Origin: Fluviicola taffensis DSM 16823 | GTDB lineage: Bacteria; Bacteroidota; Bacteroidia; Flavobacteriales_D; Crocinitomicaceae | Assembly (NCBI RefSeq): GCF_000194605.1 | Contig: NC_015321.1 | Location: forward strand, 1,240,001-1,304,000 | Direction: 5' to 3' | DNA: 64,000 bases | Program-made: the position numbers and the translations under genes | In this document: positions 1-64,000 of the stretch, one piece after another | How the letters are laid out: each line of letters starts with the position of its first letter | Numbering within the stretch: position 1 is the stretch's first letter | Notes under the pieces: model-generated | Seen by the model: only the letters and a program-made list of their open reading frames with translations | Told to the model about the DNA's origin: nothing | The model's database searches: none

Positions 1-950
1 CGAGCTGCTACGCCTTTTTGAACTTCTTCGATAAAATCTTCAGGAACCAAAATACGTCGAACTGCTGTACATTTTTGACCTGCTTTAATTGTAATTTCTT
101 TCGTTACTTCTTTAACGAAAATATCAAACTCTTCAGTTCCTGGAGCCGCTTTCTGTCCCAAAACCATTGCATTCAATGAATCAGCTTCCAAATTGAAAGG
201 AACCGATTCTTCCAACAATTGTGGATGAGCTTTTAATTTTCGACCAGTAAAAGCACTTCCAGTAAAAGTCACCACATCTTGATTCGACACATGATCAATA
301 ATTCCTCTACCAAATCCAGAGACCAATTGCAAAGCTCCTTCTGGAAGTATTTTTGAATCAATAATATCTTTCACTACGACCTCTGTAAGGAAACTTGTAT
401 ACTCGGAAGGTTTCACAATTGCAGGAACTCCAGCCATCAAATTCACCGCTATTTTTTCCAGCATTCCCCAAACAGGAAAGTTAAATGCATTGATATGAAT
501 GGCAACTCCTTGCTTGGGAACCATGATGTGATGTCCGATAAAAGTTCCGTTTTTAGACATGGGTGCAGCGGTACCATCAACATAGTAAGGTAAATCTGGG
601 AATTGTCTTCTCAATGATGCATTCGCAAACAAATTCCCAATTCCACCTTCGATATCAATCCAAGAATCCACTTTTGTAGCCCCTGTCCAAGACGAAACTT
701 CGTAATAAGCATTTTTGCGATCCATTAAAAACAAAGCCAAAGCCTTCAACATACGCCCGCGTTCCTGAAAAGTCATTTTGCGCAATTGTTTTCCACCAAC
801 GGTTCTTCCGTAGTTCAAAATTGCTTCGTAATCCAATCCAGCACTTGAAACACCGCCAATTTGATCGCCAGTAATGGCATTGTAAATTTTTTGTTCTTCA
901 CCTTCACCTGCTGTCCATTGACCGCATATATAATTCTTAACCTGTATCAT
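1..950 (-). CDS. paaZ: PaaZ-like aldehyde dehydrogenase, N-terminal part (cut by window edge)
   Basis: About 316 codons from the ATG at 950 are visible; the rest lies outside the window. The sequence reads as the aldehyde dehydrogenase domain of PaaZ, the bifunctional enzyme of the aerobic phenylacetyl-CoA pathway that oxidises the ring-opened semialdehyde. Seen: NAFNFPVWG (154-162), the cofactor motif TFTGS (228-232), a probable catalytic glutamate at 255 (NLEAD) and the nucleophilic cysteine 294 in AGQKCTAVRR, a context typical of PaaZ rather than general ALDHs. A C-terminal MaoC-like hydratase domain would be expected beyond the edge but cannot be seen. A good promoter precedes it. Whether the host degrades phenylacetate cannot be told from this fragment, as no other paa gene is in view. 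Confidence 0.85.
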   Translation of the reverse strand, partial: MIQVKNYICGQWTAGEGEEQKIYNAITGDQIGGVSSAGLDYEAILNYGRTVGGKQLRKMTFQERGRMLKALALFLMDRKNAYYEVSSWTGATKVDSWIDIEGGIGNLFANASLRRQFPDLPYYVDGTAAPMSKNGTFIGHHIMVPKQGVAIHINAFNFPVWGMLEKIAVNLMAGVPAIVKPSEYTSFLTEVVVKDIIDSKILPEGALQLVSGFGRGIIDHVSNQDVVTFTGSAFTGRKLKAHPQLLEESVPFNLEADSLNAMVLGQKAAPGTEEFDIFVKEVTKEITIKAGQKCTAVRRILVPEDFIEEVQKGVAA

Positions 951-980
951 CGTGTATTGATTGCTTCTAAAATTTCATCC

Positions 981-1012
981 CAAATATAAGGTTCAAAATC
1001 CTCCTTTGCAAA
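981..1012 (-). promoter_or_regulatory. Promoter for paaZ-like gene
   Basis: Read on the minus strand: TTTG at 1012-1009, 20 bases, then TATATTTG at 988-981. This matches the Bacteroidota housekeeping promoter (TTTG or TTG, 19-21 bases, TAnnTTTG). Transcription would begin about 25 bases before the start codon at 950. Confidence 0.75.
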
Positions 1013-1305
1013 AGGAGTGAATTTCTTTTAAAAACAAGGCAATCGTTGAACCTATTCCACATTGTGGTGTACTAGCAGAAAACGAAAAGTGTTTATTCTG
1101 AATTAATGGTTTATTTATTTTAAGTTAACATTCCGCAGAATCAATCATTTCTTTCGTTTAATTGATAATTACAGTACTTAACATTCATTTTGGAACATTT
1201 TGATAAAAAAGGCAATCTATTTCACTAAAAGGATAGAAACTAATTAAAACCTTTTTAGTATGTTTGACCCTTAAACATGTAAAAAGTTTCAATAAAGACT
1301 AAATT
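1013..1305 (+). promoter_or_regulatory. Intergenic region with a -7 box for the exbB operon
   Basis: The divergent spacer between paaZ and exbB. The sequence TATGTTTG at 1259-1266 fits the Bacteroidota -7 box and would give a leader of about 35 bases before exbB. No TTG lies at the expected distance upstream, so the -33 element is weak or absent. The remaining bases are AT-rich and show no gene or clear hairpin. Confidence 0.45.
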
Positions 1306-2106
1306 ATGAGCAAGACAAAAACAGGAGGAGGTTTTTCATCATTAGTTGCCTCATTATCTATTGCGATCGCATTAGGAATCGGATTTTTAATCTATTATTT
1401 CATCTTGGGAGATCCAAGTCACTTCGTAAATGGTGATGTAAATGAGCATCCAATTGATGGTAACACATTAGGAACTGTATACAAAGGGGGTATTATCGTA
1501 CCATTCTTGATGGCAGTTAACTTAATCGTTGTTATTTTCTCGATTGAGCGTTTTATCAGTATTTCAAAAACGAAAGGTCGTGGTAACATCAACAATTTCG
1601 TTGAGAACATCAAGTCTTTAATGGATGCTAACGATTTAGAAGGTGCTATTGAAGAGTGTGACAAACAAAAAGGGTCTTTGGCGAACGTTATTCGCGCAGG
1701 TCTAGAGAAATACGAATCAGTGAAAAACGATTCAACGCTAGATAAAGAGCAAAAATCAGAAGTTTTAAAAGCTGAAATCGAAGAAGCAATTTCATTGGAG
1801 CTTCCAATGATGTCTAAAAACTTAGTTGTTATCTCTACGTGTGTATCTGTTGGTACATTGATCGGTTTGATCGGAACGGTATTGGGGATGATTAAATCAT
1901 TCCAGGCGATGGGTGAAGGTACACCAGATACTACTAAATTATCAGTAGGTATTTCTGAGGCCTTGATCAACACGTTCTTGGGTATCTTTGCATCTACATT
2001 GGCAACTGTTATGTACAACTTCTTCAACACGAAGATTGATCAAATGACACATGCAATGGATGAAGCAGGATTTGCTATCGTTCAAAACTTCAATGCTAAT
2101 AACTAA
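1306..2106 (+). CDS. exbB: ExbB/TolQ/MotA-family proton channel subunit
   Basis: Inner-membrane subunit that, with ExbD, uses the proton gradient to energise TonB and so drive uptake through outer-membrane TonB-dependent receptors. The 266 residues hold an extra N-terminal hydrophobic segment (13-34) and the three helices of the MotA/TolQ/ExbB fold at about 61-82, 172-197 and 214-240, with a cytoplasmic loop between the second and third segments. The glycine-rich stretch VGTLIGLIGTVLGM is typical of the family's channel helix. First gene of a compact run with two exbD genes and tonB (gaps 35, 12 and 4 bases), so very likely one transcript. The ATG start fits the N-terminal charge pattern. Function is known from the family; receptors served are not shown here. 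Confidence 0.93.
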   Translation: MSKTKTGGGFSSLVASLSIAIALGIGFLIYYFILGDPSHFVNGDVNEHPIDGNTLGTVYKGGIIVPFLMAVNLIVVIFSIERFISISKTKGRGNINNFVENIKSLMDANDLEGAIEECDKQKGSLANVIRAGLEKYESVKNDSTLDKEQKSEVLKAEIEEAISLELPMMSKNLVVISTCVSVGTLIGLIGTVLGMIKSFQAMGEGTPDTTKLSVGISEALINTFLGIFASTLATVMYNFFNTKIDQMTHAMDEAGFAIVQNFNANN

Positions 2107-2141
2107 TATCCGTTCATTTAAACGGTATAAAATAATAAGGA

Positions 2142-2822
2142 ATGGCAGAAATTAAAACACCCAAAGGATCCCCATCCATCGACATGACGCCGATGGTGGA
2201 TTTGGCTTTCCTCTTGGTAACTTTCTTCATGCTTGCAGCAACATTCCGTACAGACGAACCAGTTGATGTTTCTATACCATCGTCTATTGGGGAACAAGAT
2301 ATCCCTGAGAAAACATTGGTTTTAGTAACAGTAGATAAAGGAGGTCGAATCTTCTTCTCTTGCACAGGAGCAGAAGTTCGTGAAAAAGTAGTGACCCAAA
2401 TGGCTGCTAAATATCATGTTCCATTGAGCCAAGACAATATCAAAGAATTCGTACGAATTACAAGTATTGGTTGTTCAATGGGCGAATTACCTCAATATCT
2501 TTCATTGGATGGTGAAGGCAGAAAGAAATTCCAAACGGAAATAGGAATTCCTTCAGACAGCTTAAATAATCAATTGAAAGACTGGATTAATTTTGCGAAT
2601 CGCGAAATGCTCGATTACGGAAAGAAAACATTTGAAGATGAAAGTTCCAAATTAGGACCGAAGTCAGCACCGCTAAAACCAGAAGATTACAAACCGAAGT
2701 TTGTATTAAAGGCAGCAATGGATGCAGAATACGTGCGTGTAAAAACAGCAATTGACGTATTCCGTGACTTAGATTTAAACAACTTGAATTTTGTAACCTC
2801 TCAAGAGGCAAAACCATTATAA
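2142..2822 (+). CDS. exbD: ExbD/TolR biopolymer transport protein (first copy)
   Basis: Single-helix inner-membrane partner of ExbB. After a short cytoplasmic tail comes IDMTPMVDLAFLL with the conserved transmembrane aspartate at residue 20, thought to carry protons in this family. The 226 residues are longer than the roughly 140 of E. coli ExbD; the extra length is a periplasmic region with several cysteines and no motif I recognise. Paired ExbD paralogues next to each other are normal in Bacteroidota, where both may be needed for one complex. Lies 35 bases after exbB and 12 before the second exbD. Confidence 0.92.
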   Translation: MAEIKTPKGSPSIDMTPMVDLAFLLVTFFMLAATFRTDEPVDVSIPSSIGEQDIPEKTLVLVTVDKGGRIFFSCTGAEVREKVVTQMAAKYHVPLSQDNIKEFVRITSIGCSMGELPQYLSLDGEGRKKFQTEIGIPSDSLNNQLKDWINFANREMLDYGKKTFEDESSKLGPKSAPLKPEDYKPKFVLKAAMDAEYVRVKTAIDVFRDLDLNNLNFVTSQEAKPL

Positions 2823-2834
2823 ATAACACGAAAG

Positions 2835-3476
2835 ATGGCAGAATTAGCACAAGATGACGGCGGAGGCAAAAAAGGAGGTAAAAAACGTCCTAATAAAGGT
2901 TCTGCGCGCATCGATATGACTCCCATGGTGGATTTAGGTTTCTTGTTGTTGACATTCTTCGTTTTGACATCAACATTTGCGAAGCCAAAGGTGATGAGTT
3001 TGGTTTATCCTGCCAAAGATCCAATAATTGATGAAAACAATCCGCCAGCAGAGGTAAATAATGCAATTACTTTTATTATTTCTGATGACAAATTGTTTTA
3101 TTACAAAGGTGAGTTTTACCCAGAAGGAAATACCAAAGGAAAACCTGCAACAGAATTGATCAAATCCAATTTTGGACCAGACGGAATTCGTAAATTGTTG
3201 GCTGATGAAAACAAATTTGTACTTCGCAAGAAAGCCGAATTAGACAACAAACTGCAACGCAAAGAAATCAATGATTCAATCTACAAGAAAGAAATCATTA
3301 ATGCAAAAAAAGATAAACTTGCGTTGAAAGTCTTGATAAAAACAGATATGAAGGCGAAAACTCGCAACTTCATTGATGTAATTGATGAGTTGTACATTGC
3401 ATCCATCGGAGTTATTGCTCCGGTAGATATCATGAACAGCGAGCAAGCATTGTTAGACAAAACCTTAGAAAAATAA
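2835..3476 (+). CDS. exbD: ExbD/TolR biopolymer transport protein (second copy)
   Basis: Second ExbD of the cluster, 213 residues. A lysine- and glycine-rich N-terminal tail (1-23) precedes RIDMTPMVDLGFLL, with the proton-carrying aspartate at residue 33. The periplasmic part is rich in lysine and predicted helical around 125-175, and differs strongly from the first copy, so the two are old paralogues rather than a recent duplication. It ends 4 bases before tonB, which supports co-translation. Confidence 0.92.
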   Translation: MAELAQDDGGGKKGGKKRPNKGSARIDMTPMVDLGFLLLTFFVLTSTFAKPKVMSLVYPAKDPIIDENNPPAEVNNAITFIISDDKLFYYKGEFYPEGNTKGKPATELIKSNFGPDGIRKLLADENKFVLRKKAELDNKLQRKEINDSIYKKEIINAKKDKLALKVLIKTDMKAKTRNFIDVIDELYIASIGVIAPVDIMNSEQALLDKTLEK

Positions 3477-3480
3477 TAGT

Positions 3481-4341
3481 ATGGTTGTAGCAATCGTTAT
3501 TCTATTAGTAGCTGGTATTTCATTGTATGAATACTTCAGCTCTAAAACTTGGCAGCAAGTAACATCTAGCGAGCGTAATGACATCGTTTTTGAAGATCGT
3601 AACCACGAATATGGAGCGTATCAAATTCGTACAAATTACAGCAGAAACTTGTTACTCGTAATGCTAGGAGTAATCCTGTTCATTGGAACAAGCTTTGCTA
3701 TCTACAAGTTCATTTCGAGCTTGCCTGAAGCAAAACCTGAAGAAACTCCATTGGATTTGACAACTTTTGCAGTAGATGCTCCAAAAGACGAGGAAATTAT
3801 TGAGCCATTAGAGCCCGAAATTCCTCCGATGGAAAAATCTATTCAATTCCTTCCTCCGGTTGTAACTGATGATGAAGTAGATACTCCACCACCAACTGTT
3901 GAAGAATTGGCAGACACAAAAGCATCGGATAAAACGAATGAAAATGAAGTTGATCCATTTGCAAAAGTTGATCCTACACCTCCAAAACCAAAAGAGGAGA
4001 AAGTAGAGAAGAAAGAAGAAATCATTTACGATATCGTAGATGAACCAGCTGATTTCCCTGGTGGTCGTGCAGCGCTTTTGAAATACTTAAGTGAAAACAT
4101 CAATTATCCGCAAGTTGCTCAGGAAATGGGTATTCAAGGAAAATGTTACATTCAGTTTGTTGTTAGTGAGAATGGTTTTATCTCTAACGTAAAAGTGAAA
4201 AAAGGTGTAACAGATTGCCCTGAGTGTGATGCTGAAGCAATTCGAGTTGTGAAAGGTATGCCGAAATGGTCTCCTGGAAAAAACAACGGAAAGGCAGTAA
4301 ATAGTGTTTTCTCCTTACCAGTTTCGTATAAATTGAATTAA
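3481..4341 (+). CDS. tonB: TonB-family energy transducer (first copy)
   Basis: Links the ExbBD motor to outer-membrane receptors. The 286 residues show a hydrophobic N-terminal segment (1-17), the Bacteroidota motif NHEYGAYQIR (41-50), a second hydrophobic helix (56-79), a Pro/Glu/Lys-rich spacer that would span the periplasm, and a C-terminal TonB domain from about 190 (PADFPGG, GKCYIQFVV, VVKGMPKWSPGK). Two cysteines, 246 and 249 (CPEC), sit just before the last helix. Two N-terminal hydrophobic segments are unusual against single-anchor E. coli TonB, but the paralogue at 8828 has the same design, so the start at 3481 is probably right. Confidence 0.92.
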   Translation: MVVAIVILLVAGISLYEYFSSKTWQQVTSSERNDIVFEDRNHEYGAYQIRTNYSRNLLLVMLGVILFIGTSFAIYKFISSLPEAKPEETPLDLTTFAVDAPKDEEIIEPLEPEIPPMEKSIQFLPPVVTDDEVDTPPPTVEELADTKASDKTNENEVDPFAKVDPTPPKPKEEKVEKKEEIIYDIVDEPADFPGGRAALLKYLSENINYPQVAQEMGIQGKCYIQFVVSENGFISNVKVKKGVTDCPECDAEAIRVVKGMPKWSPGKNNGKAVNSVFSLPVSYKLN

Positions 4342-4349
4342 TTTATAAA

Positions 4350-4399
4350 CTTAATTGAATCCCCGTGTTCCGAAAATAATCGGGATTCGGGGATTTTTC
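4350..4399 (+). terminator. Intrinsic terminator after tonB
   Basis: AATCCCCG around 4357-4364 pairs with CGGGGATT just downstream and is followed by a run of Ts (GGATTTTTCG), a typical intrinsic terminator closing the exbB-tonB transcript. The long loop lowers certainty. Confidence 0.6.
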
Positions 4400-4407
4400 G
4401 CATTATT

Positions 4408-4617
4408 ATGTACAAAAACGTCACTTATGTAATTGCAGGATTCATGATTGTTATGTGTCTCATTTTCGCATACTTTCTCCTATCCTCTGATTTCTTGATC
4501 GAAAAAATTCACGGGACCAAAAGAACCATCATGATTGCCATGTTGCTGCTTTATGGATTCTACCGTTGCTTCCGCTTGTACTCAACGATTCAAAAAGACA
4601 AAAGGGAAAACCGATGA
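4408..4617 (+). CDS. Small two-helix membrane protein, unknown function
   Basis: A 69-residue protein with two hydrophobic segments, about 5-27 and 36-56, a charged turn between them and a Lys/Arg-rich tail, so both ends probably face the cytoplasm. I do not recognise it as a named family. Its TGA stop overlaps the ATG of the following PstS-like lipoprotein gene (ATGA at 4614-4617), which argues for translational coupling. In related genomes a small membrane ORF often sits between the exb/ton cluster and the PstS-like gene (recollection, not checked). Confidence 0.6.
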   Translation: MYKNVTYVIAGFMIVMCLIFAYFLLSSDFLIEKIHGTKRTIMIAMLLLYGFYRCFRLYSTIQKDKRENR

Positions 4618-5519
4618 AAAAAACAGTTCCATTTTTAGCACTTGCTTCCAGTATTCTTTTGACAGCTTGTAATACGAGCTCAACACCAAAAGACACTCCG
4701 CGCAGAGGAAAAAAAACGATGTATGCGGATTTATCTTTTGAACCATTGATGGCAACATCGAGTTATACCTTCACAGGCATTTACCCCGATTCTGAATTGG
4801 ATTTTGTATACACCAGTGAAACAGATGCCATGAATGCAATGGCCCAAGGAAAAACGAGAACCATTTTTGTTTCAAGAGACTTTACGGCAAAAGAGAAGAA
4901 AAATTTACGAGCTTCCAACATTACCGTTCAAAGTGAAATCTTTGCGCACGATGCGGTGACATTTATCGTGAATTTGGGAAATAACGACACCTTGCTAACT
5001 CAAAAGCAATTGAAAGAAATTCTCACAGGTAAAAATGCTACTTGGCCCGTTTCTAAAAAACCACTAGAAGTTGTTTTCGACCGTGTACAATCTTCCAATT
5101 TCAATTTCATGCTTCACTGGTTGGATGGAAAACAATTTGGAAAAGACGTTCACGCAACGAAATCTACGGAAGAACTCATTCAATACGTTCAAGACCATCC
5201 CTTTACCTTGGGAGTTATTGGCTATAATCTGATCAGTGACTTTGATGATCCTGCCGTTCAAAACAGATTGAAACAATTCCGGATTGTTGGGATTCAAGAT
5301 TTGGAAGGTGATTACTGGAGACCAAATAAAGCGTCGATAACCGAAGAAAAGTATCCGTTTTACAGACCAATTTGGTACATCAACTCTGGCGCACCAGATG
5401 GATTAAACACTGGGTTCGTTCACTTTCTATCTGGCCGACAAGGGCAATTATTGTTGGAAAAATGTGAATTAGGCCCAGGAAGAGGAACTCCGAGAGAAAT
5501 CAATTTCGTTACAGAATAA
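4614..5519 (+). CDS. PstS-like substrate-binding lipoprotein
   Basis: A 301-residue lipoprotein: signal peptide with the lipobox LTAC ending at cysteine 19, then a periplasmic-binding-protein fold of the PstS/PBP-like type (AQGKTRTIFVSRDFT, AHDAVTFIVN, LTQKQLKEILTGKN, GVIGY, and FVHFLSGRQGQLLLEKCEL near the end). The start at 4614 is chosen because it opens the signal peptide and overlaps the previous stop; an upstream in-frame start at 4566 would break the signal. No pst permease genes are adjacent, so its role is probably not classical phosphate import; in Bacteroidota this gene commonly follows exbBD-tonB. The ligand is unknown. Confidence 0.8.
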   Translation: MKKTVPFLALASSILLTACNTSSTPKDTPRRGKKTMYADLSFEPLMATSSYTFTGIYPDSELDFVYTSETDAMNAMAQGKTRTIFVSRDFTAKEKKNLRASNITVQSEIFAHDAVTFIVNLGNNDTLLTQKQLKEILTGKNATWPVSKKPLEVVFDRVQSSNFNFMLHWLDGKQFGKDVHATKSTEELIQYVQDHPFTLGVIGYNLISDFDDPAVQNRLKQFRIVGIQDLEGDYWRPNKASITEEKYPFYRPIWYINSGAPDGLNTGFVHFLSGRQGQLLLEKCELGPGRGTPREINFVTE

Positions 5520-5522
5520 CAA

Positions 5523-5582
5523 AGTTCAAGAGTTTAAAAAGTTGAAAAGTTCAATTTTATTTGAATCCTGAAACTCTTCGAA
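5523..5582 (+). repeat. Intergenic inverted repeat rich in TTCAA/TTGAA words
   Basis: GTTCAAGAGTTT around 5523-5534 pairs imperfectly with AAACTCTTCGAAC around 5570-5582. The spacer contains more TTGAA/TTCAA words. It may form a hairpin after the PstS-like gene, but no T-run follows, so it is listed as a repeat and not a terminator. Related words recur at 9774-9899 and 28197-28289. Confidence 0.45.
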
Positions 5583-5737
5583 CCCTTTGAACCAGTTAGG
5601 CTTCCTTTCAATCAATCAGGAAGACAGACAAGTCGATTAATATGAAATAATCGTTAACAAAAGAAGCTATTTAATCAGTTTATACTAATTTGGCAAAGGA
5701 ATTGTATAGAGACCAATACGTTGAAAAACAAAAGATC

Positions 5738-7351
5738 ATGAACAAGTTAAAATTATTCATTTTTGCAATCAGTTTAGGAACAGCTGCACAAGCTCAAACA
5801 CTGCAAGAAGCAAACAAAAAGACAGAAAACGAGCGTTACGATTTAGCTCGCAAGGATTACGAAAAATTGGTTCAGGTTGATCCGAACAGTGTAGAGAATG
5901 CATTCTTTTTCGGAAATTTCTATGCCTTAATGGGTGAAAAAGAATCTGCAATTGGAATGTGGCGAAAAGCTGGAAGCATTAATTTGGAAGACAAATTGGC
6001 TCAGGTTTCTGCTGCAAAAGTTTTGTATTTTCAAGGAGATACCACAGCTGCTGGTTTGCAATTTTGTGAAATCATCAAAAAAACCAAACGCAAAAATCCA
6101 GTTGTTCTTCACCGAATTGCTGAAACGTATGCAACAGGTCCTTTGAAAAACTTAAAATTAGCAGAAGCTTATTTGAGAGATGTTGTTCGTTTGGATCCAA
6201 AAAACTTGGACGCGTTCGTTCTTCTTGGAGACGTATTACTCGCTCAAAGTAGTTCAAACGCGAGTGCTGCAACAGAACAATACAACAATGCTTTGGCTAT
6301 TGACCCGAATTCAGCAAAAGTAATTGTACGTAAAGCTAAAATTTACCAAGGAGTACAAAATTATCCTTTGGCAAATACGGAATACAAAAAAGCACAAGCT
6401 GCAGATCCGAATTATGCTCCCGCTTACCGTGAAAATGCAGAGTTAAACATGTTGTTTGATCAATACAAAGCAGCAATTGAATGTTGGGAAAAATACTTAA
6501 AATTGAATGACACAGACGAAGCTCGTTACCGTTACGCAAGTTCTTTATTTGGTGCAAAACAATATTGCGATGCAGTACCTCAAATTGAACAAATTGAGAA
6601 AAATGGTTTCGTGAACTTATATACAAAACGTATCTTGTTCTATTCATTGTACGAGTGTAATGAAGCGAAAGACAGCTTACGTTACGTACAAGCATTGACA
6701 GAAAGCGAAAACTTCTTCAAAATTGTACCAAAAGATAAAATCATTTCTGTTGACTACAAATACCGCGGGATGATCTATGATAAATTGGGACAGGAAGATA
6801 AAACAGTTGAGAACTATTATTTAGCGGCTTCCATTGATACTGCTAAGGCTGCAGATTACTTAACAGATATCGCTAAATTATATACGGAGAAGAAAGATTA
6901 CCCGAAAATCATTGAGGTATACACCAAAAAAATGAATGAGTATCCTGCTAAGATGCAAGCTATTGAATACTACGATTTCGGTAGAGCTTACTATTTCGGT
7001 CCAAAAGACTACAAAATGGCAGATTCTATTTTCGGTCGTTTGGTTACAACTTCACCAACCTTCCCTGGCGGACATTTTTGGCAAGCTCGTGCTCGTGTAG
7101 CAATGGACAATAACCCGAAATTGAAAGCTTATTTAGCACAACCTCAATACGAAAGTTTCTTAGCGTCTCTTTCTGAAGAAGACATTGCTTCAGGTTCTTA
7201 CAAAGCATATATTGTTGAAGCTTCTAAATACTTAGGTGATTACTATGTAAACTCTCCTGTAAAGGATAAAGTAAAAGCAGATGCTATGTGGAACAAAGTT
7301 CTAGAACTTGATCCAAATGACGCACAAGCTAAAAAATACTTTGGTAAATAA
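5738..7351 (+). CDS. Exported tetratricopeptide-repeat protein
   Basis: A 537-residue protein beginning with a clear Sec signal peptide (MNKLKLFIFAISLG, cleavage after AQA). TPR-like helical pairs run through most of the length, with typical NAFFFGNFYALMG, AEAYLRDVVRLDPKN and YNNALAIDPNS segments in the first third and a last unit near the C-terminus (MWNKVLELDPNDAQAKKYFG). The start at 5738 is preferred over an upstream in-frame TTG at 5690 because it opens the signal peptide. TPR proteins are scaffolds; downstream of exb/ton and a binding lipoprotein it may organise an envelope complex, but no partner can be named. Confidence 0.85.
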   Translation: MNKLKLFIFAISLGTAAQAQTLQEANKKTENERYDLARKDYEKLVQVDPNSVENAFFFGNFYALMGEKESAIGMWRKAGSINLEDKLAQVSAAKVLYFQGDTTAAGLQFCEIIKKTKRKNPVVLHRIAETYATGPLKNLKLAEAYLRDVVRLDPKNLDAFVLLGDVLLAQSSSNASAATEQYNNALAIDPNSAKVIVRKAKIYQGVQNYPLANTEYKKAQAADPNYAPAYRENAELNMLFDQYKAAIECWEKYLKLNDTDEARYRYASSLFGAKQYCDAVPQIEQIEKNGFVNLYTKRILFYSLYECNEAKDSLRYVQALTESENFFKIVPKDKIISVDYKYRGMIYDKLGQEDKTVENYYLAASIDTAKAADYLTDIAKLYTEKKDYPKIIEVYTKKMNEYPAKMQAIEYYDFGRAYYFGPKDYKMADSIFGRLVTTSPTFPGGHFWQARARVAMDNNPKLKAYLAQPQYESFLASLSEEDIASGSYKAYIVEASKYLGDYYVNSPVKDKVKADAMWNKVLELDPNDAQAKKYFGK

Positions 7352-7371
7352 ATTCTGAAAGAATAATTAGT

Positions 7372-7398
7372 GAATCCCTTTCTGGTTTAATCAGGAAG
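7372..7398 (+). terminator. Intrinsic terminator after the TPR gene
   Basis: AATCCCTTTCTG pairs with CAGGAAGGGATT around a short loop and is followed by eight Ts. It is a strong intrinsic terminator about 20 bases after the stop codon. Confidence 0.92.
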
Positions 7399-7434
7399 GG
7401 ATTTTTTTTGCGACTTGAATTTAAGAAACTTCTA

Positions 7435-7680
7435 AAACCACATAGATACATAAGACACATAGCGATTTATTTTGGGAAGTAAGGAATCTGCTTAAAAATA
7501 GAATCAATGGAATGAATTATATTTCAGGATCACCCAGAGAAGTATGACTTTGGACAATCTACTACGAAAAGGTCCAGATATTTAAGTTGAATTTGAGCTA
7601 ATACCTTCTTTTGTAATCTTCTTCAATTTCATTCTCAATTTCACCAAAACTATGTGCTCTATGTATCTATGTGGTCAAAA
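7435..7680. repeat. About 240-bp element bounded by 26-bp imperfect inverted repeats (MITE-like)
   Basis: The left end reads ACCACATAGATACATAAG then ACACATAG; the right end, near 7652-7677, is its reverse complement with about three mismatches (CTATGTG, CTCTATGTAT, CTATGTGGT). The interior is AT-rich, has no open reading frame and no promoter I can see. The arrangement fits a small non-autonomous mobile element or a folded intergenic repeat. No target-site duplication was evident. Confidence 0.5.
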
Positions 7681-7690
7681 TAATGCATAT

Positions 7691-7719
7691 AAAAAAAGCC
7701 CGAACATTTGTCCAGGCTC
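7691..7719 (-). terminator. Intrinsic terminator for the exported protein at 7741-8547
   Basis: On the minus strand, AGCCTGGAC pairs with GTTCGGGCT (two G-T wobbles) and is followed by six to seven Ts, about 20 bases after the stop codon of the minus-strand gene. Confidence 0.85.
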
Positions 7720-7740
7720 TTAATCAACTAGTTAAAATAG

Positions 7741-8547
7741 TTACTTCTTTCCTAAAGTCAATGCTTCATTCCATCTAAGCGGAACAATTGTTTTGTTTAA
7801 TTTGGTCTGTGTACTTTCTTGAAAAACACCTACAAACAAGACCCACATTTCGACCATTTGCATATCATTTTTAGAACCACCTTCCATTTTATTCCATGAA
7901 GCAGTAAATGTTTCTGTTTCTCCCTTTTTCACTGCAAATGGATCTGCTTTCGATTTAGCTGTGATATAAACATTTCCATCAGGCATTCTGGTTGAAATTT
8001 TAGCTGGTGAAATAAAGCCCAATCCATCTCCATTGTACACAACACTATATTTCACTTCTGTTTTCGCACTTGTTTTAGAAGAGTTAATCAATGTAAGTTT
8101 GAAATCACCCACCGTAAACTCATTCAATGAAGCTGGTAACTTAAATTCTGGAGCTTTCAATGGATCCTTCAACTGAACTTTGTAAAATCCATCACAAATA
8201 AAACTGAATGAACGAGCAGCGTTCAATCCATCTCCAAGAGATTTAAGAATTCGTTTCTTACTATCATAAGGAGCAATCAAAAAAGTTTCTTCTTTAAAGT
8301 TCAATTGTTTTCCATCCACTTCAAATTTACCTTGCTCTGGAATATACAAAATCCAATCATTGGTTTTATTGGTGATATTCATGCGGAACTTCAATTCTTT
8401 TGCAACCGCAACAATGTTATCAATTTCAACCTTGTAATTATCAGTCTCGAACATAGTGTCGATATAATACACTTTATCGTACTGACCAAATATTCTTCCT
8501 GAAAACGCAATAATTCCAAGGAATCCTGCTAGTAATAATAAACGCAT
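7741..8547 (-). CDS. Exported protein of unknown function
   Basis: A 268-residue protein with a signal peptide (MRLLLLAGFLGIIAFSG, cleavage near FGQ). The mature part is beta-rich and reads like one or two immunoglobulin-like domains (KFRMNITNKTNDWILYIP, VKYSVVYNGDGLGFI, ETFTASWNKMEGG), with no catalytic motif. The start at 8547 is chosen over an upstream in-frame ATG at 8682 because it opens the signal peptide. Single gene with its own terminator. Its position between the two tonB genes may be coincidence. Confidence 0.7.
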   Translation of the reverse strand: MRLLLLAGFLGIIAFSGRIFGQYDKVYYIDTMFETDNYKVEIDNIVAVAKELKFRMNITNKTNDWILYIPEQGKFEVDGKQLNFKEETFLIAPYDSKKRILKSLGDGLNAARSFSFICDGFYKVQLKDPLKAPEFKLPASLNEFTVGDFKLTLINSSKTSAKTEVKYSVVYNGDGLGFISPAKISTRMPDGNVYITAKSKADPFAVKKGETETFTASWNKMEGGSKNDMQMVEMWVLFVGVFQESTQTKLNKTIVPLRWNEALTLGKK

Positions 8548-8570
8548 AGTTTCTGTTTTTAAATTTTTCC

Positions 8571-8578
8571 CAAACATA
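8571..8578 (-). promoter_or_regulatory. -7 box upstream of the exported protein
   Basis: On the minus strand TATGTTTG lies 23 bases before the start codon at 8547, a good match to TAnnTTTG. No TTG is found at the usual distance upstream. The same box sequence precedes exbB. Confidence 0.4.
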
Positions 8579-8827
8579 CCAAATTCATGCCAATTACATC
8601 CTACAATGAAACTGATAACAAGTGATGTACTCGAACTAAATTCTTCCAAATTAAAGCATCTCTTTTGGTTTAATCCGTCCAAACAACATTTAAATACGGC
8701 ATTTCAACAGATAAAATTCTTTTGAAAAAAGGAATGGAAATAACTAGTAGATTTAGATATAACGTAAAACCAAAAAGGCCTATTGGATTTACAATGAACT
8801 AGATAGTAAACTTAAAAAAACCAAATC

Positions 8828-9691
8828 ATGGTACTTACACTTTCAATCATGTTAATCATTGTAGCATTTTCGCTGTATGATTACTTCTCTTCCAAATCTT
8901 GGCAAATGGTTACTTCCAGAGAACGGAATGAAACCGTATTCGAAAATAGAAACAAAGAATATGGTGCTTATAAAAATCGAAGAGATTACGACAAACGAAT
9001 CTTACTCATCTTTTTAGGAATGACCGTTGGGATTGGTGGAATTTGGGCTGCTTCAAATATGTTTAAACCTTTGGAGAAGAAAAAAGATCCAACGATTACA
9101 GCGTATACTTGGCCAAATGAAACTATGGATGACGAAAAAGAACCTGAAATTCCAGAGCCAGAAGTTGAGCAAGTTGCGGCTGTAGAAACCTTGCAAGATA
9201 TTGTGAAATTCGTTGAGCCAGTTGTAACTGACGAACCAGATATTGAACCAACAAACATCATCGATCCAAATCAAATAGTTGGAGCAATAGACCAAAAAGG
9301 AGATGACGATGAATTTTGGGACAAACCAATCATTGCAATCAAAGGCACACCAAAAACTGGTGGAACAATTGAGATTCCAGTAGACGATACGCCTGTGGAT
9401 GTTGTAGACGAACCTGCAAAATTCCCTGGAGGAATGGATGCTTTACGTCAATTCATTGCAGACAATATTGATATCAACTCCATTGATGGTAGTGCAAAAG
9501 TATCTTTGAAATTTGTAGTAGACACAGACGGATCGATTTCTTCAGTAGTCGTTACAAAAACTACAGACGATTGCAAAACTTGCGAAAAAGCAGCTATCAA
9601 AGTGGTAAAAGCGATGCCAAAATGGACGCCAGGAAAAGTGAATGGTCGCGAAGTTAGAAGTTACTACCGACTTCCGATTAATATTCAATAA
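8828..9691 (+). CDS. tonB: TonB-family energy transducer (second copy)
   Basis: A 287-residue paralogue of the TonB at 3481 with the same plan: hydrophobic N-terminal segment (about 1-17), SSKSWQMVTSRERN, NKEYGAYKNR (about 41-50), hydrophobic helix (about 56-76), acidic Pro/Glu spacer and a C-terminal TonB domain (FPGGMDALRQF, VSLKFVV, VVKAMPKWTPGK). Cysteines 249 and 252 (CKTC) match the CPEC pair of the first copy. It stands alone without exbBD, so it probably shares the ExbBD motor of the first cluster and may serve another set of receptors. Confidence 0.9.
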   Translation: MVLTLSIMLIIVAFSLYDYFSSKSWQMVTSRERNETVFENRNKEYGAYKNRRDYDKRILLIFLGMTVGIGGIWAASNMFKPLEKKKDPTITAYTWPNETMDDEKEPEIPEPEVEQVAAVETLQDIVKFVEPVVTDEPDIEPTNIIDPNQIVGAIDQKGDDDEFWDKPIIAIKGTPKTGGTIEIPVDDTPVDVVDEPAKFPGGMDALRQFIADNIDINSIDGSAKVSLKFVVDTDGSISSVVVTKTTDDCKTCEKAAIKVVKAMPKWTPGKVNGREVRSYYRLPINIQ

Positions 9692-9715
9692 AATACAACT
9701 TTCTTTTTCATAATC

Positions 9716-9752
9716 CGGAAAGGTGGGTATGCTTCGGCTGCCTGCCTTTTTT
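9716..9752 (+). terminator. Intrinsic terminator after the second tonB
   Basis: AAAGGTGGGTATGC pairs with GCTGCCTGCCTTT around a TTCG tetraloop, with two wobbles and one bulge, followed by six Ts and TTATTT. Confidence 0.8.
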
Positions 9753-9773
9753 ATTTGGACAAGATTCGTTTCA

Positions 9774-9800
9774 GGGTTCAAAGGGTTCAAAGGGTTCAAA
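9774..9800 (+). repeat. Three tandem copies of a 9-bp unit (gggttcaaa)
   Basis: Perfect 9-bp unit in three copies, directly before the 8-bp array at 9820. The shared TTCAA word suggests both arose from the same simple-sequence expansion. Confidence 0.85.
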
Positions 9801-9819
9801 GGTGTTTAAGTAAATCTAT

Positions 9820-9899
9820 ATTGAACTATTGAACTATTGAACTATTGAACTATTGAACTATTGAACTATTGAACTATTGAACTATTGAACTATTGAACT
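9820..9899 (+). repeat. Ten perfect tandem copies of an 8-bp unit (attgaact)
   Basis: The unit attgaact repeats exactly ten times over 80 bases, 41 bases before the atpD promoter. It follows a leader (TGTTTAAGTAAATCTAT) that is almost identical to the one before the 8-bp array at 28197. The 315-base spacer 9692-10006 therefore holds a terminator, two tandem arrays and the atpD promoter, and no gene. Confidence 0.95.
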
Positions 9900-9940
9900 T
9901 CCTCCATTCTAAATTTTCAGGAAGTTTTGTGTAATAAAAA

Positions 9941-9970
9941 TTGCATAAAAAAATAAAAGAAGTAACTTTG
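9941..9970 (+). promoter_or_regulatory. Promoter of atpD-atpC
   Basis: TTG at 9941-9943, 19 bases, then TAACTTTG at 9963-9970: a close match to the Bacteroidota consensus. Transcription would start near 9977, about 30 bases before atpD. Confidence 0.85.
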
Positions 9971-9982
9971 CGCCCAAATTAA

Positions 9983-11509
<1,527 letters not shown>

Positions 11510-11545
11510 AATAGACAATAAGACATTAAGACGTCAAGATATTAA

Positions 11546-11595
11546 GACTTAGATTTTAGGATGCTGTTTCATACAGATCCTAAAATCTTAAAGTC
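11546..11595. repeat. Long hairpin in the atpD-atpC spacer
   Basis: AGATTTTAGGAT (11551-11562) pairs perfectly with ATCCTAAAATCT (11577-11588) around a 14-base loop, extended by GACTT/AAGTC after a two-base bulge. Flanking bases repeat the words TTAAGAC and AAAGTCCTAA. No T-run follows, so it should not fully terminate, but it could slow the polymerase or protect the atpD 3' end and so help set the beta:epsilon ratio. Confidence 0.7.
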
Positions 11596-11635
11596 CTAAA
11601 GTCTTAAAATCCTAAAGTCCTAATATCCAAAAGAT

Positions 11636-11923
11636 ATGCAATTAGAAATTATCACTCCAGAATCTTTAATTTTCAAAGGTGAAGCAACTGCGGTTCAATT
11701 TCCAGGATTAGATGGTTCTTTTCAGGTTTTGAATAATCACGCTCCCATTATTTCTGGATTAAGTGCAGGAACAATTAAAGTGGATTTAGTAGACGCTATT
11801 AAAGTAACCTCTAAGACAAATCCAGCAATTACTGCTGAAAGCAACGGAAAAATCATACATGTTGCAATCAAAGGTGGAGTTGTTGAAATGCAAAACAATA
11901 AAATCATTGTTTTAGCTGAATAA
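11636..11923 (+). CDS. atpC: ATP synthase F1 subunit epsilon (short form)
   Basis: Central-stalk subunit. The 95 residues cover only the N-terminal beta-sandwich (IITPESLIFKGEATAVQFPGLDGSF with PGLDG conserved, then HAPIISGLSAG). The C-terminal two-helix domain that inhibits ATP hydrolysis in E. coli (139 residues) is absent, as usual in this phylum. Twelve bases after the hairpin spacer following atpD there is a plain ATG start with GATATG; a strong terminator follows. Confidence 0.93.
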   Translation: MQLEIITPESLIFKGEATAVQFPGLDGSFQVLNNHAPIISGLSAGTIKVDLVDAIKVTSKTNPAITAESNGKIIHVAIKGGVVEMQNNKIIVLAE

Positions 11924-11947
11924 AAATACCCCATTAAACGACTAATT

Positions 11948-11974
11948 GGGATGTGGAATCACATCCCTTTTTTT
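11948..11974 (+). terminator. Intrinsic terminator after atpC
   Basis: GGGATGTG and CACATCCC form a perfect 8-bp stem with a GAAT loop, followed by seven Ts. Confidence 0.95.
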
Positions 11975-12004
11975 GTTAAGGACTGTTATAAAAACGTATT
12001 TTTG
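11973..12004 (+). promoter_or_regulatory. Promoter of the uppS-bamA block
   Basis: TTG at 11973-11975, 21 bases, then TATTTTTG at 11997-12004. The -33 part overlaps the T-run of the atpC terminator. Leader of about 37 bases before uppS. Confidence 0.75.
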
Positions 12005-12046
12005 CACTAACACATAAGATTCTTTAATTATTTTCGTTCTGTAAAC

Positions 12047-12784
12047 ATGAATCTGCTGGAACAAATAGATTTGACGAATATCCCAAAGCACATCGCCATC
12101 ATTATGGATGGAAATGGACGTTGGGCTAAAAAACAAGGCCAAGAGCGCTTGTACGGTCATTCTTTTGGGGTAGATTCTGTAAGGGCAACACTCACAGCCT
12201 GTAAGGACGTTGGCGTGAAATTCGTTACGATGTATGCCTTCTCCACAGAAAACTGGAACAGACCCCAAGATGAAGTGGAAGGACTGATGAGTTTGTTGGT
12301 CTATACCATCGCAAATGAAGTCAATGAGCTAAATGCTCAGAATGTAAAATTGTTAAGTATTGGTGACACCGCTGGTTTACCAGAAGATTGTCAAGACGAA
12401 TTAAAGAACGCGATTGAATCAACAAAAAACAACACTGGTGTCAATTTGGTAATTGCATTGAATTATAGTTCACGTTGGGAAATTGCAGAAGCCTTTAAAC
12501 AATTAGCTTCAAACATTCAAGCAGGAGATTTAACCATTTCAGAAATCACTCCTGAACTTATTTCAAGTACCTTATCAACAAAACATATCCCAGACCCAGA
12601 ATTACTAATTCGAACAAGTGGGGAACAGCGTTTGAGCAATTTCTTGCTTTGGCAAGTTGCTTACAGCGAGTTTTACTTCACACCTGTCCTTTGGCCAGAT
12701 TTTCGAGAAGTAGATCTTTACAAAGCCGTTCTTGACTATCAGTCTAGAGAAAGACGTTTTGGAATGGTCTCAGAGCAATTATAA
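12047..12784 (+). CDS. uppS: Isoprenyl transferase (undecaprenyl diphosphate synthase)
   Basis: Makes the C55 lipid carrier for peptidoglycan and surface polysaccharide by adding isopentenyl units to farnesyl diphosphate. The 245 residues show the cis-prenyltransferase signature HIAIIMDGNGRWAKKQG with the metal-binding Asp, GHSFGVDSVR, YAFSTENW, and the C-terminal DPELLIRTSGEQRLSNFLLWQ and WPDFREVDL. Followed after 8 bases by bamA, a conserved neighbour order in Bacteroidota. Undecaprenyl product length is inferred from the organism type. Confidence 0.96.
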   Translation: MNLLEQIDLTNIPKHIAIIMDGNGRWAKKQGQERLYGHSFGVDSVRATLTACKDVGVKFVTMYAFSTENWNRPQDEVEGLMSLLVYTIANEVNELNAQNVKLLSIGDTAGLPEDCQDELKNAIESTKNNTGVNLVIALNYSSRWEIAEAFKQLASNIQAGDLTISEITPELISSTLSTKHIPDPELLIRTSGEQRLSNFLLWQVAYSEFYFTPVLWPDFREVDLYKAVLDYQSRERRFGMVSEQL

Positions 12785-12792
12785 TATTTTCT

Positions 12793-15399
12793 ATGAAAAA
12801 CATACTATCGGTTTTATTTCTTGTATTCGCATTTCAATCTTTTGGACAAGATATCACCCCTCCAGATTCTACAGCGAACACGAACTCAACCAATAAAATT
12901 GATTCTACAAAAACTTCTACGACGATTGGTGGTGGTCTCGATTTTGACTATGTTAAAACTCAAAAATACATCCTTGGTCCAATCCGTATTGAAGGAGCCG
13001 ATAATTTTGACGCCCAAGCTATTAAACTAATTGCTGGATTAAAACAAGGAGAGGAAATTACGATTCCTTCTGACAAGATTAGTAATGCAATCAAAAATTT
13101 GTGGAACGAAGGGCTTTTCTCCTCCATTTCCATTGAAGCTGAAAAAGAAATTGCGGGCGTAATCTATCTCGTTATTAAACTCGCACCAAGACCCAAATTA
13201 TCCCGATTCAAGTTTATCGGTGTTTCCAAAAGAGAGGTAGACAAAATCCGTGAAGAGGTTGATTTATCTTCTGGACAAACCATCACGGAAAATTTGGTTT
13301 TCAAGACAAAAAGCAAAATCAGAGGCTATTTCCTAGAAAAGGGCTTTAATAATGTTCAAATAAACGTTACTCAAATTCAAGACACTTTAATCAACAACTC
13401 AGAGATTTTCCTCATCGATATTGATAAAGGGAAAAAAGTAAAAATCAAATCAATTACGTTTGAAGGCAACGAATCCATGAAGCCTTGGAAATTGCGTAAA
13501 GAGATGAAGGATACAAAGCGCAGATCAATCATGCGTATTATTAAACGTTCAAAATTCAATAGCACTGCATACATCAGAGATAAAGAAGCGGTTCTTAATA
13601 AATTTAGAAGTGTTGGTTTGAGAGATGCTCGTTTCGTAGTAGATTCTGTTTACAAAATCAACAACCGAAATCTTGGAATCTATTTGAAAGTAGATGAGGG
13701 TGAAAAATATTATTTTGGAAACATAGTTTGGATAGGAAACACCAAGTTTAGCTCTGGACTTTTAGATACGGTCCTTGGAATTAAATACGGTGATGTTTAT
13801 GACAAACCGCTACTAGAACAACGTTTGAAACAAAGTCAAGACGGAAGAGATATTTCTTCTCTTTACATGGATAGAGGGTATTTATTCTACCACTTGGAAC
13901 CAGTTGAAACAGGTGTAGTAGACAGTCATATCAGCTACGAAATGCGCATGATTGAAGGAAAAGAAGCACGCGTTAAAAATGTTTTCATCCGAGGGAATTA
14001 CAAAACGAATGAACACGTAATCCGTAGAGAGATTCGCACCAAACCAGGTGATTTGTTTAGCAGAAACGATATCATTCGTACACAACGAGAACTAGCTCAA
14101 TTGGGATATTTCAACGAGCAAGGATTCCAGGTAAACCCTATCCCAAATCCACAAGACGGAACAGTTGATATAGAATACGTGGTTGAAGAAAAATCTGCCG
14201 ATCAAATTGAGCTTTCTGGTGGTTATGGAGCGAAGCGAATTATTGGTACACTTGGATTAACCTTCAGTAACTTCTCGGTAAAAAATATTTTCAAACCAAA
14301 TTCTTGGAGCCCACTTCCAACTGGAGATGGACAACGACTTTCTATTCGTGCACAAACCAACGGACGAATTTATCAAGGATACAACTTCTCTTTTACTGAG
14401 CCGTGGTTAGGTGGTAAAAAACCGAATTCATTTACCTTCTTTTTGAACCATACGTCATTTGCCGCAAGCGTTGATGTGAGAAAAAAGGATCCAAATTATT
14501 CTGGAGTAGGAATTACTGGAATAGGTGTTGGTTTAGGAAGACGTAAAAAATTCCCGGATGATTACTTCAGTGCGTATTACGAATTGGCTTACCAATATTA
14601 CGATGTACGAAAATATGCGAACCTATTCCCTAGCTTTAGTAATGGATACTCAAACGATATCAGTTTGAAATATGCCTTGCAAAGAAACTCGGTGAACTCT
14701 CCTATTTATCCAACGGAAGGATCAAAAATTTCCTTTACAGCAAAAGGAACATTACCTTATTCTTTGTTTGAAGGAAATAAAGACTTTAGCGCTCAGTCCG
14801 CTCAAGAAACGTTCAAATACTTGGAGTATTATAAATTGAAATTTACGTTTGAATACTATTTGCCTTTATCTCCAGATAAAAAATTGATCTTGATGCCTCG
14901 CGTTGGATTTGGTTACATGGGAGCATACAATTCTGCAAAAGGATTAAGCCCGTTTGAGCGATTCAATTTGGGTGGTAGTGGACTTTCTGGTGTAAATCAA
15001 TTTGGAGGTCGTGAGATCATTGCCTTGAGAGGTTACGACGATAATGCCCTATCTTCTACAGCAGGAGATCCAATCATTGCGAAATATACGCTCGAGATGC
15101 GCTACCCTATTTCCTTGAACCCGCAAGCAACATTCTTTGTATTGGCATTTGCTGAAGCAGGAAATACCTTTACAAGTTTCAAAACCTTCAATCCATTCAA
15201 TGTGAAGAAAAGTGTAGGAGCTGGTGTACGGATCTTCCTTCCGATGTTCGGTATGCTTGGATTGGATTACGGTTGGGGCTTCGACAAATTGGATAAACAC
15301 TCATCTGGTTACGGCGGGTCTATCGATCAATCCATTGACTCCAAAGGATTCTTCCCTAAATTTACCTTCACAATCGGTATGAATTTGGGTGAATTGTAA
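12793..15399 (+). CDS. bamA: Outer-membrane protein assembly factor BamA
   Basis: Core of the machine that folds beta-barrel proteins into the outer membrane. The 868 residues begin with a signal peptide (FLVFAFQSFGQ), a short Thr/Ser-rich linker, then POTRA domains (about 60-470; for example GPIRIEGADNFDAQAIK, LSRFKFIGVSKREVD, VKIKSITFEGNESM, VFIRGNYKTNEHVIRREI) and a C-terminal Omp85 barrel from about 475 (LSGGYGAKRIIGTLGL, GGSGLSGVNQFGG, ALRGYDD). The GLRGY-like motif in ALRGYDD supports the Omp85 family. Clustered with uppS and two OmpH/Skp genes. Confidence 0.96.
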   Translation: MKNILSVLFLVFAFQSFGQDITPPDSTANTNSTNKIDSTKTSTTIGGGLDFDYVKTQKYILGPIRIEGADNFDAQAIKLIAGLKQGEEITIPSDKISNAIKNLWNEGLFSSISIEAEKEIAGVIYLVIKLAPRPKLSRFKFIGVSKREVDKIREEVDLSSGQTITENLVFKTKSKIRGYFLEKGFNNVQINVTQIQDTLINNSEIFLIDIDKGKKVKIKSITFEGNESMKPWKLRKEMKDTKRRSIMRIIKRSKFNSTAYIRDKEAVLNKFRSVGLRDARFVVDSVYKINNRNLGIYLKVDEGEKYYFGNIVWIGNTKFSSGLLDTVLGIKYGDVYDKPLLEQRLKQSQDGRDISSLYMDRGYLFYHLEPVETGVVDSHISYEMRMIEGKEARVKNVFIRGNYKTNEHVIRREIRTKPGDLFSRNDIIRTQRELAQLGYFNEQGFQVNPIPNPQDGTVDIEYVVEEKSADQIELSGGYGAKRIIGTLGLTFSNFSVKNIFKPNSWSPLPTGDGQRLSIRAQTNGRIYQGYNFSFTEPWLGGKKPNSFTFFLNHTSFAASVDVRKKDPNYSGVGITGIGVGLGRRKKFPDDYFSAYYELAYQYYDVRKYANLFPSFSNGYSNDISLKYALQRNSVNSPIYPTEGSKISFTAKGTLPYSLFEGNKDFSAQSAQETFKYLEYYKLKFTFEYYLPLSPDKKLILMPRVGFGYMGAYNSAKGLSPFERFNLGGSGLSGVNQFGGREIIALRGYDDNALSSTAGDPIIAKYTLEMRYPISLNPQATFFVLAFAEAGNTFTSFKTFNPFNVKKSVGAGVRIFLPMFGMLGLDYGWGFDKLDKHSSGYGGSIDQSIDSKGFFPKFTFTIGMNLGEL

Positions 15400-15423
15400 C
15401 TAGAAAACTGCCTTTCTGGAATC

Positions 15424-15786
15424 TTGCCTTACTTGTGTCAATTGAGCAACAGTGCTATTCAAGCAAACACACCTCAATCACAGCAAGCAATTCGCAGTGA
15501 ACTTTCAGTTCGTTTGAGCAACAAAGAAGCAATTATTTTGGATCAGAACGTTCCAAATCCTTTTGCGGAACAAACAGTGATTAATTTCTCTATTCCAGCA
15601 TCAGTACAAAAAGCACAAATTCATTTTTACGATGGACACGGAAAATTGATGCAATCTGTGGAGGTAGTAGAACGAGGATTGGGTAGTGTAACTGTTTTTG
15701 GGGCTGATTTAAGTTCTGGAGTTTATACCTATACCCTAGTTGCAGATGGACAAATCGTTGCGACAAAGAAAATGATGAAGCAATAA
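15424..15786 (+). pseudogene. Orphan type IX secretion C-terminal sorting domain (gene remnant)
   Basis: An open frame of about 120 codons starting only 24 bases after bamA. It has no ATG or signal peptide near its 5' end (only TTG at 15424), and its C-terminal 85 residues are a type A sorting domain: DQNVPNPFAEQTVINFSIP, then AQIHFYDGHGKLMQSV, and SGVYTYTLVADG ending MMKQ. Such tails normally end large secreted or tail-fibre-like proteins and direct export by T9SS. Without a signal peptide it could not reach T9SS, so I read it as the 3' remnant of a cargo gene. A small gene using TTG and a non-standard role cannot be excluded. Confidence 0.65.
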
Positions 15787-15801
15787 AACGATGGGAATAA
15801 T

Positions 15802-15828
15802 GTTGGGGCGCAAAGCATTGCGTCCCAA
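15802..15828. repeat. GC-richer hairpin before the ompH promoter
   Basis: GTTGGGGCGCAA and TTGCGTCCCAAC pair around AGCA with one mismatch. No clear T-run follows, though AAATATCC comes next. It may end transcription from bamA or the remnant behind it. Confidence 0.6.
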
Positions 15829-15846
15829 CAAATATCCGTATTTTTG
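15818..15846 (+). promoter_or_regulatory. Promoter of the first ompH gene
   Basis: TTG at 15818-15820, 18 bases, then TATTTTTG at 15839-15846. It would give a leader of about 45 bases. The -33 element lies inside the hairpin at 15802-15828. Confidence 0.65.
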
Positions 15847-15897
15847 CGCCTGATTGCAATAAAAATGTTACTTTCGTCGTTCTTTCAGATTTCACAC

Positions 15898-16416
15898 ATG
15901 AAAACAGTACTTATTACTCTTCTAATGGTGTTTGGCATGACCTTTGCCAGTTCCGCACAAAAGTATGGTTATATTGACTCGGAGTTTATTTTGGGCAAAA
16001 TCCCTGAATACAAAGAGTCAAAAGATCGCTTGGATAAATTAGCAGAACGTTGGACCAAAGAAATTGAGGAAAGGTATGAGATGATCAAAAAGAAAAAGGA
16101 AAATTTTCTAAGAGAAGAAAGTTTACTGCCTAGCGAAGAAAAAACCAAACGAGAAGAAGAGATTAAAACCTTGGAATCTGAAGCGATGCAAATGCAACAA
16201 ACACGCTTCGGAGTAGCTGGAGATTATTTCCAGAAAAGACAAGAATTAATCAAACCCATTCAAGATCGAATTTACGAAGCAATGCAAACTGTTGCCTCTA
16301 AACGAAATTATAGTTTTATCTTTGACAAAGCGAACCAAAGTAACCTCGTATACGCCGATAGTAAATTTGATATTAGTGACGAGGTTCTTAGAGAAATGGG
16401 TGTAAGTACGAAGTAG
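15898..16416 (+). CDS. OmpH/Skp-family periplasmic chaperone (first copy)
   Basis: Periplasmic holdase that protects unfolded outer-membrane proteins on their way to BamA. The 172 residues have a signal peptide (MKTVLITLLMVFGMTF, cleavage after SAQ), then KYGYIDSEFILGKIPEY, the conserved Skp start, and a long coiled-coil rich in Glu/Lys (about 45-110), closing with YSFIFDKANQSNLVYAD. The start at 15898 is preferred over the upstream TTG at 15844 because it opens the signal peptide and the latter sits in the promoter. Its place after bamA is conserved in the phylum. Confidence 0.92.
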   Translation: MKTVLITLLMVFGMTFASSAQKYGYIDSEFILGKIPEYKESKDRLDKLAERWTKEIEERYEMIKKKKENFLREESLLPSEEKTKREEEIKTLESEAMQMQQTRFGVAGDYFQKRQELIKPIQDRIYEAMQTVASKRNYSFIFDKANQSNLVYADSKFDISDEVLREMGVSTK

Positions 16417-16420
16417 GAGA

Positions 16421-16655
16421 GAAAGCACTGCTTTCGATTCGAACCATCAGCTCACAAGCTGATTGAAAGAGAGTCTAATGAAAGGAGAAGCTCACAAGCT
16501 GATTGAAAGAGAGTCTAATGAAAGGAGAAGCTCACAAGCTGATTGAAAGAGAGTCTAATGATAAGGAGAAGCTCAAAAGCTGATTTAATTAAAAGAGAAT
16601 CTAAAAAACTAAGCTCATAACTCGCAATAACAAAACAAGAGGAAGCACTACTTCC
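16421..16655. repeat. 40-bp tandem repeat array framed by short palindromes
   Basis: A 40-bp unit beginning AGCTCACAAGCTGATTGAAA is present in two exact copies (16449-16488, 16489-16528), a near-exact third (to about 16569) and a decayed fourth (16570-16610). The array is framed by GAAAGCACTGCTTTC (16421-16435) and GGAAGCACTACTTCC (16641-16655), both self-complementary. It fills the 290-base gap between the two ompH genes and has no reading frame conserved across units. It may act as a transcribed spacer that affects ompH2 mRNA. Confidence 0.85.
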
Positions 16656-16706
16656 GATAAATGATCCACGAAAGTGGATGTAATAAATTAAACACAAAAA
16701 ACAACA

Positions 16707-17216
16707 ATGAAAAAAATCCTATTTGCCCTAGCACTTACAGTATGTGCAATCGCAACAACACAGGCTCAAACAACTAAAATTGGGCATGTTAGATCTCAAG
16801 CTTTATTGGACACTATGCCTTCAAGAAAAGAAGCGATTAAAGAAATTAAAGCTATTGAAGCTTCTGGCGTGAAAGAATTGCGTGATATGGACAGTTTGAT
16901 TCAAGTAATGTATTTGAACTACCAAAAGAATGAAAAAACGTGGTCGGAAACGGTAAAACAATATGAGCAACAACGTCTTCAACGCAAACAACAAGAAATT
17001 GAAGAACGTCAGCAACAAATTGACCAACAGTTACAAGCTATGACACAAGAAATGAATGTCGTAATTCTTGACAAAGTGAAAAAAGCGGTAAATATTGTAG
17101 CTACTGCCAAAAAATTCAACTACATCATCGATGAAAGTTCAACGCTTTATTCTGCTGGCGGAGTAGACGTAACTAACGAAGTAATTGTAGAGCTATTGAA
17201 GCTTGAAAAGAAATAA
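16707..17216 (+). CDS. OmpH/Skp-family periplasmic chaperone (second copy)
   Basis: A 169-residue relative of the preceding OmpH protein: signal peptide (FALALTVCAIATTQAQ), TKIGHVRSQALLDTMPSR, then a Gln/Glu-rich coiled-coil (about 75-120; QQRLQRKQQEIEERQQQ) and FNYIIDESSTLYSAGG near the C-terminus. Tandem OmpH genes after bamA are common in Bacteroidota. A terminator follows 20 bases downstream. Confidence 0.92.
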   Translation: MKKILFALALTVCAIATTQAQTTKIGHVRSQALLDTMPSRKEAIKEIKAIEASGVKELRDMDSLIQVMYLNYQKNEKTWSETVKQYEQQRLQRKQQEIEERQQQIDQQLQAMTQEMNVVILDKVKKAVNIVATAKKFNYIIDESSTLYSAGGVDVTNEVIVELLKLEKK

Positions 17217-17238
17217 TTACTCCTCTTTATAAAATACC

Positions 17239-17273
17239 AAAGGTCGTTCTTTTTTGAGCGACCTTTCTTTTTT
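17239..17273 (+). terminator. Intrinsic terminator after the second ompH
   Basis: AAAGGTCG pairs with CGACCTTT around a T-rich loop and is followed by CTTTTTT. Confidence 0.93.
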
Positions 17274-17285
17274 AACATCATTTAA

Positions 17286-17316
17286 TTACCATGGTAAACA
17301 AATAAGCGTACCTTTA
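17286..17316 (+). promoter_or_regulatory. Palindrome and -7-like box before the dioxygenase gene
   Basis: TTACCATGGTAA (17286-17297) is a perfect 12-base palindrome, and TACCTTTA (17309-17316) resembles the -7 box with one mismatch. The box ends exactly four bases before the ATG at 17321, the same spacing as at murI and tdk. The palindrome could be an operator; no -33 TTG is present. Confidence 0.35.
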
Positions 17317-17320
17317 TGAA

Positions 17321-18199
17321 ATGAAACGCCAAACATTTGTAAAAGGTATGTTAGGATTTGCTGCATTGAGTGGATTGACTTCGGTTGGTTCCCTCGGAAA
17401 AATATTGAATGAGGAAGATTATACTTATCCCGTTCTCTTCATTGGGCATGGTTCTCCGATGAATGGTATTGAAGACAACCACTTTTCACAACAATGGAAA
17501 AAGGAAGTAGAACACTTGCCCAATCCGAAAGTGGTGTTGGTTATTTCTGCTCACTGGTTAACGAATGGAACCTACGTTACAGCGATGGAAAAGCCACAAA
17601 CAATTCATGATTTTGGTGGATTCCCCGACGAATTATTTGCTGTGCAATATCCTTCCCCTGGCTCTCCAGAATGGGCACAACAAACCAAATCGGCAGTAAC
17701 AAGCATAACCATTGGTCTCGATCACGAATGGGGATTGGATCACGGAACATGGACTGTTGTTCGACACATGTATCCAGCTGCTGAAATTCCAGTTATTCAA
17801 CTTTCCATTGATTACAATAAACCAGCGGAATATCATTATGCATTGGCACAAGAGCTAAAATCCTTGCGCAAAAAAGGAGTTTTGATCATTGGAAGTGGAA
17901 ACATGGTTCACAACTTACGCATGGTTGCTTGGGATAAACTAAACACTCCAAATTTCGGTTTCGACTGGGCGATAGAAGCAAATGAAACATTTAATAAGTA
18001 CATTCTGGAACGCAATCACCGAGCAATGATTGATTACAAAAAGATGGGAGAGTTTGCTCAATTAGCTATTCCAACTCCCGATCATTATTTTCCGTTGATT
18101 TATACCTTGGGCTTATCCGATGAAAAAGAAGAACTTGCATTATTCAATAACGAATTGGTAGGCGGTTCTTTAAATATGACTTCTGTGCGATTTGGGTAA
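17321..18199 (+). CDS. Class III extradiol dioxygenase family protein (4,5-DOPA dioxygenase / YgiD-like)
   Basis: The 292 residues contain the YgiD/LigB-type fold: LFIGHGSPMN, VLVISAHW, the long QTIHDFGGFPDELFAVQYPSPGSP region in order, LDHGTW, GSGNMVHNLR and the C-terminal PTPDHYFPLIY. The histidines in these motifs match the metal ligands and acid-base residues of the family. A 30-residue N-terminal extension (RQTFVKGMLGFAALSGLTS) looks like a signal or membrane segment, so the protein may be exported, which is unusual for cytosolic YgiD but seen in Bacteroidota annotations. Real substrate unknown. Confidence 0.85.
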   Translation: MKRQTFVKGMLGFAALSGLTSVGSLGKILNEEDYTYPVLFIGHGSPMNGIEDNHFSQQWKKEVEHLPNPKVVLVISAHWLTNGTYVTAMEKPQTIHDFGGFPDELFAVQYPSPGSPEWAQQTKSAVTSITIGLDHEWGLDHGTWTVVRHMYPAAEIPVIQLSIDYNKPAEYHYALAQELKSLRKKGVLIIGSGNMVHNLRMVAWDKLNTPNFGFDWAIEANETFNKYILERNHRAMIDYKKMGEFAQLAIPTPDHYFPLIYTLGLSDEKEELALFNNELVGGSLNMTSVRFG

Positions 18200-18222
18200 C
18201 ACAGAACGATTGTGTACTTTTG
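18191..18222 (+). promoter_or_regulatory. Promoter of murI, implying a leaderless transcript
   Basis: TTTG at 18191-18194, 20 bases, then TACTTTTG at 18215-18222. Only four bases (AGGT) separate the box from the ATG at 18227, so transcription should begin on or within a base or two of the start codon. Confidence 0.75.
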
Positions 18223-18226
18223 AGGT

Positions 18227-19054
18227 ATGTCTTCGATTGGTCCAATTGGTGTTTTTGATTCTGGCTATGGCGGTTTAACTGTCCTGAAAGAAATTCGGGA
18301 AAAGCTCCCTGAATACGATTTTTTGTACTTGGGCGATAATGCCAGAGCACCTTATGGCTCAAGAAGCTTTCCAGTTATTTACGATTATACCTGGCAAGCT
18401 GTTCAAGCATTATTTGACCGAGATTGTTCGCTTGTTATATTGGCATGTAACACCGCGTCTGCAAAAGCTTTGCGCAACATTCAACGAATCAAATTGCCCG
18501 AATTACATCCTGATAAACGAGTTTTAGGAGTCATTAGGCCCAGCACCGAAGAATTGGATAAACATTCCAAAACCAAACATGTTGGAGTTCTAGCAACCGA
18601 TGGAACCATTCGCTCAAACAGTTACCAAATAGAATTGGCCAAATTTGCACCCGATTTAGTCGTGAATCAGCATGCTTGCCCCATGTGGGTTCCGCTCATC
18701 GAAAACAACAAATTCGATAGCCCAGGAGGAATTTATTTTATTCAAGAGGATTTGGTTCAACTATTGGAAAAGGATCCGAAAATCGATACCATCTTATTGG
18801 CTTGTACGCACTACCCTATTTTATTGGATCAAATCAAAGGATTACTTCCTGAACAAATAGAAGTACTTCCACAAGGTCAAATTGTAGCAAATAGTCTTGC
18901 AGATTATTTGGACCGACATCCTGAAATGGCTGCCAAATGTTCGAAGGGAGGAAAGGTAAATTACTTGACGACAGAAAGTGCGGCAGACTTTAGCGAAAAG
19001 GCTTCTGCATTAATGAATGATGATATTCAAGCCACACATTTAACCTTACATTAA
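18227..19054 (+). CDS. murI: Glutamate racemase
   Basis: Converts L- to D-glutamate for peptidoglycan. The 275 residues show the family motifs IGVFDSGYGGLTVL (first Asp-Ser pair), FLYLGDNARAPYG, the first catalytic cysteine in LVILACNTASA and the second in ILLACTHYPIL, plus GVLATDGTIRSNSY. Fits the envelope block that starts with uppS and bamA. The start lies just after a promoter box (see separate entry), so the first codon may be the first bases of the mRNA. TauE/SafE follows after 10 bases. Confidence 0.96.
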   Translation: MSSIGPIGVFDSGYGGLTVLKEIREKLPEYDFLYLGDNARAPYGSRSFPVIYDYTWQAVQALFDRDCSLVILACNTASAKALRNIQRIKLPELHPDKRVLGVIRPSTEELDKHSKTKHVGVLATDGTIRSNSYQIELAKFAPDLVVNQHACPMWVPLIENNKFDSPGGIYFIQEDLVQLLEKDPKIDTILLACTHYPILLDQIKGLLPEQIEVLPQGQIVANSLADYLDRHPEMAAKCSKGGKVNYLTTESAADFSEKASALMNDDIQATHLTLH

Positions 19055-19064
19055 ATCCATTTCT

Positions 19065-19865
19065 TTGGTACTCATAATTACAGGATATTTTTTAGCACTT
19101 TTAGTTGGACTAGTCTTAGGAACCTTAGGCGGTGGTGGATCTATTTTAGCAGTTCCGATTTTAGTTTTGTTCTTTCAAATGGAACCCAAAGATGCAACGG
19201 TATATTCACTTTTTATCGTTGGAGTTACCTCCTTGTTTGGAGCAATTCAACATTTTAAATCCAAATTGATCAATCTAAAAAACACCTTGTTATTTGCAAT
19301 ACCTGCCGTAATTAGTGTTTCTCTTACCCGATTATTCGTTATTCCAAAGCTTCCTCCCATTATTCATGTAGGAGATTTCATTGTATTCGATTTGAATACC
19401 TTTATCATGGGCTTATTTGGACTTTTAATGATCTTGGCTGCTATTCCTATGATTAAAGGTCAAAAAGAACTTCCTTCAGCAAAAAAAAACCGACCAACTA
19501 TCTTGGTCATCTTTGGAGCAATCATTGGTTTTATCAGCGGATTAGTTGGCGCAGGAGGTGGATTCATGATTATTCCTTCCCTGTCCATCTTCATGAAAGT
19601 TCCAATTAAAAATGCCATTGCAACATCTATTGTGATTATTGCTATTAATTCACTTAGCGGATTTACAGCCGAATTATTCAGGCCTAATATCCAATTAAAC
19701 TGGGAAATTCTTCTTGGATTTACCTTAATTGCAGTAGCAGGATTAATGATTGGTCTGAGATTAAACCACCTGATTCAAGCAGCTAAACTCAAAAAAGCAT
19801 TTGGCGTTTTTGTATTAATTATTGGAATTACAATACTCATTGCGGAAATTGTAGCAATCCGATAA
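19065..19865 (+). CDS. TauE/SafE-family sulfite/anion exporter
   Basis: Integral membrane transporter of the TauE/SafE (DUF81) family, members of which export sulfite, sulfoacetate or related organic anions. The 266 residues contain about eight hydrophobic helices and both family repeats: LVLGTLGGGGSILAVPIL near the start and ISGLVGAGGGFMIIPSL in the middle. The first codon appears to be TTG at 19065; no ATG or GTG exists upstream before an in-frame stop that preserves the first helix. Ten bases after murI, so probably co-transcribed. Substrate cannot be told. Confidence 0.88.
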   Translation: MVLIITGYFLALLVGLVLGTLGGGGSILAVPILVLFFQMEPKDATVYSLFIVGVTSLFGAIQHFKSKLINLKNTLLFAIPAVISVSLTRLFVIPKLPPIIHVGDFIVFDLNTFIMGLFGLLMILAAIPMIKGQKELPSAKKNRPTILVIFGAIIGFISGLVGAGGGFMIIPSLSIFMKVPIKNAIATSIVIIAINSLSGFTAELFRPNIQLNWEILLGFTLIAVAGLMIGLRLNHLIQAAKLKKAFGVFVLIIGITILIAEIVAIR

Positions 19866-19932
19866 GAAGTAAAAAATCACCTTCTGCTTTATTAATTTCA
19901 CTTCCATTTATTTCTCCTTTCTTCAAATTCGA

Positions 19933-22341
19933 TCAACGCGATAAGAAGTGGAATGTTAAACTAAACTTAGCCGTGATATTATTTTCCACTTTTGGAGAAA
20001 TAATTCCTCCTGCATAATGATAAAACCCTCCAATTCCAAAACCAATTCCATTCAATACGATAACGCTATTCGCTAACAAACCTGCTTCTGCATATCCATT
20101 ATTGAGTGATTGAAAAACAATTGAATGACGACTTTTATCCTCATCGTTTCCGTAACCCAAAGCATGATGAATCGCAAATTGCGGACGAGTCCATTTTTTA
20201 CCAGTTTTAATAGCTTTGAAATCAAAACGCGTAAACAATGCCGCCATTCGTGACGAATAGTAAGTAGATGCAATCATTGTTTCAAATGAATTGGCTGCAG
20301 ATAATTTCCACATCCCGCCTGTTCCTTGTCCTACTTGTTGCAACAACAAGGGCGAATCTCCAGTTACAACCGTTCCCATCAACACATAAGTCAATTTACC
20401 AACCGCTCGTATCGGAACGATTTGTTGAACTCCTCCAGTAATACGAGCATAATCAATTTTTGCAGCAGTTACGCCTGGAATGCTCTTCGTGATTTTAAAT
20501 GTCAAAATTGGCCATTTAGAACCTAAAGAAATGCGTTTCGTTCCCAACGACATGACTTTATCGCGAATAGCCCAAGTCAACTCCAAAGAAGTTTCAGCAA
20601 TGTCGTAACGATCAACTGTTCCCATCGAGGCGTTCGACCATTGATAGCTATACCCTTCCGTAAAAGCAATACGCTGATAAGATCCTGACAATCGGAATCT
20701 CATTCTTGGAAAAACGTACCCCGAAAAGGCAATTTCTCCAATCCGCTGTTTATCCATTTGTCGGATATATACATCTCTATAAATCGTATTCAAGCGAGAA
20801 ATTACAGGTTCATAAGTTAATCCTGTTCCACCTCTTTCAATGATATCTTCCTGATAACGCGCTTCAAAATCTAAGAAATACTTAGGGACTAATGTTACTT
20901 TTCCGTACCCTCCATATTTCCACATTTTATCTTTAAATCCATAAGCGAAATAACCTCCAACTTGAAAGCGATCGGATAATTTTTCGCTCGTTTCCAAGCC
21001 CGCTCCTAAACGAAAACCTTCGTAATCTCTAAAATTCAACAAGCGAAGCAAGTCAATTTGCACATACCCCAATGGAATTTTTCCTTGCAACAACGATTGA
21101 AGCATTTTCAATTTTCCTTCTAAATTTTCCTTTTCGGAAATACTATCGATGACTTTATAAGTTCTTAAATCCTTACTATCCAAATCATACTTTCGCTTGC
21201 TGTCCCAATGGGTAGAATCTTTTTTATTCGCATCTCGGGCTGTTTCTACGAAAACGGCATTAAATCGTTGGTCTTTCAAATCGGCATCTAAAACCACATT
21301 ATCAATATACGTATTCCCCTTTCCGACGATATAAGCATCTTTCAATTTTGAACTCATCTTAAGTCCAGGGAAAGCAGCTTCTGTAGATAATTTGTACGGA
21401 AACCATTTTTTTCCTTCAAGCAATTCATATTCTTGAATAATTTTAACCTGAACTCCTCCTTCACTTGTAATTGCTGGCTCTGCGCTTACTTTCTCAACTG
21501 CATAGCCGCGCGTATTGATGTACAATTTCCCTTTCATCCCATCGAAATTTTTATCTCTTCGTGGTTGAAAACGAATGGTATATGTAGTATCTCCAGGAGC
21601 TGTAATAGTGGTGTCTTCGAGGATAAACAAATACCTACGAATAGAACCTAAGGCTAAGGGATTCAAATACGATTTTCCCAAAATATCAAACTGATTGTCG
21701 TAAAAATTAAACGATTGTAATTCATTAGCAAAGGCAGAAAACATTGGATCAGAAAATCCGGAAATACGATACGCGCTGATGACCTCTTTTTCTTTGAAAG
21801 GCGGCTTAAAATACTTGGTAGAAGTACTTTCTAACAAGAAAATATGTTGTTGATCGAAAAACTTACGTAAATCTACCAAACTAGTATCTTTTGTTGTATC
21901 CGAAATTTGTGCTAAAGCATCTTGATTAATCGTAAAAACAACCTTGCTGTAATTATCGCATTTGAAAGACACGTCTGATTTTGGGTGATTTTTCTTCCGA
22001 TTCTCAATAGCCAATTCCATGATACGCTCTGCTGGATTAACACCAGGCAAAATGACCACTTCCTCAATTTCACTAGCTTGTTCCGTCATATAAACGGTCA
22101 TGTCTCCAGTAATTTCTATCGTTGTATCTCGGAAACTAGTCATTTTCAAAGTTACTTGCGTATTTCCCGCTGGATTCATAAAACGACCATCCAAATCTGC
22201 CAAAAATGGTTTCCCTACTTTGGGATAAACCTTCACAAATGGAATCGGACTATGAGATGCTGACTCCTGAATTTGAACCTGTTGAGCGTATAAAAAAGAT
22301 GAGCTAAGAAGGGTAAGTAAGCTTAGTAAAAGGTATTTCAT
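19933..22341 (-). CDS. DUF5686-family outer-membrane protein with carboxypeptidase-like N-terminal domain
   Basis: An 802-residue protein: signal peptide (LLLSLLTLLSSSFLYAQ), a CarboxypepD-regulatory-like beta domain (about 20-95; PIPFVKVYPKVGKPFLADLDGRF), a DUF5686 core (RIMELAIENRKKNHPKS, FKCDNYSKVVF, STSTKYFKPPFKEKEVISAYRISGF) and a C-terminal beta-rich region of alternating residues that ends LTFHFLSR, as in a barrel. Members are widespread in Bacteroidota outer membranes and often lie near TonB-linked systems; no biochemical role is known to me. Single gene on the minus strand, facing murI-tauE. Confidence 0.82.
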   Translation of the reverse strand: MKYLLLSLLTLLSSSFLYAQQVQIQESASHSPIPFVKVYPKVGKPFLADLDGRFMNPAGNTQVTLKMTSFRDTTIEITGDMTVYMTEQASEIEEVVILPGVNPAERIMELAIENRKKNHPKSDVSFKCDNYSKVVFTINQDALAQISDTTKDTSLVDLRKFFDQQHIFLLESTSTKYFKPPFKEKEVISAYRISGFSDPMFSAFANELQSFNFYDNQFDILGKSYLNPLALGSIRRYLFILEDTTITAPGDTTYTIRFQPRRDKNFDGMKGKLYINTRGYAVEKVSAEPAITSEGGVQVKIIQEYELLEGKKWFPYKLSTEAAFPGLKMSSKLKDAYIVGKGNTYIDNVVLDADLKDQRFNAVFVETARDANKKDSTHWDSKRKYDLDSKDLRTYKVIDSISEKENLEGKLKMLQSLLQGKIPLGYVQIDLLRLLNFRDYEGFRLGAGLETSEKLSDRFQVGGYFAYGFKDKMWKYGGYGKVTLVPKYFLDFEARYQEDIIERGGTGLTYEPVISRLNTIYRDVYIRQMDKQRIGEIAFSGYVFPRMRFRLSGSYQRIAFTEGYSYQWSNASMGTVDRYDIAETSLELTWAIRDKVMSLGTKRISLGSKWPILTFKITKSIPGVTAAKIDYARITGGVQQIVPIRAVGKLTYVLMGTVVTGDSPLLLQQVGQGTGGMWKLSAANSFETMIASTYYSSRMAALFTRFDFKAIKTGKKWTRPQFAIHHALGYGNDEDKSRHSIVFQSLNNGYAEAGLLANSVIVLNGIGFGIGGFYHYAGGIISPKVENNITAKFSLTFHFLSR

Positions 22342-22349
22342 AGTATAAA

Positions 22350-22369
22350 TTGTCTTATTTATAAGACAA
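22350..22369. promoter_or_regulatory. 20-bp palindrome upstream of the DUF5686 gene
   Basis: TTGTCTTA and TAAGACAA form perfect 8-base arms around TTTA, nine bases before the start codon of the minus-strand gene. It could be a repressor site or a 5' leader hairpin masking translation. Confidence 0.5.
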
Positions 22370-22445
22370 ACTAAGTCAAAAAAAGTTACAGTTCTCCAAA
22401 AAAAAGAAGAAGTTTCGCCGTTCTTCCGTAAATTCGTTGAAGAAG

Positions 22446-23471
22446 ATGAGCACTTTTAAAGATCAAAAGAACATTGTAAAACAGTTGACTATTCGACGGA
22501 TTTGGAACGTTGTTGCACTCCGATTATCGTATAGTTTAGCTCGAATCTTCAAAATTGAAAGAAATTGGGGAAAGCCTTTCGCATTGAGCATTGAACCAAC
22601 AACGGCCTGCAACTTAGGATGTCCGGCTTGTCCAAGTGGTTTGAAAGCTTTCAGCAGACCAACGGGTAAGATCGATTTATCGAATCATCAAAATTGGCTT
22701 TCGCAAGTATCCAAATCGGTTTTTTACATCAATTATTATTTTCAGGGAGAACCATTTTTACATCCTCAATTTTTGGAGCTCATTCGGGAAGCAAAAAAAC
22801 ACAAAATTTATACGGCAACCTCCACCAATGCACATTTCATCGATTTAAAGAAAGCGAAGGAAATTGTCAATTCTGGTTTAGACCGCCTCATTATTTCCAT
22901 TGATGGCTTAACTCAAGAAACCTATGAGTCGTACCGTATTAATGGACAATTGGAGAAAGTAATTGCTGGTTCTAAAGCAATGGTTCAAGCAAAAAAGGAA
23001 GTTCAAAGCGAAACACCTCATCTCATTTTTCAGTTTTTGGTCGTAAAAGCGAATGAACATCAAATTGCAGAAGTGCAAGCATTGGCAACTGAAATTGGCA
23101 TTGATGAAGTGCGTTTCAAAACAGCCCAAGTCTACGATTACAAACATGGCAACGAATTGATTCCAGACAACGAGGCGTATTCGCGCTATGTGAAACAAAA
23201 AGACGGCACCTACCGCTTCAAGTACAAAGGTGGAAACAGTTGTTGGAGAATGTGGTCATCCAGTGTGCTTACTTGGGATGGACGCGTAGTTCCCTGCTGC
23301 TTCGATAAAGATGCCGAACATGCTTTGGGAAGTTTACAAGAACAATCTTTTGAAAGTATTTGGAATAGCTCTGAATACCGAACATTTCGAGGCGCTGTTC
23401 TCCGCGATCGGAATTCGATAGACATTTGTACCAATTGCTCAGAAGGCGCAAAGGTTTGGGTGGACGGATAA
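22446..23471 (+). CDS. Radical SAM/SPASM-domain protein
   Basis: A 341-residue radical SAM enzyme. The [4Fe-4S]-SAM cluster motif CNLGCPAC uses cysteines 55, 59 and 62, followed by the barrel (YFQGEPFLHPQFLELI, TNAHFIDLKKAKEIV, LIISIDGLTQETYE). The C-terminal SPASM region has cysteines in NSCWRMW, VPCCFDKD and ICTNCSEG that could bind one or two more clusters. SPASM proteins modify peptides or act in cofactor and lipid pathways; no small peptide substrate gene is visible beside it. The ATG at 22446 is preferred over the TTG at 22437. Confidence 0.87.
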   Translation: MSTFKDQKNIVKQLTIRRIWNVVALRLSYSLARIFKIERNWGKPFALSIEPTTACNLGCPACPSGLKAFSRPTGKIDLSNHQNWLSQVSKSVFYINYYFQGEPFLHPQFLELIREAKKHKIYTATSTNAHFIDLKKAKEIVNSGLDRLIISIDGLTQETYESYRINGQLEKVIAGSKAMVQAKKEVQSETPHLIFQFLVVKANEHQIAEVQALATEIGIDEVRFKTAQVYDYKHGNELIPDNEAYSRYVKQKDGTYRFKYKGGNSCWRMWSSSVLTWDGRVVPCCFDKDAEHALGSLQEQSFESIWNSSEYRTFRGAVLRDRNSIDICTNCSEGAKVWVDG

Positions 23472-23618
23472 TTATAAATAGACAAACTATCAAGATTAGA
23501 AATCTGTTTTCATCTTGATAATTGATAATTAATTCATTGATAATTCTATTGGATTGCAAGCATCATCTCAATTCGTTAAGCCACTCCCTCGTTACTGTCG
23601 CACTGACGTTTGGTGTAA

Positions 23619-23645
23619 CTCAGTCTTCAAAAGCTGCGCTTTTTC
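23619..23645. repeat. Short hairpin repeat shared with 62453-62480
   Basis: The sequence CTCAGTCTTCAAAAGCT followed by GCGCTTTTTC contains AAAAGC/GCTTTT arms. A near copy lies before atpA at 62453-62480 (CTCAGTCTTCGAAAGCT and ACGCTTTCTC). On the plus strand the T-run could end transcription of the radical SAM gene. Confidence 0.55.
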
Positions 23646-23646
23646 T

Positions 23647-23654
23647 TATATTTG
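23647..23654 (+). promoter_or_regulatory. -7 box of kbl
   Basis: TATATTTG, a perfect TAnnTTTG match, 19 bases before the ATG at 23674. No TTG lies at the usual distance upstream. Confidence 0.5.
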
Positions 23655-23673
23655 TAAAAAAATAACGCAGAGT

Positions 23674-24867
23674 ATGTACGGAAAAATAAAAGAGTACCTT
23701 TCAAATGAATTAACGGCTATCAAAGATGGTGGGATTTTTAAACGAGAACGCATCATTACTTCTCCTCAAGGAGCTCGAGTTCATGTGAGTTCAGGACATG
23801 AAGTTGTTATCATGTGTGCCAATAATTACTTAGGTCTTTCTTCTCATCCTTCCGTTATTCAAGCTGCGAAAGATGCTTTGGACACACATGGTTTTGGAAT
23901 GTCATCGGTTCGTTTTATTTGTGGAACACAAGATATTCACAAGGAATTGGAAGCGAAAATTGCGAAATTCTACGGAACAGAAGACACCATTTTGTACGCA
24001 GCGGCTTTTGATGCAAATGGAGGAGTTTTTGAACCTCTGTTTGGCGAAGAAGATGCAATTATTTCAGATGAATTAAACCATGCTTCAATCATTGATGGAA
24101 TTCGTTTGTGCAAAGCAGCTCGTTACCGTTACAAACATTCCGACATGGCTGATTTAGAAGCACAATTAATCAAAGCGCAAGATCAACGCCATAGAATCAT
24201 TGTCACTGATGGAGTTTTCTCCATGGATGGCGACATTGCTAAAATGAATGAAATTTGCGACTTGGCAGATAAATATGATGCATTGGTAATGACAGACGAA
24301 TGTCACAGTGCTGGATTTATCGGAAAAACGGGTCGTGGAGTTCCAGAATACCACAATTGTATGGATCGTGTTGATATCGTAACTGGAACTTTGGGTAAAG
24401 CACTTGGTGGAGCAATGGGTGGTTACACAACTGGAAAAAAAGAAGTGATTGAAATGCTTCGTCAACGCTCTCGACCATATTTATTTTCAAACTCCTTAGC
24501 TCCGTCGATTGTTGGTGCTGCAAATGCCGTATTTGACATTTTGGGAAGTTCAACGGAACTTCGCGATAAATTGGAAGCAAACACGAAATACTTCAAAGAC
24601 CGAATCATCGCTGCCGGATTTGATATCAAACCAGGAGATTCTCCAATTGTTCCAATCATGTTATACGACGCAGCTTTGTCTCAGCAATTTGCAGACAAAC
24701 TATTGGAAGAAGGCGTTTATGCAATCGGTTTCTTCTATCCGGTAGTTGCAAAAGGCGCTGCTCGAATCAGAACCCAAATTTCCGCTGCACATAGTATTGC
24801 AGATTTAGATAAAGCCATCGCTGCATTTATCAAAGTTGGAAAAGAATTGGGGGTAATTAAAAACTAA
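23674..24867 (+). CDS. kbl: Glycine C-acetyltransferase (2-amino-3-ketobutyrate CoA ligase)
   Basis: PLP enzyme of threonine breakdown: cleaves 2-amino-3-oxobutyrate with CoA to glycine and acetyl-CoA. The 397 residues show [31 protein letters not shown], the cofactor Asp in [10 protein letters not shown] (208) and the PLP lysine 242 in [14 protein letters not shown]. These favour Kbl over the related KAS-type enzymes (BioF, serine palmitoyltransferase). An in-frame extension to 23554 lacks homology and crosses the promoter box, so the ATG at 23674 is chosen. Threonine dehydrogenase is not adjacent. Converges with the PHP gene, their stops overlapping by four bases. Confidence 0.94.
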
Positions 24868-26033
24868 GCCAGTTTCTTCCGTTTTGGTTTCCACATGCGG
24901 TAAATCAAACGGAGCAAGAAATATATAACAACCGTAACAAATGCTCTGAACAACCATGTTTGGAGCATTTGTTCTTTGGGGACATTCAATGAATTCAGTG
25001 GCACTTTTTTCTCGTAACGAACAATCGGATTCAAATAGATAGAGCTCTCGTAATTTTTTGCAACCACTCGAATGTAGGTGTCCGAATCCTTTAATCGATA
25101 AAACGCTTTCGCCGACTTAAATGCCTTGTGTTTCACCACTCCATTTTGACCAATAAATAAAATAGTGTCGGCAGGAATTGCAAATTCAACAAACAACGAA
25201 TCACTGTTTAACTCACAACTCACGAAATCATTTTCACAGGTGTTGTATTCCGTGTAAACTCCAAATGCTTTTCCATTGACCAAATCATTCAATACAGGTT
25301 CTTTGGTTTTTCCATTACTTAAAATTACCGTCCAAACGCGTGCAAATTCATCGGCATCCGTACTATGAGAATCATCATCTGCCACTAAATACGACAATCT
25401 TCCAGCAGAAAGAGCAGCATCCCAATATTCATCAGAAATTCGAAAATGATTCAAGACTTCTACCAAATCATAATGCATGAGGTATTTCATATCATTGATA
25501 CTTCTCCCCATTGCCAATTTGGGATGCGCAATTGCAACTATTCCGTTTTGAGCCTTTATCGATTCAATGACTTTTTGTTGATGAGAAGTTGATTGAAGTA
25601 AAAAATAATCGGTGTAAGAAACCTTAGAGGCATTAATCGACAAACAATGTGTTTTGAAAATATTCAATCCATGTTCGTAAACAGGAATGTATAAAGGATC
25701 TTTTTTTCCAGTAGTATCAATTGAAAAATAGTTCGAAATCGAAGCTACATCATATTCCTTCTCCAAATAAGATTGGCGCGTTTTTTCAGGACTAAATTTC
25801 CCATAAGTAATCGACTTCCAGGCGGCAGAATGTGCGTGAAAATTTGCTTTTACGCGACCCGAATCGATTGATTGATATGGATTACTCCATTTTTTTCCCG
25901 TAAATGCAACTGGTTCCTTAAAATCATAAATAGTTGTGCTCAGATATTGAATACCAATAACCACAAAAAGTAAGAGCGCAATTGAAGCAACGAACTTCAG
26001 TAAAAATTTGGATAACCGAGACAGTATTTTCAC
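24864..26033 (-). CDS. Membrane-anchored PHP-domain phosphoesterase-like protein
   Basis: About 389 residues from a GTG start at 26033 (a TTG six bases upstream is an alternative). Layout: N-terminal membrane helix (about 10-30, [19 protein letters not shown]), a PHP metal-dependent hydrolase domain ([38 protein letters not shown]), a beta-rich region, and a second hydrophobic helix near the C-terminus ([18 protein letters not shown]) with a Lys/Arg tail. The HxH and D(D)SH motifs match PHP metal ligands. Substrate unknown. Both termini lie on the cytoplasmic side if both helices insert, leaving the catalytic part in the periplasm. Confidence 0.78.
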
Positions 26034-26059
26034 AAGCAATCATTAAGGATTTAAAGAAT

Positions 26060-26067
26060 CAAATATA
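26060..26067 (-). promoter_or_regulatory. -7 box of the PHP-domain gene
   Basis: On the minus strand TATATTTG lies 26 bases before the GTG start at 26033. No -33 TTG at the usual distance. Confidence 0.4.
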
Positions 26068-26182
26068 GCCATTTGAGCTTATATAGTGCCGAAAAATGAG
26101 CCCTTAGTCCCGCTACAAGATTCAATTTATACCTGCTAAATTGGATTAATTAGTTAACGGTGTAAGAATCTAGAATAAAAAC

Positions 26183-26190
26183 TATCTTTG
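26183..26190 (+). promoter_or_regulatory. -7 box of the glycosyltransferase gene
   Basis: TATCTTTG, followed by TGCGC as in other flavobacterial start regions, about 64 bases before the ATG at 26255. No clear -33 element. Confidence 0.5.
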
Positions 26191-26254
26191 TGCGCTAAAA
26201 ATTCTGATTTGCATATACGCAAATTAGTAGTGATCAATTAACAAAGAAGAATCT

Positions 26255-28144
26255 ATGACAAGGTCGATACTTGTTTTATTTTGCGCAGTATTTGCGCTTA
26301 GTGTCTCCGGACAAATCAAACGTGATGTTTCTGGTTATTACCAAGACTATCGAACCAAAGGTCCTTCTGAAGAAGTTCCTGTTCAATTGGTCAGTAAAGA
26401 AACTGGCAAAAAGTATGAAGCCATTACCGATTCTGATGGTAAATTCTTGTTCAAAGGAGTTGCTTTAGAGGCAAATACAGATACTTCACTTTTTGAATTG
26501 TCTGTTTCCAACGAAAAATACAAACAAGAGACTTTCCTGATCAAAATCGATGCTGATCACACTGGTGAATACAAAATGGATCAAAAAAATCCGTTCAAAA
26601 CATCGACGAAAGTTACTTGGATGTTTGATTGGGGAGATTGGAATGGAAAAGAAAATTATTGGTCACACTTTACTGCAAAAGCAATTTTGGTTGTTTACGG
26701 ATTTTGTCTAGTCCTTGTTTTTATCTATTCGCTTTTACAACTTTCATTATCGATTGCTTATGCTAAAAATCGTAAACGCAAAGCACAAGAAATTAAACCA
26801 GTTTTTAATCCTGATACGGCATTAACTGTTACTGTTCAATTACCCATGTACAACGAAATGTATGTGGCAGACCGAATCATTGAAGCTGTTGCTGCATTTG
26901 ATTATCCAAGAGATAAATTCGATATTCAAGTATTGGATGATTCAACGGATGAGACGAAAGATCTAATTGCTCAAAAAGTAGCAGAAGTTGCTGCACGAGG
27001 AATTCAAATTGAACACATTCACCGCACAGATAGAACTGGATACAAAGCAGGAGCTCTTGATTCAGCAATGAACAAGGTAAAAGGTGAATTCATCGCCATT
27101 TTTGATGCGGATTTCGTTCCTGAAAAAGATTGGTTGCAACAAACCATGCCATATTTTGAAACAAGTGATGAAATTGGTGTGGTGCAAACCCGTTGGGGAC
27201 ATTTGAATAAATCATATTCCTTATTAACAGAATTGCAAGCATTTGGTTTGAATGGTCACTTTGCTGCAGAGCAGGGAGGTCGTAATGCTTCCGGACATTT
27301 CATCAACTTTAATGGAACTGGCGGAATATGGCGCAAAAAATGTATCGAAAGTGCTGGTGGTTGGGAACACGATACCTTGACAGAAGATTTGGATTTAAGT
27401 TACCGTGCTCAATTAAAAGGATGGAAATTCAAATACTTGGAAGACGTCGTTGCTCCAGCTGAATTACCAATTACAATGTCGGCATTGAAAGCACAGCAAC
27501 ATCGTTGGATGAAAGGTGGTGCGGAAGTATTTGTGAAAATGTGGAAAACGCTTTTGACACATAAAAACGTACGATTAAGTGATCGTGTTCATGGAATGTC
27601 GCATTTGTTCAATTCATCAGTGTTCATGTTCATCTTGATCATGTCACTATTGAGTTTGGCTGTACTCCAAATCAAAGATAGTTTCTCTGATTTGAATTAT
27701 GTGATTCAATACGGTTCGGTCTTTATCTTGAGTACTGTTTTCTTGATGTATTACTATTGGCTGGCATACCGCGATAAAACGGAAAACACATTTACATCTT
27801 TCTTCCGTTTTGTTGGTCGATTCCTATTATTCCTTACTGTTTCATTAGGGCTTTCCTTAGCCAATACCATTGCAGTACTGGAAGGTTTTATGGGAATTAA
27901 GAGTTCATTCGTTAGAACGCCCAAATTCAACGTAAACAAGAAAACAGAATTCAAAGGAAACAAATACGATAAGAAAAGCATTTCATTAATCACAATTGGT
28001 GAAGGAATCTTGATGTGCGTTTTCGGATTTACAGTAGTAAACAGAGCCATTTATGGAGATTTAGGAATGGTTCCTTTTCATTTGATGTTGACAATCGGTT
28101 ATGGAATTGTATTCTTTAATTCCTTGAAAGAGTTGAGACGATAA
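26255..28144 (+). CDS. Family 2 glycosyltransferase (cellulose-synthase-like) with exported N-terminal beta domain
   Basis: A 629-residue membrane glycosyltransferase. Residues 1-20 look like a signal peptide (LVLFCAVFALSVSGQ), 21-140 form a carboxypeptidase-regulatory-like beta domain (VQLVSKETGKKYEAITDSDG) that would be outside the cytoplasm, 143-167 is a membrane helix, and the catalytic GT2 domain follows with DDS 228-230, DAD 284-286, TEDLDL 376-381 and QQHRW 414-418, the processive-synthase signature. Four or so hydrophobic helices close the protein. It probably makes a beta-linked polymer or glycolipid; no bcs or export partners are adjacent, so the product is unknown. Confidence 0.88.
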   Translation: MTRSILVLFCAVFALSVSGQIKRDVSGYYQDYRTKGPSEEVPVQLVSKETGKKYEAITDSDGKFLFKGVALEANTDTSLFELSVSNEKYKQETFLIKIDADHTGEYKMDQKNPFKTSTKVTWMFDWGDWNGKENYWSHFTAKAILVVYGFCLVLVFIYSLLQLSLSIAYAKNRKRKAQEIKPVFNPDTALTVTVQLPMYNEMYVADRIIEAVAAFDYPRDKFDIQVLDDSTDETKDLIAQKVAEVAARGIQIEHIHRTDRTGYKAGALDSAMNKVKGEFIAIFDADFVPEKDWLQQTMPYFETSDEIGVVQTRWGHLNKSYSLLTELQAFGLNGHFAAEQGGRNASGHFINFNGTGGIWRKKCIESAGGWEHDTLTEDLDLSYRAQLKGWKFKYLEDVVAPAELPITMSALKAQQHRWMKGGAEVFVKMWKTLLTHKNVRLSDRVHGMSHLFNSSVFMFILIMSLLSLAVLQIKDSFSDLNYVIQYGSVFILSTVFLMYYYWLAYRDKTENTFTSFFRFVGRFLLFLTVSLGLSLANTIAVLEGFMGIKSSFVRTPKFNVNKKTEFKGNKYDKKSISLITIGEGILMCVFGFTVVNRAIYGDLGMVPFHLMLTIGYGIVFFNSLKELRR

Positions 28145-28196
28145 AAAAGTGCAAAGGAATTATCAAGTTCGTTCCAAGCTGTTTAAGTAGATCTAA

Positions 28197-28289
28197 TTTG
28201 AACATTTGAACATTTGAACATTTGAACATTTGAACATTTGAACATTTGAACATTTGAACATTTGAACATTTGAACATTTGAACATTTGA
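28197..28289 (+). repeat. Eleven tandem copies of an 8-bp unit (tttgaaca)
   Basis: The unit tttgaaca repeats eleven times (28197-28284), then breaks off after five more bases. The preceding leader CTGTTTAAGTAGATCTAA is nearly the same as the one before the 8-bp array at 9820, although the repeat units differ (tttgaaca against attgaact). Located just after the glycosyltransferase gene and before its terminator. Confidence 0.95.
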
Positions 28290-28302
28290 GATAATAAAAT
28301 TA

Positions 28303-28338
28303 AAAAACCGAGTTGTAGCAATGCAATTCGGTTTTTTT
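28303..28338 (+). terminator. Intrinsic terminator after the glycosyltransferase gene
   Basis: AAAACCGAGTTG pairs with CAATTCGGTTTT with one mismatch and is followed by a run of Ts. It lies beyond the 8-bp array, so the array is part of the transcript's 3' end. Confidence 0.88.
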
Positions 28339-28434
28339 TGGCTACAAACGAATCAAAACAAATTAGCACAAGCTATATTCCGAAGAGCTCTTCCTTAAAT
28401 TAGATAAGATTATAAACGAACCTAAATAAGACAA

Positions 28435-28986
28435 ATGACACAAAATAAAAAAGTGAGAATTTTAAAGGTATTATATTTCTTGTTTGCTTTAATGATAACA
28501 TCCTGTAAGAGTGAAAAATGTGAAGGTTTTAATCTTAAGAGAATGCCTTTTGATTTAAAATACTATAAAAAACCATTGAAATATTCAAATGGGGTTGATA
28601 CCATTACTCTTTATGGGACTGTTAGTCAATTTTCAAAAGAAAGTAGATTAAGTGGCTTGTCGAATCCAACATGTGATCCTAGTTTATCAATAGATTACAA
28701 AGGAAAACCACATATCATTACTATGTCATTTTATTTTGAGTATTATCCTGAATCTGATTACACAAAATTCACACTAAGCCTTAATATGAGTCGTTCAATG
28801 CCTATCAAAATTGATTCTGCTTTTCTTTCTAATTTAAAAAAGAACGAAGAAGTAGTATATCAAAAAATGGCTGATAATTATAATAACGAAGATTCTTCAA
28901 GAACATTGAAAAAATTTTCGATGCAAAACATGCGGGTAACAGATTTCGAGTTTTTAGATGGGAAAAGATGGTACTTAGTAAGGTAA
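28435..28986 (+). CDS. Predicted lipoprotein, unknown function
   Basis: 183 residues with a lipoprotein signal: YFLFALMITSCKS, lipobox MITSC at about 20-24. The mature part has an early cysteine pair (CEGFNLK, SNPTCDPSLS) and a beta-rich body (SIDYKGKPHIITMSFYFEYYP). I recognise no family. It stands alone between two terminators and its codon use is more AT-rich than its neighbours, which could point to recent gain or low expression. Confidence 0.65.
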   Translation: MTQNKKVRILKVLYFLFALMITSCKSEKCEGFNLKRMPFDLKYYKKPLKYSNGVDTITLYGTVSQFSKESRLSGLSNPTCDPSLSIDYKGKPHIITMSFYFEYYPESDYTKFTLSLNMSRSMPIKIDSAFLSNLKKNEEVVYQKMADNYNNEDSSRTLKKFSMQNMRVTDFEFLDGKRWYLVR

Positions 28987-29055
28987 TGTTTTGGTATTGA
29001 TTAATATTTAATAATATGATTATCAGCACTTATTGAAAGTAAAATCAATTATTTT

Positions 29056-29090
29056 GAACAAAGAGTATCTTGAAAAGATGCTCTTTGTTC
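29056..29090. repeat. Near-perfect 35-base inverted repeat
   Basis: GAACAAAGAG and CTCTTTGTTC pair, then after a mismatch ATCTT and AAGAT pair around GAA. CTCTTTGTTC occurs again at 29236-29245. No T-run follows on either strand. It may form a bidirectional stop-like structure or a processing site after the lipoprotein gene. Confidence 0.7.
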
Positions 29091-29148
29091 TTGAAACGAG
29101 CAATCCGCTTACCACACGTGTCAAAACATCAATGACCAAGCTAAAAAT

Positions 29149-29185
29149 TAAACCCCGAATTGTATTGCTACAATTCGGGGTTTTT
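29149..29185. terminator. Bidirectional intrinsic terminator
   Basis: AAACCCCGAATTGT and ACAATTCGGGGTTT form a perfect 14-base stem around six bases, with TTTTT after it on the plus strand and an AT-rich run on the minus side. It serves the lipoprotein gene from the left and the pnt/Rnk operon from the right. Confidence 0.9.
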
Positions 29186-29254
29186 GTTAATCGTTGGTCG
29201 AACACTATCCATAAAGTTCGCGAGAGTTCTCATTCTCTTTGTTCCAACAATTAA

Positions 29255-29647
29255 TCAAAATTGAGAGTGGGACACTTTTAAGATTTCCACTTCGTGGGTT
29301 CCATTCGGAAATTCCCACATGATTTTATCTTTTTCGGCATAGCCAATCAAAGCAGACCCCATTGGGGTCAAAATTGAAATGCGCTTTTGTTCCGAATTTG
29401 AATTTTCGGGCAAAACCAGTTGAATTTTCATAATCCCGAAAGGAGTATTTACGTCTACAATACTGTTCAAGCGAATCACATCTTGCGGAAAATCTGCCCC
29501 ATTGGTAAAAAGCTCGGCTGTTTTCAATTCTTCCCTTAAGCGGGAAATACAACTATTCATCAAACTGGTTGATTCAGAAATGGGATGAATCAACGCTTTA
29601 ATGAGTTCATATTCCTTTTTATCTAAAATTATTCGAGGATACTTCAT
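29255..29647 (-). CDS. GreA/GreB-family (Rnk-like) protein
   Basis: 130 residues with an N-terminal helical part (YELIKALIHPISESTSLMNSC) and a C-terminal FKBP-like GreA/GreB domain (VIRLNSIVDVNTPFG, ISILTPMGSALIGYAEKDKIMWEFPNG). The size and short helical arm fit Rnk (regulator of nucleoside diphosphate kinase) better than transcript-cleaving GreA, which has a longer coiled coil with acidic tip residues. It binds RNA polymerase in known cases. It starts one base after the pntB stop, so it is the last gene of the transhydrogenase operon. Confidence 0.83.
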   Translation of the reverse strand: MKYPRIILDKKEYELIKALIHPISESTSLMNSCISRLREELKTAELFTNGADFPQDVIRLNSIVDVNTPFGIMKIQLVLPENSNSEQKRISILTPMGSALIGYAEKDKIMWEFPNGTHEVEILKVSHSQF

Positions 29648-29648
29648 C

Positions 29649-31052
29649 TTAAAAATTCAGTGTTTTTAACTCTCCGATAACTCCAGAAAGTGCATCTTTT
29701 GCGTCTGCAAAAAGTAACTGACAATTGTCCTCACCAAACAAACTGTTCTCCACTCCTGCATACCCTTTACTCATTCCACGTTTGATTACCACCACTTGTT
29801 TCGAATTGTAAGCTTTGATAATTGGCATCCCAAATATCGGACTCGAAGAATCGTTCTCAGCTGCTGGATTGACGACATCATTGGCTCCTATCACAATCGA
29901 AACATCGTACGAAGACATGGAATCATTTACCTCATCCATCTCCCGCAGTTTATCGTAATGCACATCTGCTTCCGCCAACAATACATTCATGTGGCCCGGC
30001 ATACGGCCCGCAACAGGATGAATAATATAATCTACTTCCACTCCTTTTGTTTCAAGAAGTTGCTCCAATTGTGTGCACAAATGTTGAGCTTGAGCAACTG
30101 CCAAACCATATCCAGGAATAATAGCAACCTTGCTTGAAAAAGCCAAATTCGTTGCCAATTCTCCAATGGAAGTTCGCTTAATTTCCATTTCTACCGCTGA
30201 AGAACTAGTTGAAGATCCGGAATTTTTAAAGTTTCCTGCCAATACATTCCACAGCGAGCGATTCATGGCTTTACACATCAACAAAGTCAATAATACTCCA
30301 GCCGATCCCACAAAAATTCCTCCTGAAATCATTAATAGATTGTGAAATAGGATTCCAGCTAGTGCCGTAGCAACTCCCGTTAATGAATTCAACAAGGAAA
30401 TAACTACCGGCATGTCTGCTCCACCAATCGGGAAAACAAAAACCAACCCGTAAATTGTTGCCAAAGAACCCAATATGGCAATTTCTTGAATTAAGTTCAA
30501 ATGCAATACTTCAAAAGAAACGAGAAATGGGAGCACAATCATGGAAATGATCAGCAACCGAGAAGCAATCGAAACAAAACGTGTGCGTATATCCTTTACT
30601 TTCCCCGACAATTTCAAATAAGCAATCACACTTCCTGAAAAAGAGGTTGCTCCAATCATCATTGCTGTCATCAAAACAACTTCAGCAACACGGTCGGTAT
30701 TTTGTCCAAGATACAATTGCTGCCCTTCGATGATTCCAAGAAGTAATGCACAACCACCACCCATCGCATTGAAATAGGAAACGAGTTGGGGCATTTTGGT
30801 CATCTCCGCTTTATCAGACATTCGGCGGCCTAAAATGGTACCTAAAAGAATGGCAATAATGATTAAAATGAGGTTAATCGTCACTGGTCCGGCATAAAAC
30901 GTATGATAAACCGTCACGATAATTGCAAGCGTCATTCCACCACCCGCAATGATGTTTCCTAATTTTGCATGTTGAGGAGAGCTCAAAAACTTGAGCCCTA
31001 TGATGAATGAGATCATCGCCAGAAAGTAACTTACTTCTAGTAAAATTGTCAT
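29649..31052 (-). CDS. pntB: NAD(P) transhydrogenase subunit beta
   Basis: Membrane and NADP(H)-binding subunit of the proton-pumping transhydrogenase, which makes NADPH from NADH at the expense of the proton gradient. The 467 residues have about nine membrane helices (1-260) followed by a soluble domain III with IIPGYGLAVAQAQH, HPVAGRMPGHMNVLLAEADVHYD, VSIVIGANDVVNPAAENDSSSPI and IKRGMSKGYAGVEN, the NADP-binding signature. Operon order with the two alpha parts and glutamate dehydrogenase suggests that NADPH supply is tied to glutamate metabolism. Confidence 0.96.
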   Translation of the reverse strand: MTILLEVSYFLAMISFIIGLKFLSSPQHAKLGNIIAGGGMTLAIIVTVYHTFYAGPVTINLILIIIAILLGTILGRRMSDKAEMTKMPQLVSYFNAMGGGCALLLGIIEGQQLYLGQNTDRVAEVVLMTAMMIGATSFSGSVIAYLKLSGKVKDIRTRFVSIASRLLIISMIVLPFLVSFEVLHLNLIQEIAILGSLATIYGLVFVFPIGGADMPVVISLLNSLTGVATALAGILFHNLLMISGGIFVGSAGVLLTLLMCKAMNRSLWNVLAGNFKNSGSSTSSSAVEMEIKRTSIGELATNLAFSSKVAIIPGYGLAVAQAQHLCTQLEQLLETKGVEVDYIIHPVAGRMPGHMNVLLAEADVHYDKLREMDEVNDSMSSYDVSIVIGANDVVNPAAENDSSSPIFGMPIIKAYNSKQVVVIKRGMSKGYAGVENSLFGEDNCQLLFADAKDALSGVIGELKTLNF

Positions 31053-31101
31053 AACTAAGTAATTTTTAGATTGAACTCGCGATTAACGAATCGAAAAGCA
31101 A

Positions 31102-31404
31102 CTATTTTTTCTTTTTAGAAAACATGGATAAAATACGTCCTGTGACGAAGAATCCTCCGGAGATATTCAGTGTTCCCAATAGAACAGCTAGAAATCCAAG
31201 TGTGAGGTTCAAATAATCGTCTGATGGAACGTGATACATCGTAATAATTGCTCCAGCCAAAATAACGCCATGAATAGCGTTTGCTCCTGACATCAATGGT
31301 GTGTGTAAAATTGCAGGTACGTTCGAAATGATTTCGATTCCCAGAAAGACACACAATAAAATAAAATAAATCGGGGCTTGATTTCCCGTAATAAAATCTA
31401 ACAT
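31102..31404 (-). CDS. pntAB: NAD(P) transhydrogenase subunit alpha, membrane part
   Basis: 100 residues holding the three to four helices that form the C-terminal part of PntA in E. coli (GNQAPIYFILLCVFLGIEIISNVP, GANAIHGVILAGAIITM). As in many Bacteroidota and alpha-proteobacteria the alpha chain is split in two. It overlaps the end of the soluble alpha gene by seven bases, consistent with coupled translation, and is followed by pntB after 49 bases. Confidence 0.93.
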   Translation of the reverse strand: MLDFITGNQAPIYFILLCVFLGIEIISNVPAILHTPLMSGANAIHGVILAGAIITMYHVPSDDYLNLTLGFLAVLLGTLNISGGFFVTGRILSMFSKKKK

Positions 31405-32525
31405 ACTTCTTCGTTAAGGATTGATAAGATGCGTTCATTGACGAGCTCTCCATCTTGAATCAACATACTTGCAGTCAAAATAGGATCGTCTGTTCGTGAA
31501 ATAGTATCGAGTTGAACATAATGCTTTAGGAAATTGAAGTAATTGGTAGCCAACAATTGAGAAGTTGTTTCTGCCAACTCACGCGACAAATAAGAATCTC
31601 CAACAATACGTACTCCATGATGCGTAACTGTTTGTTGGTCGACTGTTAATGCACAATTTCCACCTTGCTCTGCTGCCAAATCAATAATCACTGATCCGTG
31701 TTTCATTTTTTCCACACTTGATTTTTCAATCAAAAGGGGTGCTCTTTTTCCCGGAATATTTGCAGTTGTAATCACAATAGCGGATTCTGAAACATATTTA
31801 TCAATCAAGGCACGCTGCTTTTCCAAAAACTCTTGTGATTGCTCAATGGCATATCCTCCTGCATTCAAATTTTCAGCCGCTCCTTCTACCTCGATAAAAT
31901 TTGCACCCAAACTTTGTACTTCCTCTTTGGCAGAACTTCTCACGTCAAAGACATGAACAATTGCACCCAAACGTCTGGCCGTAGCAATTGCCTGTAAACC
32001 AGCCACACCTGCTCCAATAATCAACACTTTTGCTGGGCGAATTGTTCCTGCAGCAGTTGTAAACATGGGGAAAACAGATCCATACAATTCAGCTGCTTTG
32101 ATTACTGCTTTGTAACCTGAAATCGAAGCCACAGATGATAAAACATCCATGGCTTGCGCTTTCGTACTTCTTGGAACCATATCCAAACTGAATAAGGTCA
32201 AATTTGAGTGAGTCATTTTCCCCAGCTCCCCTGTTCGAAACAACGGATTTAAAATTGAAATCACCGTTTTGGGAGAATTTGGTTGAAAGGGGGTGTCAAA
32301 TGGATTGATGATTGTTATTATGTCAAGTAATTCCAAGATTTCATCTCGACCCATTAAAGCCGCACCAGCCTTCATGTAATCACCATCTGAAAACCCCGCT
32401 TTCTGACCAACACCACTTTCAAAGTAAACTTCAAAAGACAATTCCTTTATAAATCGTTGAACGACAGCTGGAACAATAGATACTCTCGTTTCCTCTTCCC
32501 GTTCTTTTAGAATTCCTAGTTTCAT
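31398..32525 (-). CDS. pntAA: NAD(P) transhydrogenase subunit alpha, soluble NAD-binding part
   Basis: 375 residues of domain I, related to alanine dehydrogenase: LKEREEETRVSIVPAVV near the start, the NAD-binding Rossmann motif VLIIGAGVAGLQAIATARRLGA (about 168-189), FDVRSSAKEEVQSLGA and ITTANIPGKRAPLLI. Binds NAD(H) on the cytoplasmic side and docks on PntB. Fifteen bases after the glutamate dehydrogenase gene. Confidence 0.95.
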   Translation of the reverse strand: MKLGILKEREEETRVSIVPAVVQRFIKELSFEVYFESGVGQKAGFSDGDYMKAGAALMGRDEILELLDIITIINPFDTPFQPNSPKTVISILNPLFRTGELGKMTHSNLTLFSLDMVPRSTKAQAMDVLSSVASISGYKAVIKAAELYGSVFPMFTTAAGTIRPAKVLIIGAGVAGLQAIATARRLGAIVHVFDVRSSAKEEVQSLGANFIEVEGAAENLNAGGYAIEQSQEFLEKQRALIDKYVSESAIVITTANIPGKRAPLLIEKSSVEKMKHGSVIIDLAAEQGGNCALTVDQQTVTHHGVRIVGDSYLSRELAETTSQLLATNYFNFLKHYVQLDTISRTDDPILTASMLIQDGELVNERILSILNEEVC

Positions 32526-32539
32526 TTTTTTAATTAGAA

Positions 32540-33817
32540 TTATGGGAAAACCCCACGATCGTTATACGTTAATTCGATACGCTTAATAGCTTCGATATAA
32601 GCTGCTGTTCTGAAATCTGTGTTAAAAGCTTCGGAAGCAGCAACTACGCGACTAAATGAGTCCAACATCTTTTTCTCCAAGCGAGTAATAACATCTTCAA
32701 ACTCCCAAATTTCACCACTTCTATTTTGAAGCCATTCGAAGTAGCTACCGATAACTCCACCGGAATTACACAGGATATCTGGAATAATATCCACTCCTTT
32801 TTCACGAAGAATCGCTTCTCCTTCAGGAGTAGTTGGGCCATTTGCGCCTTCAGCAATCACTTTTGCTTTCACCGAAGTTGCATTCAATGCAGTAATCTGA
32901 TTTCCCAATGCTGCAGGAATACACACATCACACTCCACTGCAAAGAAATCTTCATTGGGCAATGTCACTGCTTTTGGGTAATTAGCAATCACACCATTAT
33001 TCGCTTTCATGTAAACCAATAAATCCGTTGGGTTAATTCCATTTGCATTATAAATCGAACCTGAAGCATCTTGAACGGCAGTTAGAATTGCACCATTTTC
33101 CTCCATAAAAACAGAAGCCCATTGACCCACATTTCCAAATCCTTGAACGATGTATTTTTTCCCTTCAAGCGTTGTATTTCTCCATTTTGCCCATGCTTTC
33201 AAGGTTACCACAACTCCATATCCAGTTGCACGGTCTCTTCCTCTCAATCCGCCAGAGTTAACTGGTTTTCCAGTTACAACATGAGAATATTTTGAGCGTT
33301 CATTCGGTTGTTTTGTAGACATATACGTATCTGCAATCCAAGCCATGATTTGAGCATTTGTATTTACATCTGGTGCTGGAATATCGTATTCTGGCCCGAT
33401 ATTGTCGCCCAAAGCGTGTGTAAATCGACGCGTAATTCGTTCTAATTCACCCATCGAATATTTAGACGGATCTATTTGAATCCCCCCTTTTCCACCACCG
33501 TAAGGCAAACCTGCCAAGGATGTTTTCCAAGTCATCCAAATAGCTAATGCTTTTGCATCATCCAACTCAATTGCTGGGTGATAACGCAATCCACCTTTGT
33601 AAGGCCCTAGTGCGTTGTTGTGCTGAACGCGGTAGCCTGTAAACACTTCAACTGAACCGTTGTCTAAACGAACAGGGAAGTGAACAACTAATTCGTTGTT
33701 TGTGTGTGCTAAAATTTTGCGGATATTCGGGTTTAAATCCATAATATCAGCTGCTTTGTCAAATTGCTGACGAACACTGTCGATCATGCGAGGTGCTTGT
33801 TGTTCTTTGGTCATCAT
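32540..33817 (-). CDS. gdhA: Glutamate dehydrogenase (Glu/Leu/Phe/Val family)
   Basis: Interconverts glutamate with 2-oxoglutarate and ammonium. The 425 residues show GPYKGGLRYHP, the catalytic lysine region LPYGGGKGGIQIDP, PAPDVNTNAQIMAWIADTY, a Rossmann motif VQGFGNVGQWA, and IAEGANGPTTPEGE. The roughly 420-residue form is usually NAD-linked or dual-specific. Two adjacent ATGs (33817 and 33814) are possible starts. It sits between a Cys-rich gene (8-base gap) and pntAA (14-base gap), so the enzyme and the transhydrogenase are almost certainly made together, which would link NADH/NADPH balance to ammonium assimilation or glutamate use. Confidence 0.95.
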   Translation of the reverse strand: MMTKEQQAPRMIDSVRQQFDKAADIMDLNPNIRKILAHTNNELVVHFPVRLDNGSVEVFTGYRVQHNNALGPYKGGLRYHPAIELDDAKALAIWMTWKTSLAGLPYGGGKGGIQIDPSKYSMGELERITRRFTHALGDNIGPEYDIPAPDVNTNAQIMAWIADTYMSTKQPNERSKYSHVVTGKPVNSGGLRGRDRATGYGVVVTLKAWAKWRNTTLEGKKYIVQGFGNVGQWASVFMEENGAILTAVQDASGSIYNANGINPTDLLVYMKANNGVIANYPKAVTLPNEDFFAVECDVCIPAALGNQITALNATSVKAKVIAEGANGPTTPEGEAILREKGVDIIPDILCNSGGVIGSYFEWLQNRSGEIWEFEDVITRLEKKMLDSFSRVVAASEAFNTDFRTAAYIEAIKRIELTYNDRGVFP

Positions 33818-33825
33818 ATTATCTA

Positions 33826-34134
33826 TTATTGAACATTTTCACAATTATAAATAAATATCTCAGGAGAGTAATAGCAACACTCATTTTTGAGTGTGCAATG
33901 CCCACATAACGAAGTCCTCGTTCCTGAAACATCTTGGTGATTTTGAGTATTTAAAAAGTGACTGCGTGCTTGAAAAAAAATAACCATTGGCTCGTATTCG
34001 GAGCATTCCCAAGTAATCTCATCCGAAGAATAAAGTGTGCAGTTTCTTACAAAATGACAGGATTCACAAATCCCTTTTCCAGTTCGACTCATCTTTTCAA
34101 CTAAAATCGTTTCTAGCCCATTTTCAGAAAGCAT
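33826..34134 (-). CDS. Small Cys-rich protein with two similar CxxC modules
   Basis: About 102 residues. Two halves share a pattern: CESCHFVRNC followed 11 residues later by CSEYE, and CGHCTLKNECC followed by YNCENVQ. Eight or nine cysteines of this kind usually bind zinc or an Fe-S cluster. I do not recognise a named family. Start may be 34134 or the ATG at 34092. It leads the operon with gdhA and pnt, just downstream of an NtrC-type regulator, so it may be a redox or metal sensor, or a small electron carrier; this is inference from position only. Confidence 0.6.
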   Translation of the reverse strand: MLSENGLETILVEKMSRTGKGICESCHFVRNCTLYSSDEITWECSEYEPMVIFFQARSHFLNTQNHQDVSGTRTSLCGHCTLKNECCYYSPEIFIYNCENVQ

Positions 34135-34238
34135 GCCAGAGATGAATCAGCTGATTTGAAAACAATCAAATAGAAATGCAATATACTGAAAAACAGGAGT
34201 GTAAATAATTAAAAAGAAAGAAAATGAAAAAAGAGAAT

Positions 34239-34273
34239 CTGCGTAATTATTACGCAGTGAGTAAAAATTACTC
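34239..34273. promoter_or_regulatory. Two adjacent palindromes between the regulator and the gdh operon
   Basis: CTGCGTAATTATTACGCAG (34239-34257) is a perfect 19-base palindrome, and GAGTAAAAATTACTC (34259-34273) a second. On the minus strand the first is followed by ATTCTCTTTTTTC, so it could be a weak terminator for the kinase-regulator pair; alternatively it is a regulator binding site for the downstream gdh operon. No sigma-54 promoter (GG-N10-GC) was found in the 143-base gap. Confidence 0.6.
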
Positions 34274-34277
34274 GGGA

Positions 34278-35615
34278 TTATTTGATCTTTTGTCCCAACG
34301 TTTTACGGTCAATTCCGAGAATTTCGGCTGCCTTGGTTTTATTTTGGTTAACTGATTCAAGTACTTTTAGAATATACTCTCGTTCCTGATCCTTCAATGT
34401 TTTAAAACTGGAAGAACTTGGAGAATATGCAGGCATTGGAGCCTTTAAATAATCTGATAAATCTTTGACATCGATGATTCCTCTTCCCATAATGAGGGAG
34501 CGTTGAACGACATTTTCCAATTCACGCACATTTCCAGGCCATGAATGACGCAGTAATATTTCAACCGCTTGATCCGTAATTTCCGGTTTTCGAGTCAATT
34601 CTGCCCCATGTTTTCGTAAGAAGAAATGAACCAATAATGGAATATCGTCTTTTCGATCGCGCAATGCAGGCATTTCAATATTCACCACATTCAAGCGGTA
34701 ATACAAATCTTCTCGAAACGATCCTTGTCGAACCATTTGTTGCAAATTGGAATTCGTTGCGGCAATAATTCGCACATCTATTTTCTCTGCTTTGGAAGAT
34801 CCAATCATAGTGATTTCCTTTTCTTGCAAAACGCGAAGCAAACGAGTTTGTACATTGTGCGATGCATTCCCGATTTCATCCAAGAAAATCGTCCCTTGAT
34901 TGGCTGCTTGAAAGAAACCAACACGATTTTCCATTGCACCCGTAAAAGAGCCTTTCAAAAATCCGAATAGTTCACTTTCCAATAAATTTTCAGGAATAGC
35001 TCCGCAATTGACACTTATAAAAGGTGCTTTGGAACGATGTCCGCTGTAATGAATTGCTCGTGCAACTAATTCTTTTCCTGTTCCGCTTTCACCTTCAATT
35101 AGCACTGTGGCCGAATTATTCTTGATTAATTGAATCACATCTGCCAACTGATTCATAGCTTCAGAGCGGCCAATCATTCCCAAAACTGCAAAAGGACTTG
35201 GATTTTCTAGATTTTCATTTGATTTGAATTCCCGACGATTATTCCTGTTTTTCAACAAGCAATTTTCAACCGACTGACTCAATTCTATTTGCGTAAAAGG
35301 TTTCACTAAATAATCGATGACGCCAAATTTCACTGCTTCAACAGCACCTGAAATGGATGGATAACCCGTAACAACCAATACTGGTAATTCGGGGTAATGT
35401 TCTTTGACGTAATGAACCAATTGCATTCCGTTTATTTCCGGCATTTGCAAATCCGTAATCAATAAATCAACAGAAGTATGTTTGAGTAATTCAATGGCAT
35501 CAGGAACATTGCTTGCTTGAAAGGTAATGAGATGCATTCCTTTTAATTGGCGCTGAAGCAATTCCAACATTTCCAATGAATCATCAACAACTAGAACACT
35601 TTCTCCCTTCATCAT
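34278..35615 (-). CDS. NtrC-family sigma-54-type response regulator
   Basis: 445 residues in three domains: receiver (phosphorylation site Asp55 in LLITDLQMPE, Lys105 in DYLVKPF), AAA+ ATPase (Walker A GESGTGKE 175-182, sigma-54 contact loop GSFTGA 222-227, Walker B FLDEIG 244-249, RNVRELEN-type GNVRELENVV) and a C-terminal Fis-type helix-turn-helix (NQNKTKAAEILGIDRKTLG). The usual GAFTGA loop carries Ala to Ser, and the preceding LFGHEKG is LFGFLKG, so sigma-54 contact may be altered. Start codon overlaps the kinase stop by four bases, so the two are translationally coupled. Confidence 0.92.
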   Translation of the reverse strand: MMKGESVLVVDDSLEMLELLQRQLKGMHLITFQASNVPDAIELLKHTSVDLLITDLQMPEINGMQLVHYVKEHYPELPVLVVTGYPSISGAVEAVKFGVIDYLVKPFTQIELSQSVENCLLKNRNNRREFKSNENLENPSPFAVLGMIGRSEAMNQLADVIQLIKNNSATVLIEGESGTGKELVARAIHYSGHRSKAPFISVNCGAIPENLLESELFGFLKGSFTGAMENRVGFFQAANQGTIFLDEIGNASHNVQTRLLRVLQEKEITMIGSSKAEKIDVRIIAATNSNLQQMVRQGSFREDLYYRLNVVNIEMPALRDRKDDIPLLVHFFLRKHGAELTRKPEITDQAVEILLRHSWPGNVRELENVVQRSLIMGRGIIDVKDLSDYLKAPMPAYSPSSSSFKTLKDQEREYILKVLESVNQNKTKAAEILGIDRKTLGQKIK

Positions 35616-36772
35616 TTTTGTTTTTTAGGCAAGACAATACGAAATACCGTGCCTTCATTTACTTTTGATTTCACAAAAATACTTCCTTTGTGGGATTTCA
35701 CAATTCCATGAACGACACTCAAGCCCAAGCCCATTCCCTCTCCAAGTTCTTTGGTGGTGAAGAATGGCTCAAAAATTTGGGTTACTGTTTCTTCCGACAT
35801 TCCAATTCCAAAATCCTGAATAATCAGCTCCGCATTTTCTCCTTTATCGCAAACTTCAATCAAAATTTGCCCTTCTTTTGGTGATGCGTGCAATGCATTG
35901 TTGATCAAATTAAATACTACCTGTGTAATTTGAACAGTATCCAACTGAACCAAAATCGGATTTTTATCCAAGCGCATCTTCCAATCAATTTTCTTGCTCT
36001 CCAAGGACGGTTTTATCAATAAAACAGTATCATTAACCACTGCTTGCAGCGATACAAATTCAAATCTTTGTGGCAATTCACAGGAGAAATACATCAGTTT
36101 TTTCACCACTTCTCGAGCATGAATTGCAGCATGTACAATTTTCTGTGCATCTGCCAAAGTGGATGAATCTTTTGAATCATCAATAATCAATTGTGAAAAC
36201 CCAAGAATACTTCCCAGTGGCGTATTGAGTTCATGTGCAATTCCGGCAGTAATTTCTCCAAGTACTTTTAAGCGATCGTGATGTTTTAAACTTTCCAAAT
36301 AGCGCAACTCACGAGATTTAATTTCCTGATGTTCGATAAATAGAGCCAAATCAATCGCCAACTTCTCTAATAACCGGTATTCATCTTCTAAAAAGTCGGC
36401 TTTTTTATAACTTGATGCAGGATAATAAATACGAATGCGACCTATTCCTTGGTCATTTACACGAATAATCTGTTCTTGAAACACATTTTCGAGCGGTTCT
36501 TCTGCAGACTTAAACCAATCCGTACGAATTTGAATGTGACAAATTGCCGCTTCATCGTGTTGCCATGCTTTTGGAATACGGTGAACAATCTCCTCAATAA
36601 TTTCATCAAATGATTTACTTGAATCAAGGGTGATTTTTGCAATATCATACAAGCACCCCAATTCTTTTAAGCGTTCATGGAGTATTTCGCTTTCTGTATT
36701 TTTCACAGGAATCTGATTGGAATGATTAATTAATAAATTTATAATTCTCGATCCACGTTGAATCTGTGACAT
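35612..36772 (-). CDS. Soluble sensor histidine kinase
   Basis: 386 residues without membrane helices. N-terminal part (about 30-150) resembles a GAF-type sensor domain (LKELGCLYDIAKITLDSS, ELRYLE linker), followed by HisKA with the phospho-accepting His180 in AGIAHELNTPLGSILGF and a HATPase domain (NLINNALHAS N-box, DFGIGMSEETVTQIFEPFFTTK, GMGLGLSVVHGI). It therefore probably senses a cytoplasmic signal. The ATG at 36772 overlaps the preceding gene by 47 bases; GTG at 36706 is a non-overlapping alternative. Partner regulator follows directly. Confidence 0.9.
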   Translation of the reverse strand: MSQIQRGSRIINLLINHSNQIPVKNTESEILHERLKELGCLYDIAKITLDSSKSFDEIIEEIVHRIPKAWQHDEAAICHIQIRTDWFKSAEEPLENVFQEQIIRVNDQGIGRIRIYYPASSYKKADFLEDEYRLLEKLAIDLALFIEHQEIKSRELRYLESLKHHDRLKVLGEITAGIAHELNTPLGSILGFSQLIIDDSKDSSTLADAQKIVHAAIHAREVVKKLMYFSCELPQRFEFVSLQAVVNDTVLLIKPSLESKKIDWKMRLDKNPILVQLDTVQITQVVFNLINNALHASPKEGQILIEVCDKGENAELIIQDFGIGMSEETVTQIFEPFFTTKELGEGMGLGLSVVHGIVKSHKGSIFVKSKVNEGTVFRIVLPKKQK

Positions 36773-37286
36773 CGTACATCAACTTCCAAAAATTGGTATC
36801 CACAATATAATCAAAATCCAGTTGCTTGATATTGTATCGATTCGCCAAATATTCTTCTTGCTTTAAATTAGGTCTCATTCTATTCAAACTCCACCCTGCT
36901 TCGTTTTTACCTAGATAAGGCCAATCTGAAAAGCGAATCTTCCACAAACTATCCATAGCGGGACAATAGCCAATTTCCACTCGAATCGTATCATTGACAA
37001 AAACACCACCAACAATACGATTTTCACGAAAGTAATCGATTTTATTGGGATTAAAAGGGCTTGGCCAATAACCACTCAGCACCTTTATAAACTCATCTTT
37101 ATTGGTAAAGACTCTAGAAGCTCTTAAGATTCCATCTGCCGAATATTTCTGTGCTACGAAAGTAACAACTTGTGAATTTGCACCCGTAGAAATACGCGCA
37201 CCGAAGACATATTTAAAAGAGCTCTGGTTTTCATTCGAAAATGAAAAAACAACGGTAAGCAATATGAGTGCAATGAATGACTTCAC
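36726..37286 (-). CDS. Exported protein of unknown function
   Basis: 186 residues with a short signal peptide (MKSFIALILLTVVFSFS). The mature part is rich in aromatic residues (SGYWPSPFNPNKIDYFREN, IRFSDWPYLGKN) and contains one cysteine. No family recognised. Its end overlaps the annotated start of the histidine kinase gene by 47 bases, so it may be the first gene of the same transcript, or the kinase may start at 36706. Confidence 0.62.
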   Translation of the reverse strand: MKSFIALILLTVVFSFSNENQSSFKYVFGARISTGANSQVVTFVAQKYSADGILRASRVFTNKDEFIKVLSGYWPSPFNPNKIDYFRENRIVGGVFVNDTIRVEIGYCPAMDSLWKIRFSDWPYLGKNEAGWSLNRMRPNLKQEEYLANRYNIKQLDFDYIVDTNFWKLMYDVTDSTWIENYKFIN

Positions 37287-37334
37287 AGTCCTAGAACGCT
37301 AATTCGAGTAAAATTGTTTCAAATACTTTAAAAA

Positions 37335-37901
37335 TCAATCAAAGCGAATCACCTGACTAGGCATCACCACGGCATTTAATCGGATATCTGTTGGTAGCAC
37401 ATCATCAATATTCTGCTCCAAATCAAAGTAGTGCAAGCCTACAAACAAGCAATTCGGGGCACATTTACGTAAAAACCGATCGTAAAACCCTTTTCCATAG
37501 CCAACTCTATTTCCTTTCACATCTGCAGCCAAAAGCGGTACAAAGACGATGTCAAACTTATCAGCAGCAATTACTTTTCCTTTTTTTGGTTCAGGAATTC
37601 CTTTTTGATTAATCTCCAATTGATCAGTAGATTCAAACAGATAATGGCGCATTTCAAAGGTTTCAAAATTGGTTTTTGGAATGGCAACAGTTGCTCCAAC
37701 CCCCATCGCTCTTTCCCAAAGAAGATACGTATTTAATTCACGTTGACGCTCAATCGGAAGAAAAATAGAAATCGTTTTTTCAGAAAGTTGAAAATGGGTT
37801 AAAGTCATCTCAACAATTGTTTCAGAAAGTCGTTCTAACTCTCCAGGAGAGAGTTGCAACCTCATTTCTTTGTATTTCTGACGTAACTCTGCCTTGGTCA
37901 T
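37335..37901 (-). CDS. 5-formyltetrahydrofolate cyclo-ligase
   Basis: Converts 5-formyl-THF to methenyl-THF with ATP. The 188 residues show KAELRQKYKEMRLQLS at the N-terminus, ISIFLPIERQRELNT and the C-terminal signature ADVKGNRVGYGKGFYDRFL followed by VGLHYFDL. The ATG at 37901 is chosen; an in-frame upstream ATG at 37952 would add 17 residues with no family match. Stands alone on the minus strand. Confidence 0.92.
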   Translation of the reverse strand: MTKAELRQKYKEMRLQLSPGELERLSETIVEMTLTHFQLSEKTISIFLPIERQRELNTYLLWERAMGVGATVAIPKTNFETFEMRHYLFESTDQLEINQKGIPEPKKGKVIAADKFDIVFVPLLAADVKGNRVGYGKGFYDRFLRKCAPNCLFVGLHYFDLEQNIDDVLPTDIRLNAVVMPSQVIRFD

Positions 37902-38184
37902 AATCGTTGATTGTTTGCGAAAAATCCAAACTAAATAATGGAAGGTCTTCAACCACTTAACCTGAATTTCGCTACTAAATTAGTTGAAAGACATTAATTA
38001 ACACACTATCAAGTTAATAATTCGTTTGAAAAATAGAAAGGTAATTCAAATTTTGACAAAAATGTGACAATTTAATTCGCATCGGAAATCATAAAAAAAA
38101 CAGGAAATCAATCATTATTTCAAGGAATTCAAGTTATTTAACAAAAAAAGAAGTGTATTGCACTTTATAATTTTTCTAAGTAAG

Positions 38185-38192
38185 TATATTTA
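38185..38192 (+). promoter_or_regulatory. -7-like box four bases before the acidic small-protein gene
   Basis: TATATTTA differs from TAnnTTTG by the last base and lies four bases before the GTG at 38197, the same geometry as murI, tdk and 17321. The best -33 TTG (38158-38160) is 24 bases away, which is long. Confidence 0.35.
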
Positions 38193-38196
38193 CGCC

Positions 38197-38553
38197 GTGT
38201 ATAAAAGTCTTCGTTTAATTTCGATCATTTGTTTTTTATCCCTGACTAGTAATCTAGTTGGAAATTTTGTTTGGGCTTGCATACAACAAAAAGAATCTAT
38301 CAATTTATCTTTAGAAGAAGACGATTCAGAAGAGCGAGACTCAGATTCAGAAGAAAATAATGGGAGCAGCAAAAGAGGTGTCAATCTTTTGGAAGAAGAA
38401 CTTCATTTAGCAGATTGTGCAAATCTTTCAACTTTTGATATTGATTTCAAGTTGGTTTCCCGAACTACCTTTTCTATCATCACCGACAAAACGAATGGTT
38501 CCAAAAAAGCACCACTCGATAATCCTCCCGAAATCGTTCCTGAATTTAGCTAA
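38197..38553 (+). CDS. Small acidic exported protein next to SulP/carbonic anhydrase
   Basis: 118 residues if GTG at 38197 is the start; a TTG at 38158 would add 13. The N-terminal helix (LRLISIICFLSLTSNLVGNF) could be a signal peptide or membrane anchor. Then comes a strikingly acidic, serine-rich stretch (LEEDDSEERDSDSEENNG) and a conserved-looking tail (DIDFKLVSRTTFSI). I recognise no family. It lies 34 bases before the SulP gene. Acidic extracellular patches of this kind can bind calcium or other cations, which is only a suggestion. Confidence 0.5.
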   Translation: MYKSLRLISIICFLSLTSNLVGNFVWACIQQKESINLSLEEDDSEERDSDSEENNGSSKRGVNLLEEELHLADCANLSTFDIDFKLVSRTTFSIITDKTNGSKKAPLDNPPEIVPEFS

Positions 38554-38587
38554 CATCCCTTTTAGTTTATTTCGTTAACGACTTTAC

Positions 38588-40114
38588 ATGAAGAATTTAT
38601 TTAAAACTTGGAAGCAGGATATTCCTGCTGGCCTAGTTGTTTTTTTAGTTGCAGTTCCGCTATGTCTTGGAATTGCCTTAGCCTCTGAGGCACCTGTATT
38701 TTCTGGCTTGATAGCTGGAATTATTGGAGGTGTAGTAGTAGGAAGTATTTCTGGATCGGCAATCGGCGTTTCTGGTCCAGCAGCTGGATTGACGGCCATT
38801 GTAGCTACAGCAATTACTGATTTGGGTTCTTTCGAACTCTTTTTAGCGGCTGTTGTTTTTGCTGGAATTTTTCAACTCATTCTTGGCATTATAAAAGCTG
38901 GTTTTATTTCTTTTTACTTTCCAAATGTGGTGATTAAAGGAATGCTCGCAGCAATTGGACTTTTGATTATATTCAAGCAAATTCCTCATGCTATTGGATA
39001 TGACAAAGATTTTGAAGGAGATGAAAGCTTTTTTCAAGCTGACGGTCACAATACTTTTTCGGAACTTTTTTACAGCTTAAATTACATCTCCATTCCAGCA
39101 GTTGTGATTTGTTTAGTTTCTGTATTGGTACTCATTCTTTGGGATAAGAAATTTATTCAAAAAACCTTCTTGAAATTTGTTCCTGGACCACTCATTGTGG
39201 TATTGATTGGAATCATTGCTACCATTTCATTGCAAGAGACTTCATGGAATTTAATTCCAAAACACCGCGTGGATTTGGGAATAAACGGCAAATCATTTGG
39301 GGAGCTTTTTACTTTCCCAGATTTTAGCCAATTGGGAAATTACAAATTGTACCTTACAGCTGCTACTTTAGCTGTTGTAGCAAGTTTGGAAACACTCTTA
39401 AGTTTGGATGCAGCAGATAAATTGGACAATAAGAAGCGAATCACATCTGGAAACAGAGAGTTATTAGCTCAAGGATTTGGAAATATTGCTTCGGGATTAA
39501 TTGGTGGATTGCCTGTAACACAAGTGGTAGTTCGAACATCTGCAAACGTAAATTCAGGTGGAACCAATAAACTAGCAACCATCTTTCATGGTGTATTGAT
39601 TGCCGTTGCGGTACTTTCCATCCCTCATGTTTTCAGTTTTGTTCCTTATGCTTCATTGGCAGCAATTCTAATCATGGTCGGATTTAAACTGGCAAAACCA
39701 ACGCTTTTCAAGAAAGTGTTCAAAGAAGGATGGTTGCAATTCATTCCATTTATTGTTACAATCATTGGTATTCTTTTGACCGATTTGTTAATTGGAATTT
39801 CAATTGGATTAGGCGTTTCATTTTTAGTGATTCTCTACTACAATTTTAAATTATCTCACTACCTTTCGGTAGAAGACGACATTTACCACATTCGTTTAAC
39901 AGAGCACATGACCTTTTTAAATAAAGCGTCATTGATTGAAACATTGCTTAAGATACCCAACAATGTAAAGGTGATTATTGATGAAAGTAAAGCTAAATTC
40001 ATCGCTAATGACATTATTGAGTCAATCGAAGACTTTAAAATACGAGCACAAGATAAAAACATAGAAATAGAAATTATAACTCCAAAAGAATCAAAATATG
40101 AAAGAGATATTTGA
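38588..40114 (+). CDS. SulP-family inorganic anion transporter (likely bicarbonate)
   Basis: 508 residues with a SulP core of 10-14 helices and the family start FKTWKQDIPAGLVVFLVAVPLCLGIALASEAP (in order). The C-terminal tail (about 420-508) is a degenerate STAS domain (LIETLLKIPNNVKVIIDESKAKFI). SulP proteins paired with carbonic anhydrase typically move bicarbonate, and here the carbonic anhydrase gene overlaps the 3' end by 17 bases, so bicarbonate uptake is the best guess over sulfate. Confidence 0.9.
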   Translation: MKNLFKTWKQDIPAGLVVFLVAVPLCLGIALASEAPVFSGLIAGIIGGVVVGSISGSAIGVSGPAAGLTAIVATAITDLGSFELFLAAVVFAGIFQLILGIIKAGFISFYFPNVVIKGMLAAIGLLIIFKQIPHAIGYDKDFEGDESFFQADGHNTFSELFYSLNYISIPAVVICLVSVLVLILWDKKFIQKTFLKFVPGPLIVVLIGIIATISLQETSWNLIPKHRVDLGINGKSFGELFTFPDFSQLGNYKLYLTAATLAVVASLETLLSLDAADKLDNKKRITSGNRELLAQGFGNIASGLIGGLPVTQVVVRTSANVNSGGTNKLATIFHGVLIAVAVLSIPHVFSFVPYASLAAILIMVGFKLAKPTLFKKVFKEGWLQFIPFIVTIIGILLTDLLIGISIGLGVSFLVILYYNFKLSHYLSVEDDIYHIRLTEHMTFLNKASLIETLLKIPNNVKVIIDESKAKFIANDIIESIEDFKIRAQDKNIEIEIITPKESKYERDI

Positions 40115-40724
40115 AGGAAACAAAGCATGGGTCGAAGAAACATTAGCAAAAGACCCTACATTTTTTGACAATTTATCAAAAGGTCAAACACCAGAATATT
40201 TATGGATTGGTTGTTCAGATAGTCGTGTTCCTGCGAATGAAATCGTAAATCTTCCTCCAGGAAGTATTTTTGTACAACGTAATATTGCCAATCAAGTAAT
40301 TAATTCCGACATGAACCTATTGAGTGTCGTTTATTATGCAGTGAAATACTTGAAAGTGAAACACATTTTAGTTGTTGGGCATTATGGTTGTGGTGGCGTT
40401 GCTGCAGCAATGAGCAATAAAAGTTTTGGCTTTTTAGACAACTGGTTGGTGAGTATTAAGAATGTTTACATGAAACACCAACATGAATTAGACGGAATCA
40501 ATGATGAAGCCTTACGTACAGATCGTTTAGTGGAGTTAAATGCTATCGAACAAGCACGAAACATGGCTAAAATTTCATTTATTCAAGAAGAATGGCAGAA
40601 CGATAACAAGTTAGAAATTCATGCCATGGTTTATAGCTTAAAAGATGGAAGATTGCGTGATTTGGAAAAATCATTCAACAATTCAAATGATTTGAAAGGT
40701 GTATTTCAGGTTAACCAGTTTTAG
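40098..40724 (+). CDS. Beta-class carbonic anhydrase
   Basis: Interconverts CO2 and bicarbonate. The 208 residues have the zinc ligands Cys39, His95 and Cys98 and the Asp41-Arg43 dyad (GCSDSRVPANEIV, GHYGCGG). Its start lies 17 bases inside the SulP gene, so the two are translated together; the pair would supply bicarbonate for carboxylation reactions. Confidence 0.95.
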   Translation: MKEIFEGNKAWVEETLAKDPTFFDNLSKGQTPEYLWIGCSDSRVPANEIVNLPPGSIFVQRNIANQVINSDMNLLSVVYYAVKYLKVKHILVVGHYGCGGVAAAMSNKSFGFLDNWLVSIKNVYMKHQHELDGINDEALRTDRLVELNAIEQARNMAKISFIQEEWQNDNKLEIHAMVYSLKDGRLRDLEKSFNNSNDLKGVFQVNQF

Positions 40725-40727
40725 TCA

Positions 40728-41405
40728 ATGATTGAAGAGACAATCACTCAACTTGAAGCCATTTTTGAACCATTTAGGAATGCCAAACGTGCAGAAACTG
40801 CTCAGGCTTATCTAAAAGATCAGTTTCCATTTATCGGAATGAAAACAGAAGTTCGAAGAAGTGCTCAGAAAAAATGGGTTGATTCTCTCAAAAATATTGA
40901 CGAACGTATCATACGATGGGAAATTATTCGCGCTCTTTTTGAGAAAAAAGAGCGCGAATACCATTATGTAGCTATTGATTATTTAAATTCTTGGCCAAAA
41001 CACTACTTCTCTCCAGAAGATGCAGAAGAATTAAGATGGATACTTAGCACACATTCTTGGTGGGACAGTGTGGATGCAATCGCTTCAAATTATTTAGGAA
41101 AATGGGCAAAATTTTATCCTGAAAAAGCACGAGAAACTTTCGAAAAATGGCGTTTTGATGAATCTTTTTGGATGCAGCGTAGTTGTTTAATTTATCAATT
41201 GAAATACAGAGATGAAGTCGATAGTTTATACTTGGAACACTTGATTCAGCAGATGAATGGGAACAAAGAGTTCTTTATTCAAAAAGCCATTGGCTGGTCA
41301 CTCCGACAATTATCCAAATACAAACCGGAAGATGTAGTCGAGATACTTGCCAACAACCCAATTAAAGGATTGGCATTGAGGGAAGCGAGTAAATACCTTG
41401 ACTAA
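40728..41405 (+). CDS. AlkD-like DNA alkylation repair protein
   Basis: A 225-residue all-helical protein of the HEAT-like AlkD/DNA alkylation repair family (GMKTEVRRSAQKKWVD, REYHYVAIDYLNSW, THSWWDSVDAIASNYLG, FWMQRSCLIYQLKYR, FFIQKAIGWSLRQLSKY, LREASKYL). Such enzymes remove bulky or charged alkyl purines. Begins three bases after the carbonic anhydrase stop, probably by operon accretion rather than function. Confidence 0.9.
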   Translation: MIEETITQLEAIFEPFRNAKRAETAQAYLKDQFPFIGMKTEVRRSAQKKWVDSLKNIDERIIRWEIIRALFEKKEREYHYVAIDYLNSWPKHYFSPEDAEELRWILSTHSWWDSVDAIASNYLGKWAKFYPEKARETFEKWRFDESFWMQRSCLIYQLKYRDEVDSLYLEHLIQQMNGNKEFFIQKAIGWSLRQLSKYKPEDVVEILANNPIKGLALREASKYLD

Positions 41406-41502
41406 TTACTTAATTATCAATAATTCGTAATTAGGCATTAGGAATTCGTAATTAACTTGTTACTTTTTCAAAACCCGACATTATCTACCAAAACCCAAGA
41501 CT

Positions 41503-42066
41503 TTGTTTCAAAAGAAATCACATACTACATTTAACGAAGCCAAACAAATAGCCCTTGCTCAAAAAGACCACCGGCACTTTGGACCTTTATACGAACGTTA
41601 TTTCGAGCAATTGTTCCGATTTATCTTCAAAAGACTTGGAGGAAACGAAGAACTAGCTGGAGATTTGGTGCAGCAATGCTTTATGAAAGCTATGGCGAAT
41701 ATTACAAAGTACGAAGACCGAGGACTTCCATTCAGTGCTTGGCTATATCGAATTGCGCAAAACGAAGTCAACATGTTTTTTCGATCTGAAAAGAAAAATT
41801 ATACCGTAGAAATAACTGACAAACAAATCTTTACCATTTTAGAAGAAAATGGAGAAAACACAACCAAACAAGAAGATTTAGATCAACTGATTGAAATTAT
41901 CAATAACTTAGATGATGTTCAAACTGATTTAATAGAATTACGATTTTTTCAAGAACTCAGTTTTAAGGAAATTGCAGACATTTATCAAATTTCTGAAGCC
42001 AATGCTAAAATGAGAATTTACCGTTTATTGGAAAAAATCAATACAAATTGGAAACGCGAATCATGA
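41503..42066 (+). CDS. ECF-type RNA polymerase sigma factor
   Basis: 187 residues with sigma region 2 (FGPLYERYFEQLFRFIFKRLGG, LAGDLVQQCFMKAMANI, FSAWLYRIAQNEV) and region 4 (IELRFFQELSFKEIADIYQISEANAKMRIYRLLEKI). No ATG or GTG opens this frame before an in-frame stop at 41449, so TTG at 41503 is the likely start. The stop overlaps the ATG of a tiny membrane protein (42063), a usual place for an anti-sigma partner. It is not next to a FecR/SusC pair, so its regulon is unclear. Confidence 0.88.
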   Translation: MFQKKSHTTFNEAKQIALAQKDHRHFGPLYERYFEQLFRFIFKRLGGNEELAGDLVQQCFMKAMANITKYEDRGLPFSAWLYRIAQNEVNMFFRSEKKNYTVEITDKQIFTILEENGENTTKQEDLDQLIEIINNLDDVQTDLIELRFFQELSFKEIADIYQISEANAKMRIYRLLEKINTNWKRES

Positions 42067-42269
42067 GAAAATTTCAAAGAATATCAGAAGAAAAATCACA
42101 AGAGCCTACCAAGGAACAATTGGTGCGTTACAAAGATTTTACCTCGCTTTCTCATAAATACGAGCGTTTGACGAAACGTCCTAAAAAACCTTTGTACAGA
42201 GATCCAAAATTGTTTTTGCTCCTGCTGATCATTGGATTGATGTTCCTATTGATCTTTTTAGAATCTTAA
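42063..42269 (+). CDS. Small single-helix membrane protein, possible sigma-factor partner
   Basis: 68 residues: a charged cytoplasmic region (1-48) and one C-terminal hydrophobic helix (LFLLLLIIGLMFLLIFL). It starts inside the sigma factor stop (ATGA), so it is translationally coupled. It is much smaller than known anti-sigma factors and has no recognised domain, but position and topology fit a tail-anchored regulator. Converges with the large secreted-protein gene with a four-base overlap. Confidence 0.65.
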   Translation: MRKFQRISEEKSQEPTKEQLVRYKDFTSLSHKYERLTKRPKKPLYRDPKLFLLLLIIGLMFLLIFLES

Positions 42270-45200
42270 AACCCTTCGATATCCAACTTCCGCATTGCTA
42301 TGAATGATTTAAGCACTCGTTCTCCAACACCTGGAACATCCACATGAATCAAGTAAACCCCACTTGCAACTGGAATACCGATATTATTAGTCAATGCCCA
42401 GTCTATAAAAGTAACATCATAATCCTTCTTAAATTGATTAACAAGCTTGCCTGAAGTAGTATAAATGGTAACTGTACATGTTTTAGGGAGATTGATAATT
42501 TTTATGCGATTATCGACTTTACTCCGCTCGTATTCGGAAAATGCATAGTAAGGATTTGGAACAACATTGATTAAATCCAATGCGCTTGCCAAAGCATCTC
42601 TACTTCCTGTCGTGGTTTGTAAATCATTCATCGACCAAGAATACATTGGTTTACCTCCATTAAGTCCCGTTGCTGTAAAATCAGCATATTGCTTGTTTAC
42701 TCGCAATTTCAATCGTGCTGTGGACTCCAAAACGCTATGACCTGGTGCTGTAATCGTGTTAGCAATCCACATCAAACTTGTATACAATTTCTTGTAGGAA
42801 GTATTTGTTGCTATTTGGAATTGATCGTAAACCCACGTGTTCGTGCCATCGTAATAAGGACAACCCTCATTGTTGATGTTTACTCCAAATACCCAAATCG
42901 GTTGGTTACCTCCATTTACATACAACCCATTTCCGTCTGTCTGTCTGCTTGATGGATTCCAAACCATGTCTGCTCCATTGTCTCCTCCTAAGAACGAATT
43001 CTCTCCAAAAGCCATGTGCAAACGTGCGCCTGTTTCCAAATCAATTGCATAACCTGGGAACCAACCCATACCTGTAGTTGGAGTTCCGTCAGGATTTCCA
43101 TTCTTGTCTACTGATGCGGATGCCCGAGGACGACCTGGTAAACCTCCTCCTTGATTCAAATTCGCATCGCGACCTAGTTCTACAACCACACAACGAGTCC
43201 ATTTTGTCTTATCTGGAGTCATAACGATATCTACGCTAGGTAACGATTTGATCGATGCATTAGTACGAGCAATCGGTATTCCTCCATAATTTGTCGGATA
43301 AGCCAATGGCATGAAATCACATTGGTAACCTGTCAACTTGTGTGGACCTACTCCCCCACCCAATAATTTGTTGTACTTCTCCTTTGGATCAAGACCTATC
43401 TCATCGGAGAAACAACATGGATTCAAATAACTCGCGCCTCCCCAAGTATCACAATCTGTTGCTTGAACAGGGGCATAAGTCCCCGTTCGTAACCAGTTTC
43501 TTGGTGTCAAGGATGCATCATCTTCTACAAAATCCAACCACCGCTTTGTGGAATCTGAATACGAAATCGACGAAGACAAGGGATCTGTGTACAAATAAAA
43601 AGCTGAATTAGGTGCTACAGGGTAGTAGTACTTATCTTGGAAAATCTCAATCGAAACTCCCCATTTGGGAACTACCTGCTCATTCCCTTGTTTAATCGTT
43701 ACATCAGATGTTACGGAATCCAATAAATTACCCCCTTCTGTATCATACCTGTTAATAACCCAACTAGATGTGTCAATTCCTTTAATCTCGGTAATTCCAT
43801 TTCCTGAAACACCAACATAATTACGGAATTTACACTCAAAGTAACCGCCTACAACATTCAAGGGATCAACAACTTTCACATTGATTGGACCGCCATTGTA
43901 GTCATACTCCAATTTATCTTTGAAGCCATTAGCTACAATCGCATCCTCAGATGCTGTTGTTAATTCCAAGGATCTAGAACCATTTCCTGTTCCGTCTAGA
44001 CGCGTAATACGTGGCGTAATTCCATAGGAAGCTAAATGCATGGTTCCCATCGATTCTGGTGACGGGTCATGAGGAATCAATTCCAATACTTTTACTTCGC
44101 CAATAGCAGCTTTTCGACTTCCCAAAAATGGTTTTTTCTGTCCGTCTAAAGCATTTGGATCTGTGGGATCATAGCTTTTATAATTGTTGTGAGCATAAGA
44201 TATCGCCATGTAATAATAGCGCTTGAAATTAATGAGTCTTCTATCTCCTGACGCGAATAAATCCTCTGTCACTCTAAAAGAGTGACGTATTCCTAAATCA
44301 GCCCCAACTACTTTTTCTACTGGAAAAGTAGCTAGCAAATTCTCATCAAATTCAAAATTTATTAATCGTTTTACTCCGTCCTTAATATCTACTTGAGCAA
44401 CTAATCGAGCCTTTGTTTGATCTTCCAAATCAGAAACACTCACATTCGATTTGTATAGCTGATAAATCAGATATCCTTGAAAGCGGTAATTCTTATCAGC
44501 AGTTGAATCTGTTGCAACAATCAAGGGATCAAACTCCATATAATCTTCCCGTTCATTATTTGAAGCCGAATTGTTCGAAAGATAAAGTATTAATTCATTC
44601 TTTAATTCCTGACCACTCATATCAGGAGCGTGCGGACCTTCTAATACGCGGAAGCAATTTTCAAAGAGGGCTTGAGCTTTATCATCAGCTACTCGCAAGG
44701 TATTTACAGATTCAAATGGACCACCACCTAATGATCTTGCCCAAACCATACCAACCGTAATGTTATTAACTGCACCTGGCTTTAATATAAACGGACCTGC
44801 AGATTGTAAAAACCGTCTGTCGTAAGGTAAATTATTTGCCGTTTCTTCTGTCCAATCAGGCTGTGGAATTCCACCTGTTCCCCAACCCAATGGATCAGTA
44901 TCATCTGGGAACATAAAATCACACGTTACACTTGGATTAACTGTTGGATCAGAAATATGACCATTACCTCCATAATAAAACGGCGTATTATCTTTCCATC
45001 TTCCTCTTAAAAAACAATAATAATGAAAAGCACTAGTTGGATCCGTTTGATTTGGACTCGTTCCTGCACCAGCATTTATGTAGTATAAAAATCGCCGCAT
45101 TCCAAAACGTTCATTATCCACAATACCATCTCCGTAACCGATTCCGTTCAGTGCTTCACCTGCACCAATCCCATAGCTATTATCGATAGAATCATTGTCT

Positions 45201-46282
45201 TGATAAGGACCTTCAAAAAAATCTACCCCAGCTGCTGGCGGATTTGCTCCATATCCATAAAACCCTTGATTTTCGCCATCGTAAGAATCTCCATTGTAGA
45301 AATATCCAAGGCCACGGCTAACGTCACAGCCCACATAATCATCAAAAGGATCACCCAATGCGCCATCAACAAAAACCCCGAAATAAGTTTCAAATAAAGT
45401 TTGCGTTCCACGATTAATCAATTCATAATTGTAGAAAGTCATGTTGTTAACATCATCATTCGTAGCAAATGCAAAAGCTTGCGCTCTAATTTCCATTCCA
45501 ATTGGTTCACCTTGTGATTCCGTATGAATATTTCCTTTATCATTCATCACCCACCACATATTGAAATCACCATATAGTGAAACTCGTCTATCTGTCTTAC
45601 AATTTTTCGTCCCATTAATGTCGTACCAAGGATAATCTCCTTCTTGCCACTCATATTCACCATCATTATCTCTGTCAAAAAAAGGTGCCAAGTTGTAATC
45701 TTGACCCTTTGAAACATCTCCATGAGCTGGCCAATTTTTAATAAAATCGGGAACCTGATAATTGGGGAAGTTTGTTGTCTGTAAGTTTGTTCCGTTTTGT
45801 TGGTCTAAAACACCCGCATTATACCAAGCGTCAAATTGTTTCACAACATCTTTACTCGAAGTGAAATGATTGTCGTATTTCAAACATTCATCAGCATCTA
45901 TTTCTGCGGTACCATTAGCTAGTGGACCCGTCCAATAATCCTGTCCTGTTCGGTAACGCAATGCTGCTAATTTCAATTGTCCATTCACATCTGTTCCACC
46001 AAGCCAAAGAGCTGAAGTGAAAAAACACATGATTTTCGAATTTTTAGGAATCTCATATTGCGAGAAATTTTGACCTGGAACTTGCCATAAATTACCTGCT
46101 GTATGAACCATAGCCCGCACATTATTGTAGTCTATGAAGGTTGTCTTGCTTGCTGGAGCACAACTCGCTGCTTTCGTTTGAATGGTTTTCTGAATCTTAC
46201 TCTCTCCAATATAAACCTGAGAAAACACTGATTTTGTTCCTAACAAAAAACAAATAATCACTAATACTCGCATTTCTTTCAT
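42266..46282 (-). CDS. Very large secreted protein with FlgD/T9SS-like C-terminal domain
   Basis: 1338 residues: signal peptide (MRVLVIICFLLGTKSVFSQ), a long body rich in Gly, Asn and aromatic residues with many Asp/Asn-Gly turns (DRDNDGEYEWQEGDYPWYD may bind calcium) and a C-terminal region with NVVPNPYYAFSEYERS, VTIYTTSGKLVNQFKKDYD and GIPVASGVYLIHVDVPG, a FlgD-like Ig/T9SS sorting domain that would anchor it at the cell surface. I recognise no enzyme domain. Homologues of this size with the same NVVPNPYYAFSEYE start of the tail are common in the phylum. Two ATGs (46282, 46273) are possible starts. Confidence 0.82.
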   Translation of the reverse strand: MKEMRVLVIICFLLGTKSVFSQVYIGESKIQKTIQTKAASCAPASKTTFIDYNNVRAMVHTAGNLWQVPGQNFSQYEIPKNSKIMCFFTSALWLGGTDVNGQLKLAALRYRTGQDYWTGPLANGTAEIDADECLKYDNHFTSSKDVVKQFDAWYNAGVLDQQNGTNLQTTNFPNYQVPDFIKNWPAHGDVSKGQDYNLAPFFDRDNDGEYEWQEGDYPWYDINGTKNCKTDRRVSLYGDFNMWWVMNDKGNIHTESQGEPIGMEIRAQAFAFATNDDVNNMTFYNYELINRGTQTLFETYFGVFVDGALGDPFDDYVGCDVSRGLGYFYNGDSYDGENQGFYGYGANPPAAGVDFFEGPYQDNDSIDNSYGIGAGEALNGIGYGDGIVDNERFGMRRFLYYINAGAGTSPNQTDPTSAFHYYCFLRGRWKDNTPFYYGGNGHISDPTVNPSVTCDFMFPDDTDPLGWGTGGIPQPDWTEETANNLPYDRRFLQSAGPFILKPGAVNNITVGMVWARSLGGGPFESVNTLRVADDKAQALFENCFRVLEGPHAPDMSGQELKNELILYLSNNSASNNEREDYMEFDPLIVATDSTADKNYRFQGYLIYQLYKSNVSVSDLEDQTKARLVAQVDIKDGVKRLINFEFDENLLATFPVEKVVGADLGIRHSFRVTEDLFASGDRRLINFKRYYYMAISYAHNNYKSYDPTDPNALDGQKKPFLGSRKAAIGEVKVLELIPHDPSPESMGTMHLASYGITPRITRLDGTGNGSRSLELTTASEDAIVANGFKDKLEYDYNGGPINVKVVDPLNVVGGYFECKFRNYVGVSGNGITEIKGIDTSSWVINRYDTEGGNLLDSVTSDVTIKQGNEQVVPKWGVSIEIFQDKYYYPVAPNSAFYLYTDPLSSSISYSDSTKRWLDFVEDDASLTPRNWLRTGTYAPVQATDCDTWGGASYLNPCCFSDEIGLDPKEKYNKLLGGGVGPHKLTGYQCDFMPLAYPTNYGGIPIARTNASIKSLPSVDIVMTPDKTKWTRCVVVELGRDANLNQGGGLPGRPRASASVDKNGNPDGTPTTGMGWFPGYAIDLETGARLHMAFGENSFLGGDNGADMVWNPSSRQTDGNGLYVNGGNQPIWVFGVNINNEGCPYYDGTNTWVYDQFQIATNTSYKKLYTSLMWIANTITAPGHSVLESTARLKLRVNKQYADFTATGLNGGKPMYSWSMNDLQTTTGSRDALASALDLINVVPNPYYAFSEYERSKVDNRIKIINLPKTCTVTIYTTSGKLVNQFKKDYDVTFIDWALTNNIGIPVASGVYLIHVDVPGVGERVLKSFIAMRKLDIEGF

Positions 46283-46304
46283 AAATAGTTGGAGTGAAGA
46301 TACT

Positions 46305-46312
46305 CAAAAATA
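46305..46312 (-). promoter_or_regulatory. -7 box of the large secreted-protein gene
   Basis: On the minus strand TATTTTTG lies 22 bases before the start codon at 46282. The nearest -33 TTG gives a 23-base spacer and sits within the ncRNA terminator hairpin. Confidence 0.45.
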
Positions 46313-46319
46313 TACAGCT

Positions 46320-46514
46320 ATAAAAAAGCAGAATACAAGGAAACGAATTGCCTTATATTCTGCTTATCTAACCGACTATGGGTAATTTATGTAGCGTAAA
46401 AGTAATTACTCCAGAAGGAAACGAAAACCAACTTACCTAAAACTAACCTATTATGAAACAACCCTTCTGTGAGTAAAACTTTGCTTTGAACAACAGATAT
46501 AATGTGTAATCTGA
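46320..46514 (-). ncRNA. Candidate small RNA, about 195 bases, rod-like fold
   Basis: The 386-base gap 46283-46668 holds a complete minus-strand transcription unit without an ORF: promoter at 46550-46520, about 150 bases, and a terminator hairpin ending in six Ts. Inside, complementary arms (plus-strand 46393-46418 and 46463-46486) form an interrupted rod: CAGAAGG/CCTTCTG, a one-base bulge, TTACTC/GAGTAA, a small internal loop, AAAGT/ACTTT, then AGC/GCT. The reading frames across it are short and lack start sites with support. It could be a trans-acting sRNA, a 6S-like RNA, or the long leader of the secreted-protein gene. Confidence 0.5.
46326..46365 (-). terminator. Intrinsic terminator of the candidate small RNA
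   Basis: On the minus strand AAGCAGAATATAAGG pairs with CCTTGTATTCTGCTT (one mismatch) around ten bases, followed by TTTTTTATA. It lies upstream of the secreted-protein start, so it ends a transcript that began further right. Confidence 0.8.
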
Positions 46515-46519
46515 TAGAG

Positions 46520-46550
46520 CAAAAGTAGCTTTAGAACTGTTGTAAACAAA
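46520..46550 (-). promoter_or_regulatory. Promoter of the candidate small RNA
   Basis: On the minus strand TTTG (46550-46547), 19 bases, then TACTTTTG (46527-46520): an exact consensus match, lying over 230 bases from any start codon. Confidence 0.75.
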
Positions 46551-46668
46551 TACCTGAAAAGGTTGTTTTTGACTACTTGGAAGAAGGTAAGGGGAGTAAC
46601 GGAATTTTTGAGAGACTGAAGACAGCAGACCAAAGAACAACTATTTTATATCTAAGGTCTTAAGTCTT

Positions 46669-47952
46669 TTAACGCTTCCAGCAAATCACTTTCTCGAAAT
46701 CAATCAACAACTGATAGATTCCATTGAACTTGTTGAAACTCAATTCTTCGTAAGTATCATACACATCGTGGTAATGCTTATTTGGTCCCATGGTATACAT
46801 GAAGAATGCTGGAACACCTTTTTGAGTAAAGAAATAATGATCTGAATTGGCTGCTGCTCCTCTCGAAGCCACTTTTGGCAAATATTGTTGCTTTTCATTG
46901 ATGGATTTCAACACTTCAAACTGCTCTGGAAATAAGGTCGCATTTACAACTGTTGCACCTTCTTCTCCACTTCCCATAATATCGAGATTGAACAAAAACT
47001 GAATATCTTTTAATGGAAAAACAGGATTCTCAGTGTAATATTTACTTCCGAGCAAACCTACTTCTTCTCCAGCAAATGCGATGAAAACAATGTTTACATT
47101 CGATGGATTTTTCACGTAATAACGAGCCATTTCCAATAAGAGAGCAGTTCCTGAAGCATTATCATTTCCACCTGGGAAATAAGCTTCTTGTCCCATTTGA
47201 CCGAGATGATCGTAATGTGCGCTGAAGACGAAATAGTTCTTCGATTTCTTCTTTGCAGGAACATAAGCAATGACATTTCTTGCCGTGTGATTCACAACCT
47301 TCGCATCTATTTTCACTTTGAAAACCCACTCATCCAATGATGCATCTAAAGCACTTGACTGAACTTGAAGTAATGCAAATTGGCGCTGTTCCTGACTCAC
47401 ACTCCACGTAAATTTTGTGTCCGTCAATTCAATAATTGGCATGGATGAACCCAAACTTTTTGCCAATTCTTGGGCTTTTTTTAAGGTATCTCCTTTCCAC
47501 AAGCTAAAATGAAATGCAAAACTCACTCCTGCTTTCGAACCACCTATTGATGCCTGACTAATCTTATTTTTCAAACTTTTCGGTTTGAATAAATCATCTG
47601 TGGTGATGCGAAAAACTCTTAGACTGTCTTTGTAAAACATCGGACAAGAAGGATCAACCACAAACTCTTTTCCAGGGACAAGCACTTTTCCATTTACGGA
47701 AACAGCCATGTTATTTGAGAATGTATTGACTTTAAATTGAAAAGGTTGAAAAGGAGTGTTCTTAAAAAATTGACATCCCATTTTCTCGAATTCATCAGCA
47801 ATAAAACTTGAAGCAATTGAATCACCTCCATTCACATATCCGCGACCATGAAATGATGGAGAACATAATTTTTCAGCGGTCAAACGACCTTGCTCAACTT
47901 GAGCAAAACCAAGTACTGGAAGAAAGAACAGAAGGTGAAGAATCTTATGCAT
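46669..47952 (-). CDS. M28-family zinc aminopeptidase, secreted
   Basis: 427 residues with a signal peptide (MHKILHLLFFLPVLGFAQ). The M28 metal site is complete: His246 and Asp248 (SAHYDHLG), Asp264 (GGNDNASG), Glu296-Glu297 (AGEEVGLLG), Asp324 (FNLDIMG) and His395 (NKHYHDVYD). About 200 residues before the catalytic part carry a PA-like insert. Likely hydrolyses peptides in the periplasm or outside. Overlaps the Glu-rich gene upstream by eight bases, so the two form an operon. Confidence 0.92.
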   Translation of the reverse strand: MHKILHLLFFLPVLGFAQVEQGRLTAEKLCSPSFHGRGYVNGGDSIASSFIADEFEKMGCQFFKNTPFQPFQFKVNTFSNNMAVSVNGKVLVPGKEFVVDPSCPMFYKDSLRVFRITTDDLFKPKSLKNKISQASIGGSKAGVSFAFHFSLWKGDTLKKAQELAKSLGSSMPIIELTDTKFTWSVSQEQRQFALLQVQSSALDASLDEWVFKVKIDAKVVNHTARNVIAYVPAKKKSKNYFVFSAHYDHLGQMGQEAYFPGGNDNASGTALLLEMARYYVKNPSNVNIVFIAFAGEEVGLLGSKYYTENPVFPLKDIQFLFNLDIMGSGEEGATVVNATLFPEQFEVLKSINEKQQYLPKVASRGAAANSDHYFFTQKGVPAFFMYTMGPNKHYHDVYDTYEELSFNKFNGIYQLLIDFEKVICWKR

Positions 47953-48766
47953 ATTTGCGCTCTACTTTTTGAATTAACTCAATTGCCAATTGACTTTCAG
48001 AATCCCAATGATACTTATTGGCGTAACTACTTACCAAAGACCTTGCCTCTTCTTTTGATGGGATTGTTTCCAATTGCTCAATCAAGTTATTGAATTCATC
48101 GTTTGAGCCATTGAACAACTCTTGAATAATTTGCAAACGTTCGTTGAATCCGAAAGCACCTTTCAATGTTTCCAAGCGCACCGACATCAATCGAGCGGCC
48201 AAGGTTCCATCATTGTTATTTAACTTTCCATAAATCGAATGCAAATTTTGCCCAATTTCAGGAGAAGCAACAAATATTGGTTCTGGTTCAGGAACTACTG
48301 GAGAACCCATATTAGCTTCGTAACGTATTTCTTCTTTTTCCTCTTCAACTACTGGAGGAGCAAATGGTACAACCTCATCCTCCGCAGCTATTTCAACTTC
48401 AGAAGTTGGCAACTTTTCGACTTTAGCAGATTCTTCAACTCCCATTTCAAAGGCAATTTCATCTTCTACCTCTTCATCCAAATCCATTGCAAATAAATCA
48501 AAGGATGCCTCTTCTTGCACTTCTGAATTCTCTAATTCAATTTCTGGTTCAGCAATCGATTCAAGTTCAACCTCTTCTTTCGAAACTGCTGTAACAGGAT
48601 TCCCATAAACTGATGATTCGTATGCTTTGTAACGCAAAATAATTGCGCGCTCATTCAATTGATTGGTAGCTGCGGCAAAAGCTTCCAACTCTCCAAGAGT
48701 AGCTTCTCCCGACTTTATTTTGAGTAATAAAACAGCAATTTCTTCGATTAATGCGTGCATTTCCAT
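47945..48766 (-). CDS. Glu-rich protein of unknown function
   Basis: 273 residues: an N-terminal helical part (IEEIAVLLLKIKSGEATLGELEAFAAATNQL), a long acidic Glu/Pro-rich linker (about 60-170) and a C-terminal helical domain (RLETLKGAFGFNERLQIIQELFNGSNDEFNNLIEQLETIP) ending in KVERKYA. The C-terminal domain recurs in many Bacteroidota proteins of unknown function (recollection). No signal peptide, so cytoplasmic. Two ATGs (48766, 48760) are possible starts. Coupled to the M28 peptidase gene. Confidence 0.7.
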   Translation of the reverse strand: MEMHALIEEIAVLLLKIKSGEATLGELEAFAAATNQLNERAIILRYKAYESSVYGNPVTAVSKEEVELESIAEPEIELENSEVQEEASFDLFAMDLDEEVEDEIAFEMGVEESAKVEKLPTSEVEIAAEDEVVPFAPPVVEEEKEEIRYEANMGSPVVPEPEPIFVASPEIGQNLHSIYGKLNNNDGTLAARLMSVRLETLKGAFGFNERLQIIQELFNGSNDEFNNLIEQLETIPSKEEARSLVSSYANKYHWDSESQLAIELIQKVERKYA

Positions 48767-48901
48767 ATTTCTTGTGTTTCAGAATTTTTCAACATTTGAC
48801 AAAACTTGTAAACTCTCGTGTATTTAGACCCCAAGAAATGACAATTTTTGCAGTATAAAATTACGATTCAAGTAACACATTTTTGTTCCAAAATCGAATA
48901 G

Positions 48902-48930
48902 TTGTTTATAGTGAATTGTTGATAACCTTG
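48902..48930 (+). promoter_or_regulatory. Promoter of tdk, implying a leaderless transcript
   Basis: TTG at 48902-48904, 18 bases, then TAACCTTG at 48923-48930 (one mismatch to TAnnTTTG). Exactly four bases (AAAA) precede the ATG at 48935, as at murI. Confidence 0.5.
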
Positions 48931-48934
48931 AAAA

Positions 48935-49513
48935 ATGATGTTTTTAGAGCAAATTCCTTCTGAAGCAAGACAAAACGGATGGATTGAAGTGATCTGCGGA
49001 TCGATGTTTTCTGGAAAAACGGAAGAATTAATCCGTCGGTTGAAACGGGTCGAATTTGCCCAACAAAAGCTAATTCTTTTCAAGCCAGCGATTGACAATC
49101 GCTATCACGAAGAACAAGTGGTTAGCCATAAAGGATCTTCCTTGGAGGCAATTCCGGTGAAGGATTCATCTGAAATTATCAAGCATTGGAAAAAAGAACG
49201 TATTGTAGCTATTGATGAAGCTCAGTTTTTTGACGCTGGTTTGGTTCAGGTTTGTGCGAATTTAGCGAAACAAGGTGTCCGCGTAATTATTGCTGGGTTG
49301 GATATGGATTATTTGGGTAAACCTTTCGGGCCAATGCCAGACCTTTTGTGCATGGCAGAATATGTAACAAAAGTGCACGCCATTTGCGTTTCATGTGGTA
49401 ACTTAGCACAGTACTCACATCGAACAACAAAGGACGAAGGACAAGTATTGGTTGGAGCCGTTGAAAAATACGAACCTCTTTGTCGCAGTTGTTACAATAA
49501 AATTGAGCATTGA
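48935..49513 (+). CDS. tdk: Thymidine kinase
   Basis: Salvage enzyme that phosphorylates thymidine. The 192 residues show the P-loop ICGSMFSGKTEEL, FKPAIDNRY, the Walker B region VAIDEAQFFD, the lasso loop GLDMDYLGKPFGP and two zinc-binding Cys pairs (CVSCGN and CRSC). Start may be 48935 or the next codon (48938). The stop overlaps the TTG start of murF-alr. Confidence 0.95.
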   Translation: MMFLEQIPSEARQNGWIEVICGSMFSGKTEELIRRLKRVEFAQQKLILFKPAIDNRYHEEQVVSHKGSSLEAIPVKDSSEIIKHWKKERIVAIDEAQFFDAGLVQVCANLAKQGVRVIIAGLDMDYLGKPFGPMPDLLCMAEYVTKVHAICVSCGNLAQYSHRTTKDEGQVLVGAVEKYEPLCRSCYNKIEH

Positions 49514-51798
49514 GATTAAATTATTCCATTGAGGCGTGTGCATCCATTTTTGAAGCAACAATAATTGGTTCCAGTTCAGAATCAATCACGCATATTTACT
49601 TTGATTCCCGCAAAATTCAACAAGCTAACGGAGCATTGTTTTTTGCACTTTCTGGTCATTCAAGATCTGGAAATGAATTCATTGAGAATGCCTATCAACA
49701 AGGTATTCGCTTTTTTGTGATTGCGAAAAATGCTTCTTCAAAATTTCACCCAGATGCCCTTTATTTTCAAGTGGAAGAACCTTTAACTGCTCTTCAACAA
49801 TTAGCAACTCATCATCGGAAACAATATACTTATCCAGTTGTTGCCATCACAGGAAGTGTTGGAAAAACAACTTTCAAAGAATGGATTTTCCATTGTATTT
49901 CAGATAAATTCAAAGTAGTTCGAAGTCCAAAAAGTTTCAACTCACAAATTGGCGTTGCTTTGTCTCTGTTGGAAATGCATGAGAATGCGTCCATTGCTTT
50001 TATTGAAGCTGGAATTTCTAAGCCTGGTGAAATGAAAATTCTCCGCGATATGATTCAGCCCGACTTTGGTATTTTCACCGCATTTGGAAAAGCACATCGT
50101 GAAAATTTTGCAGATAATGAAGAACATTTACTGGAAAAATGGACGCTTTTTCGTGAATGCAAATTGGCATTTATTCCACATACTTTTGCTGATTTAGAAA
50201 ACAGATTACCTGGAAATTTTCAGGTTTGTGAATCTTATGAAAACCACCATTTTCCAATTGGATATAGCGGAATGTTAGGTGTTTTGAAAACATTTTTGGC
50301 CTATTTGCAATTTGAATCTCACCAAATTCTAGAGCGAATTAATTCACTTCCAACCCTTGCTTTACGCATGGAAGTTTTTGAAGGAGTCAATGGAAATACA
50401 ATCATCAATGACACATACAATTTAGATTTCGATGCTTTAAGTGAAGCTTTAATTTATCAACGTCAATTGGCACCAACCAAAAAACGAATTGTAGTCATTG
50501 GTTTATCTGAAAAACATGCGCATGAGCGATTGGAAATTGAGAAACTAATCACTTCCTTCAATCCAGATGAGTTTCATTTTATCCCAGAAGGAAAATCGAT
50601 TCCCTGGGAAAATTTTCACAATGCAGTGGTTCTTGTTAAAGCACATCGAGATCGCGCATTTGAACACGAAGTAGCAAGAGGAAAAGCCTTGAAACACCGA
50701 ACAATTGTTGAGATTAACCTCAGTGCGATCAAACACAATGTTTCTTTTTACCAATCCAGAATACCAAAAGAGGTGAAAATTTTGGCGATGGTAAAAGCAT
50801 CTTCATACGGTTCTGGCGCAGATAAAGTAGCTCCTTTTTTACAACAAAGCGGCATTCGAAATTTTGGAGTTGCCTTTGCAGATGAAGGTGTGGAATTGCG
50901 GAAAGCAGGAATTGGAATTTCATCTTCAATTGTAGTCATGAATCCAGATCCAGAGCACAGTGACTTGATTATTGAATACCGGTTGGAACCCGCTATTTAT
51001 TCCTTCGAGCAATTGGATGAATTTATAACGGCTTTGATCCACAAACAAATTTCAGCCTATCCCATTCATTTGAAATTTGATACAGGAATGCATCGATTGG
51101 GTTTTGCACCCAGTGATAAAGAACGTATTTTGGCGATTATCAATTCACAGCCAGAAGTGAAAATTCAAGGAATTTACTCGCATTTAGCAGATGCTGACAA
51201 TCCAATTCACAGCGAATTCACACAAAAACAATTAACCTCTTTTGAAAGCATTGTTTCCTATTTCAGAACCAATAGTTCGGATTCATTTTTGGCACATATT
51301 CTCAATTCAGAAGGCTCTTTGCGCTATCCGGAAAGCTGTTACGATATGATTCGCTTGGGAATCTCTATGTACGGCTACACCGAAAACAACCAATTGAAAG
51401 CTTCTTTACAAGGAAGTGTTTCTTGGTATAGTTCCATTTCACAAATCAAAGCTGTTCCAAAAGGAGATTTCATTGGTTACGGAATATCCTATCAAGCAAT
51501 CGAAGATATGACCATAGCTATCATCCCCGTTGGCTACGCAGATGGTTTTAGACGTAGTTTAAGTAACGGAAAGGGTTCTGTGTTCATTCATGGAATTAAG
51601 TGTCCCGTTGTAGGTCGCGTATGCATGGATATGATTATGGTCGATATCAGTTCGGTGGATGCGAAGATCAATGATTCAGTGGAAATTATCGGACAAAATC
51701 AACCCATGGAAGTTTTTGCTAAGTCGATGGAAACCATTCCGTATGAAGTTATGACAGGATTATCGAAACGGATGCACCGGGTTTATGTGGAGGAATAA
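49510..51798 (+). CDS. Bifunctional MurF / alanine racemase fusion
   Basis: 762 residues. The N-terminal half (about 1-390) is MurF, which adds D-Ala-D-Ala to UDP-MurNAc-tripeptide (FDSRKIQQANGALFFALSGHSRSGNEF in order, P-loop GSVGKTTFKEW near 117). The C-terminal half is a PLP alanine racemase, with Lys429 in MVKASSYGSGAD and the GISMYGY tyrosine region near 620, plus GRVCMDMIMVD. The fusion is known in Bacteroidota and lets one chain make and use D-alanine. The only fitting start is TTG at 49510, overlapping the tdk stop. Confidence 0.93.
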   Translation: MRLNYSIEACASIFEATIIGSSSESITHIYFDSRKIQQANGALFFALSGHSRSGNEFIENAYQQGIRFFVIAKNASSKFHPDALYFQVEEPLTALQQLATHHRKQYTYPVVAITGSVGKTTFKEWIFHCISDKFKVVRSPKSFNSQIGVALSLLEMHENASIAFIEAGISKPGEMKILRDMIQPDFGIFTAFGKAHRENFADNEEHLLEKWTLFRECKLAFIPHTFADLENRLPGNFQVCESYENHHFPIGYSGMLGVLKTFLAYLQFESHQILERINSLPTLALRMEVFEGVNGNTIINDTYNLDFDALSEALIYQRQLAPTKKRIVVIGLSEKHAHERLEIEKLITSFNPDEFHFIPEGKSIPWENFHNAVVLVKAHRDRAFEHEVARGKALKHRTIVEINLSAIKHNVSFYQSRIPKEVKILAMVKASSYGSGADKVAPFLQQSGIRNFGVAFADEGVELRKAGIGISSSIVVMNPDPEHSDLIIEYRLEPAIYSFEQLDEFITALIHKQISAYPIHLKFDTGMHRLGFAPSDKERILAIINSQPEVKIQGIYSHLADADNPIHSEFTQKQLTSFESIVSYFRTNSSDSFLAHILNSEGSLRYPESCYDMIRLGISMYGYTENNQLKASLQGSVSWYSSISQIKAVPKGDFIGYGISYQAIEDMTIAIIPVGYADGFRRSLSNGKGSVFIHGIKCPVVGRVCMDMIMVDISSVDAKINDSVEIIGQNQPMEVFAKSMETIPYEVMTGLSKRMHRVYVEE

Positions 51799-51801
51799 TA
51801 G

Positions 51802-52551
51802 TTAATCTTTCCGATAAAAAATCGCTTCTACTCTTCTGTTTATTGCCATATTTTCTTCTGAATTATCTGGAACCAAAAGTTGCGTATTGCTAAAGCCTTC
51901 CGCATAGATTCTCGACTGGGGAATTCCGTGTTTCAACAAATAAGTCATCACAGTATTTGCTCTTTGAAACGACAATTCTTGAGCGGAAGTGCAGCAAACA
52001 TGTCCATTCAGTCTTACAAACAAAGAAGTATCTTCCAATAGAATCCTGTTTAATTTTTCCAAATTAGGAATTGATTCAGCCTTAACAACCGCGTTTGCAT
52101 TCTCAAAATTGATATTCAAATTAACTGGTTTATTCAATTCAAAGACAAGCGGTTTTTCTTGTTTAGCGGAAACAAACACCAGTACATCTACTCTTCTATT
52201 GAGCTCCAAACTAGTCTGCGGAAAACCTCCCGTTTCATTTACATTCTTCGTTTCAATCAGAACATTCTTCCAAGCTGAGTTTTTAAGAAGTGTATTCACT
52301 GCCTGAATTCGTTTCTCAGCCAAAAGTTCATTGTCTGATACTTCTCCTAATGAATCGGTATAACCAAGCAATACAATTTTAGAAATAGGTTCGCTGATTT
52401 CACGAAACTTCAATTCTAAGATGGAATTATTCAAGATAACCGATCTTTTGTAATCAAACAAAAGAGCAATTGAATCTTTCTGTACATCGATTTGAGCAAA
52501 GGAAAATAAACTCGAATAGCTGATAAAAAGGAGTAGTAAGGTTGATTTCAT
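51802..52551 (-). CDS. Protein with two OmpA-like domains
   Basis: 249 residues with a signal peptide (LLLLFISYSSLFSFAQ). Two OmpA-like peptidoglycan-binding folds lie in tandem: the first (about 30-130) with GYTDSLGEVSDNELLAEKRIQAV and LNRRVDV, the second (about 140-249) with RLNGHVCCTSAQELSFQRANTVMTYL and MAINRRVEAIFY. In the second, the usual GHTD-type Asp is replaced by VCC, so peptidoglycan binding may be lost there. No barrel is present. Likely an envelope-anchoring protein. Confidence 0.8.
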   Translation of the reverse strand: MKSTLLLLFISYSSLFSFAQIDVQKDSIALLFDYKRSVILNNSILELKFREISEPISKIVLLGYTDSLGEVSDNELLAEKRIQAVNTLLKNSAWKNVLIETKNVNETGGFPQTSLELNRRVDVLVFVSAKQEKPLVFELNKPVNLNINFENANAVVKAESIPNLEKLNRILLEDTSLFVRLNGHVCCTSAQELSFQRANTVMTYLLKHGIPQSRIYAEGFSNTQLLVPDNSEENMAINRRVEAIFYRKD

Positions 52552-52637
52552 AGTTTCAATTTTAAGGAAAACGACGATTCATTTATTTTGTTACAGGATT
52601 AAATCTCTAAGAACAACCTATTGAATGCGCAACGATG

Positions 52638-53450
52638 CTACTTTTCAATTCCCAACAGCAATTGTTTTCTCCAGCTTCCCCAACGGAAGTTTCCAACTTT
52701 ACCACTTTGGTGTACCACTCGGTGACAAGGAATCAACATCGCAATTGGATTTGCACCAACGGCGGTTCCCACAGCCCTTGAAGCATTGATGTCTCCCAAA
52801 TTTTGGGCTATGGCACCATAACTTGTTAGTTCTCCATTGGGAAGTTTTGCCAATTCATTCCAAACAGAAACTTGAAAAGATGTTGCTTTTACAGCTATTG
52901 GAAGCACTGGAAGATCTTCCGTTTTTACAAAATAATTCATCAATGTCTGATAAGCCAACTCTTGCAAAGCCGTTTTTTCTTCTCGAATGGTGCTTTTGGG
53001 AAAAGTTCTTCTCAAACGAATCGAGCCAACCTCGCTATCTTCAAAAGTCAATTGACAAATGCCTGATTCATTACTCGCTATAAAAACAGATCCCAAAAAA
53101 TAAGGGAAAATTGAATACTGAATTTCAGATGGAATTTCTTCGAGCAAATGAATATCTAAATCGATACTTGGTTTCGAATCGCTTAACGAATCATCAAACA
53201 AATCAAAAATAGATAATTGTGCTTGTCTACTCACTTGCGCCAAGGATGGAGAAAAGGCATCTTGCACAAACCGAATTGGATCCTTCCCCAAATACTCTTG
53301 AAAAAGGTGTTGTGTTTCCCATTCGCCCAAATCTACTCGTTTGGACAACTCTTCCAAAGTGATTCCAATTTGTTGAGAATCAAGCATCCATTTCAGCGTA
53401 CTGAAAAGCAAATTCATGCGTTGAGATTGGTATGAAAAATCGACTTCCAT
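52638..53450 (-). CDS. Ada/Ogt-like methylated-DNA-protein-cysteine methyltransferase
   Basis: 270 residues. The C-terminal methyltransferase domain (about 185-270) has FQVSVWNELAKLPNGELTSYGAIA, the arginine-finger region SRAVGTAVGANP and the acceptor Cys242 in IPCHRVVH. The first 75 residues look like one AraC-type helix-turn-helix half (ITLEELSKRVDLGEWETQHLFQEYLGKDPIRFVQ), and no Ada N-terminal zinc domain is present. It repairs O6-methylguanine by suicide transfer; whether the half-HTH still binds DNA is unknown. Confidence 0.9.
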   Translation of the reverse strand: MEVDFSYQSQRMNLLFSTLKWMLDSQQIGITLEELSKRVDLGEWETQHLFQEYLGKDPIRFVQDAFSPSLAQVSRQAQLSIFDLFDDSLSDSKPSIDLDIHLLEEIPSEIQYSIFPYFLGSVFIASNESGICQLTFEDSEVGSIRLRRTFPKSTIREEKTALQELAYQTLMNYFVKTEDLPVLPIAVKATSFQVSVWNELAKLPNGELTSYGAIAQNLGDINASRAVGTAVGANPIAMLIPCHRVVHQSGKVGNFRWGSWRKQLLLGIEK

Positions 53451-53536
53451 TTGAGAAGTGAAAGGTAGGGAAAAAGAGAATTGAATGGTATTTCAAAAAG
53501 AAATAGTTACAAACTGTAAATCCTTCATTAAACCAA

Positions 53537-53573
53537 AGAGTGGGATGTCAATTGGCATCCCACTCTCTTTTTA
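53537..53573. terminator. Terminator hairpin between the SPFH and methyltransferase genes
   Basis: AGAGTGGGATG and CATCCCACTCT form a strong stem with an eight-base loop just after the SPFH stop codon (minus strand). The minus side is followed by TTTGGTTT and the plus side by CTTTTT, so it may act on both strands. Confidence 0.85.
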
Positions 53574-55544
53574 TTCCGTTTTACCTGAAGAACCTAGTGA
53601 TTTAGGTTTCACTTCAGGCTTTGTTTTCCGTTCAACTTCCTGAGTCGTTGTCTTTTTCTCGGGATCCATCATTTCCATCAATTTCAGGCCTAGAAGACCA
53701 TCCATCGCTGAACCGCCTTGTTGTCCATTTCCACCAATCAGGATATCCGGAATCAATTTCACATTTCCTTTAGACAACTCTTCCGTAATCTTGAATCGGG
53801 TAAAGTTTTCTCCACCCAAAGCAGTTACAGCTAACTCATAAGCTTCAGCAGTAGATTTACCAATTGCCAAAATTTTACTCGCTTCTGCATTACCTGTTTT
53901 AGAAATTCGTTCAGCTTCCGCATCGGCTTTCAATTTCACCGCTTCTGAATCGGCTTTTGCACGAGCTCGAGTAGATTCTGCTTCTGCCAATGCGCGCATT
54001 TTGGTTGCTTCTGCTTCTGCTCCAACAGCTAATTTCACTCCAGAAGCATCTCCTTCGGCTTTTTTCACGGTTGCATTTGCGGTGCGCTCTGCAATTTCCA
54101 CACTTTGTTGTGCTTTTACGATGTCTTTTTGCATATCAGCAATGGCAGTTTCTTTTTCCATCCCTTGACGCGTTTCTTGCGCTTGTTTTTGCGTCTCGTA
54201 AGTGATTTTTTGCTCTTCTGCTAGCTTTCTATCTGTCAAAGTCTTCATGAGCGACTCTGGCGGCACGATATCACCAATCAACGTATCAACCGCATTTACG
54301 TTGTATTCATCCAACACTTTTTTGATGTGTTCTTTCGCAGATTCTTGTCTTTCTTTTCGAGTTGATAAGAATGCGATCACGTCGCTGTCTTGTGCTGAGT
54401 TACGGAAATAGTTACCAATGGTAGGTTCCAAAACTTGGGAAACCAGGTTCACCATATTCCCGAATCGAGCAATCACTTTCGGAGCTTCAGTTGTAGGTAC
54501 ATGAATGATTTGCGAAACATCTAAGTTGAATGGGAAACCATCTTTTGAACGAACGGTGATTGTAGACAAGTTCTTATCCAAATTGTGCGATTCACTGCGC
54601 GCTTGTGCCCAGTTCAATACCAAATTCGTTGTTGGAACCAATTCCACTTTCATTGTGTATTTATTGATTGGATATTTACCAGGACCAAAAGGTTCTGACC
54701 AAACACCTTTACTACCTTTCTCAACAATATTTCCATGTTTGAAATCAATTCCAGTCAAATCTTTTCCATCACCACCGATGTAAGAAATAACCACCCCCAC
54801 GTATCCAATTGGAATTTCTGTCATTGGAGTTTCTTCCACTTGAACAGCCCATGGATTTAAGTTGTAAGAACCCGCCAAAATAACGGTTGGTTGCAAGCCT
54901 CTATTTCCATTCAAATCTAGGAATTTATCAAAATCTTGAAAATTGTTGTGTCCTTCCACCACTCGACCAGCGATTTGACCAGCCTCCACTGGCTGACCAT
55001 CCAAAGTGGTAACAATTCCCACCATGCTTTCGTGAATCCGCACCATATCTGTTACCGAAATCTGAAAAAGCATTGTATTGATACGATAGGACCCAGCAGT
55101 CATGAAATTAGTTTGGCGACCACGTTGTCCATTATTCATCAAGAACATATTTGCATCCTGAAAGTTATCGCACTCCACTTTTCTGCCAAGAATATTTCCT
55201 GTTGGAATTTCAGCGCCATCTTTCGAAAGCACCAAACCGATTTTCCCTTCAGGAATGACTGTAAATTGTTCCATTGTGATCTCGTACTGCCAAACCCACA
55301 TTCCGAAATACAATCCAGGAGCAAGTGTTTTAGCTTGAAAACCTGCTTCTCCGTTTGTTGCAACAATGCGACCATCTGGAAGCTCTCTATTTGCTCCAAA
55401 CAAAACGAATTTCTTTGTAACTAAACCAATTCTATCTTCTGGAACGATCACCATTCCGAATAAGAATCTTAAAATAAATTTGTAGAGCACCAAACAAAGT
55501 ACCACTACAATTACCCACCAATAGGTTTGTAAATAATGTACCAT
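53571..55544 (-). CDS. Large SPFH/flotillin-like membrane protein with internal repeats
   Basis: 657 residues: N-terminal membrane helix (WWVIVVVLCLVLYKFILRFLF), then about four related 65-80-residue units (up to about 330), each with an IPxGxIGxV-like strand and an NGxRGxQ/AGSY-type loop (NNGQRGRQTNFMTAGSYRIN and LNGNRGLQPTVILAGSYNLN are the clearest), an SPFH/Band 7 core (about 330-450) and a long Ala/Glu/Lys coiled coil (AEAESTRARAKADSEAVKLKADAEAER), ending in a Lys/Pro tail. SPFH proteins build membrane-bound cages. ATG at 55544 is preferred to the TTG at 55556. Followed by a strong terminator. Confidence 0.88.
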   Translation of the reverse strand: MVHYLQTYWWVIVVVLCLVLYKFILRFLFGMVIVPEDRIGLVTKKFVLFGANRELPDGRIVATNGEAGFQAKTLAPGLYFGMWVWQYEITMEQFTVIPEGKIGLVLSKDGAEIPTGNILGRKVECDNFQDANMFLMNNGQRGRQTNFMTAGSYRINTMLFQISVTDMVRIHESMVGIVTTLDGQPVEAGQIAGRVVEGHNNFQDFDKFLDLNGNRGLQPTVILAGSYNLNPWAVQVEETPMTEIPIGYVGVVISYIGGDGKDLTGIDFKHGNIVEKGSKGVWSEPFGPGKYPINKYTMKVELVPTTNLVLNWAQARSESHNLDKNLSTITVRSKDGFPFNLDVSQIIHVPTTEAPKVIARFGNMVNLVSQVLEPTIGNYFRNSAQDSDVIAFLSTRKERQESAKEHIKKVLDEYNVNAVDTLIGDIVPPESLMKTLTDRKLAEEQKITYETQKQAQETRQGMEKETAIADMQKDIVKAQQSVEIAERTANATVKKAEGDASGVKLAVGAEAEATKMRALAEAESTRARAKADSEAVKLKADAEAERISKTGNAEASKILAIGKSTAEAYELAVTALGGENFTRFKITEELSKGNVKLIPDILIGGNGQQGGSAMDGLLGLKLMEMMDPEKKTTTQEVERKTKPEVKPKSLGSSGKTE

Positions 55545-55725
55545 AAAGTATAACAATTAAGTAATAGAAAGTTCTATTCTGATAAGAAGCTTAAGGGAGA
55601 TGGCGGTTTTCACTATAAGCAGCAATCTGAATGAATCCATTCATAAAGTAAATGTATATAACACCAGATATTTTTGTTCAATTTTAGGATATTTTGACAA
55701 ATTGTCTCTTATTCGTCTATTTTTG
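55545..55725 (+). promoter_or_regulatory. Intergenic region with a strong promoter upstream of a cargo-gene remnant
   Basis: TTTG at 55693-55696, 21 bases, then TATTTTTG at 55718-55725 on the plus strand. A second TATTTTTG lies at 55669-55676 without a -33 partner. The only thing downstream on this strand is the remnant at 55803-56020. The rest of the gap shows nothing. Confidence 0.65.
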
Positions 55726-55802
55726 GAGGCTTACGATTGAAAGGATTTCGATAAGTTTCCAACCATTTTTAAAATCCTAATCAATTGGTAAATAACTCGC
55801 TT

Positions 55803-56020
55803 ATGAAAATCTGTATCCTACTCTAATCACTAATTTCTTCATTATTCAGTTGGGGATAAATAAACTTTTACTTCATCAAGAAGATTATATGCAAGAAATT
55901 GAGGAGTTGCAAGTTGATTTGAATAGCTTTAACAAAGGAATGTATCTAGTAAAAATGTATCAAGCAATTCGTTCAGTGAAACTAATCAAATTCAACTATT
56001 TAAATAAAACTACCGAATAA
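55803..56020 (+). pseudogene. Remnant of a T9SS-secreted protein gene
   Basis: An ATG (MKICILL then a stop at 55824) looks like the opening of a signal peptide. A shifted frame then runs to 56020 and ends in VDLNSFNKGMYLVKMYQ...KLIKF, which resembles the last strands of a type A T9SS sorting domain (cf. SGxYxVxV). A promoter precedes it. Most simply, the centre of a cargo gene was deleted, leaving its two ends. The 3' end overlaps the convergent T9SS cargo gene by 11 bases. The CTD match is short, so the call is moderate. Confidence 0.5.
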
Positions 56021-56768
56021 ACTTCAATTGTTTCTCTGCACCATTTGAATCTTTTACCTGAATTATGTAATAACCTTGTGAAAAGGAAGAAATATTCAAA
56101 TTATTAGACCCTTCCAAGGTAGTTTCAGAAATCAATTGACCAGAAAGCGCAAGAAACTTGACATTTAACTGAGCATTATCTTCGACTTCAATGAAAAGAG
56201 ATAGTTCATCTTTTTGATAAATTTTAATATCAGACAAGTTAATTGGCAGATCTATTACATTGAGAGGTGGGTCTACAAAATTAATTCGCACATAATATTT
56301 ATCAGCATCGGGTATATGTGCTGAACTTATTTCTAACAAACAAGAATTATGGATCACTCCTCTTTGCATGAAACCAGAATTAAAGTATGAATCATATCCA
56401 CTATTAGTACTTATTGGAAATTGAATTCCACTCAAAACAGTTATCACAGAATCCAAATTAACAAGTGACGAAACAAAATAAGGAGGATATGGAGAGAACC
56501 ATTCTCCAGTATAAACCAAAGAATCACCTGTTGAAAGTGTGATTTCATAAAACACTGTATCTAATGAATTCATTTTAAAAGAACCAGAAAAACCAATTGA
56601 ATTTTGGTCAATGTCGGAATAATAAAAATAATCTGAGAAACCTGTATATCCCAAACTATCAAAAATATAGTGATCGAACTTTACATTTGATCTGTTTCCC
56701 ATTCCTTTCTCTTGGGAAAACACATTCAGTGAACTTAAAATAGCGGCGATAATAATTAGTTGTTTCAT
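56010..56768 (-). CDS. T9SS type A sorting-domain protein
   Basis: 252 residues: signal peptide (MKQLIIIAAILSSLNVFSQ), a beta-rich body of about 150 residues with many Tyr/Ser/Asp and no recognised domain, and a C-terminal sorting tail (LSLFIEVEDNAQLNVKFLALSGQLISETTLEG, SQGYYIIQVKDSNGAEKQLKFIR), which directs export by the type IX system and surface attachment. Function of the body unknown. Faces the remnant described at 55803-56020. Confidence 0.82.
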   Translation of the reverse strand: MKQLIIIAAILSSLNVFSQEKGMGNRSNVKFDHYIFDSLGYTGFSDYFYYSDIDQNSIGFSGSFKMNSLDTVFYEITLSTGDSLVYTGEWFSPYPPYFVSSLVNLDSVITVLSGIQFPISTNSGYDSYFNSGFMQRGVIHNSCLLEISSAHIPDADKYYVRINFVDPPLNVIDLPINLSDIKIYQKDELSLFIEVEDNAQLNVKFLALSGQLISETTLEGSNNLNISSFSQGYYIIQVKDSNGAEKQLKFIR

Positions 56769-56816
56769 AAAACCAAAACGGAAAAAAACAGAAATTCGTA
56801 TAATTGATCTTGAATT

Positions 56817-58715
56817 TCAATACATTCCGCCCCAAGCACGCGTATTCCAAGTAGGTTTTGACTCAAATCGGGGCAATTTAAAAGGCTTTTGAAATAATCC
56901 AACAGTATCTGTTAGCGATTTCATGAAAAGAATAATGTTTTCCTGCTCGTAATCGGATAACTGCAATGAATCAAAAGGCAGCGTTTGATTTGGAACGGAA
57001 TATTTTAATCCTTCCCCCCCGCCTTTTTGATAAAATTGGAGTACTTGTTTCAAATCCGTATATATTCCATTGTGCATATATGGAGCTGTTAACTCGCTAT
57101 TTCTTACTGTTGGTGTTTTAAACGCATACATTTGTTTTTCAACTTTTGTTACTAAATAACGTCCTTTGTCTGGATCCAATGATTTATTTTCATTGGTTGC
57201 GGGTGTTCCCAAAATCTCGTATTCAGAATCCATGAAATAAGGTGGAACTGTTCCATTAAAGAGTGGAAAAAAATGACACGAACCACAGAGCGCTTTTCCA
57301 GCAAACAAACTATACCCATTAATTTCACGCGGATTCATAGCAGTTCTTTCTCCAGCCAAATACCGATCAAAACGACTGTTCATTGCTACCAATGTTTTTT
57401 CGTATTCGCTAATGGCTTTGGAGATCGCATATTCAGAAATAGCTGCATCTTTTTGATCTTTAAATGCGGACTTGAACAAGCTTTTATATTCGTCACTTAA
57501 GCGCAATTTCAGCACAACATCTGCTAGCTTGCTGCCCATTTCTTTTTCATTGTGCACCACATCTCGAATTTGCTGCTCCAATTGATACGCTTTCCCATCG
57601 TAGAAATACGCTTTTTGATACAATACATTAATCAAACTTGGTGCATTCCGAGGCAAAACGCCTTCATTATTGAACGCCTGACTTGTTTTCAATCCATCGG
57701 TGAACGCTTTATCGGGTTGATGACAACTACTGCACGCTCGTTGGTTATTGACAGAAAGGATTGGATCGTAAAAAAGCAACTTCCCCAAAGCAGCTTGCTT
57801 CTCCAAATCCGATTTATCGGTGTAATAAATAGAGAAAAATTGCGGGTTTAAGGTTTCAGGAGAAAAAAGTCGTGCCGAATTTAAGCGGAGAGCTTGTTTG
57901 TGATCAGACCAAGGTAAACCTAACGCACGATGAAGTTGAACCAATTGAAGATTGATATTCTCCAAATTAGTTGCTATAAAATCTAGGCGATCAAAGGAAT
58001 CAAAATCGGTGTTTTTGTGCAGTGTTTTTTGTGCACTTTGAATGTTTTTTAAAAGCGATTTCAAAGCCTTTGAAGCTTCTTTGTTTTTTCCGATTTCAGA
58101 TTCAAAACTGCGAACAATTTGTTTCATAGAAACGAGATTCCATTCTATCTCCTTCAAATTTGTTTTGGTAAAAGTCGCATCATAACCATTCAAATTCATA
58201 GAAGCAATGCGCACCAATTGCAATTGTAGCATTTCTAAATAAATCTGATTTTCTAAGTGGATATTTGCATATCCGTTCTTCAACTCTTGAAACACTTCAA
58301 TTAATTGAACCAGTTCTTTTTCCAAATCGGCTAAAACAAAATCTTCTCCTGAAAAAAGGAATTCTTCCACTTTTTGTAAGCCGCAAGGATCCACGACAAA
58401 TCCTTCCTCGTATTCCGAAAACTTAGGGACAAGTGCTCCATTGATTTTATATTTTGCTTGAATGGGAGAAATGTGCTCTACAAAAAACTCGATGTGTTTG
58501 TAGTATTCACGCACTTTGAAATAATGCGCTTCTCGTTTGGTAGAAACTTGAATATCCTCTCGGAAATCTTTCAATTCGTTGATGAGCAAATTCAACTCCT
58601 CAAAAATATACCGACTTTTGGGTTCAATAGTTGAAGTAGTAGCGTTACCCCCACTTTCAACACTTAATAAAACGCTTATTGCAGCAAGAGATAAAACGAA
58701 AAAGAAAACTTTCAT
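56817..58715 (-). CDS. Di-heme cytochrome c peroxidase/MauG-family protein with long N-terminal domain
   Basis: 632 residues. After a signal peptide (MKVFFFVLSLAAISVLLS) comes about 270 residues of helical sequence of unclear origin, perhaps imelysin-like, then the CCP/MauG module with two heme sites: CSSCH (Cys328-His332) and CGSCH (Cys477-His481), plus TPTVRNSELTAPYMHNG and QFYQKGGG. CCP enzymes reduce hydrogen peroxide in the periplasm; MauG relatives oxidise proteins. The ATG at 58715 is preferred to a GTG at 58727. Confidence 0.9.
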   Translation of the reverse strand: MKVFFFVLSLAAISVLLSVESGGNATTSTIEPKSRYIFEELNLLINELKDFREDIQVSTKREAHYFKVREYYKHIEFFVEHISPIQAKYKINGALVPKFSEYEEGFVVDPCGLQKVEEFLFSGEDFVLADLEKELVQLIEVFQELKNGYANIHLENQIYLEMLQLQLVRIASMNLNGYDATFTKTNLKEIEWNLVSMKQIVRSFESEIGKNKEASKALKSLLKNIQSAQKTLHKNTDFDSFDRLDFIATNLENINLQLVQLHRALGLPWSDHKQALRLNSARLFSPETLNPQFFSIYYTDKSDLEKQAALGKLLFYDPILSVNNQRACSSCHQPDKAFTDGLKTSQAFNNEGVLPRNAPSLINVLYQKAYFYDGKAYQLEQQIRDVVHNEKEMGSKLADVVLKLRLSDEYKSLFKSAFKDQKDAAISEYAISKAISEYEKTLVAMNSRFDRYLAGERTAMNPREINGYSLFAGKALCGSCHFFPLFNGTVPPYFMDSEYEILGTPATNENKSLDPDKGRYLVTKVEKQMYAFKTPTVRNSELTAPYMHNGIYTDLKQVLQFYQKGGGEGLKYSVPNQTLPFDSLQLSDYEQENIILFMKSLTDTVGLFQKPFKLPRFESKPTWNTRAWGGMY

Positions 58716-58793
58716 ATATAGACTCACAAAGAAAGGAGTTTTCTTGAATCGTCTCGTTAAGGAATGATTAAATTCACGTGGATTTGATGGAGA

Positions 58794-59420
58794 TTATACT
58801 TTTCTCAACTGATTCCCTCGAATAATCAATCCAACTCCCAGAGCAGCCCCTGAAAGTAAGGCAAATCGAGGATGTTCCATGAAGAATGTCATTAAAAAAG
58901 TAATCCCACTAATACTTGTTAAAGTAATTCCGACCACCAAATTTGTCTTTCCTCTACGAACTGCCCGACGCTTTATTTCAGCAAGTTCTTCATCAGTTAA
59001 TTCATAACGAGATTTCAGTTTTTCTTCCGTCAGTTTGTTTTTTCCACTGGTATTCTTCAAATCTACCAGACGGCTATAGAGAACTTCTTCTTGATTGCCT
59101 TTTCTGTTTTGAATTTCAAACATGTTGATTCCGCGTTCCTTCAATTCAAACCCAATTTCAGACGTCGGATATCCTTGTGCTATTCGTTTATTGATAAACT
59201 CATCTATTCCCTTGTCAGATTTCAGTAATTGAGCTATTTCAAGCTCTTCTTTCATATTTTCCACTTCCTCATCCATCCCGCGGTTCGTTAGTTCTACCAA
59301 CAGAGCGCTTTGTGCATCATCTCGCAACGTTTTCGGATTTCTTGCTAATGAAATTAATGTTATATCTGAAGCTTTTTGGTATGTCTGAGTTATTTGATCC
59401 ATTATTGATTGTTTTTTCAC
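58794..59420 (-). CDS. Helical protein with C-terminal membrane hairpin, unknown function
   Basis: 208 residues if GTG at 59420 is used, 202 from the ATG at 59402. A charged helical part (about 1-150; ISLARNPKTLRDDAQSALLVELTNRGM, FINKRIAQGYPTSEIGFELKERG) is followed by two membrane helices (LVVGITLTSISGITFLMTFF and FALLSGAALGVGLII) and a basic tail. I recognise no family. Confidence 0.65.
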   Translation of the reverse strand: MKKQSIMDQITQTYQKASDITLISLARNPKTLRDDAQSALLVELTNRGMDEEVENMKEELEIAQLLKSDKGIDEFINKRIAQGYPTSEIGFELKERGINMFEIQNRKGNQEEVLYSRLVDLKNTSGKNKLTEEKLKSRYELTDEELAEIKRRAVRRGKTNLVVGITLTSISGITFLMTFFMEHPRFALLSGAALGVGLIIRGNQLRKV

Positions 59421-59464
59421 GGGTGAAATTAAATAAATTACTCTGAAATTTCATCCAGAAAACA

Positions 59465-59500
59465 AAAGCCCCAATCTAGCAATTACTAGATTGGGGCTTT
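59465..59500 (-). terminator. Intrinsic terminator of the ATP synthase operon
   Basis: AAAGCCCCAATCTAG and CTAGATTGGGGCTTT form a perfect 15-base stem with a six-base loop, about 20 bases after the atpG stop on the minus strand, followed by TTTTGTTTTC. Confidence 0.93.
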
Positions 59501-59521
59501 AATTATATAATTCTTTAAAAA

Positions 59522-60397
59522 TTACCCGTTCAATGCCTCTGCACCACCAACGATTTCTAATATTTCGTTTGTAATTGCTGCCTGACGTGCTTTGTTGTAG
59601 CTTAATTTCAAGCTTTTCTGCAATTCTTTCGCGTTATCTGTTGCTTTGTGCATAGCAGTCATACGAGCGCCATGTTCAGAAGCATTTGAATCTAACAATG
59701 CTTTGAATAATTGAATTTTCAATGTTTTTGGGATCAATTCTTCCACGATTTCTTCTTTCGAAGGTTCGAAGATGTAATCTCCAGCTTGTTTATCATCTTT
59801 TTGTTCCGTTGCAACAATTGGCAATAATTGCTCTTGTTTCACTTCTTGAGAAGCTGCATTGATGAAGCTATTGTAAATCACAACTACTTTATCGTACTTC
59901 TTGTCTAAGAAAGCTTTCATGGCAAATTCAGCAATCACAGAAACGTTCCCAAAAGTAAGTTCAGCAAAAATGTCTGTTGGAATTCCAGTTCCTTCGATAT
60001 CGAAATACATGTCAGAGCGTTTAAATGCATCTTTCACTTTCTTCCCAAAACAAAGTAGGCTCACGTTTGCATTTGCATACTCTTCATTCACCGCCAAGTT
60101 TACACGTTTGATAACGTTGTTATTGAAACCACCGCACAATCCACGATTAGAAGTAATCGCAATCACCAACACTTTTTCCACTGGACGAGAAGCAGCTAGT
60201 GCATTTTCTGTAATATCCAACGAAGCCGTCAAATTACCCAAGATCTCTTGCAATTTCTCAGCATACGGACGCATTTGTGTAATGGCATCTTGCGCACGCT
60301 TCAATTTTGCAGCAGAAACCATTTTCATTGCAGACGTAATCTGCATCGTAGATCCTACTGAAGTAATTCGATTTCGTATTTCCTTTAAATTTGGCAT
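59522..60397 (-). CDS. atpG: ATP synthase F1 subunit gamma
   Basis: Rotor shaft of F1. The 291 residues start with NLKEIRNRITSVGSTMQITSAMKMVSAAKLKRAQ, the N-terminal helix signature, include ITSNRGLCGGFN near 83-94, and end with ATDNAKELQKSLKLSYNKARQAAITNEILEIVGGAEAL, the C-terminal helix. It ends the cluster before a terminator. A 38-base gap and an inserted S23-type gene separate it from atpA. Confidence 0.97.
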   Translation of the reverse strand: MPNLKEIRNRITSVGSTMQITSAMKMVSAAKLKRAQDAITQMRPYAEKLQEILGNLTASLDITENALAASRPVEKVLVIAITSNRGLCGGFNNNVIKRVNLAVNEEYANANVSLLCFGKKVKDAFKRSDMYFDIEGTGIPTDIFAELTFGNVSVIAEFAMKAFLDKKYDKVVVIYNSFINAASQEVKQEQLLPIVATEQKDDKQAGDYIFEPSKEEIVEELIPKTLKIQLFKALLDSNASEHGARMTAMHKATDNAKELQKSLKLSYNKARQAAITNEILEIVGGAEALNG

Positions 60398-60435
60398 AAC
60401 TCTAATTTAGAATTAGGAATGAAGAATGTAGAGAT
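60398..60435. repeat. AT-rich flank of the inserted four-helix-bundle gene (atpG side)
   Basis: The words TTAGAATTAGGAATG and AAGAATGTAGAG here are roughly inverted in the flank at 60790-60817 (CTCTTCATTCTTAATTC, TACATTCTTAATT). This gives imperfect inverted ends around the inserted gene. Confidence 0.5.
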
Positions 60436-60789
60436 TTAATCTTGCGTATTTTTTATAATCGCAACTAATAACTTTACTAATTCCTCATTCAATTCAAATA
60501 TTGCTTTATCAACCGTAGTAATTTCAGAATGAATTAACTCTAACCAATACTTTGTTTCATCTGCTTCCTTAAGCGCAATTCTCAATTTATGCTTGAAGTC
60601 TTTTTTACTCTCTGCACGTTGAGCTTCTCTTACATTTGCACCAACACTTGTACCACTTCGAATCAATTGACTGCTCAGTTCATAATGCTTCTGATCTTTT
60701 AAATTCAAACAGAAACGAATGATTAACTGAGCAAAAAGAAATGATTTATCTTGAACAACAGAATTAATTCTCAATTCAGACACGCTCAT
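60436..60789 (-). CDS. Four-helix-bundle protein (S23 / 23S rRNA intervening-sequence family)
   Basis: 117 residues: KSFLFAQLIIRFCLNLK, YELSSQLIRSGTSVGANVREAQRAESKKDF, HKLRIALKEADETKYWLELI, FELNEELVKLLVAIIKNTQD. The SGTSVGANVREA and ETKYWLEL motifs are typical of the S23/IVP family, first found inside 23S rRNA intervening sequences and common as stray genes in Bacteroidota. Function is unknown. It sits between atpA and atpG, 28 and 38 bases from each, on the same strand, so it will be transcribed with the ATP synthase genes. Confidence 0.92.
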   Translation of the reverse strand: MSVSELRINSVVQDKSFLFAQLIIRFCLNLKDQKHYELSSQLIRSGTSVGANVREAQRAESKKDFKHKLRIALKEADETKYWLELIHSEITTVDKAIFELNEELVKLLVAIIKNTQD

Positions 60790-60817
60790 CTCTTCATTCT
60801 TAATTCTACATTCTTAA
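60790..60817. repeat. AT-rich flank of the inserted four-helix-bundle gene (atpA side)
   Basis: Contains CTCTTCATTCTTAATTC and TACATTCTTAATT, imperfectly inverted to the flank at 60398-60435. It lies directly after the atpA stop. Confidence 0.5.
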
Positions 60818-62392
60818 TTAATATTTTGAAGCGATCTCTTTCGCCACTTTTCCTAGTACATCTGTATCAGCATCATCGTATTTTCCAGCTTTCAAACGAA
60901 CTAAAACATCTGAATGTTTAGCCTCTAAGAAATCCAAATATTCTTTTTCGAATTCTTTTACTTTGTTTACCGGAACGTTTTGCATCAATCCTTTTGTACC
61001 AACATAGATGATAGCAATTTGCTTTTCTACTGGGTATGGATCTCCTTCACGTTGTTTCAAGATTTCCAAGTTACGAGCACCTTTATCCAATACTGATTTC
61101 GTTGCAGCATCCAAGTCTGAACCAAACTTAGCGAATGCTTCCAATTCACGGTATTGAGCTTGATCCAATTTTAAAGTACCTGCTACTTTCTTCATGGATT
61201 TAATTTGCGCGTTACCACCTACACGAGATACAGAGATACCTACGTTAATTGCAGGACGAATACCAGCGTTAAATAAATCACCTTCCAAGAAGATTTGACC
61301 GTCAGTAATCGAAATTACGTTAGTTGGGATATACGCAGAAACGTCACCCGCTTGTGTTTCGATAATTGGAAGTGCTGTTAATGAACCACCACCTTTTACC
61401 AATCCTTTGATAGACTCAGGAAGATCATTCATTTGAGAAGCGATATTATCATCAGCGATAATTTTCGCCGCACGCTCTAATAAACGAGAGTGAAGGTAGA
61501 AAACGTCACCTGGGTAAGCCTCACGACCTGGAGGACGACGCAATAACAAAGAAACTTCACGGTAAGCTACCGCTTGTTTTGATAAATCATCAAATACGAT
61601 TAATGCAGGGCGTCCTGAATCACGGAAGAACTCACCAATTGCAGCACCAGTCATTGGAGCGTAGAATTGCATTGGAGCCGGATCAGAAGCATTTGAAGCA
61701 ACAATCACTGTATAAGCCATTGCACCTGCGTCTTCTAATTTTTTAACTATCCCTGCAACCGTTGATCCTTTTTGTCCTATGGCAACATAGATACAGAAAA
61801 CAGGTTCTCCACGGTCGTAAAATTCTTTTTGGTTGATAATCGCATCAATCGCAACAGTTGTTTTTCCTGTTTGACGGTCACCAATGATTAACTCACGTTG
61901 TCCACGTCCAATTGGAATCATCGCATCAATTGCTTTGATACCTGTTTGAAGCGGCTCAGTAACCGGCTGACGGAAGATAACCCCTGGAGCTTTACGCTCG
62001 ATTGGCATTTCGTACAATTGACCAGCGATAGGACCTTTTCCGTCGATTGGATTACCCAAAGTATCCACAACACGACCAACCATTCCTTCACCAACATTTA
62101 CAGAAGCAATACGATTCAAGCGTTTTACAGTATCCCCTTCTTTTACACCAGAAGAGCGACCCAATAATACAACTCCTACGTTATCTTCTTCCAAGTTCAA
62201 AGCGATACCTTGAAGAGCTCCTTCGAACTCAACCAATTCACCGTATTGAACACCTTTCAATCCGTAAACGCGAGCGATACCATCACCAATCTGTAATACT
62301 GTACCTACCTCTTGCAATTCAGCTTCCGAACGGAAACCTGCTAATTGCTCTCTTAAAATCGCAGAAACTTCTGCTGGTTTAACATCTGCCAT
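60818..62392 (-). CDS. atpA: ATP synthase F1 subunit alpha
   Basis: Non-catalytic nucleotide-binding subunit. The 524 residues show [21 protein letters not shown], the P-loop [15 protein letters not shown] (about 171-185), [15 protein letters not shown] (as [11 protein letters not shown]), the Walker B region [34 protein letters not shown] in order, and the [13 protein letters not shown] motif. The usual downstream neighbour atpG is displaced by the S23-type gene. Confidence 0.97.
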
Positions 62393-62429
62393 GTTTTTCT
62401 TTTTATTCTGAGATTCTCAATTCCTTCGG

Positions 62430-62480
62430 ATCACGCAATTGTGATTGCTATCCTCAGTCTTCGAAAGCTAACGCTTTCTC
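62430..62480. repeat. Two hairpins in the atpH-atpA spacer
   Basis: ATCAC/GTGAT (62430-62445) and GAAAGC/GCTTTC (62463-62478). The second, with the preceding CTCAGTCTTC, matches the element at 23619-23645. They lie just after atpH and before atpA, and could act as processing or translation-tuning structures. Confidence 0.6.
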
Positions 62481-63012
62481 ATCTTGTTAAACGTTGTTTT
62501 AACTTATTAATTTGCGATGCTACTGAAGCATCAATTTGAGTATCACCCATACGAACGATAAAACCTCCGATTAGATCCGCATCTATTTTCTCCGTCAACT
62601 CAACAGTCCCTGTTGTAGATGCTTGAACTTTCGAAACAATCTCTTTCTTTACTTGTTCATCCAATTTTTGAGCGCTAATCAATGTTACTGGAACAATTCC
62701 TTTGTGCGACTTCAAAAGTACATCAAATGAACTTGCTATTTGAGACAAATATGCCTCACGACCATTTTTCACGATCAAATCAACAAATAAACTAGTTACT
62801 TTGTCGAACTGATCAAATATTGCATTCAATACCGCCAACTTTTTATCTGCTTTCACAACCGGACTCTCAAGCATCAGCTCTAAATCGCGATTTTCAGCAC
62901 AAACAGTTGCCATGTATTTCATATCTGCCGCGATAACATCCACTTTGTTTTGTTCGATTGCTAAATCTAACAAAGCTTGTGCGTAACGGGAAGCTGATTT
63001 CGAAATCTTCAT
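62479..63012 (-). CDS. atpH: ATP synthase F1 subunit delta
   Basis: Joins F1 to the peripheral stalk. The 177 residues have SASRYAQALLDLAIEQN at the N-terminus, the helical bundle (AENRDLELMLESPVVKADKKLAVLNAIF) and the C-terminal VKVQAS-like part with VELTEKIDADLIGGFIVRMGDTQIDASV, the OSCP/delta signature. Ten bases after atpF. Confidence 0.95.
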   Translation of the reverse strand: MKISKSASRYAQALLDLAIEQNKVDVIAADMKYMATVCAENRDLELMLESPVVKADKKLAVLNAIFDQFDKVTSLFVDLIVKNGREAYLSQIASSFDVLLKSHKGIVPVTLISAQKLDEQVKKEIVSKVQASTTGTVELTEKIDADLIGGFIVRMGDTQIDASVASQINKLKQRLTR

Positions 63013-63021
63013 TTCTGTCTA

Positions 63022-63516
63022 TTAGTTCAAGTTAATATCACCTGCCATTTTCTCAGCCAACGCTTTTTGCTTCTCATCAGAAGATAATTCTCCACGAATG
63101 ATTTTCTCAGCGATTTCTAAAGAGATTGCAGCAACCTGATTTTTCAATTCAGCAATTGCAGCAACTTTCTCTGTGTTGATAGTTGCACGAGCGGACTCAA
63201 CAATTTTGTTTGCTTCTGATTTTGCTTCAGCTTTCGCTTTCTCAACCATTCCAGTAGCAACTTCTTTTGCATCTTTCACGATTGCATCACGCTCTGCTCT
63301 AGCTTCTTTCAATAAGTTTTCATTCGAAGCCTGTAAAGCAAGCATTTCTGCTTTTGTTCTATCAGCCAACTCCAATGCGTCTGTAATTTTTTGCTCACGC
63401 GCATTAACAGAAGTCAAAATTGGCTTCCAAATGAATTTCGTTAAAATTACAAGCAACAAAACGAACACTAAGCCCGTCCAAAAAAGCAATCCTAAATCTG
63501 GTGTAATTAATTTCAT
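63022..63516 (-). CDS. atpF: ATP synthase F0 subunit b
   Basis: Peripheral-stalk subunit: one N-terminal membrane helix (LLFWTGLVFVLLLVILTKFIW) followed by a long coiled coil rich in Ala, Glu and Lys (AREQKITDALELADRTKAEM through the C-terminus). 164 residues. The ATG at 63516 is chosen; an upstream in-frame start at 63561 adds a stretch unlike subunit b and crosses the atpE-atpF spacer. Confidence 0.94.
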   Translation of the reverse strand: MKLITPDLGLLFWTGLVFVLLLVILTKFIWKPILTSVNAREQKITDALELADRTKAEMLALQASNENLLKEARAERDAIVKDAKEVATGMVEKAKAEAKSEANKIVESARATINTEKVAAIAELKNQVAAISLEIAEKIIRGELSSDEKQKALAEKMAGDINLN

Positions 63517-63592
63517 TTTATCTTTTTTATTTTTCCAATCCAAATTAAAGGCTTGTCGCAACCAACCGTTGCAACAAGCCTTTTAAATTCAA

Positions 63593-63811
63593 TTACTTAG
63601 GATCTAGACCTAGTAGACCTACTACTACTCCAAATAAAGCAACACCTTCGATTAACGCTGCTGCGATAATCATAGCTGTTTGAATTTTTCCTGAAGCTTC
63701 AGGTTGGCGAGCGATTGCGTCCATTGCTGAACCACCGATTTTACCAATTCCAAGTCCTGCTCCTAGAACTGCAATACCAGCTCCAATCGCTGCGATACTT
63801 CCTGTCATCAT
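63593..63811 (-). CDS. atpE: ATP synthase F0 subunit c
   Basis: Proton-carrying ring subunit. 72 residues form two membrane helices joined by the polar loop ARQPEA. The proton-binding glutamate is in AALIEGVALFGVVVG of the second helix. Glu in a simple IEGVALF context fits a proton, not sodium, ring, since the extra Gln and Ser/Thr sodium ligands are not evident. Start at 63811 or the next codon. Confidence 0.96.
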   Translation of the reverse strand: MMTGSIAAIGAGIAVLGAGLGIGKIGGSAMDAIARQPEASGKIQTAMIIAAALIEGVALFGVVVGLLGLDPK

Positions 63812-63839
63812 AGCTATATATGTATTAAAAAATTACTAA

Positions 63840-64000
63840 TTAATGGTGTGCTTCTTCAACAGCGGCACCGATAAACAATGCAGACAACATTGCAAACAAG
63901 AATGCTTGTAAGAATGCTACCAACAACTCTAAAACAGAGATAAACAAAGCCATAGGAACGGACAATCCTCCCCAAGCTGCACTCTGATTAATAAAAATAA
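63840..64000 (-). CDS. atpB: ATP synthase F0 subunit a, C-terminal end (cut by window edge)
   Basis: About 53 residues remain inside the window. Reading back from the TAA at 63840-63842 gives [41 protein letters not shown] in order, the last helix of subunit a with the [10 protein letters not shown] motif. It is the expected neighbour of atpE, with a 28-base gap. Confidence 0.93.

Follow-up and report, generated by a model that had tools for sequence, protein, structure and literature searches.

Genomic context and predicted transcription unit

The window, meaning the whole stretch of 64,000 nucleotides that was analysed, belongs to the genome of the freshwater bacterium Fluviicola taffensis DSM 16823, which is a single contig of 4,633,577 bp. 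On the minus strand of the window, a short unit lies between the gene of an M28 peptidase (46669-47952, minus strand, PF04389) and the gene of a 1338-aa protein that has no Pfam match (42266-46282, minus strand). The original prediction held that this gap contains a complete unit from promoter to terminator, free of open reading frames, which would yield a small RNA of about 195 nt. Comparison with related genomes supports such an RNA at the level of sequence.

The promoter described in the original prediction is present: TTTG-N19-TACTTTTG, on the minus strand at 46520-46550, has the form of a sigma-A promoter, with TTTG at 46550-46547, a 19-nt spacer and TACTTTTG at 46527-46520. The -7 box, TAC[T/A]TTTG, was found in all seven genomes that carry the unit, and the -33 box is TTTG in three of the seven and TTTT or TTTC in the other four. 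A sigma-A -7 box of the form TAnnTTTG is reported for Flavobacterium psychrophilum in the available part of PMC9723704. The promoter motif alone is not above chance: it has two matches in 64 kb against 0.81 expected, and at least two were found in 21 of 100 shuffles. A conserved upstream block, CAAGTA..AAAAACAACCTTTTC.GGTATTT (46548-46579, minus strand), overlaps the -33 box and is near-invariant in the seven aligned genomes. Its main part has no second match in the window with up to three mismatches allowed, and it is possibly a regulator site or a UP-like element.

At the other end of the unit, the expected intrinsic terminator lies at 46322-46365 on the minus strand. Its arms (46365-46351 and 46340-46326) form a 15-bp stem with one G-U pair, followed by a run of six T (46327-46322). 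It was missed by a simple hairpin scan, probably because that scan allows loops of up to 8 nt and this one has 10. The predicted small RNA between promoter and terminator is about 193 nt long (46322-46514, minus strand), with its start placed by the promoter; its fold and its conservation in seven genomes support it.

A 195-nt RNA from this unit has a minimum free energy (MFE) of -49.4 kcal/mol, compared with a mean of -31.6 for shuffled sequences (z = -4.8; none of 200 shuffles was as low). Read from the 5' end on the minus strand, it starts with a small hairpin, CAGA..TCTG (46494-46513), which is absent from G013 and unformed in the MFE folds of G009 and G003. It is followed by a conserved stem, whose 5' arm (46463-46474) and 3' arm (46408-46418) form one covarying helix. 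This stem encloses a near-invariant apical loop (46420-46462), 43 nt long in the window, that holds GGUWAG repeats and UUUCAUAAU. Between the stem and the terminator lies a conserved linker, UACCCAUAGUCGGUUAGAU (46366-46384, minus strand), which up to ..GGUUAGA is identical in six of the seven genomes and is a variant in G013.

The unit does not seem to encode a protein, again in line with the original prediction. In the window it is overlapped by two frames of 60 and 65 aa that start with TTG; in G007 no listed frame of at least 50 aa covers it. ORF lists over the unit, with 50 aa as the cut-off, cover these two genomes. Across the alignment, indels shift the reading frames of the unit, and a coding product was rejected because the frames are not kept across genomes. 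A plus-strand peptide from a ATGAAACAAC start was also rejected; its versions in the seven genomes are dissimilar and range from 7 to 30 aa.

Conservation and covariation in the genus

A DNA search with the intergenic sequence covered 99 genomes, the window's own and 98 relatives. It found the unit in six of 13 congeners with E-values from 2e-76 to 3.3e-22, and the next match had E = 0.001. In all, the unit occupies the same locus, between the M28 gene and the 1338-aa gene, in seven of 14 genomes of the genus. The distance from the -7 box to the end of the terminator is 195-198 nt in five of the seven, 212 nt in G003 and 157 nt in G013. The apical loop also varies in length, since G013 lacks 15 nt (one repeat) and G001 has 2 nt more. 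The parts of the unit that are most conserved in sequence are the loop and the linker, not the helices, and the arms of the terminator vary.

Covariation was evaluated on an alignment of seven sequences (A3), using a structure from one of them and 500 shuffles. Changes on both sides of a pair were seen in 10 of 25 pairs, compared with 4.6 in shuffled alignments, and in 19 alignment cells, compared with 6.1; none of the 500 shuffles was as high. By region, these pairs are five of 11 in the conserved stem and five of the 14 modelled in the terminator. Of the cells, 91.4% were paired, compared with 83.3% in shuffles (none of 500 as high), and the covariation score was above all 500. One of the five measures did not separate the alignment from its control: the number of further pair types was reached by 257 of 500 shuffles. 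Six controls in which the structure was slid along the alignment had 50-56% of cells paired, all far lower. The shuffle control does not give a probability for related sequences.

Based on this alignment, there is good support for two predicted helices, a stem of about 11 bp which closes the loop and the terminator. The compensatory changes and the conservation of promoter and hairpin in close relatives that the original prediction named as its check were thus found, in 10 of 25 pairs and seven genomes. G007 adds a case in which the unit is separated from its neighbor: a 2-kb insert with an eCIS_core gene parts the unit from the M28 gene, and the unit is intact. The gene in this insert encodes 660 aa with an eCIS_core domain (PF13699) and lies at L032:2827-4809, between the M28 gene and the unit.

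Comparison with the 6S model

The original prediction described a rod-like fold with internal arms forming an interrupted helix, and suggested that the RNA might be 6S-like. The arms do pair as described, with 22 pairs in the window copy's MFE fold, and this long interrupted helix with its internal opening speaks for a 6S-like RNA, one that would bind RNA polymerase by imitating an open promoter. The rod's lower half, however, is found in the window copy alone. Its helix is unformed in G008, G003 and G013, while other extensions take its place in G007 and G009. Conservation is limited to an upper stem of about 11 bp; the long rod with a central bubble is not kept, and the conserved feature is the sequence of a loop rather than a bubble flanked by helices.

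Searches against Rfam point the same way. No family matched the unit at the gathering threshold when the window was searched, and a cmscan of the unit against 4227 Rfam models at E <= 10 gave three eukaryotic families only and no 6S. Neither RF00013 nor RF01685 matched anywhere in the genome at E <= 10. In 14 control genomes, RF00013 matched eight, four of them above the cut-off, and RF01685 matched four, none above the cut-off, so a clear positive control was lacking for the RF01685 search. A wide distribution would be expected of a 6S RNA, and this RNA was found in only seven of 240 genomes of the family. Since the rod is not conserved and neither 6S model matches the genome, the 6S suggestion was dropped, and we regard it as hardly credible.

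Relation to the downstream gene

The original prediction left two options for the terminator, which either ends an independent RNA or acts as an attenuator for the 1338-aa gene. As an attenuator, the unit would be the 5' leader of this secreted-protein gene, and its terminator would set the read-through from the promoter at 46520-46550. The arrangement of the locus is compatible with this: the unit is directly upstream of the 1338-aa gene in all seven genomes that carry it, the distance from the end of the T-run to the ATG is 39 nt in the window and 40 nt in the other six, and unit and gene are jointly absent at the locus in G006.

The sequence past the terminator suggests otherwise. The motif TATMTTCA occurs 19 nt past the T-run in all seven genomes, with a mostly variable spacer between them. 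In the window this gives a putative promoter, TTTT-N19-TATCTTCA (46295-46325, minus strand), whose TTTT is within the T-run of the terminator. Because T-run, 19-nt spacing and TATMTTCA together have the spacing of a sigma-A promoter, in which the T-run would be the -33 box, we infer that the 1338-aa gene likely has a promoter of its own downstream of the terminator. This favors an independent small RNA over an attenuator. Three genomes of the genus (G005, G011 and G004) also keep a relative of the 1338-aa gene after the M28 gene without the unit. The arms of the terminator vary while loop and linker are fixed, and no conserved antiterminator pairing was seen by eye. Pairing of the loop with the start of the 1338-aa gene was no better than that of shuffled loops in any of the seven genomes. 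Of the two options, then, the independent RNA is the one favored; attenuation is the weaker one and, given the gene's likely own promoter and its occurrence without the unit, quite improbable.

We also considered whether the region may be conserved simply as intergenic DNA that comprises the M28 gene's end and the downstream gene's promoter but specifies no functional small RNA. Two gene boundaries do meet here, and the conserved blocks are, by eye, partly promoter-like. However, neither promoter accounts for the covarying stem, invariant loop and linker located between the two, and the unit is kept in G007 with the M28 gene 2 kb away. This explanation is very unlikely.

Distribution, and possible gain and loss

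At E <= 0.01, a covariance model of the unit had matches in seven of the family's 240 genomes, each of them a member of the genus, and at E <= 0.1 in nine of the order's 399 genomes; both scans used stricter filters by which weak matches may be lost. The nine are the seven Fluviicola genomes, G074 (discussed below) and, as the one other genome at this threshold, G111. The G111 match (E = 0.046) was dropped as chance, the core being absent on inspection. One copy of the unit was found per genome. An exact pattern for the loop matched five public records, of which three are named Fluviicola, one is Flavobacteriales bacterium UBA7666 and one is Glaciecola. The last, CP034120.1, is named Glaciecola amylolytica, a gammaproteobacterium by taxonomy; the record matches G003 of the window's genus and is probably mislabelled. 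Phage records gave no match to a 501-base query.

Within the genus, the genomes without the unit differ in what follows the M28 gene. The 3.7 kb that follow it in G010 and G012 contain neither the unit nor any relative of the 1338-aa gene. In G006 the M28 gene is followed by a DNA_alkylation gene, and the 3.7 kb there lack the unit as well as the 1338-aa gene and the sigma-factor gene. The contig of G002 stops at the M28 gene, hence the locus is uninformative there. In an M28 tree of 13 genomes (G004 was left out), the unit-bearing genomes together with G002 and G006 form one group with support 100/99, and G006 is nested beside G003. This tree fits one gain and one loss by deletion. A count of label changes on the tree gave three for the unit, with the uninformative G002 scored as a row of another group.

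In all six unit-bearing relatives (L031-L036), the contig ends inside the relative of the 1338-aa gene, four times near residue 800; in G003, which is one contig, the remainder of the gene is found at the start of the record. Repeats of at least 25 nt were looked for inside the window's 1338-aa gene and none were found.

Repeats and start-codon complementarity in the loop

The motif GGTWAG occurs three times in the window's unit, compared with 0.23 in shuffles. There are three copies in five of the seven units, for which shuffles give 0.15-0.34, two in G009 and one in G013, compared with 0.10-0.34 in shuffles over all seven. CsrB-type RNAs titrate CsrA, and the GGUWAG repeats may likewise capture an RNA-binding protein (of the RRM kind, for instance), so that the RNA would be a sponge. 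Titration of such a protein is the main alternative to base pairing within the trans-acting small-RNA reading. Copy numbers far above shuffles speak for it, as do the loss of one repeat in the 15 nt missing from G013 and the two and three copies of GGTWAG in two G074 units that were tested. Against this, the count in G013 is unexceptional (a fraction of 0.093 of shuffles was as high), and the invariant part of the loop extends beyond the repeats. We consider the sponge rather unlikely.

Next to the repeats, the loop carries an anti-start-codon motif, UUUCAUAA, and its segment UUUCAUAAU is the reverse complement of AUUAUGAAA. Matches were evaluated on 348 starts from the window and 400 kb of the genome, among which ATGAAA is the commonest gene opening (26%). 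At 75 of the 348 starts, a 7-mer spanning the ATG matches the loop perfectly, compared with a mean of 6.7 for shuffled loops, and two of 300 shuffles were as high; among internal ATGs, 65 of 2171 had such a 7-mer. Matches of 8 nt across the ATG were found at 30 starts (10 of 300 shuffles as high) and of 9 nt at 12 starts (5 of 300). This match at start codons is owed mostly to the high frequency of ATGAAA. By a crude rule, 32 of the 75 matching starts open signal-like N-termini, compared with 64 of the 273 others, and by eye 10 of the 12 starts with 9-mers open signal- or lipoprotein-like proteins.

Loop matches anywhere in the start region stood out less for 7-, 8- and 9-mers (22, 49 and 59 of 300 shuffles as high), and for the remaining loop, matches upstream of starts were not in excess (83 and 88 of 300). 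The 18-nt complement of the anti-start segment was not enriched in the seven genomes, with 77 matches, seven units included, compared with 89 for the control. A looser 14-nt pattern with one mismatch matched 236 of 240 genomes, with nine in G000 compared with 46 for the control, and was useless. The duplex energy of loop and starts was marginally better than for shuffled loops (three of 58 as low; four of 58 for the difference between starts and coding sequence), and the duplex energy of the linker, with one shuffle only, was uninformative. The mean unpaired probability in the seven genomes was 0.50-0.66 for the loop and 0.26-0.63 for the linker, so the loop is predicted to be only partly open.

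A possible wider class

In G074 and G063, which belong to a different family of the order, two tandem terminator-ended units lie behind tRNA-Phe (L134:1286-1592; L138; L137). Their cores are AGGTTAGTTTTCATAACTGATTAGTTTGGTTAGTTG and AGGTAAGTTT[AT]CATAATAGGTAA.GTAAGTTA. The locus occurs twice in G074, and in the second copy, at 79% identity, the second core has diverged and lacks 4 nt of the unit B core. Unit A has a nearly invariant core, and in all three copies the two sides of its terminator stem, by eye, vary in step; unit B is more variable.

Compared with the Fluviicola core, unit B scores 33-35 and unit A 28-29, which one to seven of 1000 shuffles reached, or two to 13 with the full unit as query. 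In a sample of 14,206 windows from the own genome, the best score outside the unit was 28, and in our judgement scores of 33-35 could arise by chance over hundreds of genomes. With a per-genome E-value of 0.007 and 399 genomes scanned, the covariance match of G074 is not significant by this measure alone. We judge the likeness of the cores to be suggestive and, for the space searched, not significant. The tandem arrangement, the covarying terminator stems, the copies in two genomes and the near-invariant core of unit A are likewise suggestive of a link.

A pattern, AGGTWAGTTTN{0,26}GTWAGTTR, written from the Fluviicola and G074/G063 units themselves, was used to scan more genomes. In 399 genomes of the order it matched 14 places: five in Fluviicola, five in G074/G063 and four others, of which two are in long antisense frames, one is at a gene junction on inspection and one is in a low-complexity array. 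The array consists of intergenic GTTAGTTATGTTAGTT-like units (L152; G078:C190:4481-4517 and downstream). In 395 genomes of the class, the pattern matched 13 places, two in Fluviicola, and 10 of the other 11 are in frames of at least 196 codons. The pattern is not over-represented, as a reversed control matched more places in the scans of both order and class.

It is conceivable, though unlikely, that the Fluviicola RNA and the tandem RNAs of G074 and G063 belong to one wider Bacteroidota class. In such a class, the core of GGUWAGUU repeats beside UUU(U)CAUAA(U) would be a generic anti-start-codon element that damps translation of many mRNAs starting with ATGAAA, mainly those of secreted proteins, in bacteria that largely lack Shine-Dalgarno pairing.

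Proposed function

The unit has its own promoter and terminator, no conserved frame and compensatory changes, and a structured small-RNA gene at this locus is, judged by sequence comparison, highly probable. The RNA looks like a new, narrowly distributed bacterial small regulatory RNA. Our overall reading, held with moderate confidence, is an independent trans-acting non-coding small RNA of about 193 nt with its own predicted sigma-A promoter and intrinsic terminator.

By this reading, the sigma-A promoter would start the transcript and the intrinsic terminator would end it, and the stem would present the loop with its GGUWAG repeats and UUUCAUAAU. The RNA would then regulate in trans, which we consider probable. 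Its likeliest action would be pairing of the loop with many mRNAs around their translation starts, frequently mRNAs that encode secreted proteins or lipoproteins; start-codon pairing as the mechanism is put forward tentatively. The phylum mostly lacks Shine-Dalgarno pairing, and the near-constant loop gives a testable proposal for how small RNAs may locate start regions without it. Altogether, the unit adds a well-supported structured RNA to a lineage in which, in our impression, few small RNAs have been described.

Comparison with known systems

Sponge RNAs of the CsrB/RsmZ type share with the unit a short motif repeated in loop positions. Their motif is GGA, whereas that of the unit is GGUWAG, and its partner protein is putative. 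With 6S-Flavo RNA (RF01685; PMC2864571, as far as its available part describes it) and RF00013, the unit has in common only an approximate length and, in the window copy, a rod-like MFE fold; it differs in having no covariance match to them, a rod that is not conserved and a narrow distribution.

Titles and abstract openings of the open-licence literature gave no description of the unit RNA, and the nearest published systems found there, as far as the available text goes, are Rfp18 (PMC9723704) and FopS/GibS (PMC11697453). According to the accessible part of PMC9723704, Rfp18 is, like the unit, an independent flavobacterial small RNA with a strong predicted fold that is conserved within a genus, and metalloprotease and adhesin mRNAs are its predicted targets in Flavobacterium psychrophilum. 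It comes from Flavobacterium, which is another family, and was compared with the unit by that partial description rather than by sequence.

FopS and GibS of Bacteroides thetaiotaomicron are described in the accessible part of PMC11697453 as terminator-ended trans-acting RNAs with a conserved seed. The same text credits FopS with 14 paralogues, a single-stranded seed at the 5' end and an Rfam entry, whereas the unit has one copy per genome and its conserved segment is in an apical loop. Among the 4227 models covered, the cmscan of the unit to E = 10 listed no FopS-like family. GibS pairs with translation initiation regions and FopS represses a susC mRNA, as stated in that part of PMC11697453. 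On this partial description, the unit is like them in being a terminator-ended Bacteroidota RNA, and for the unit both action in trans and pairing at starts are proposed.
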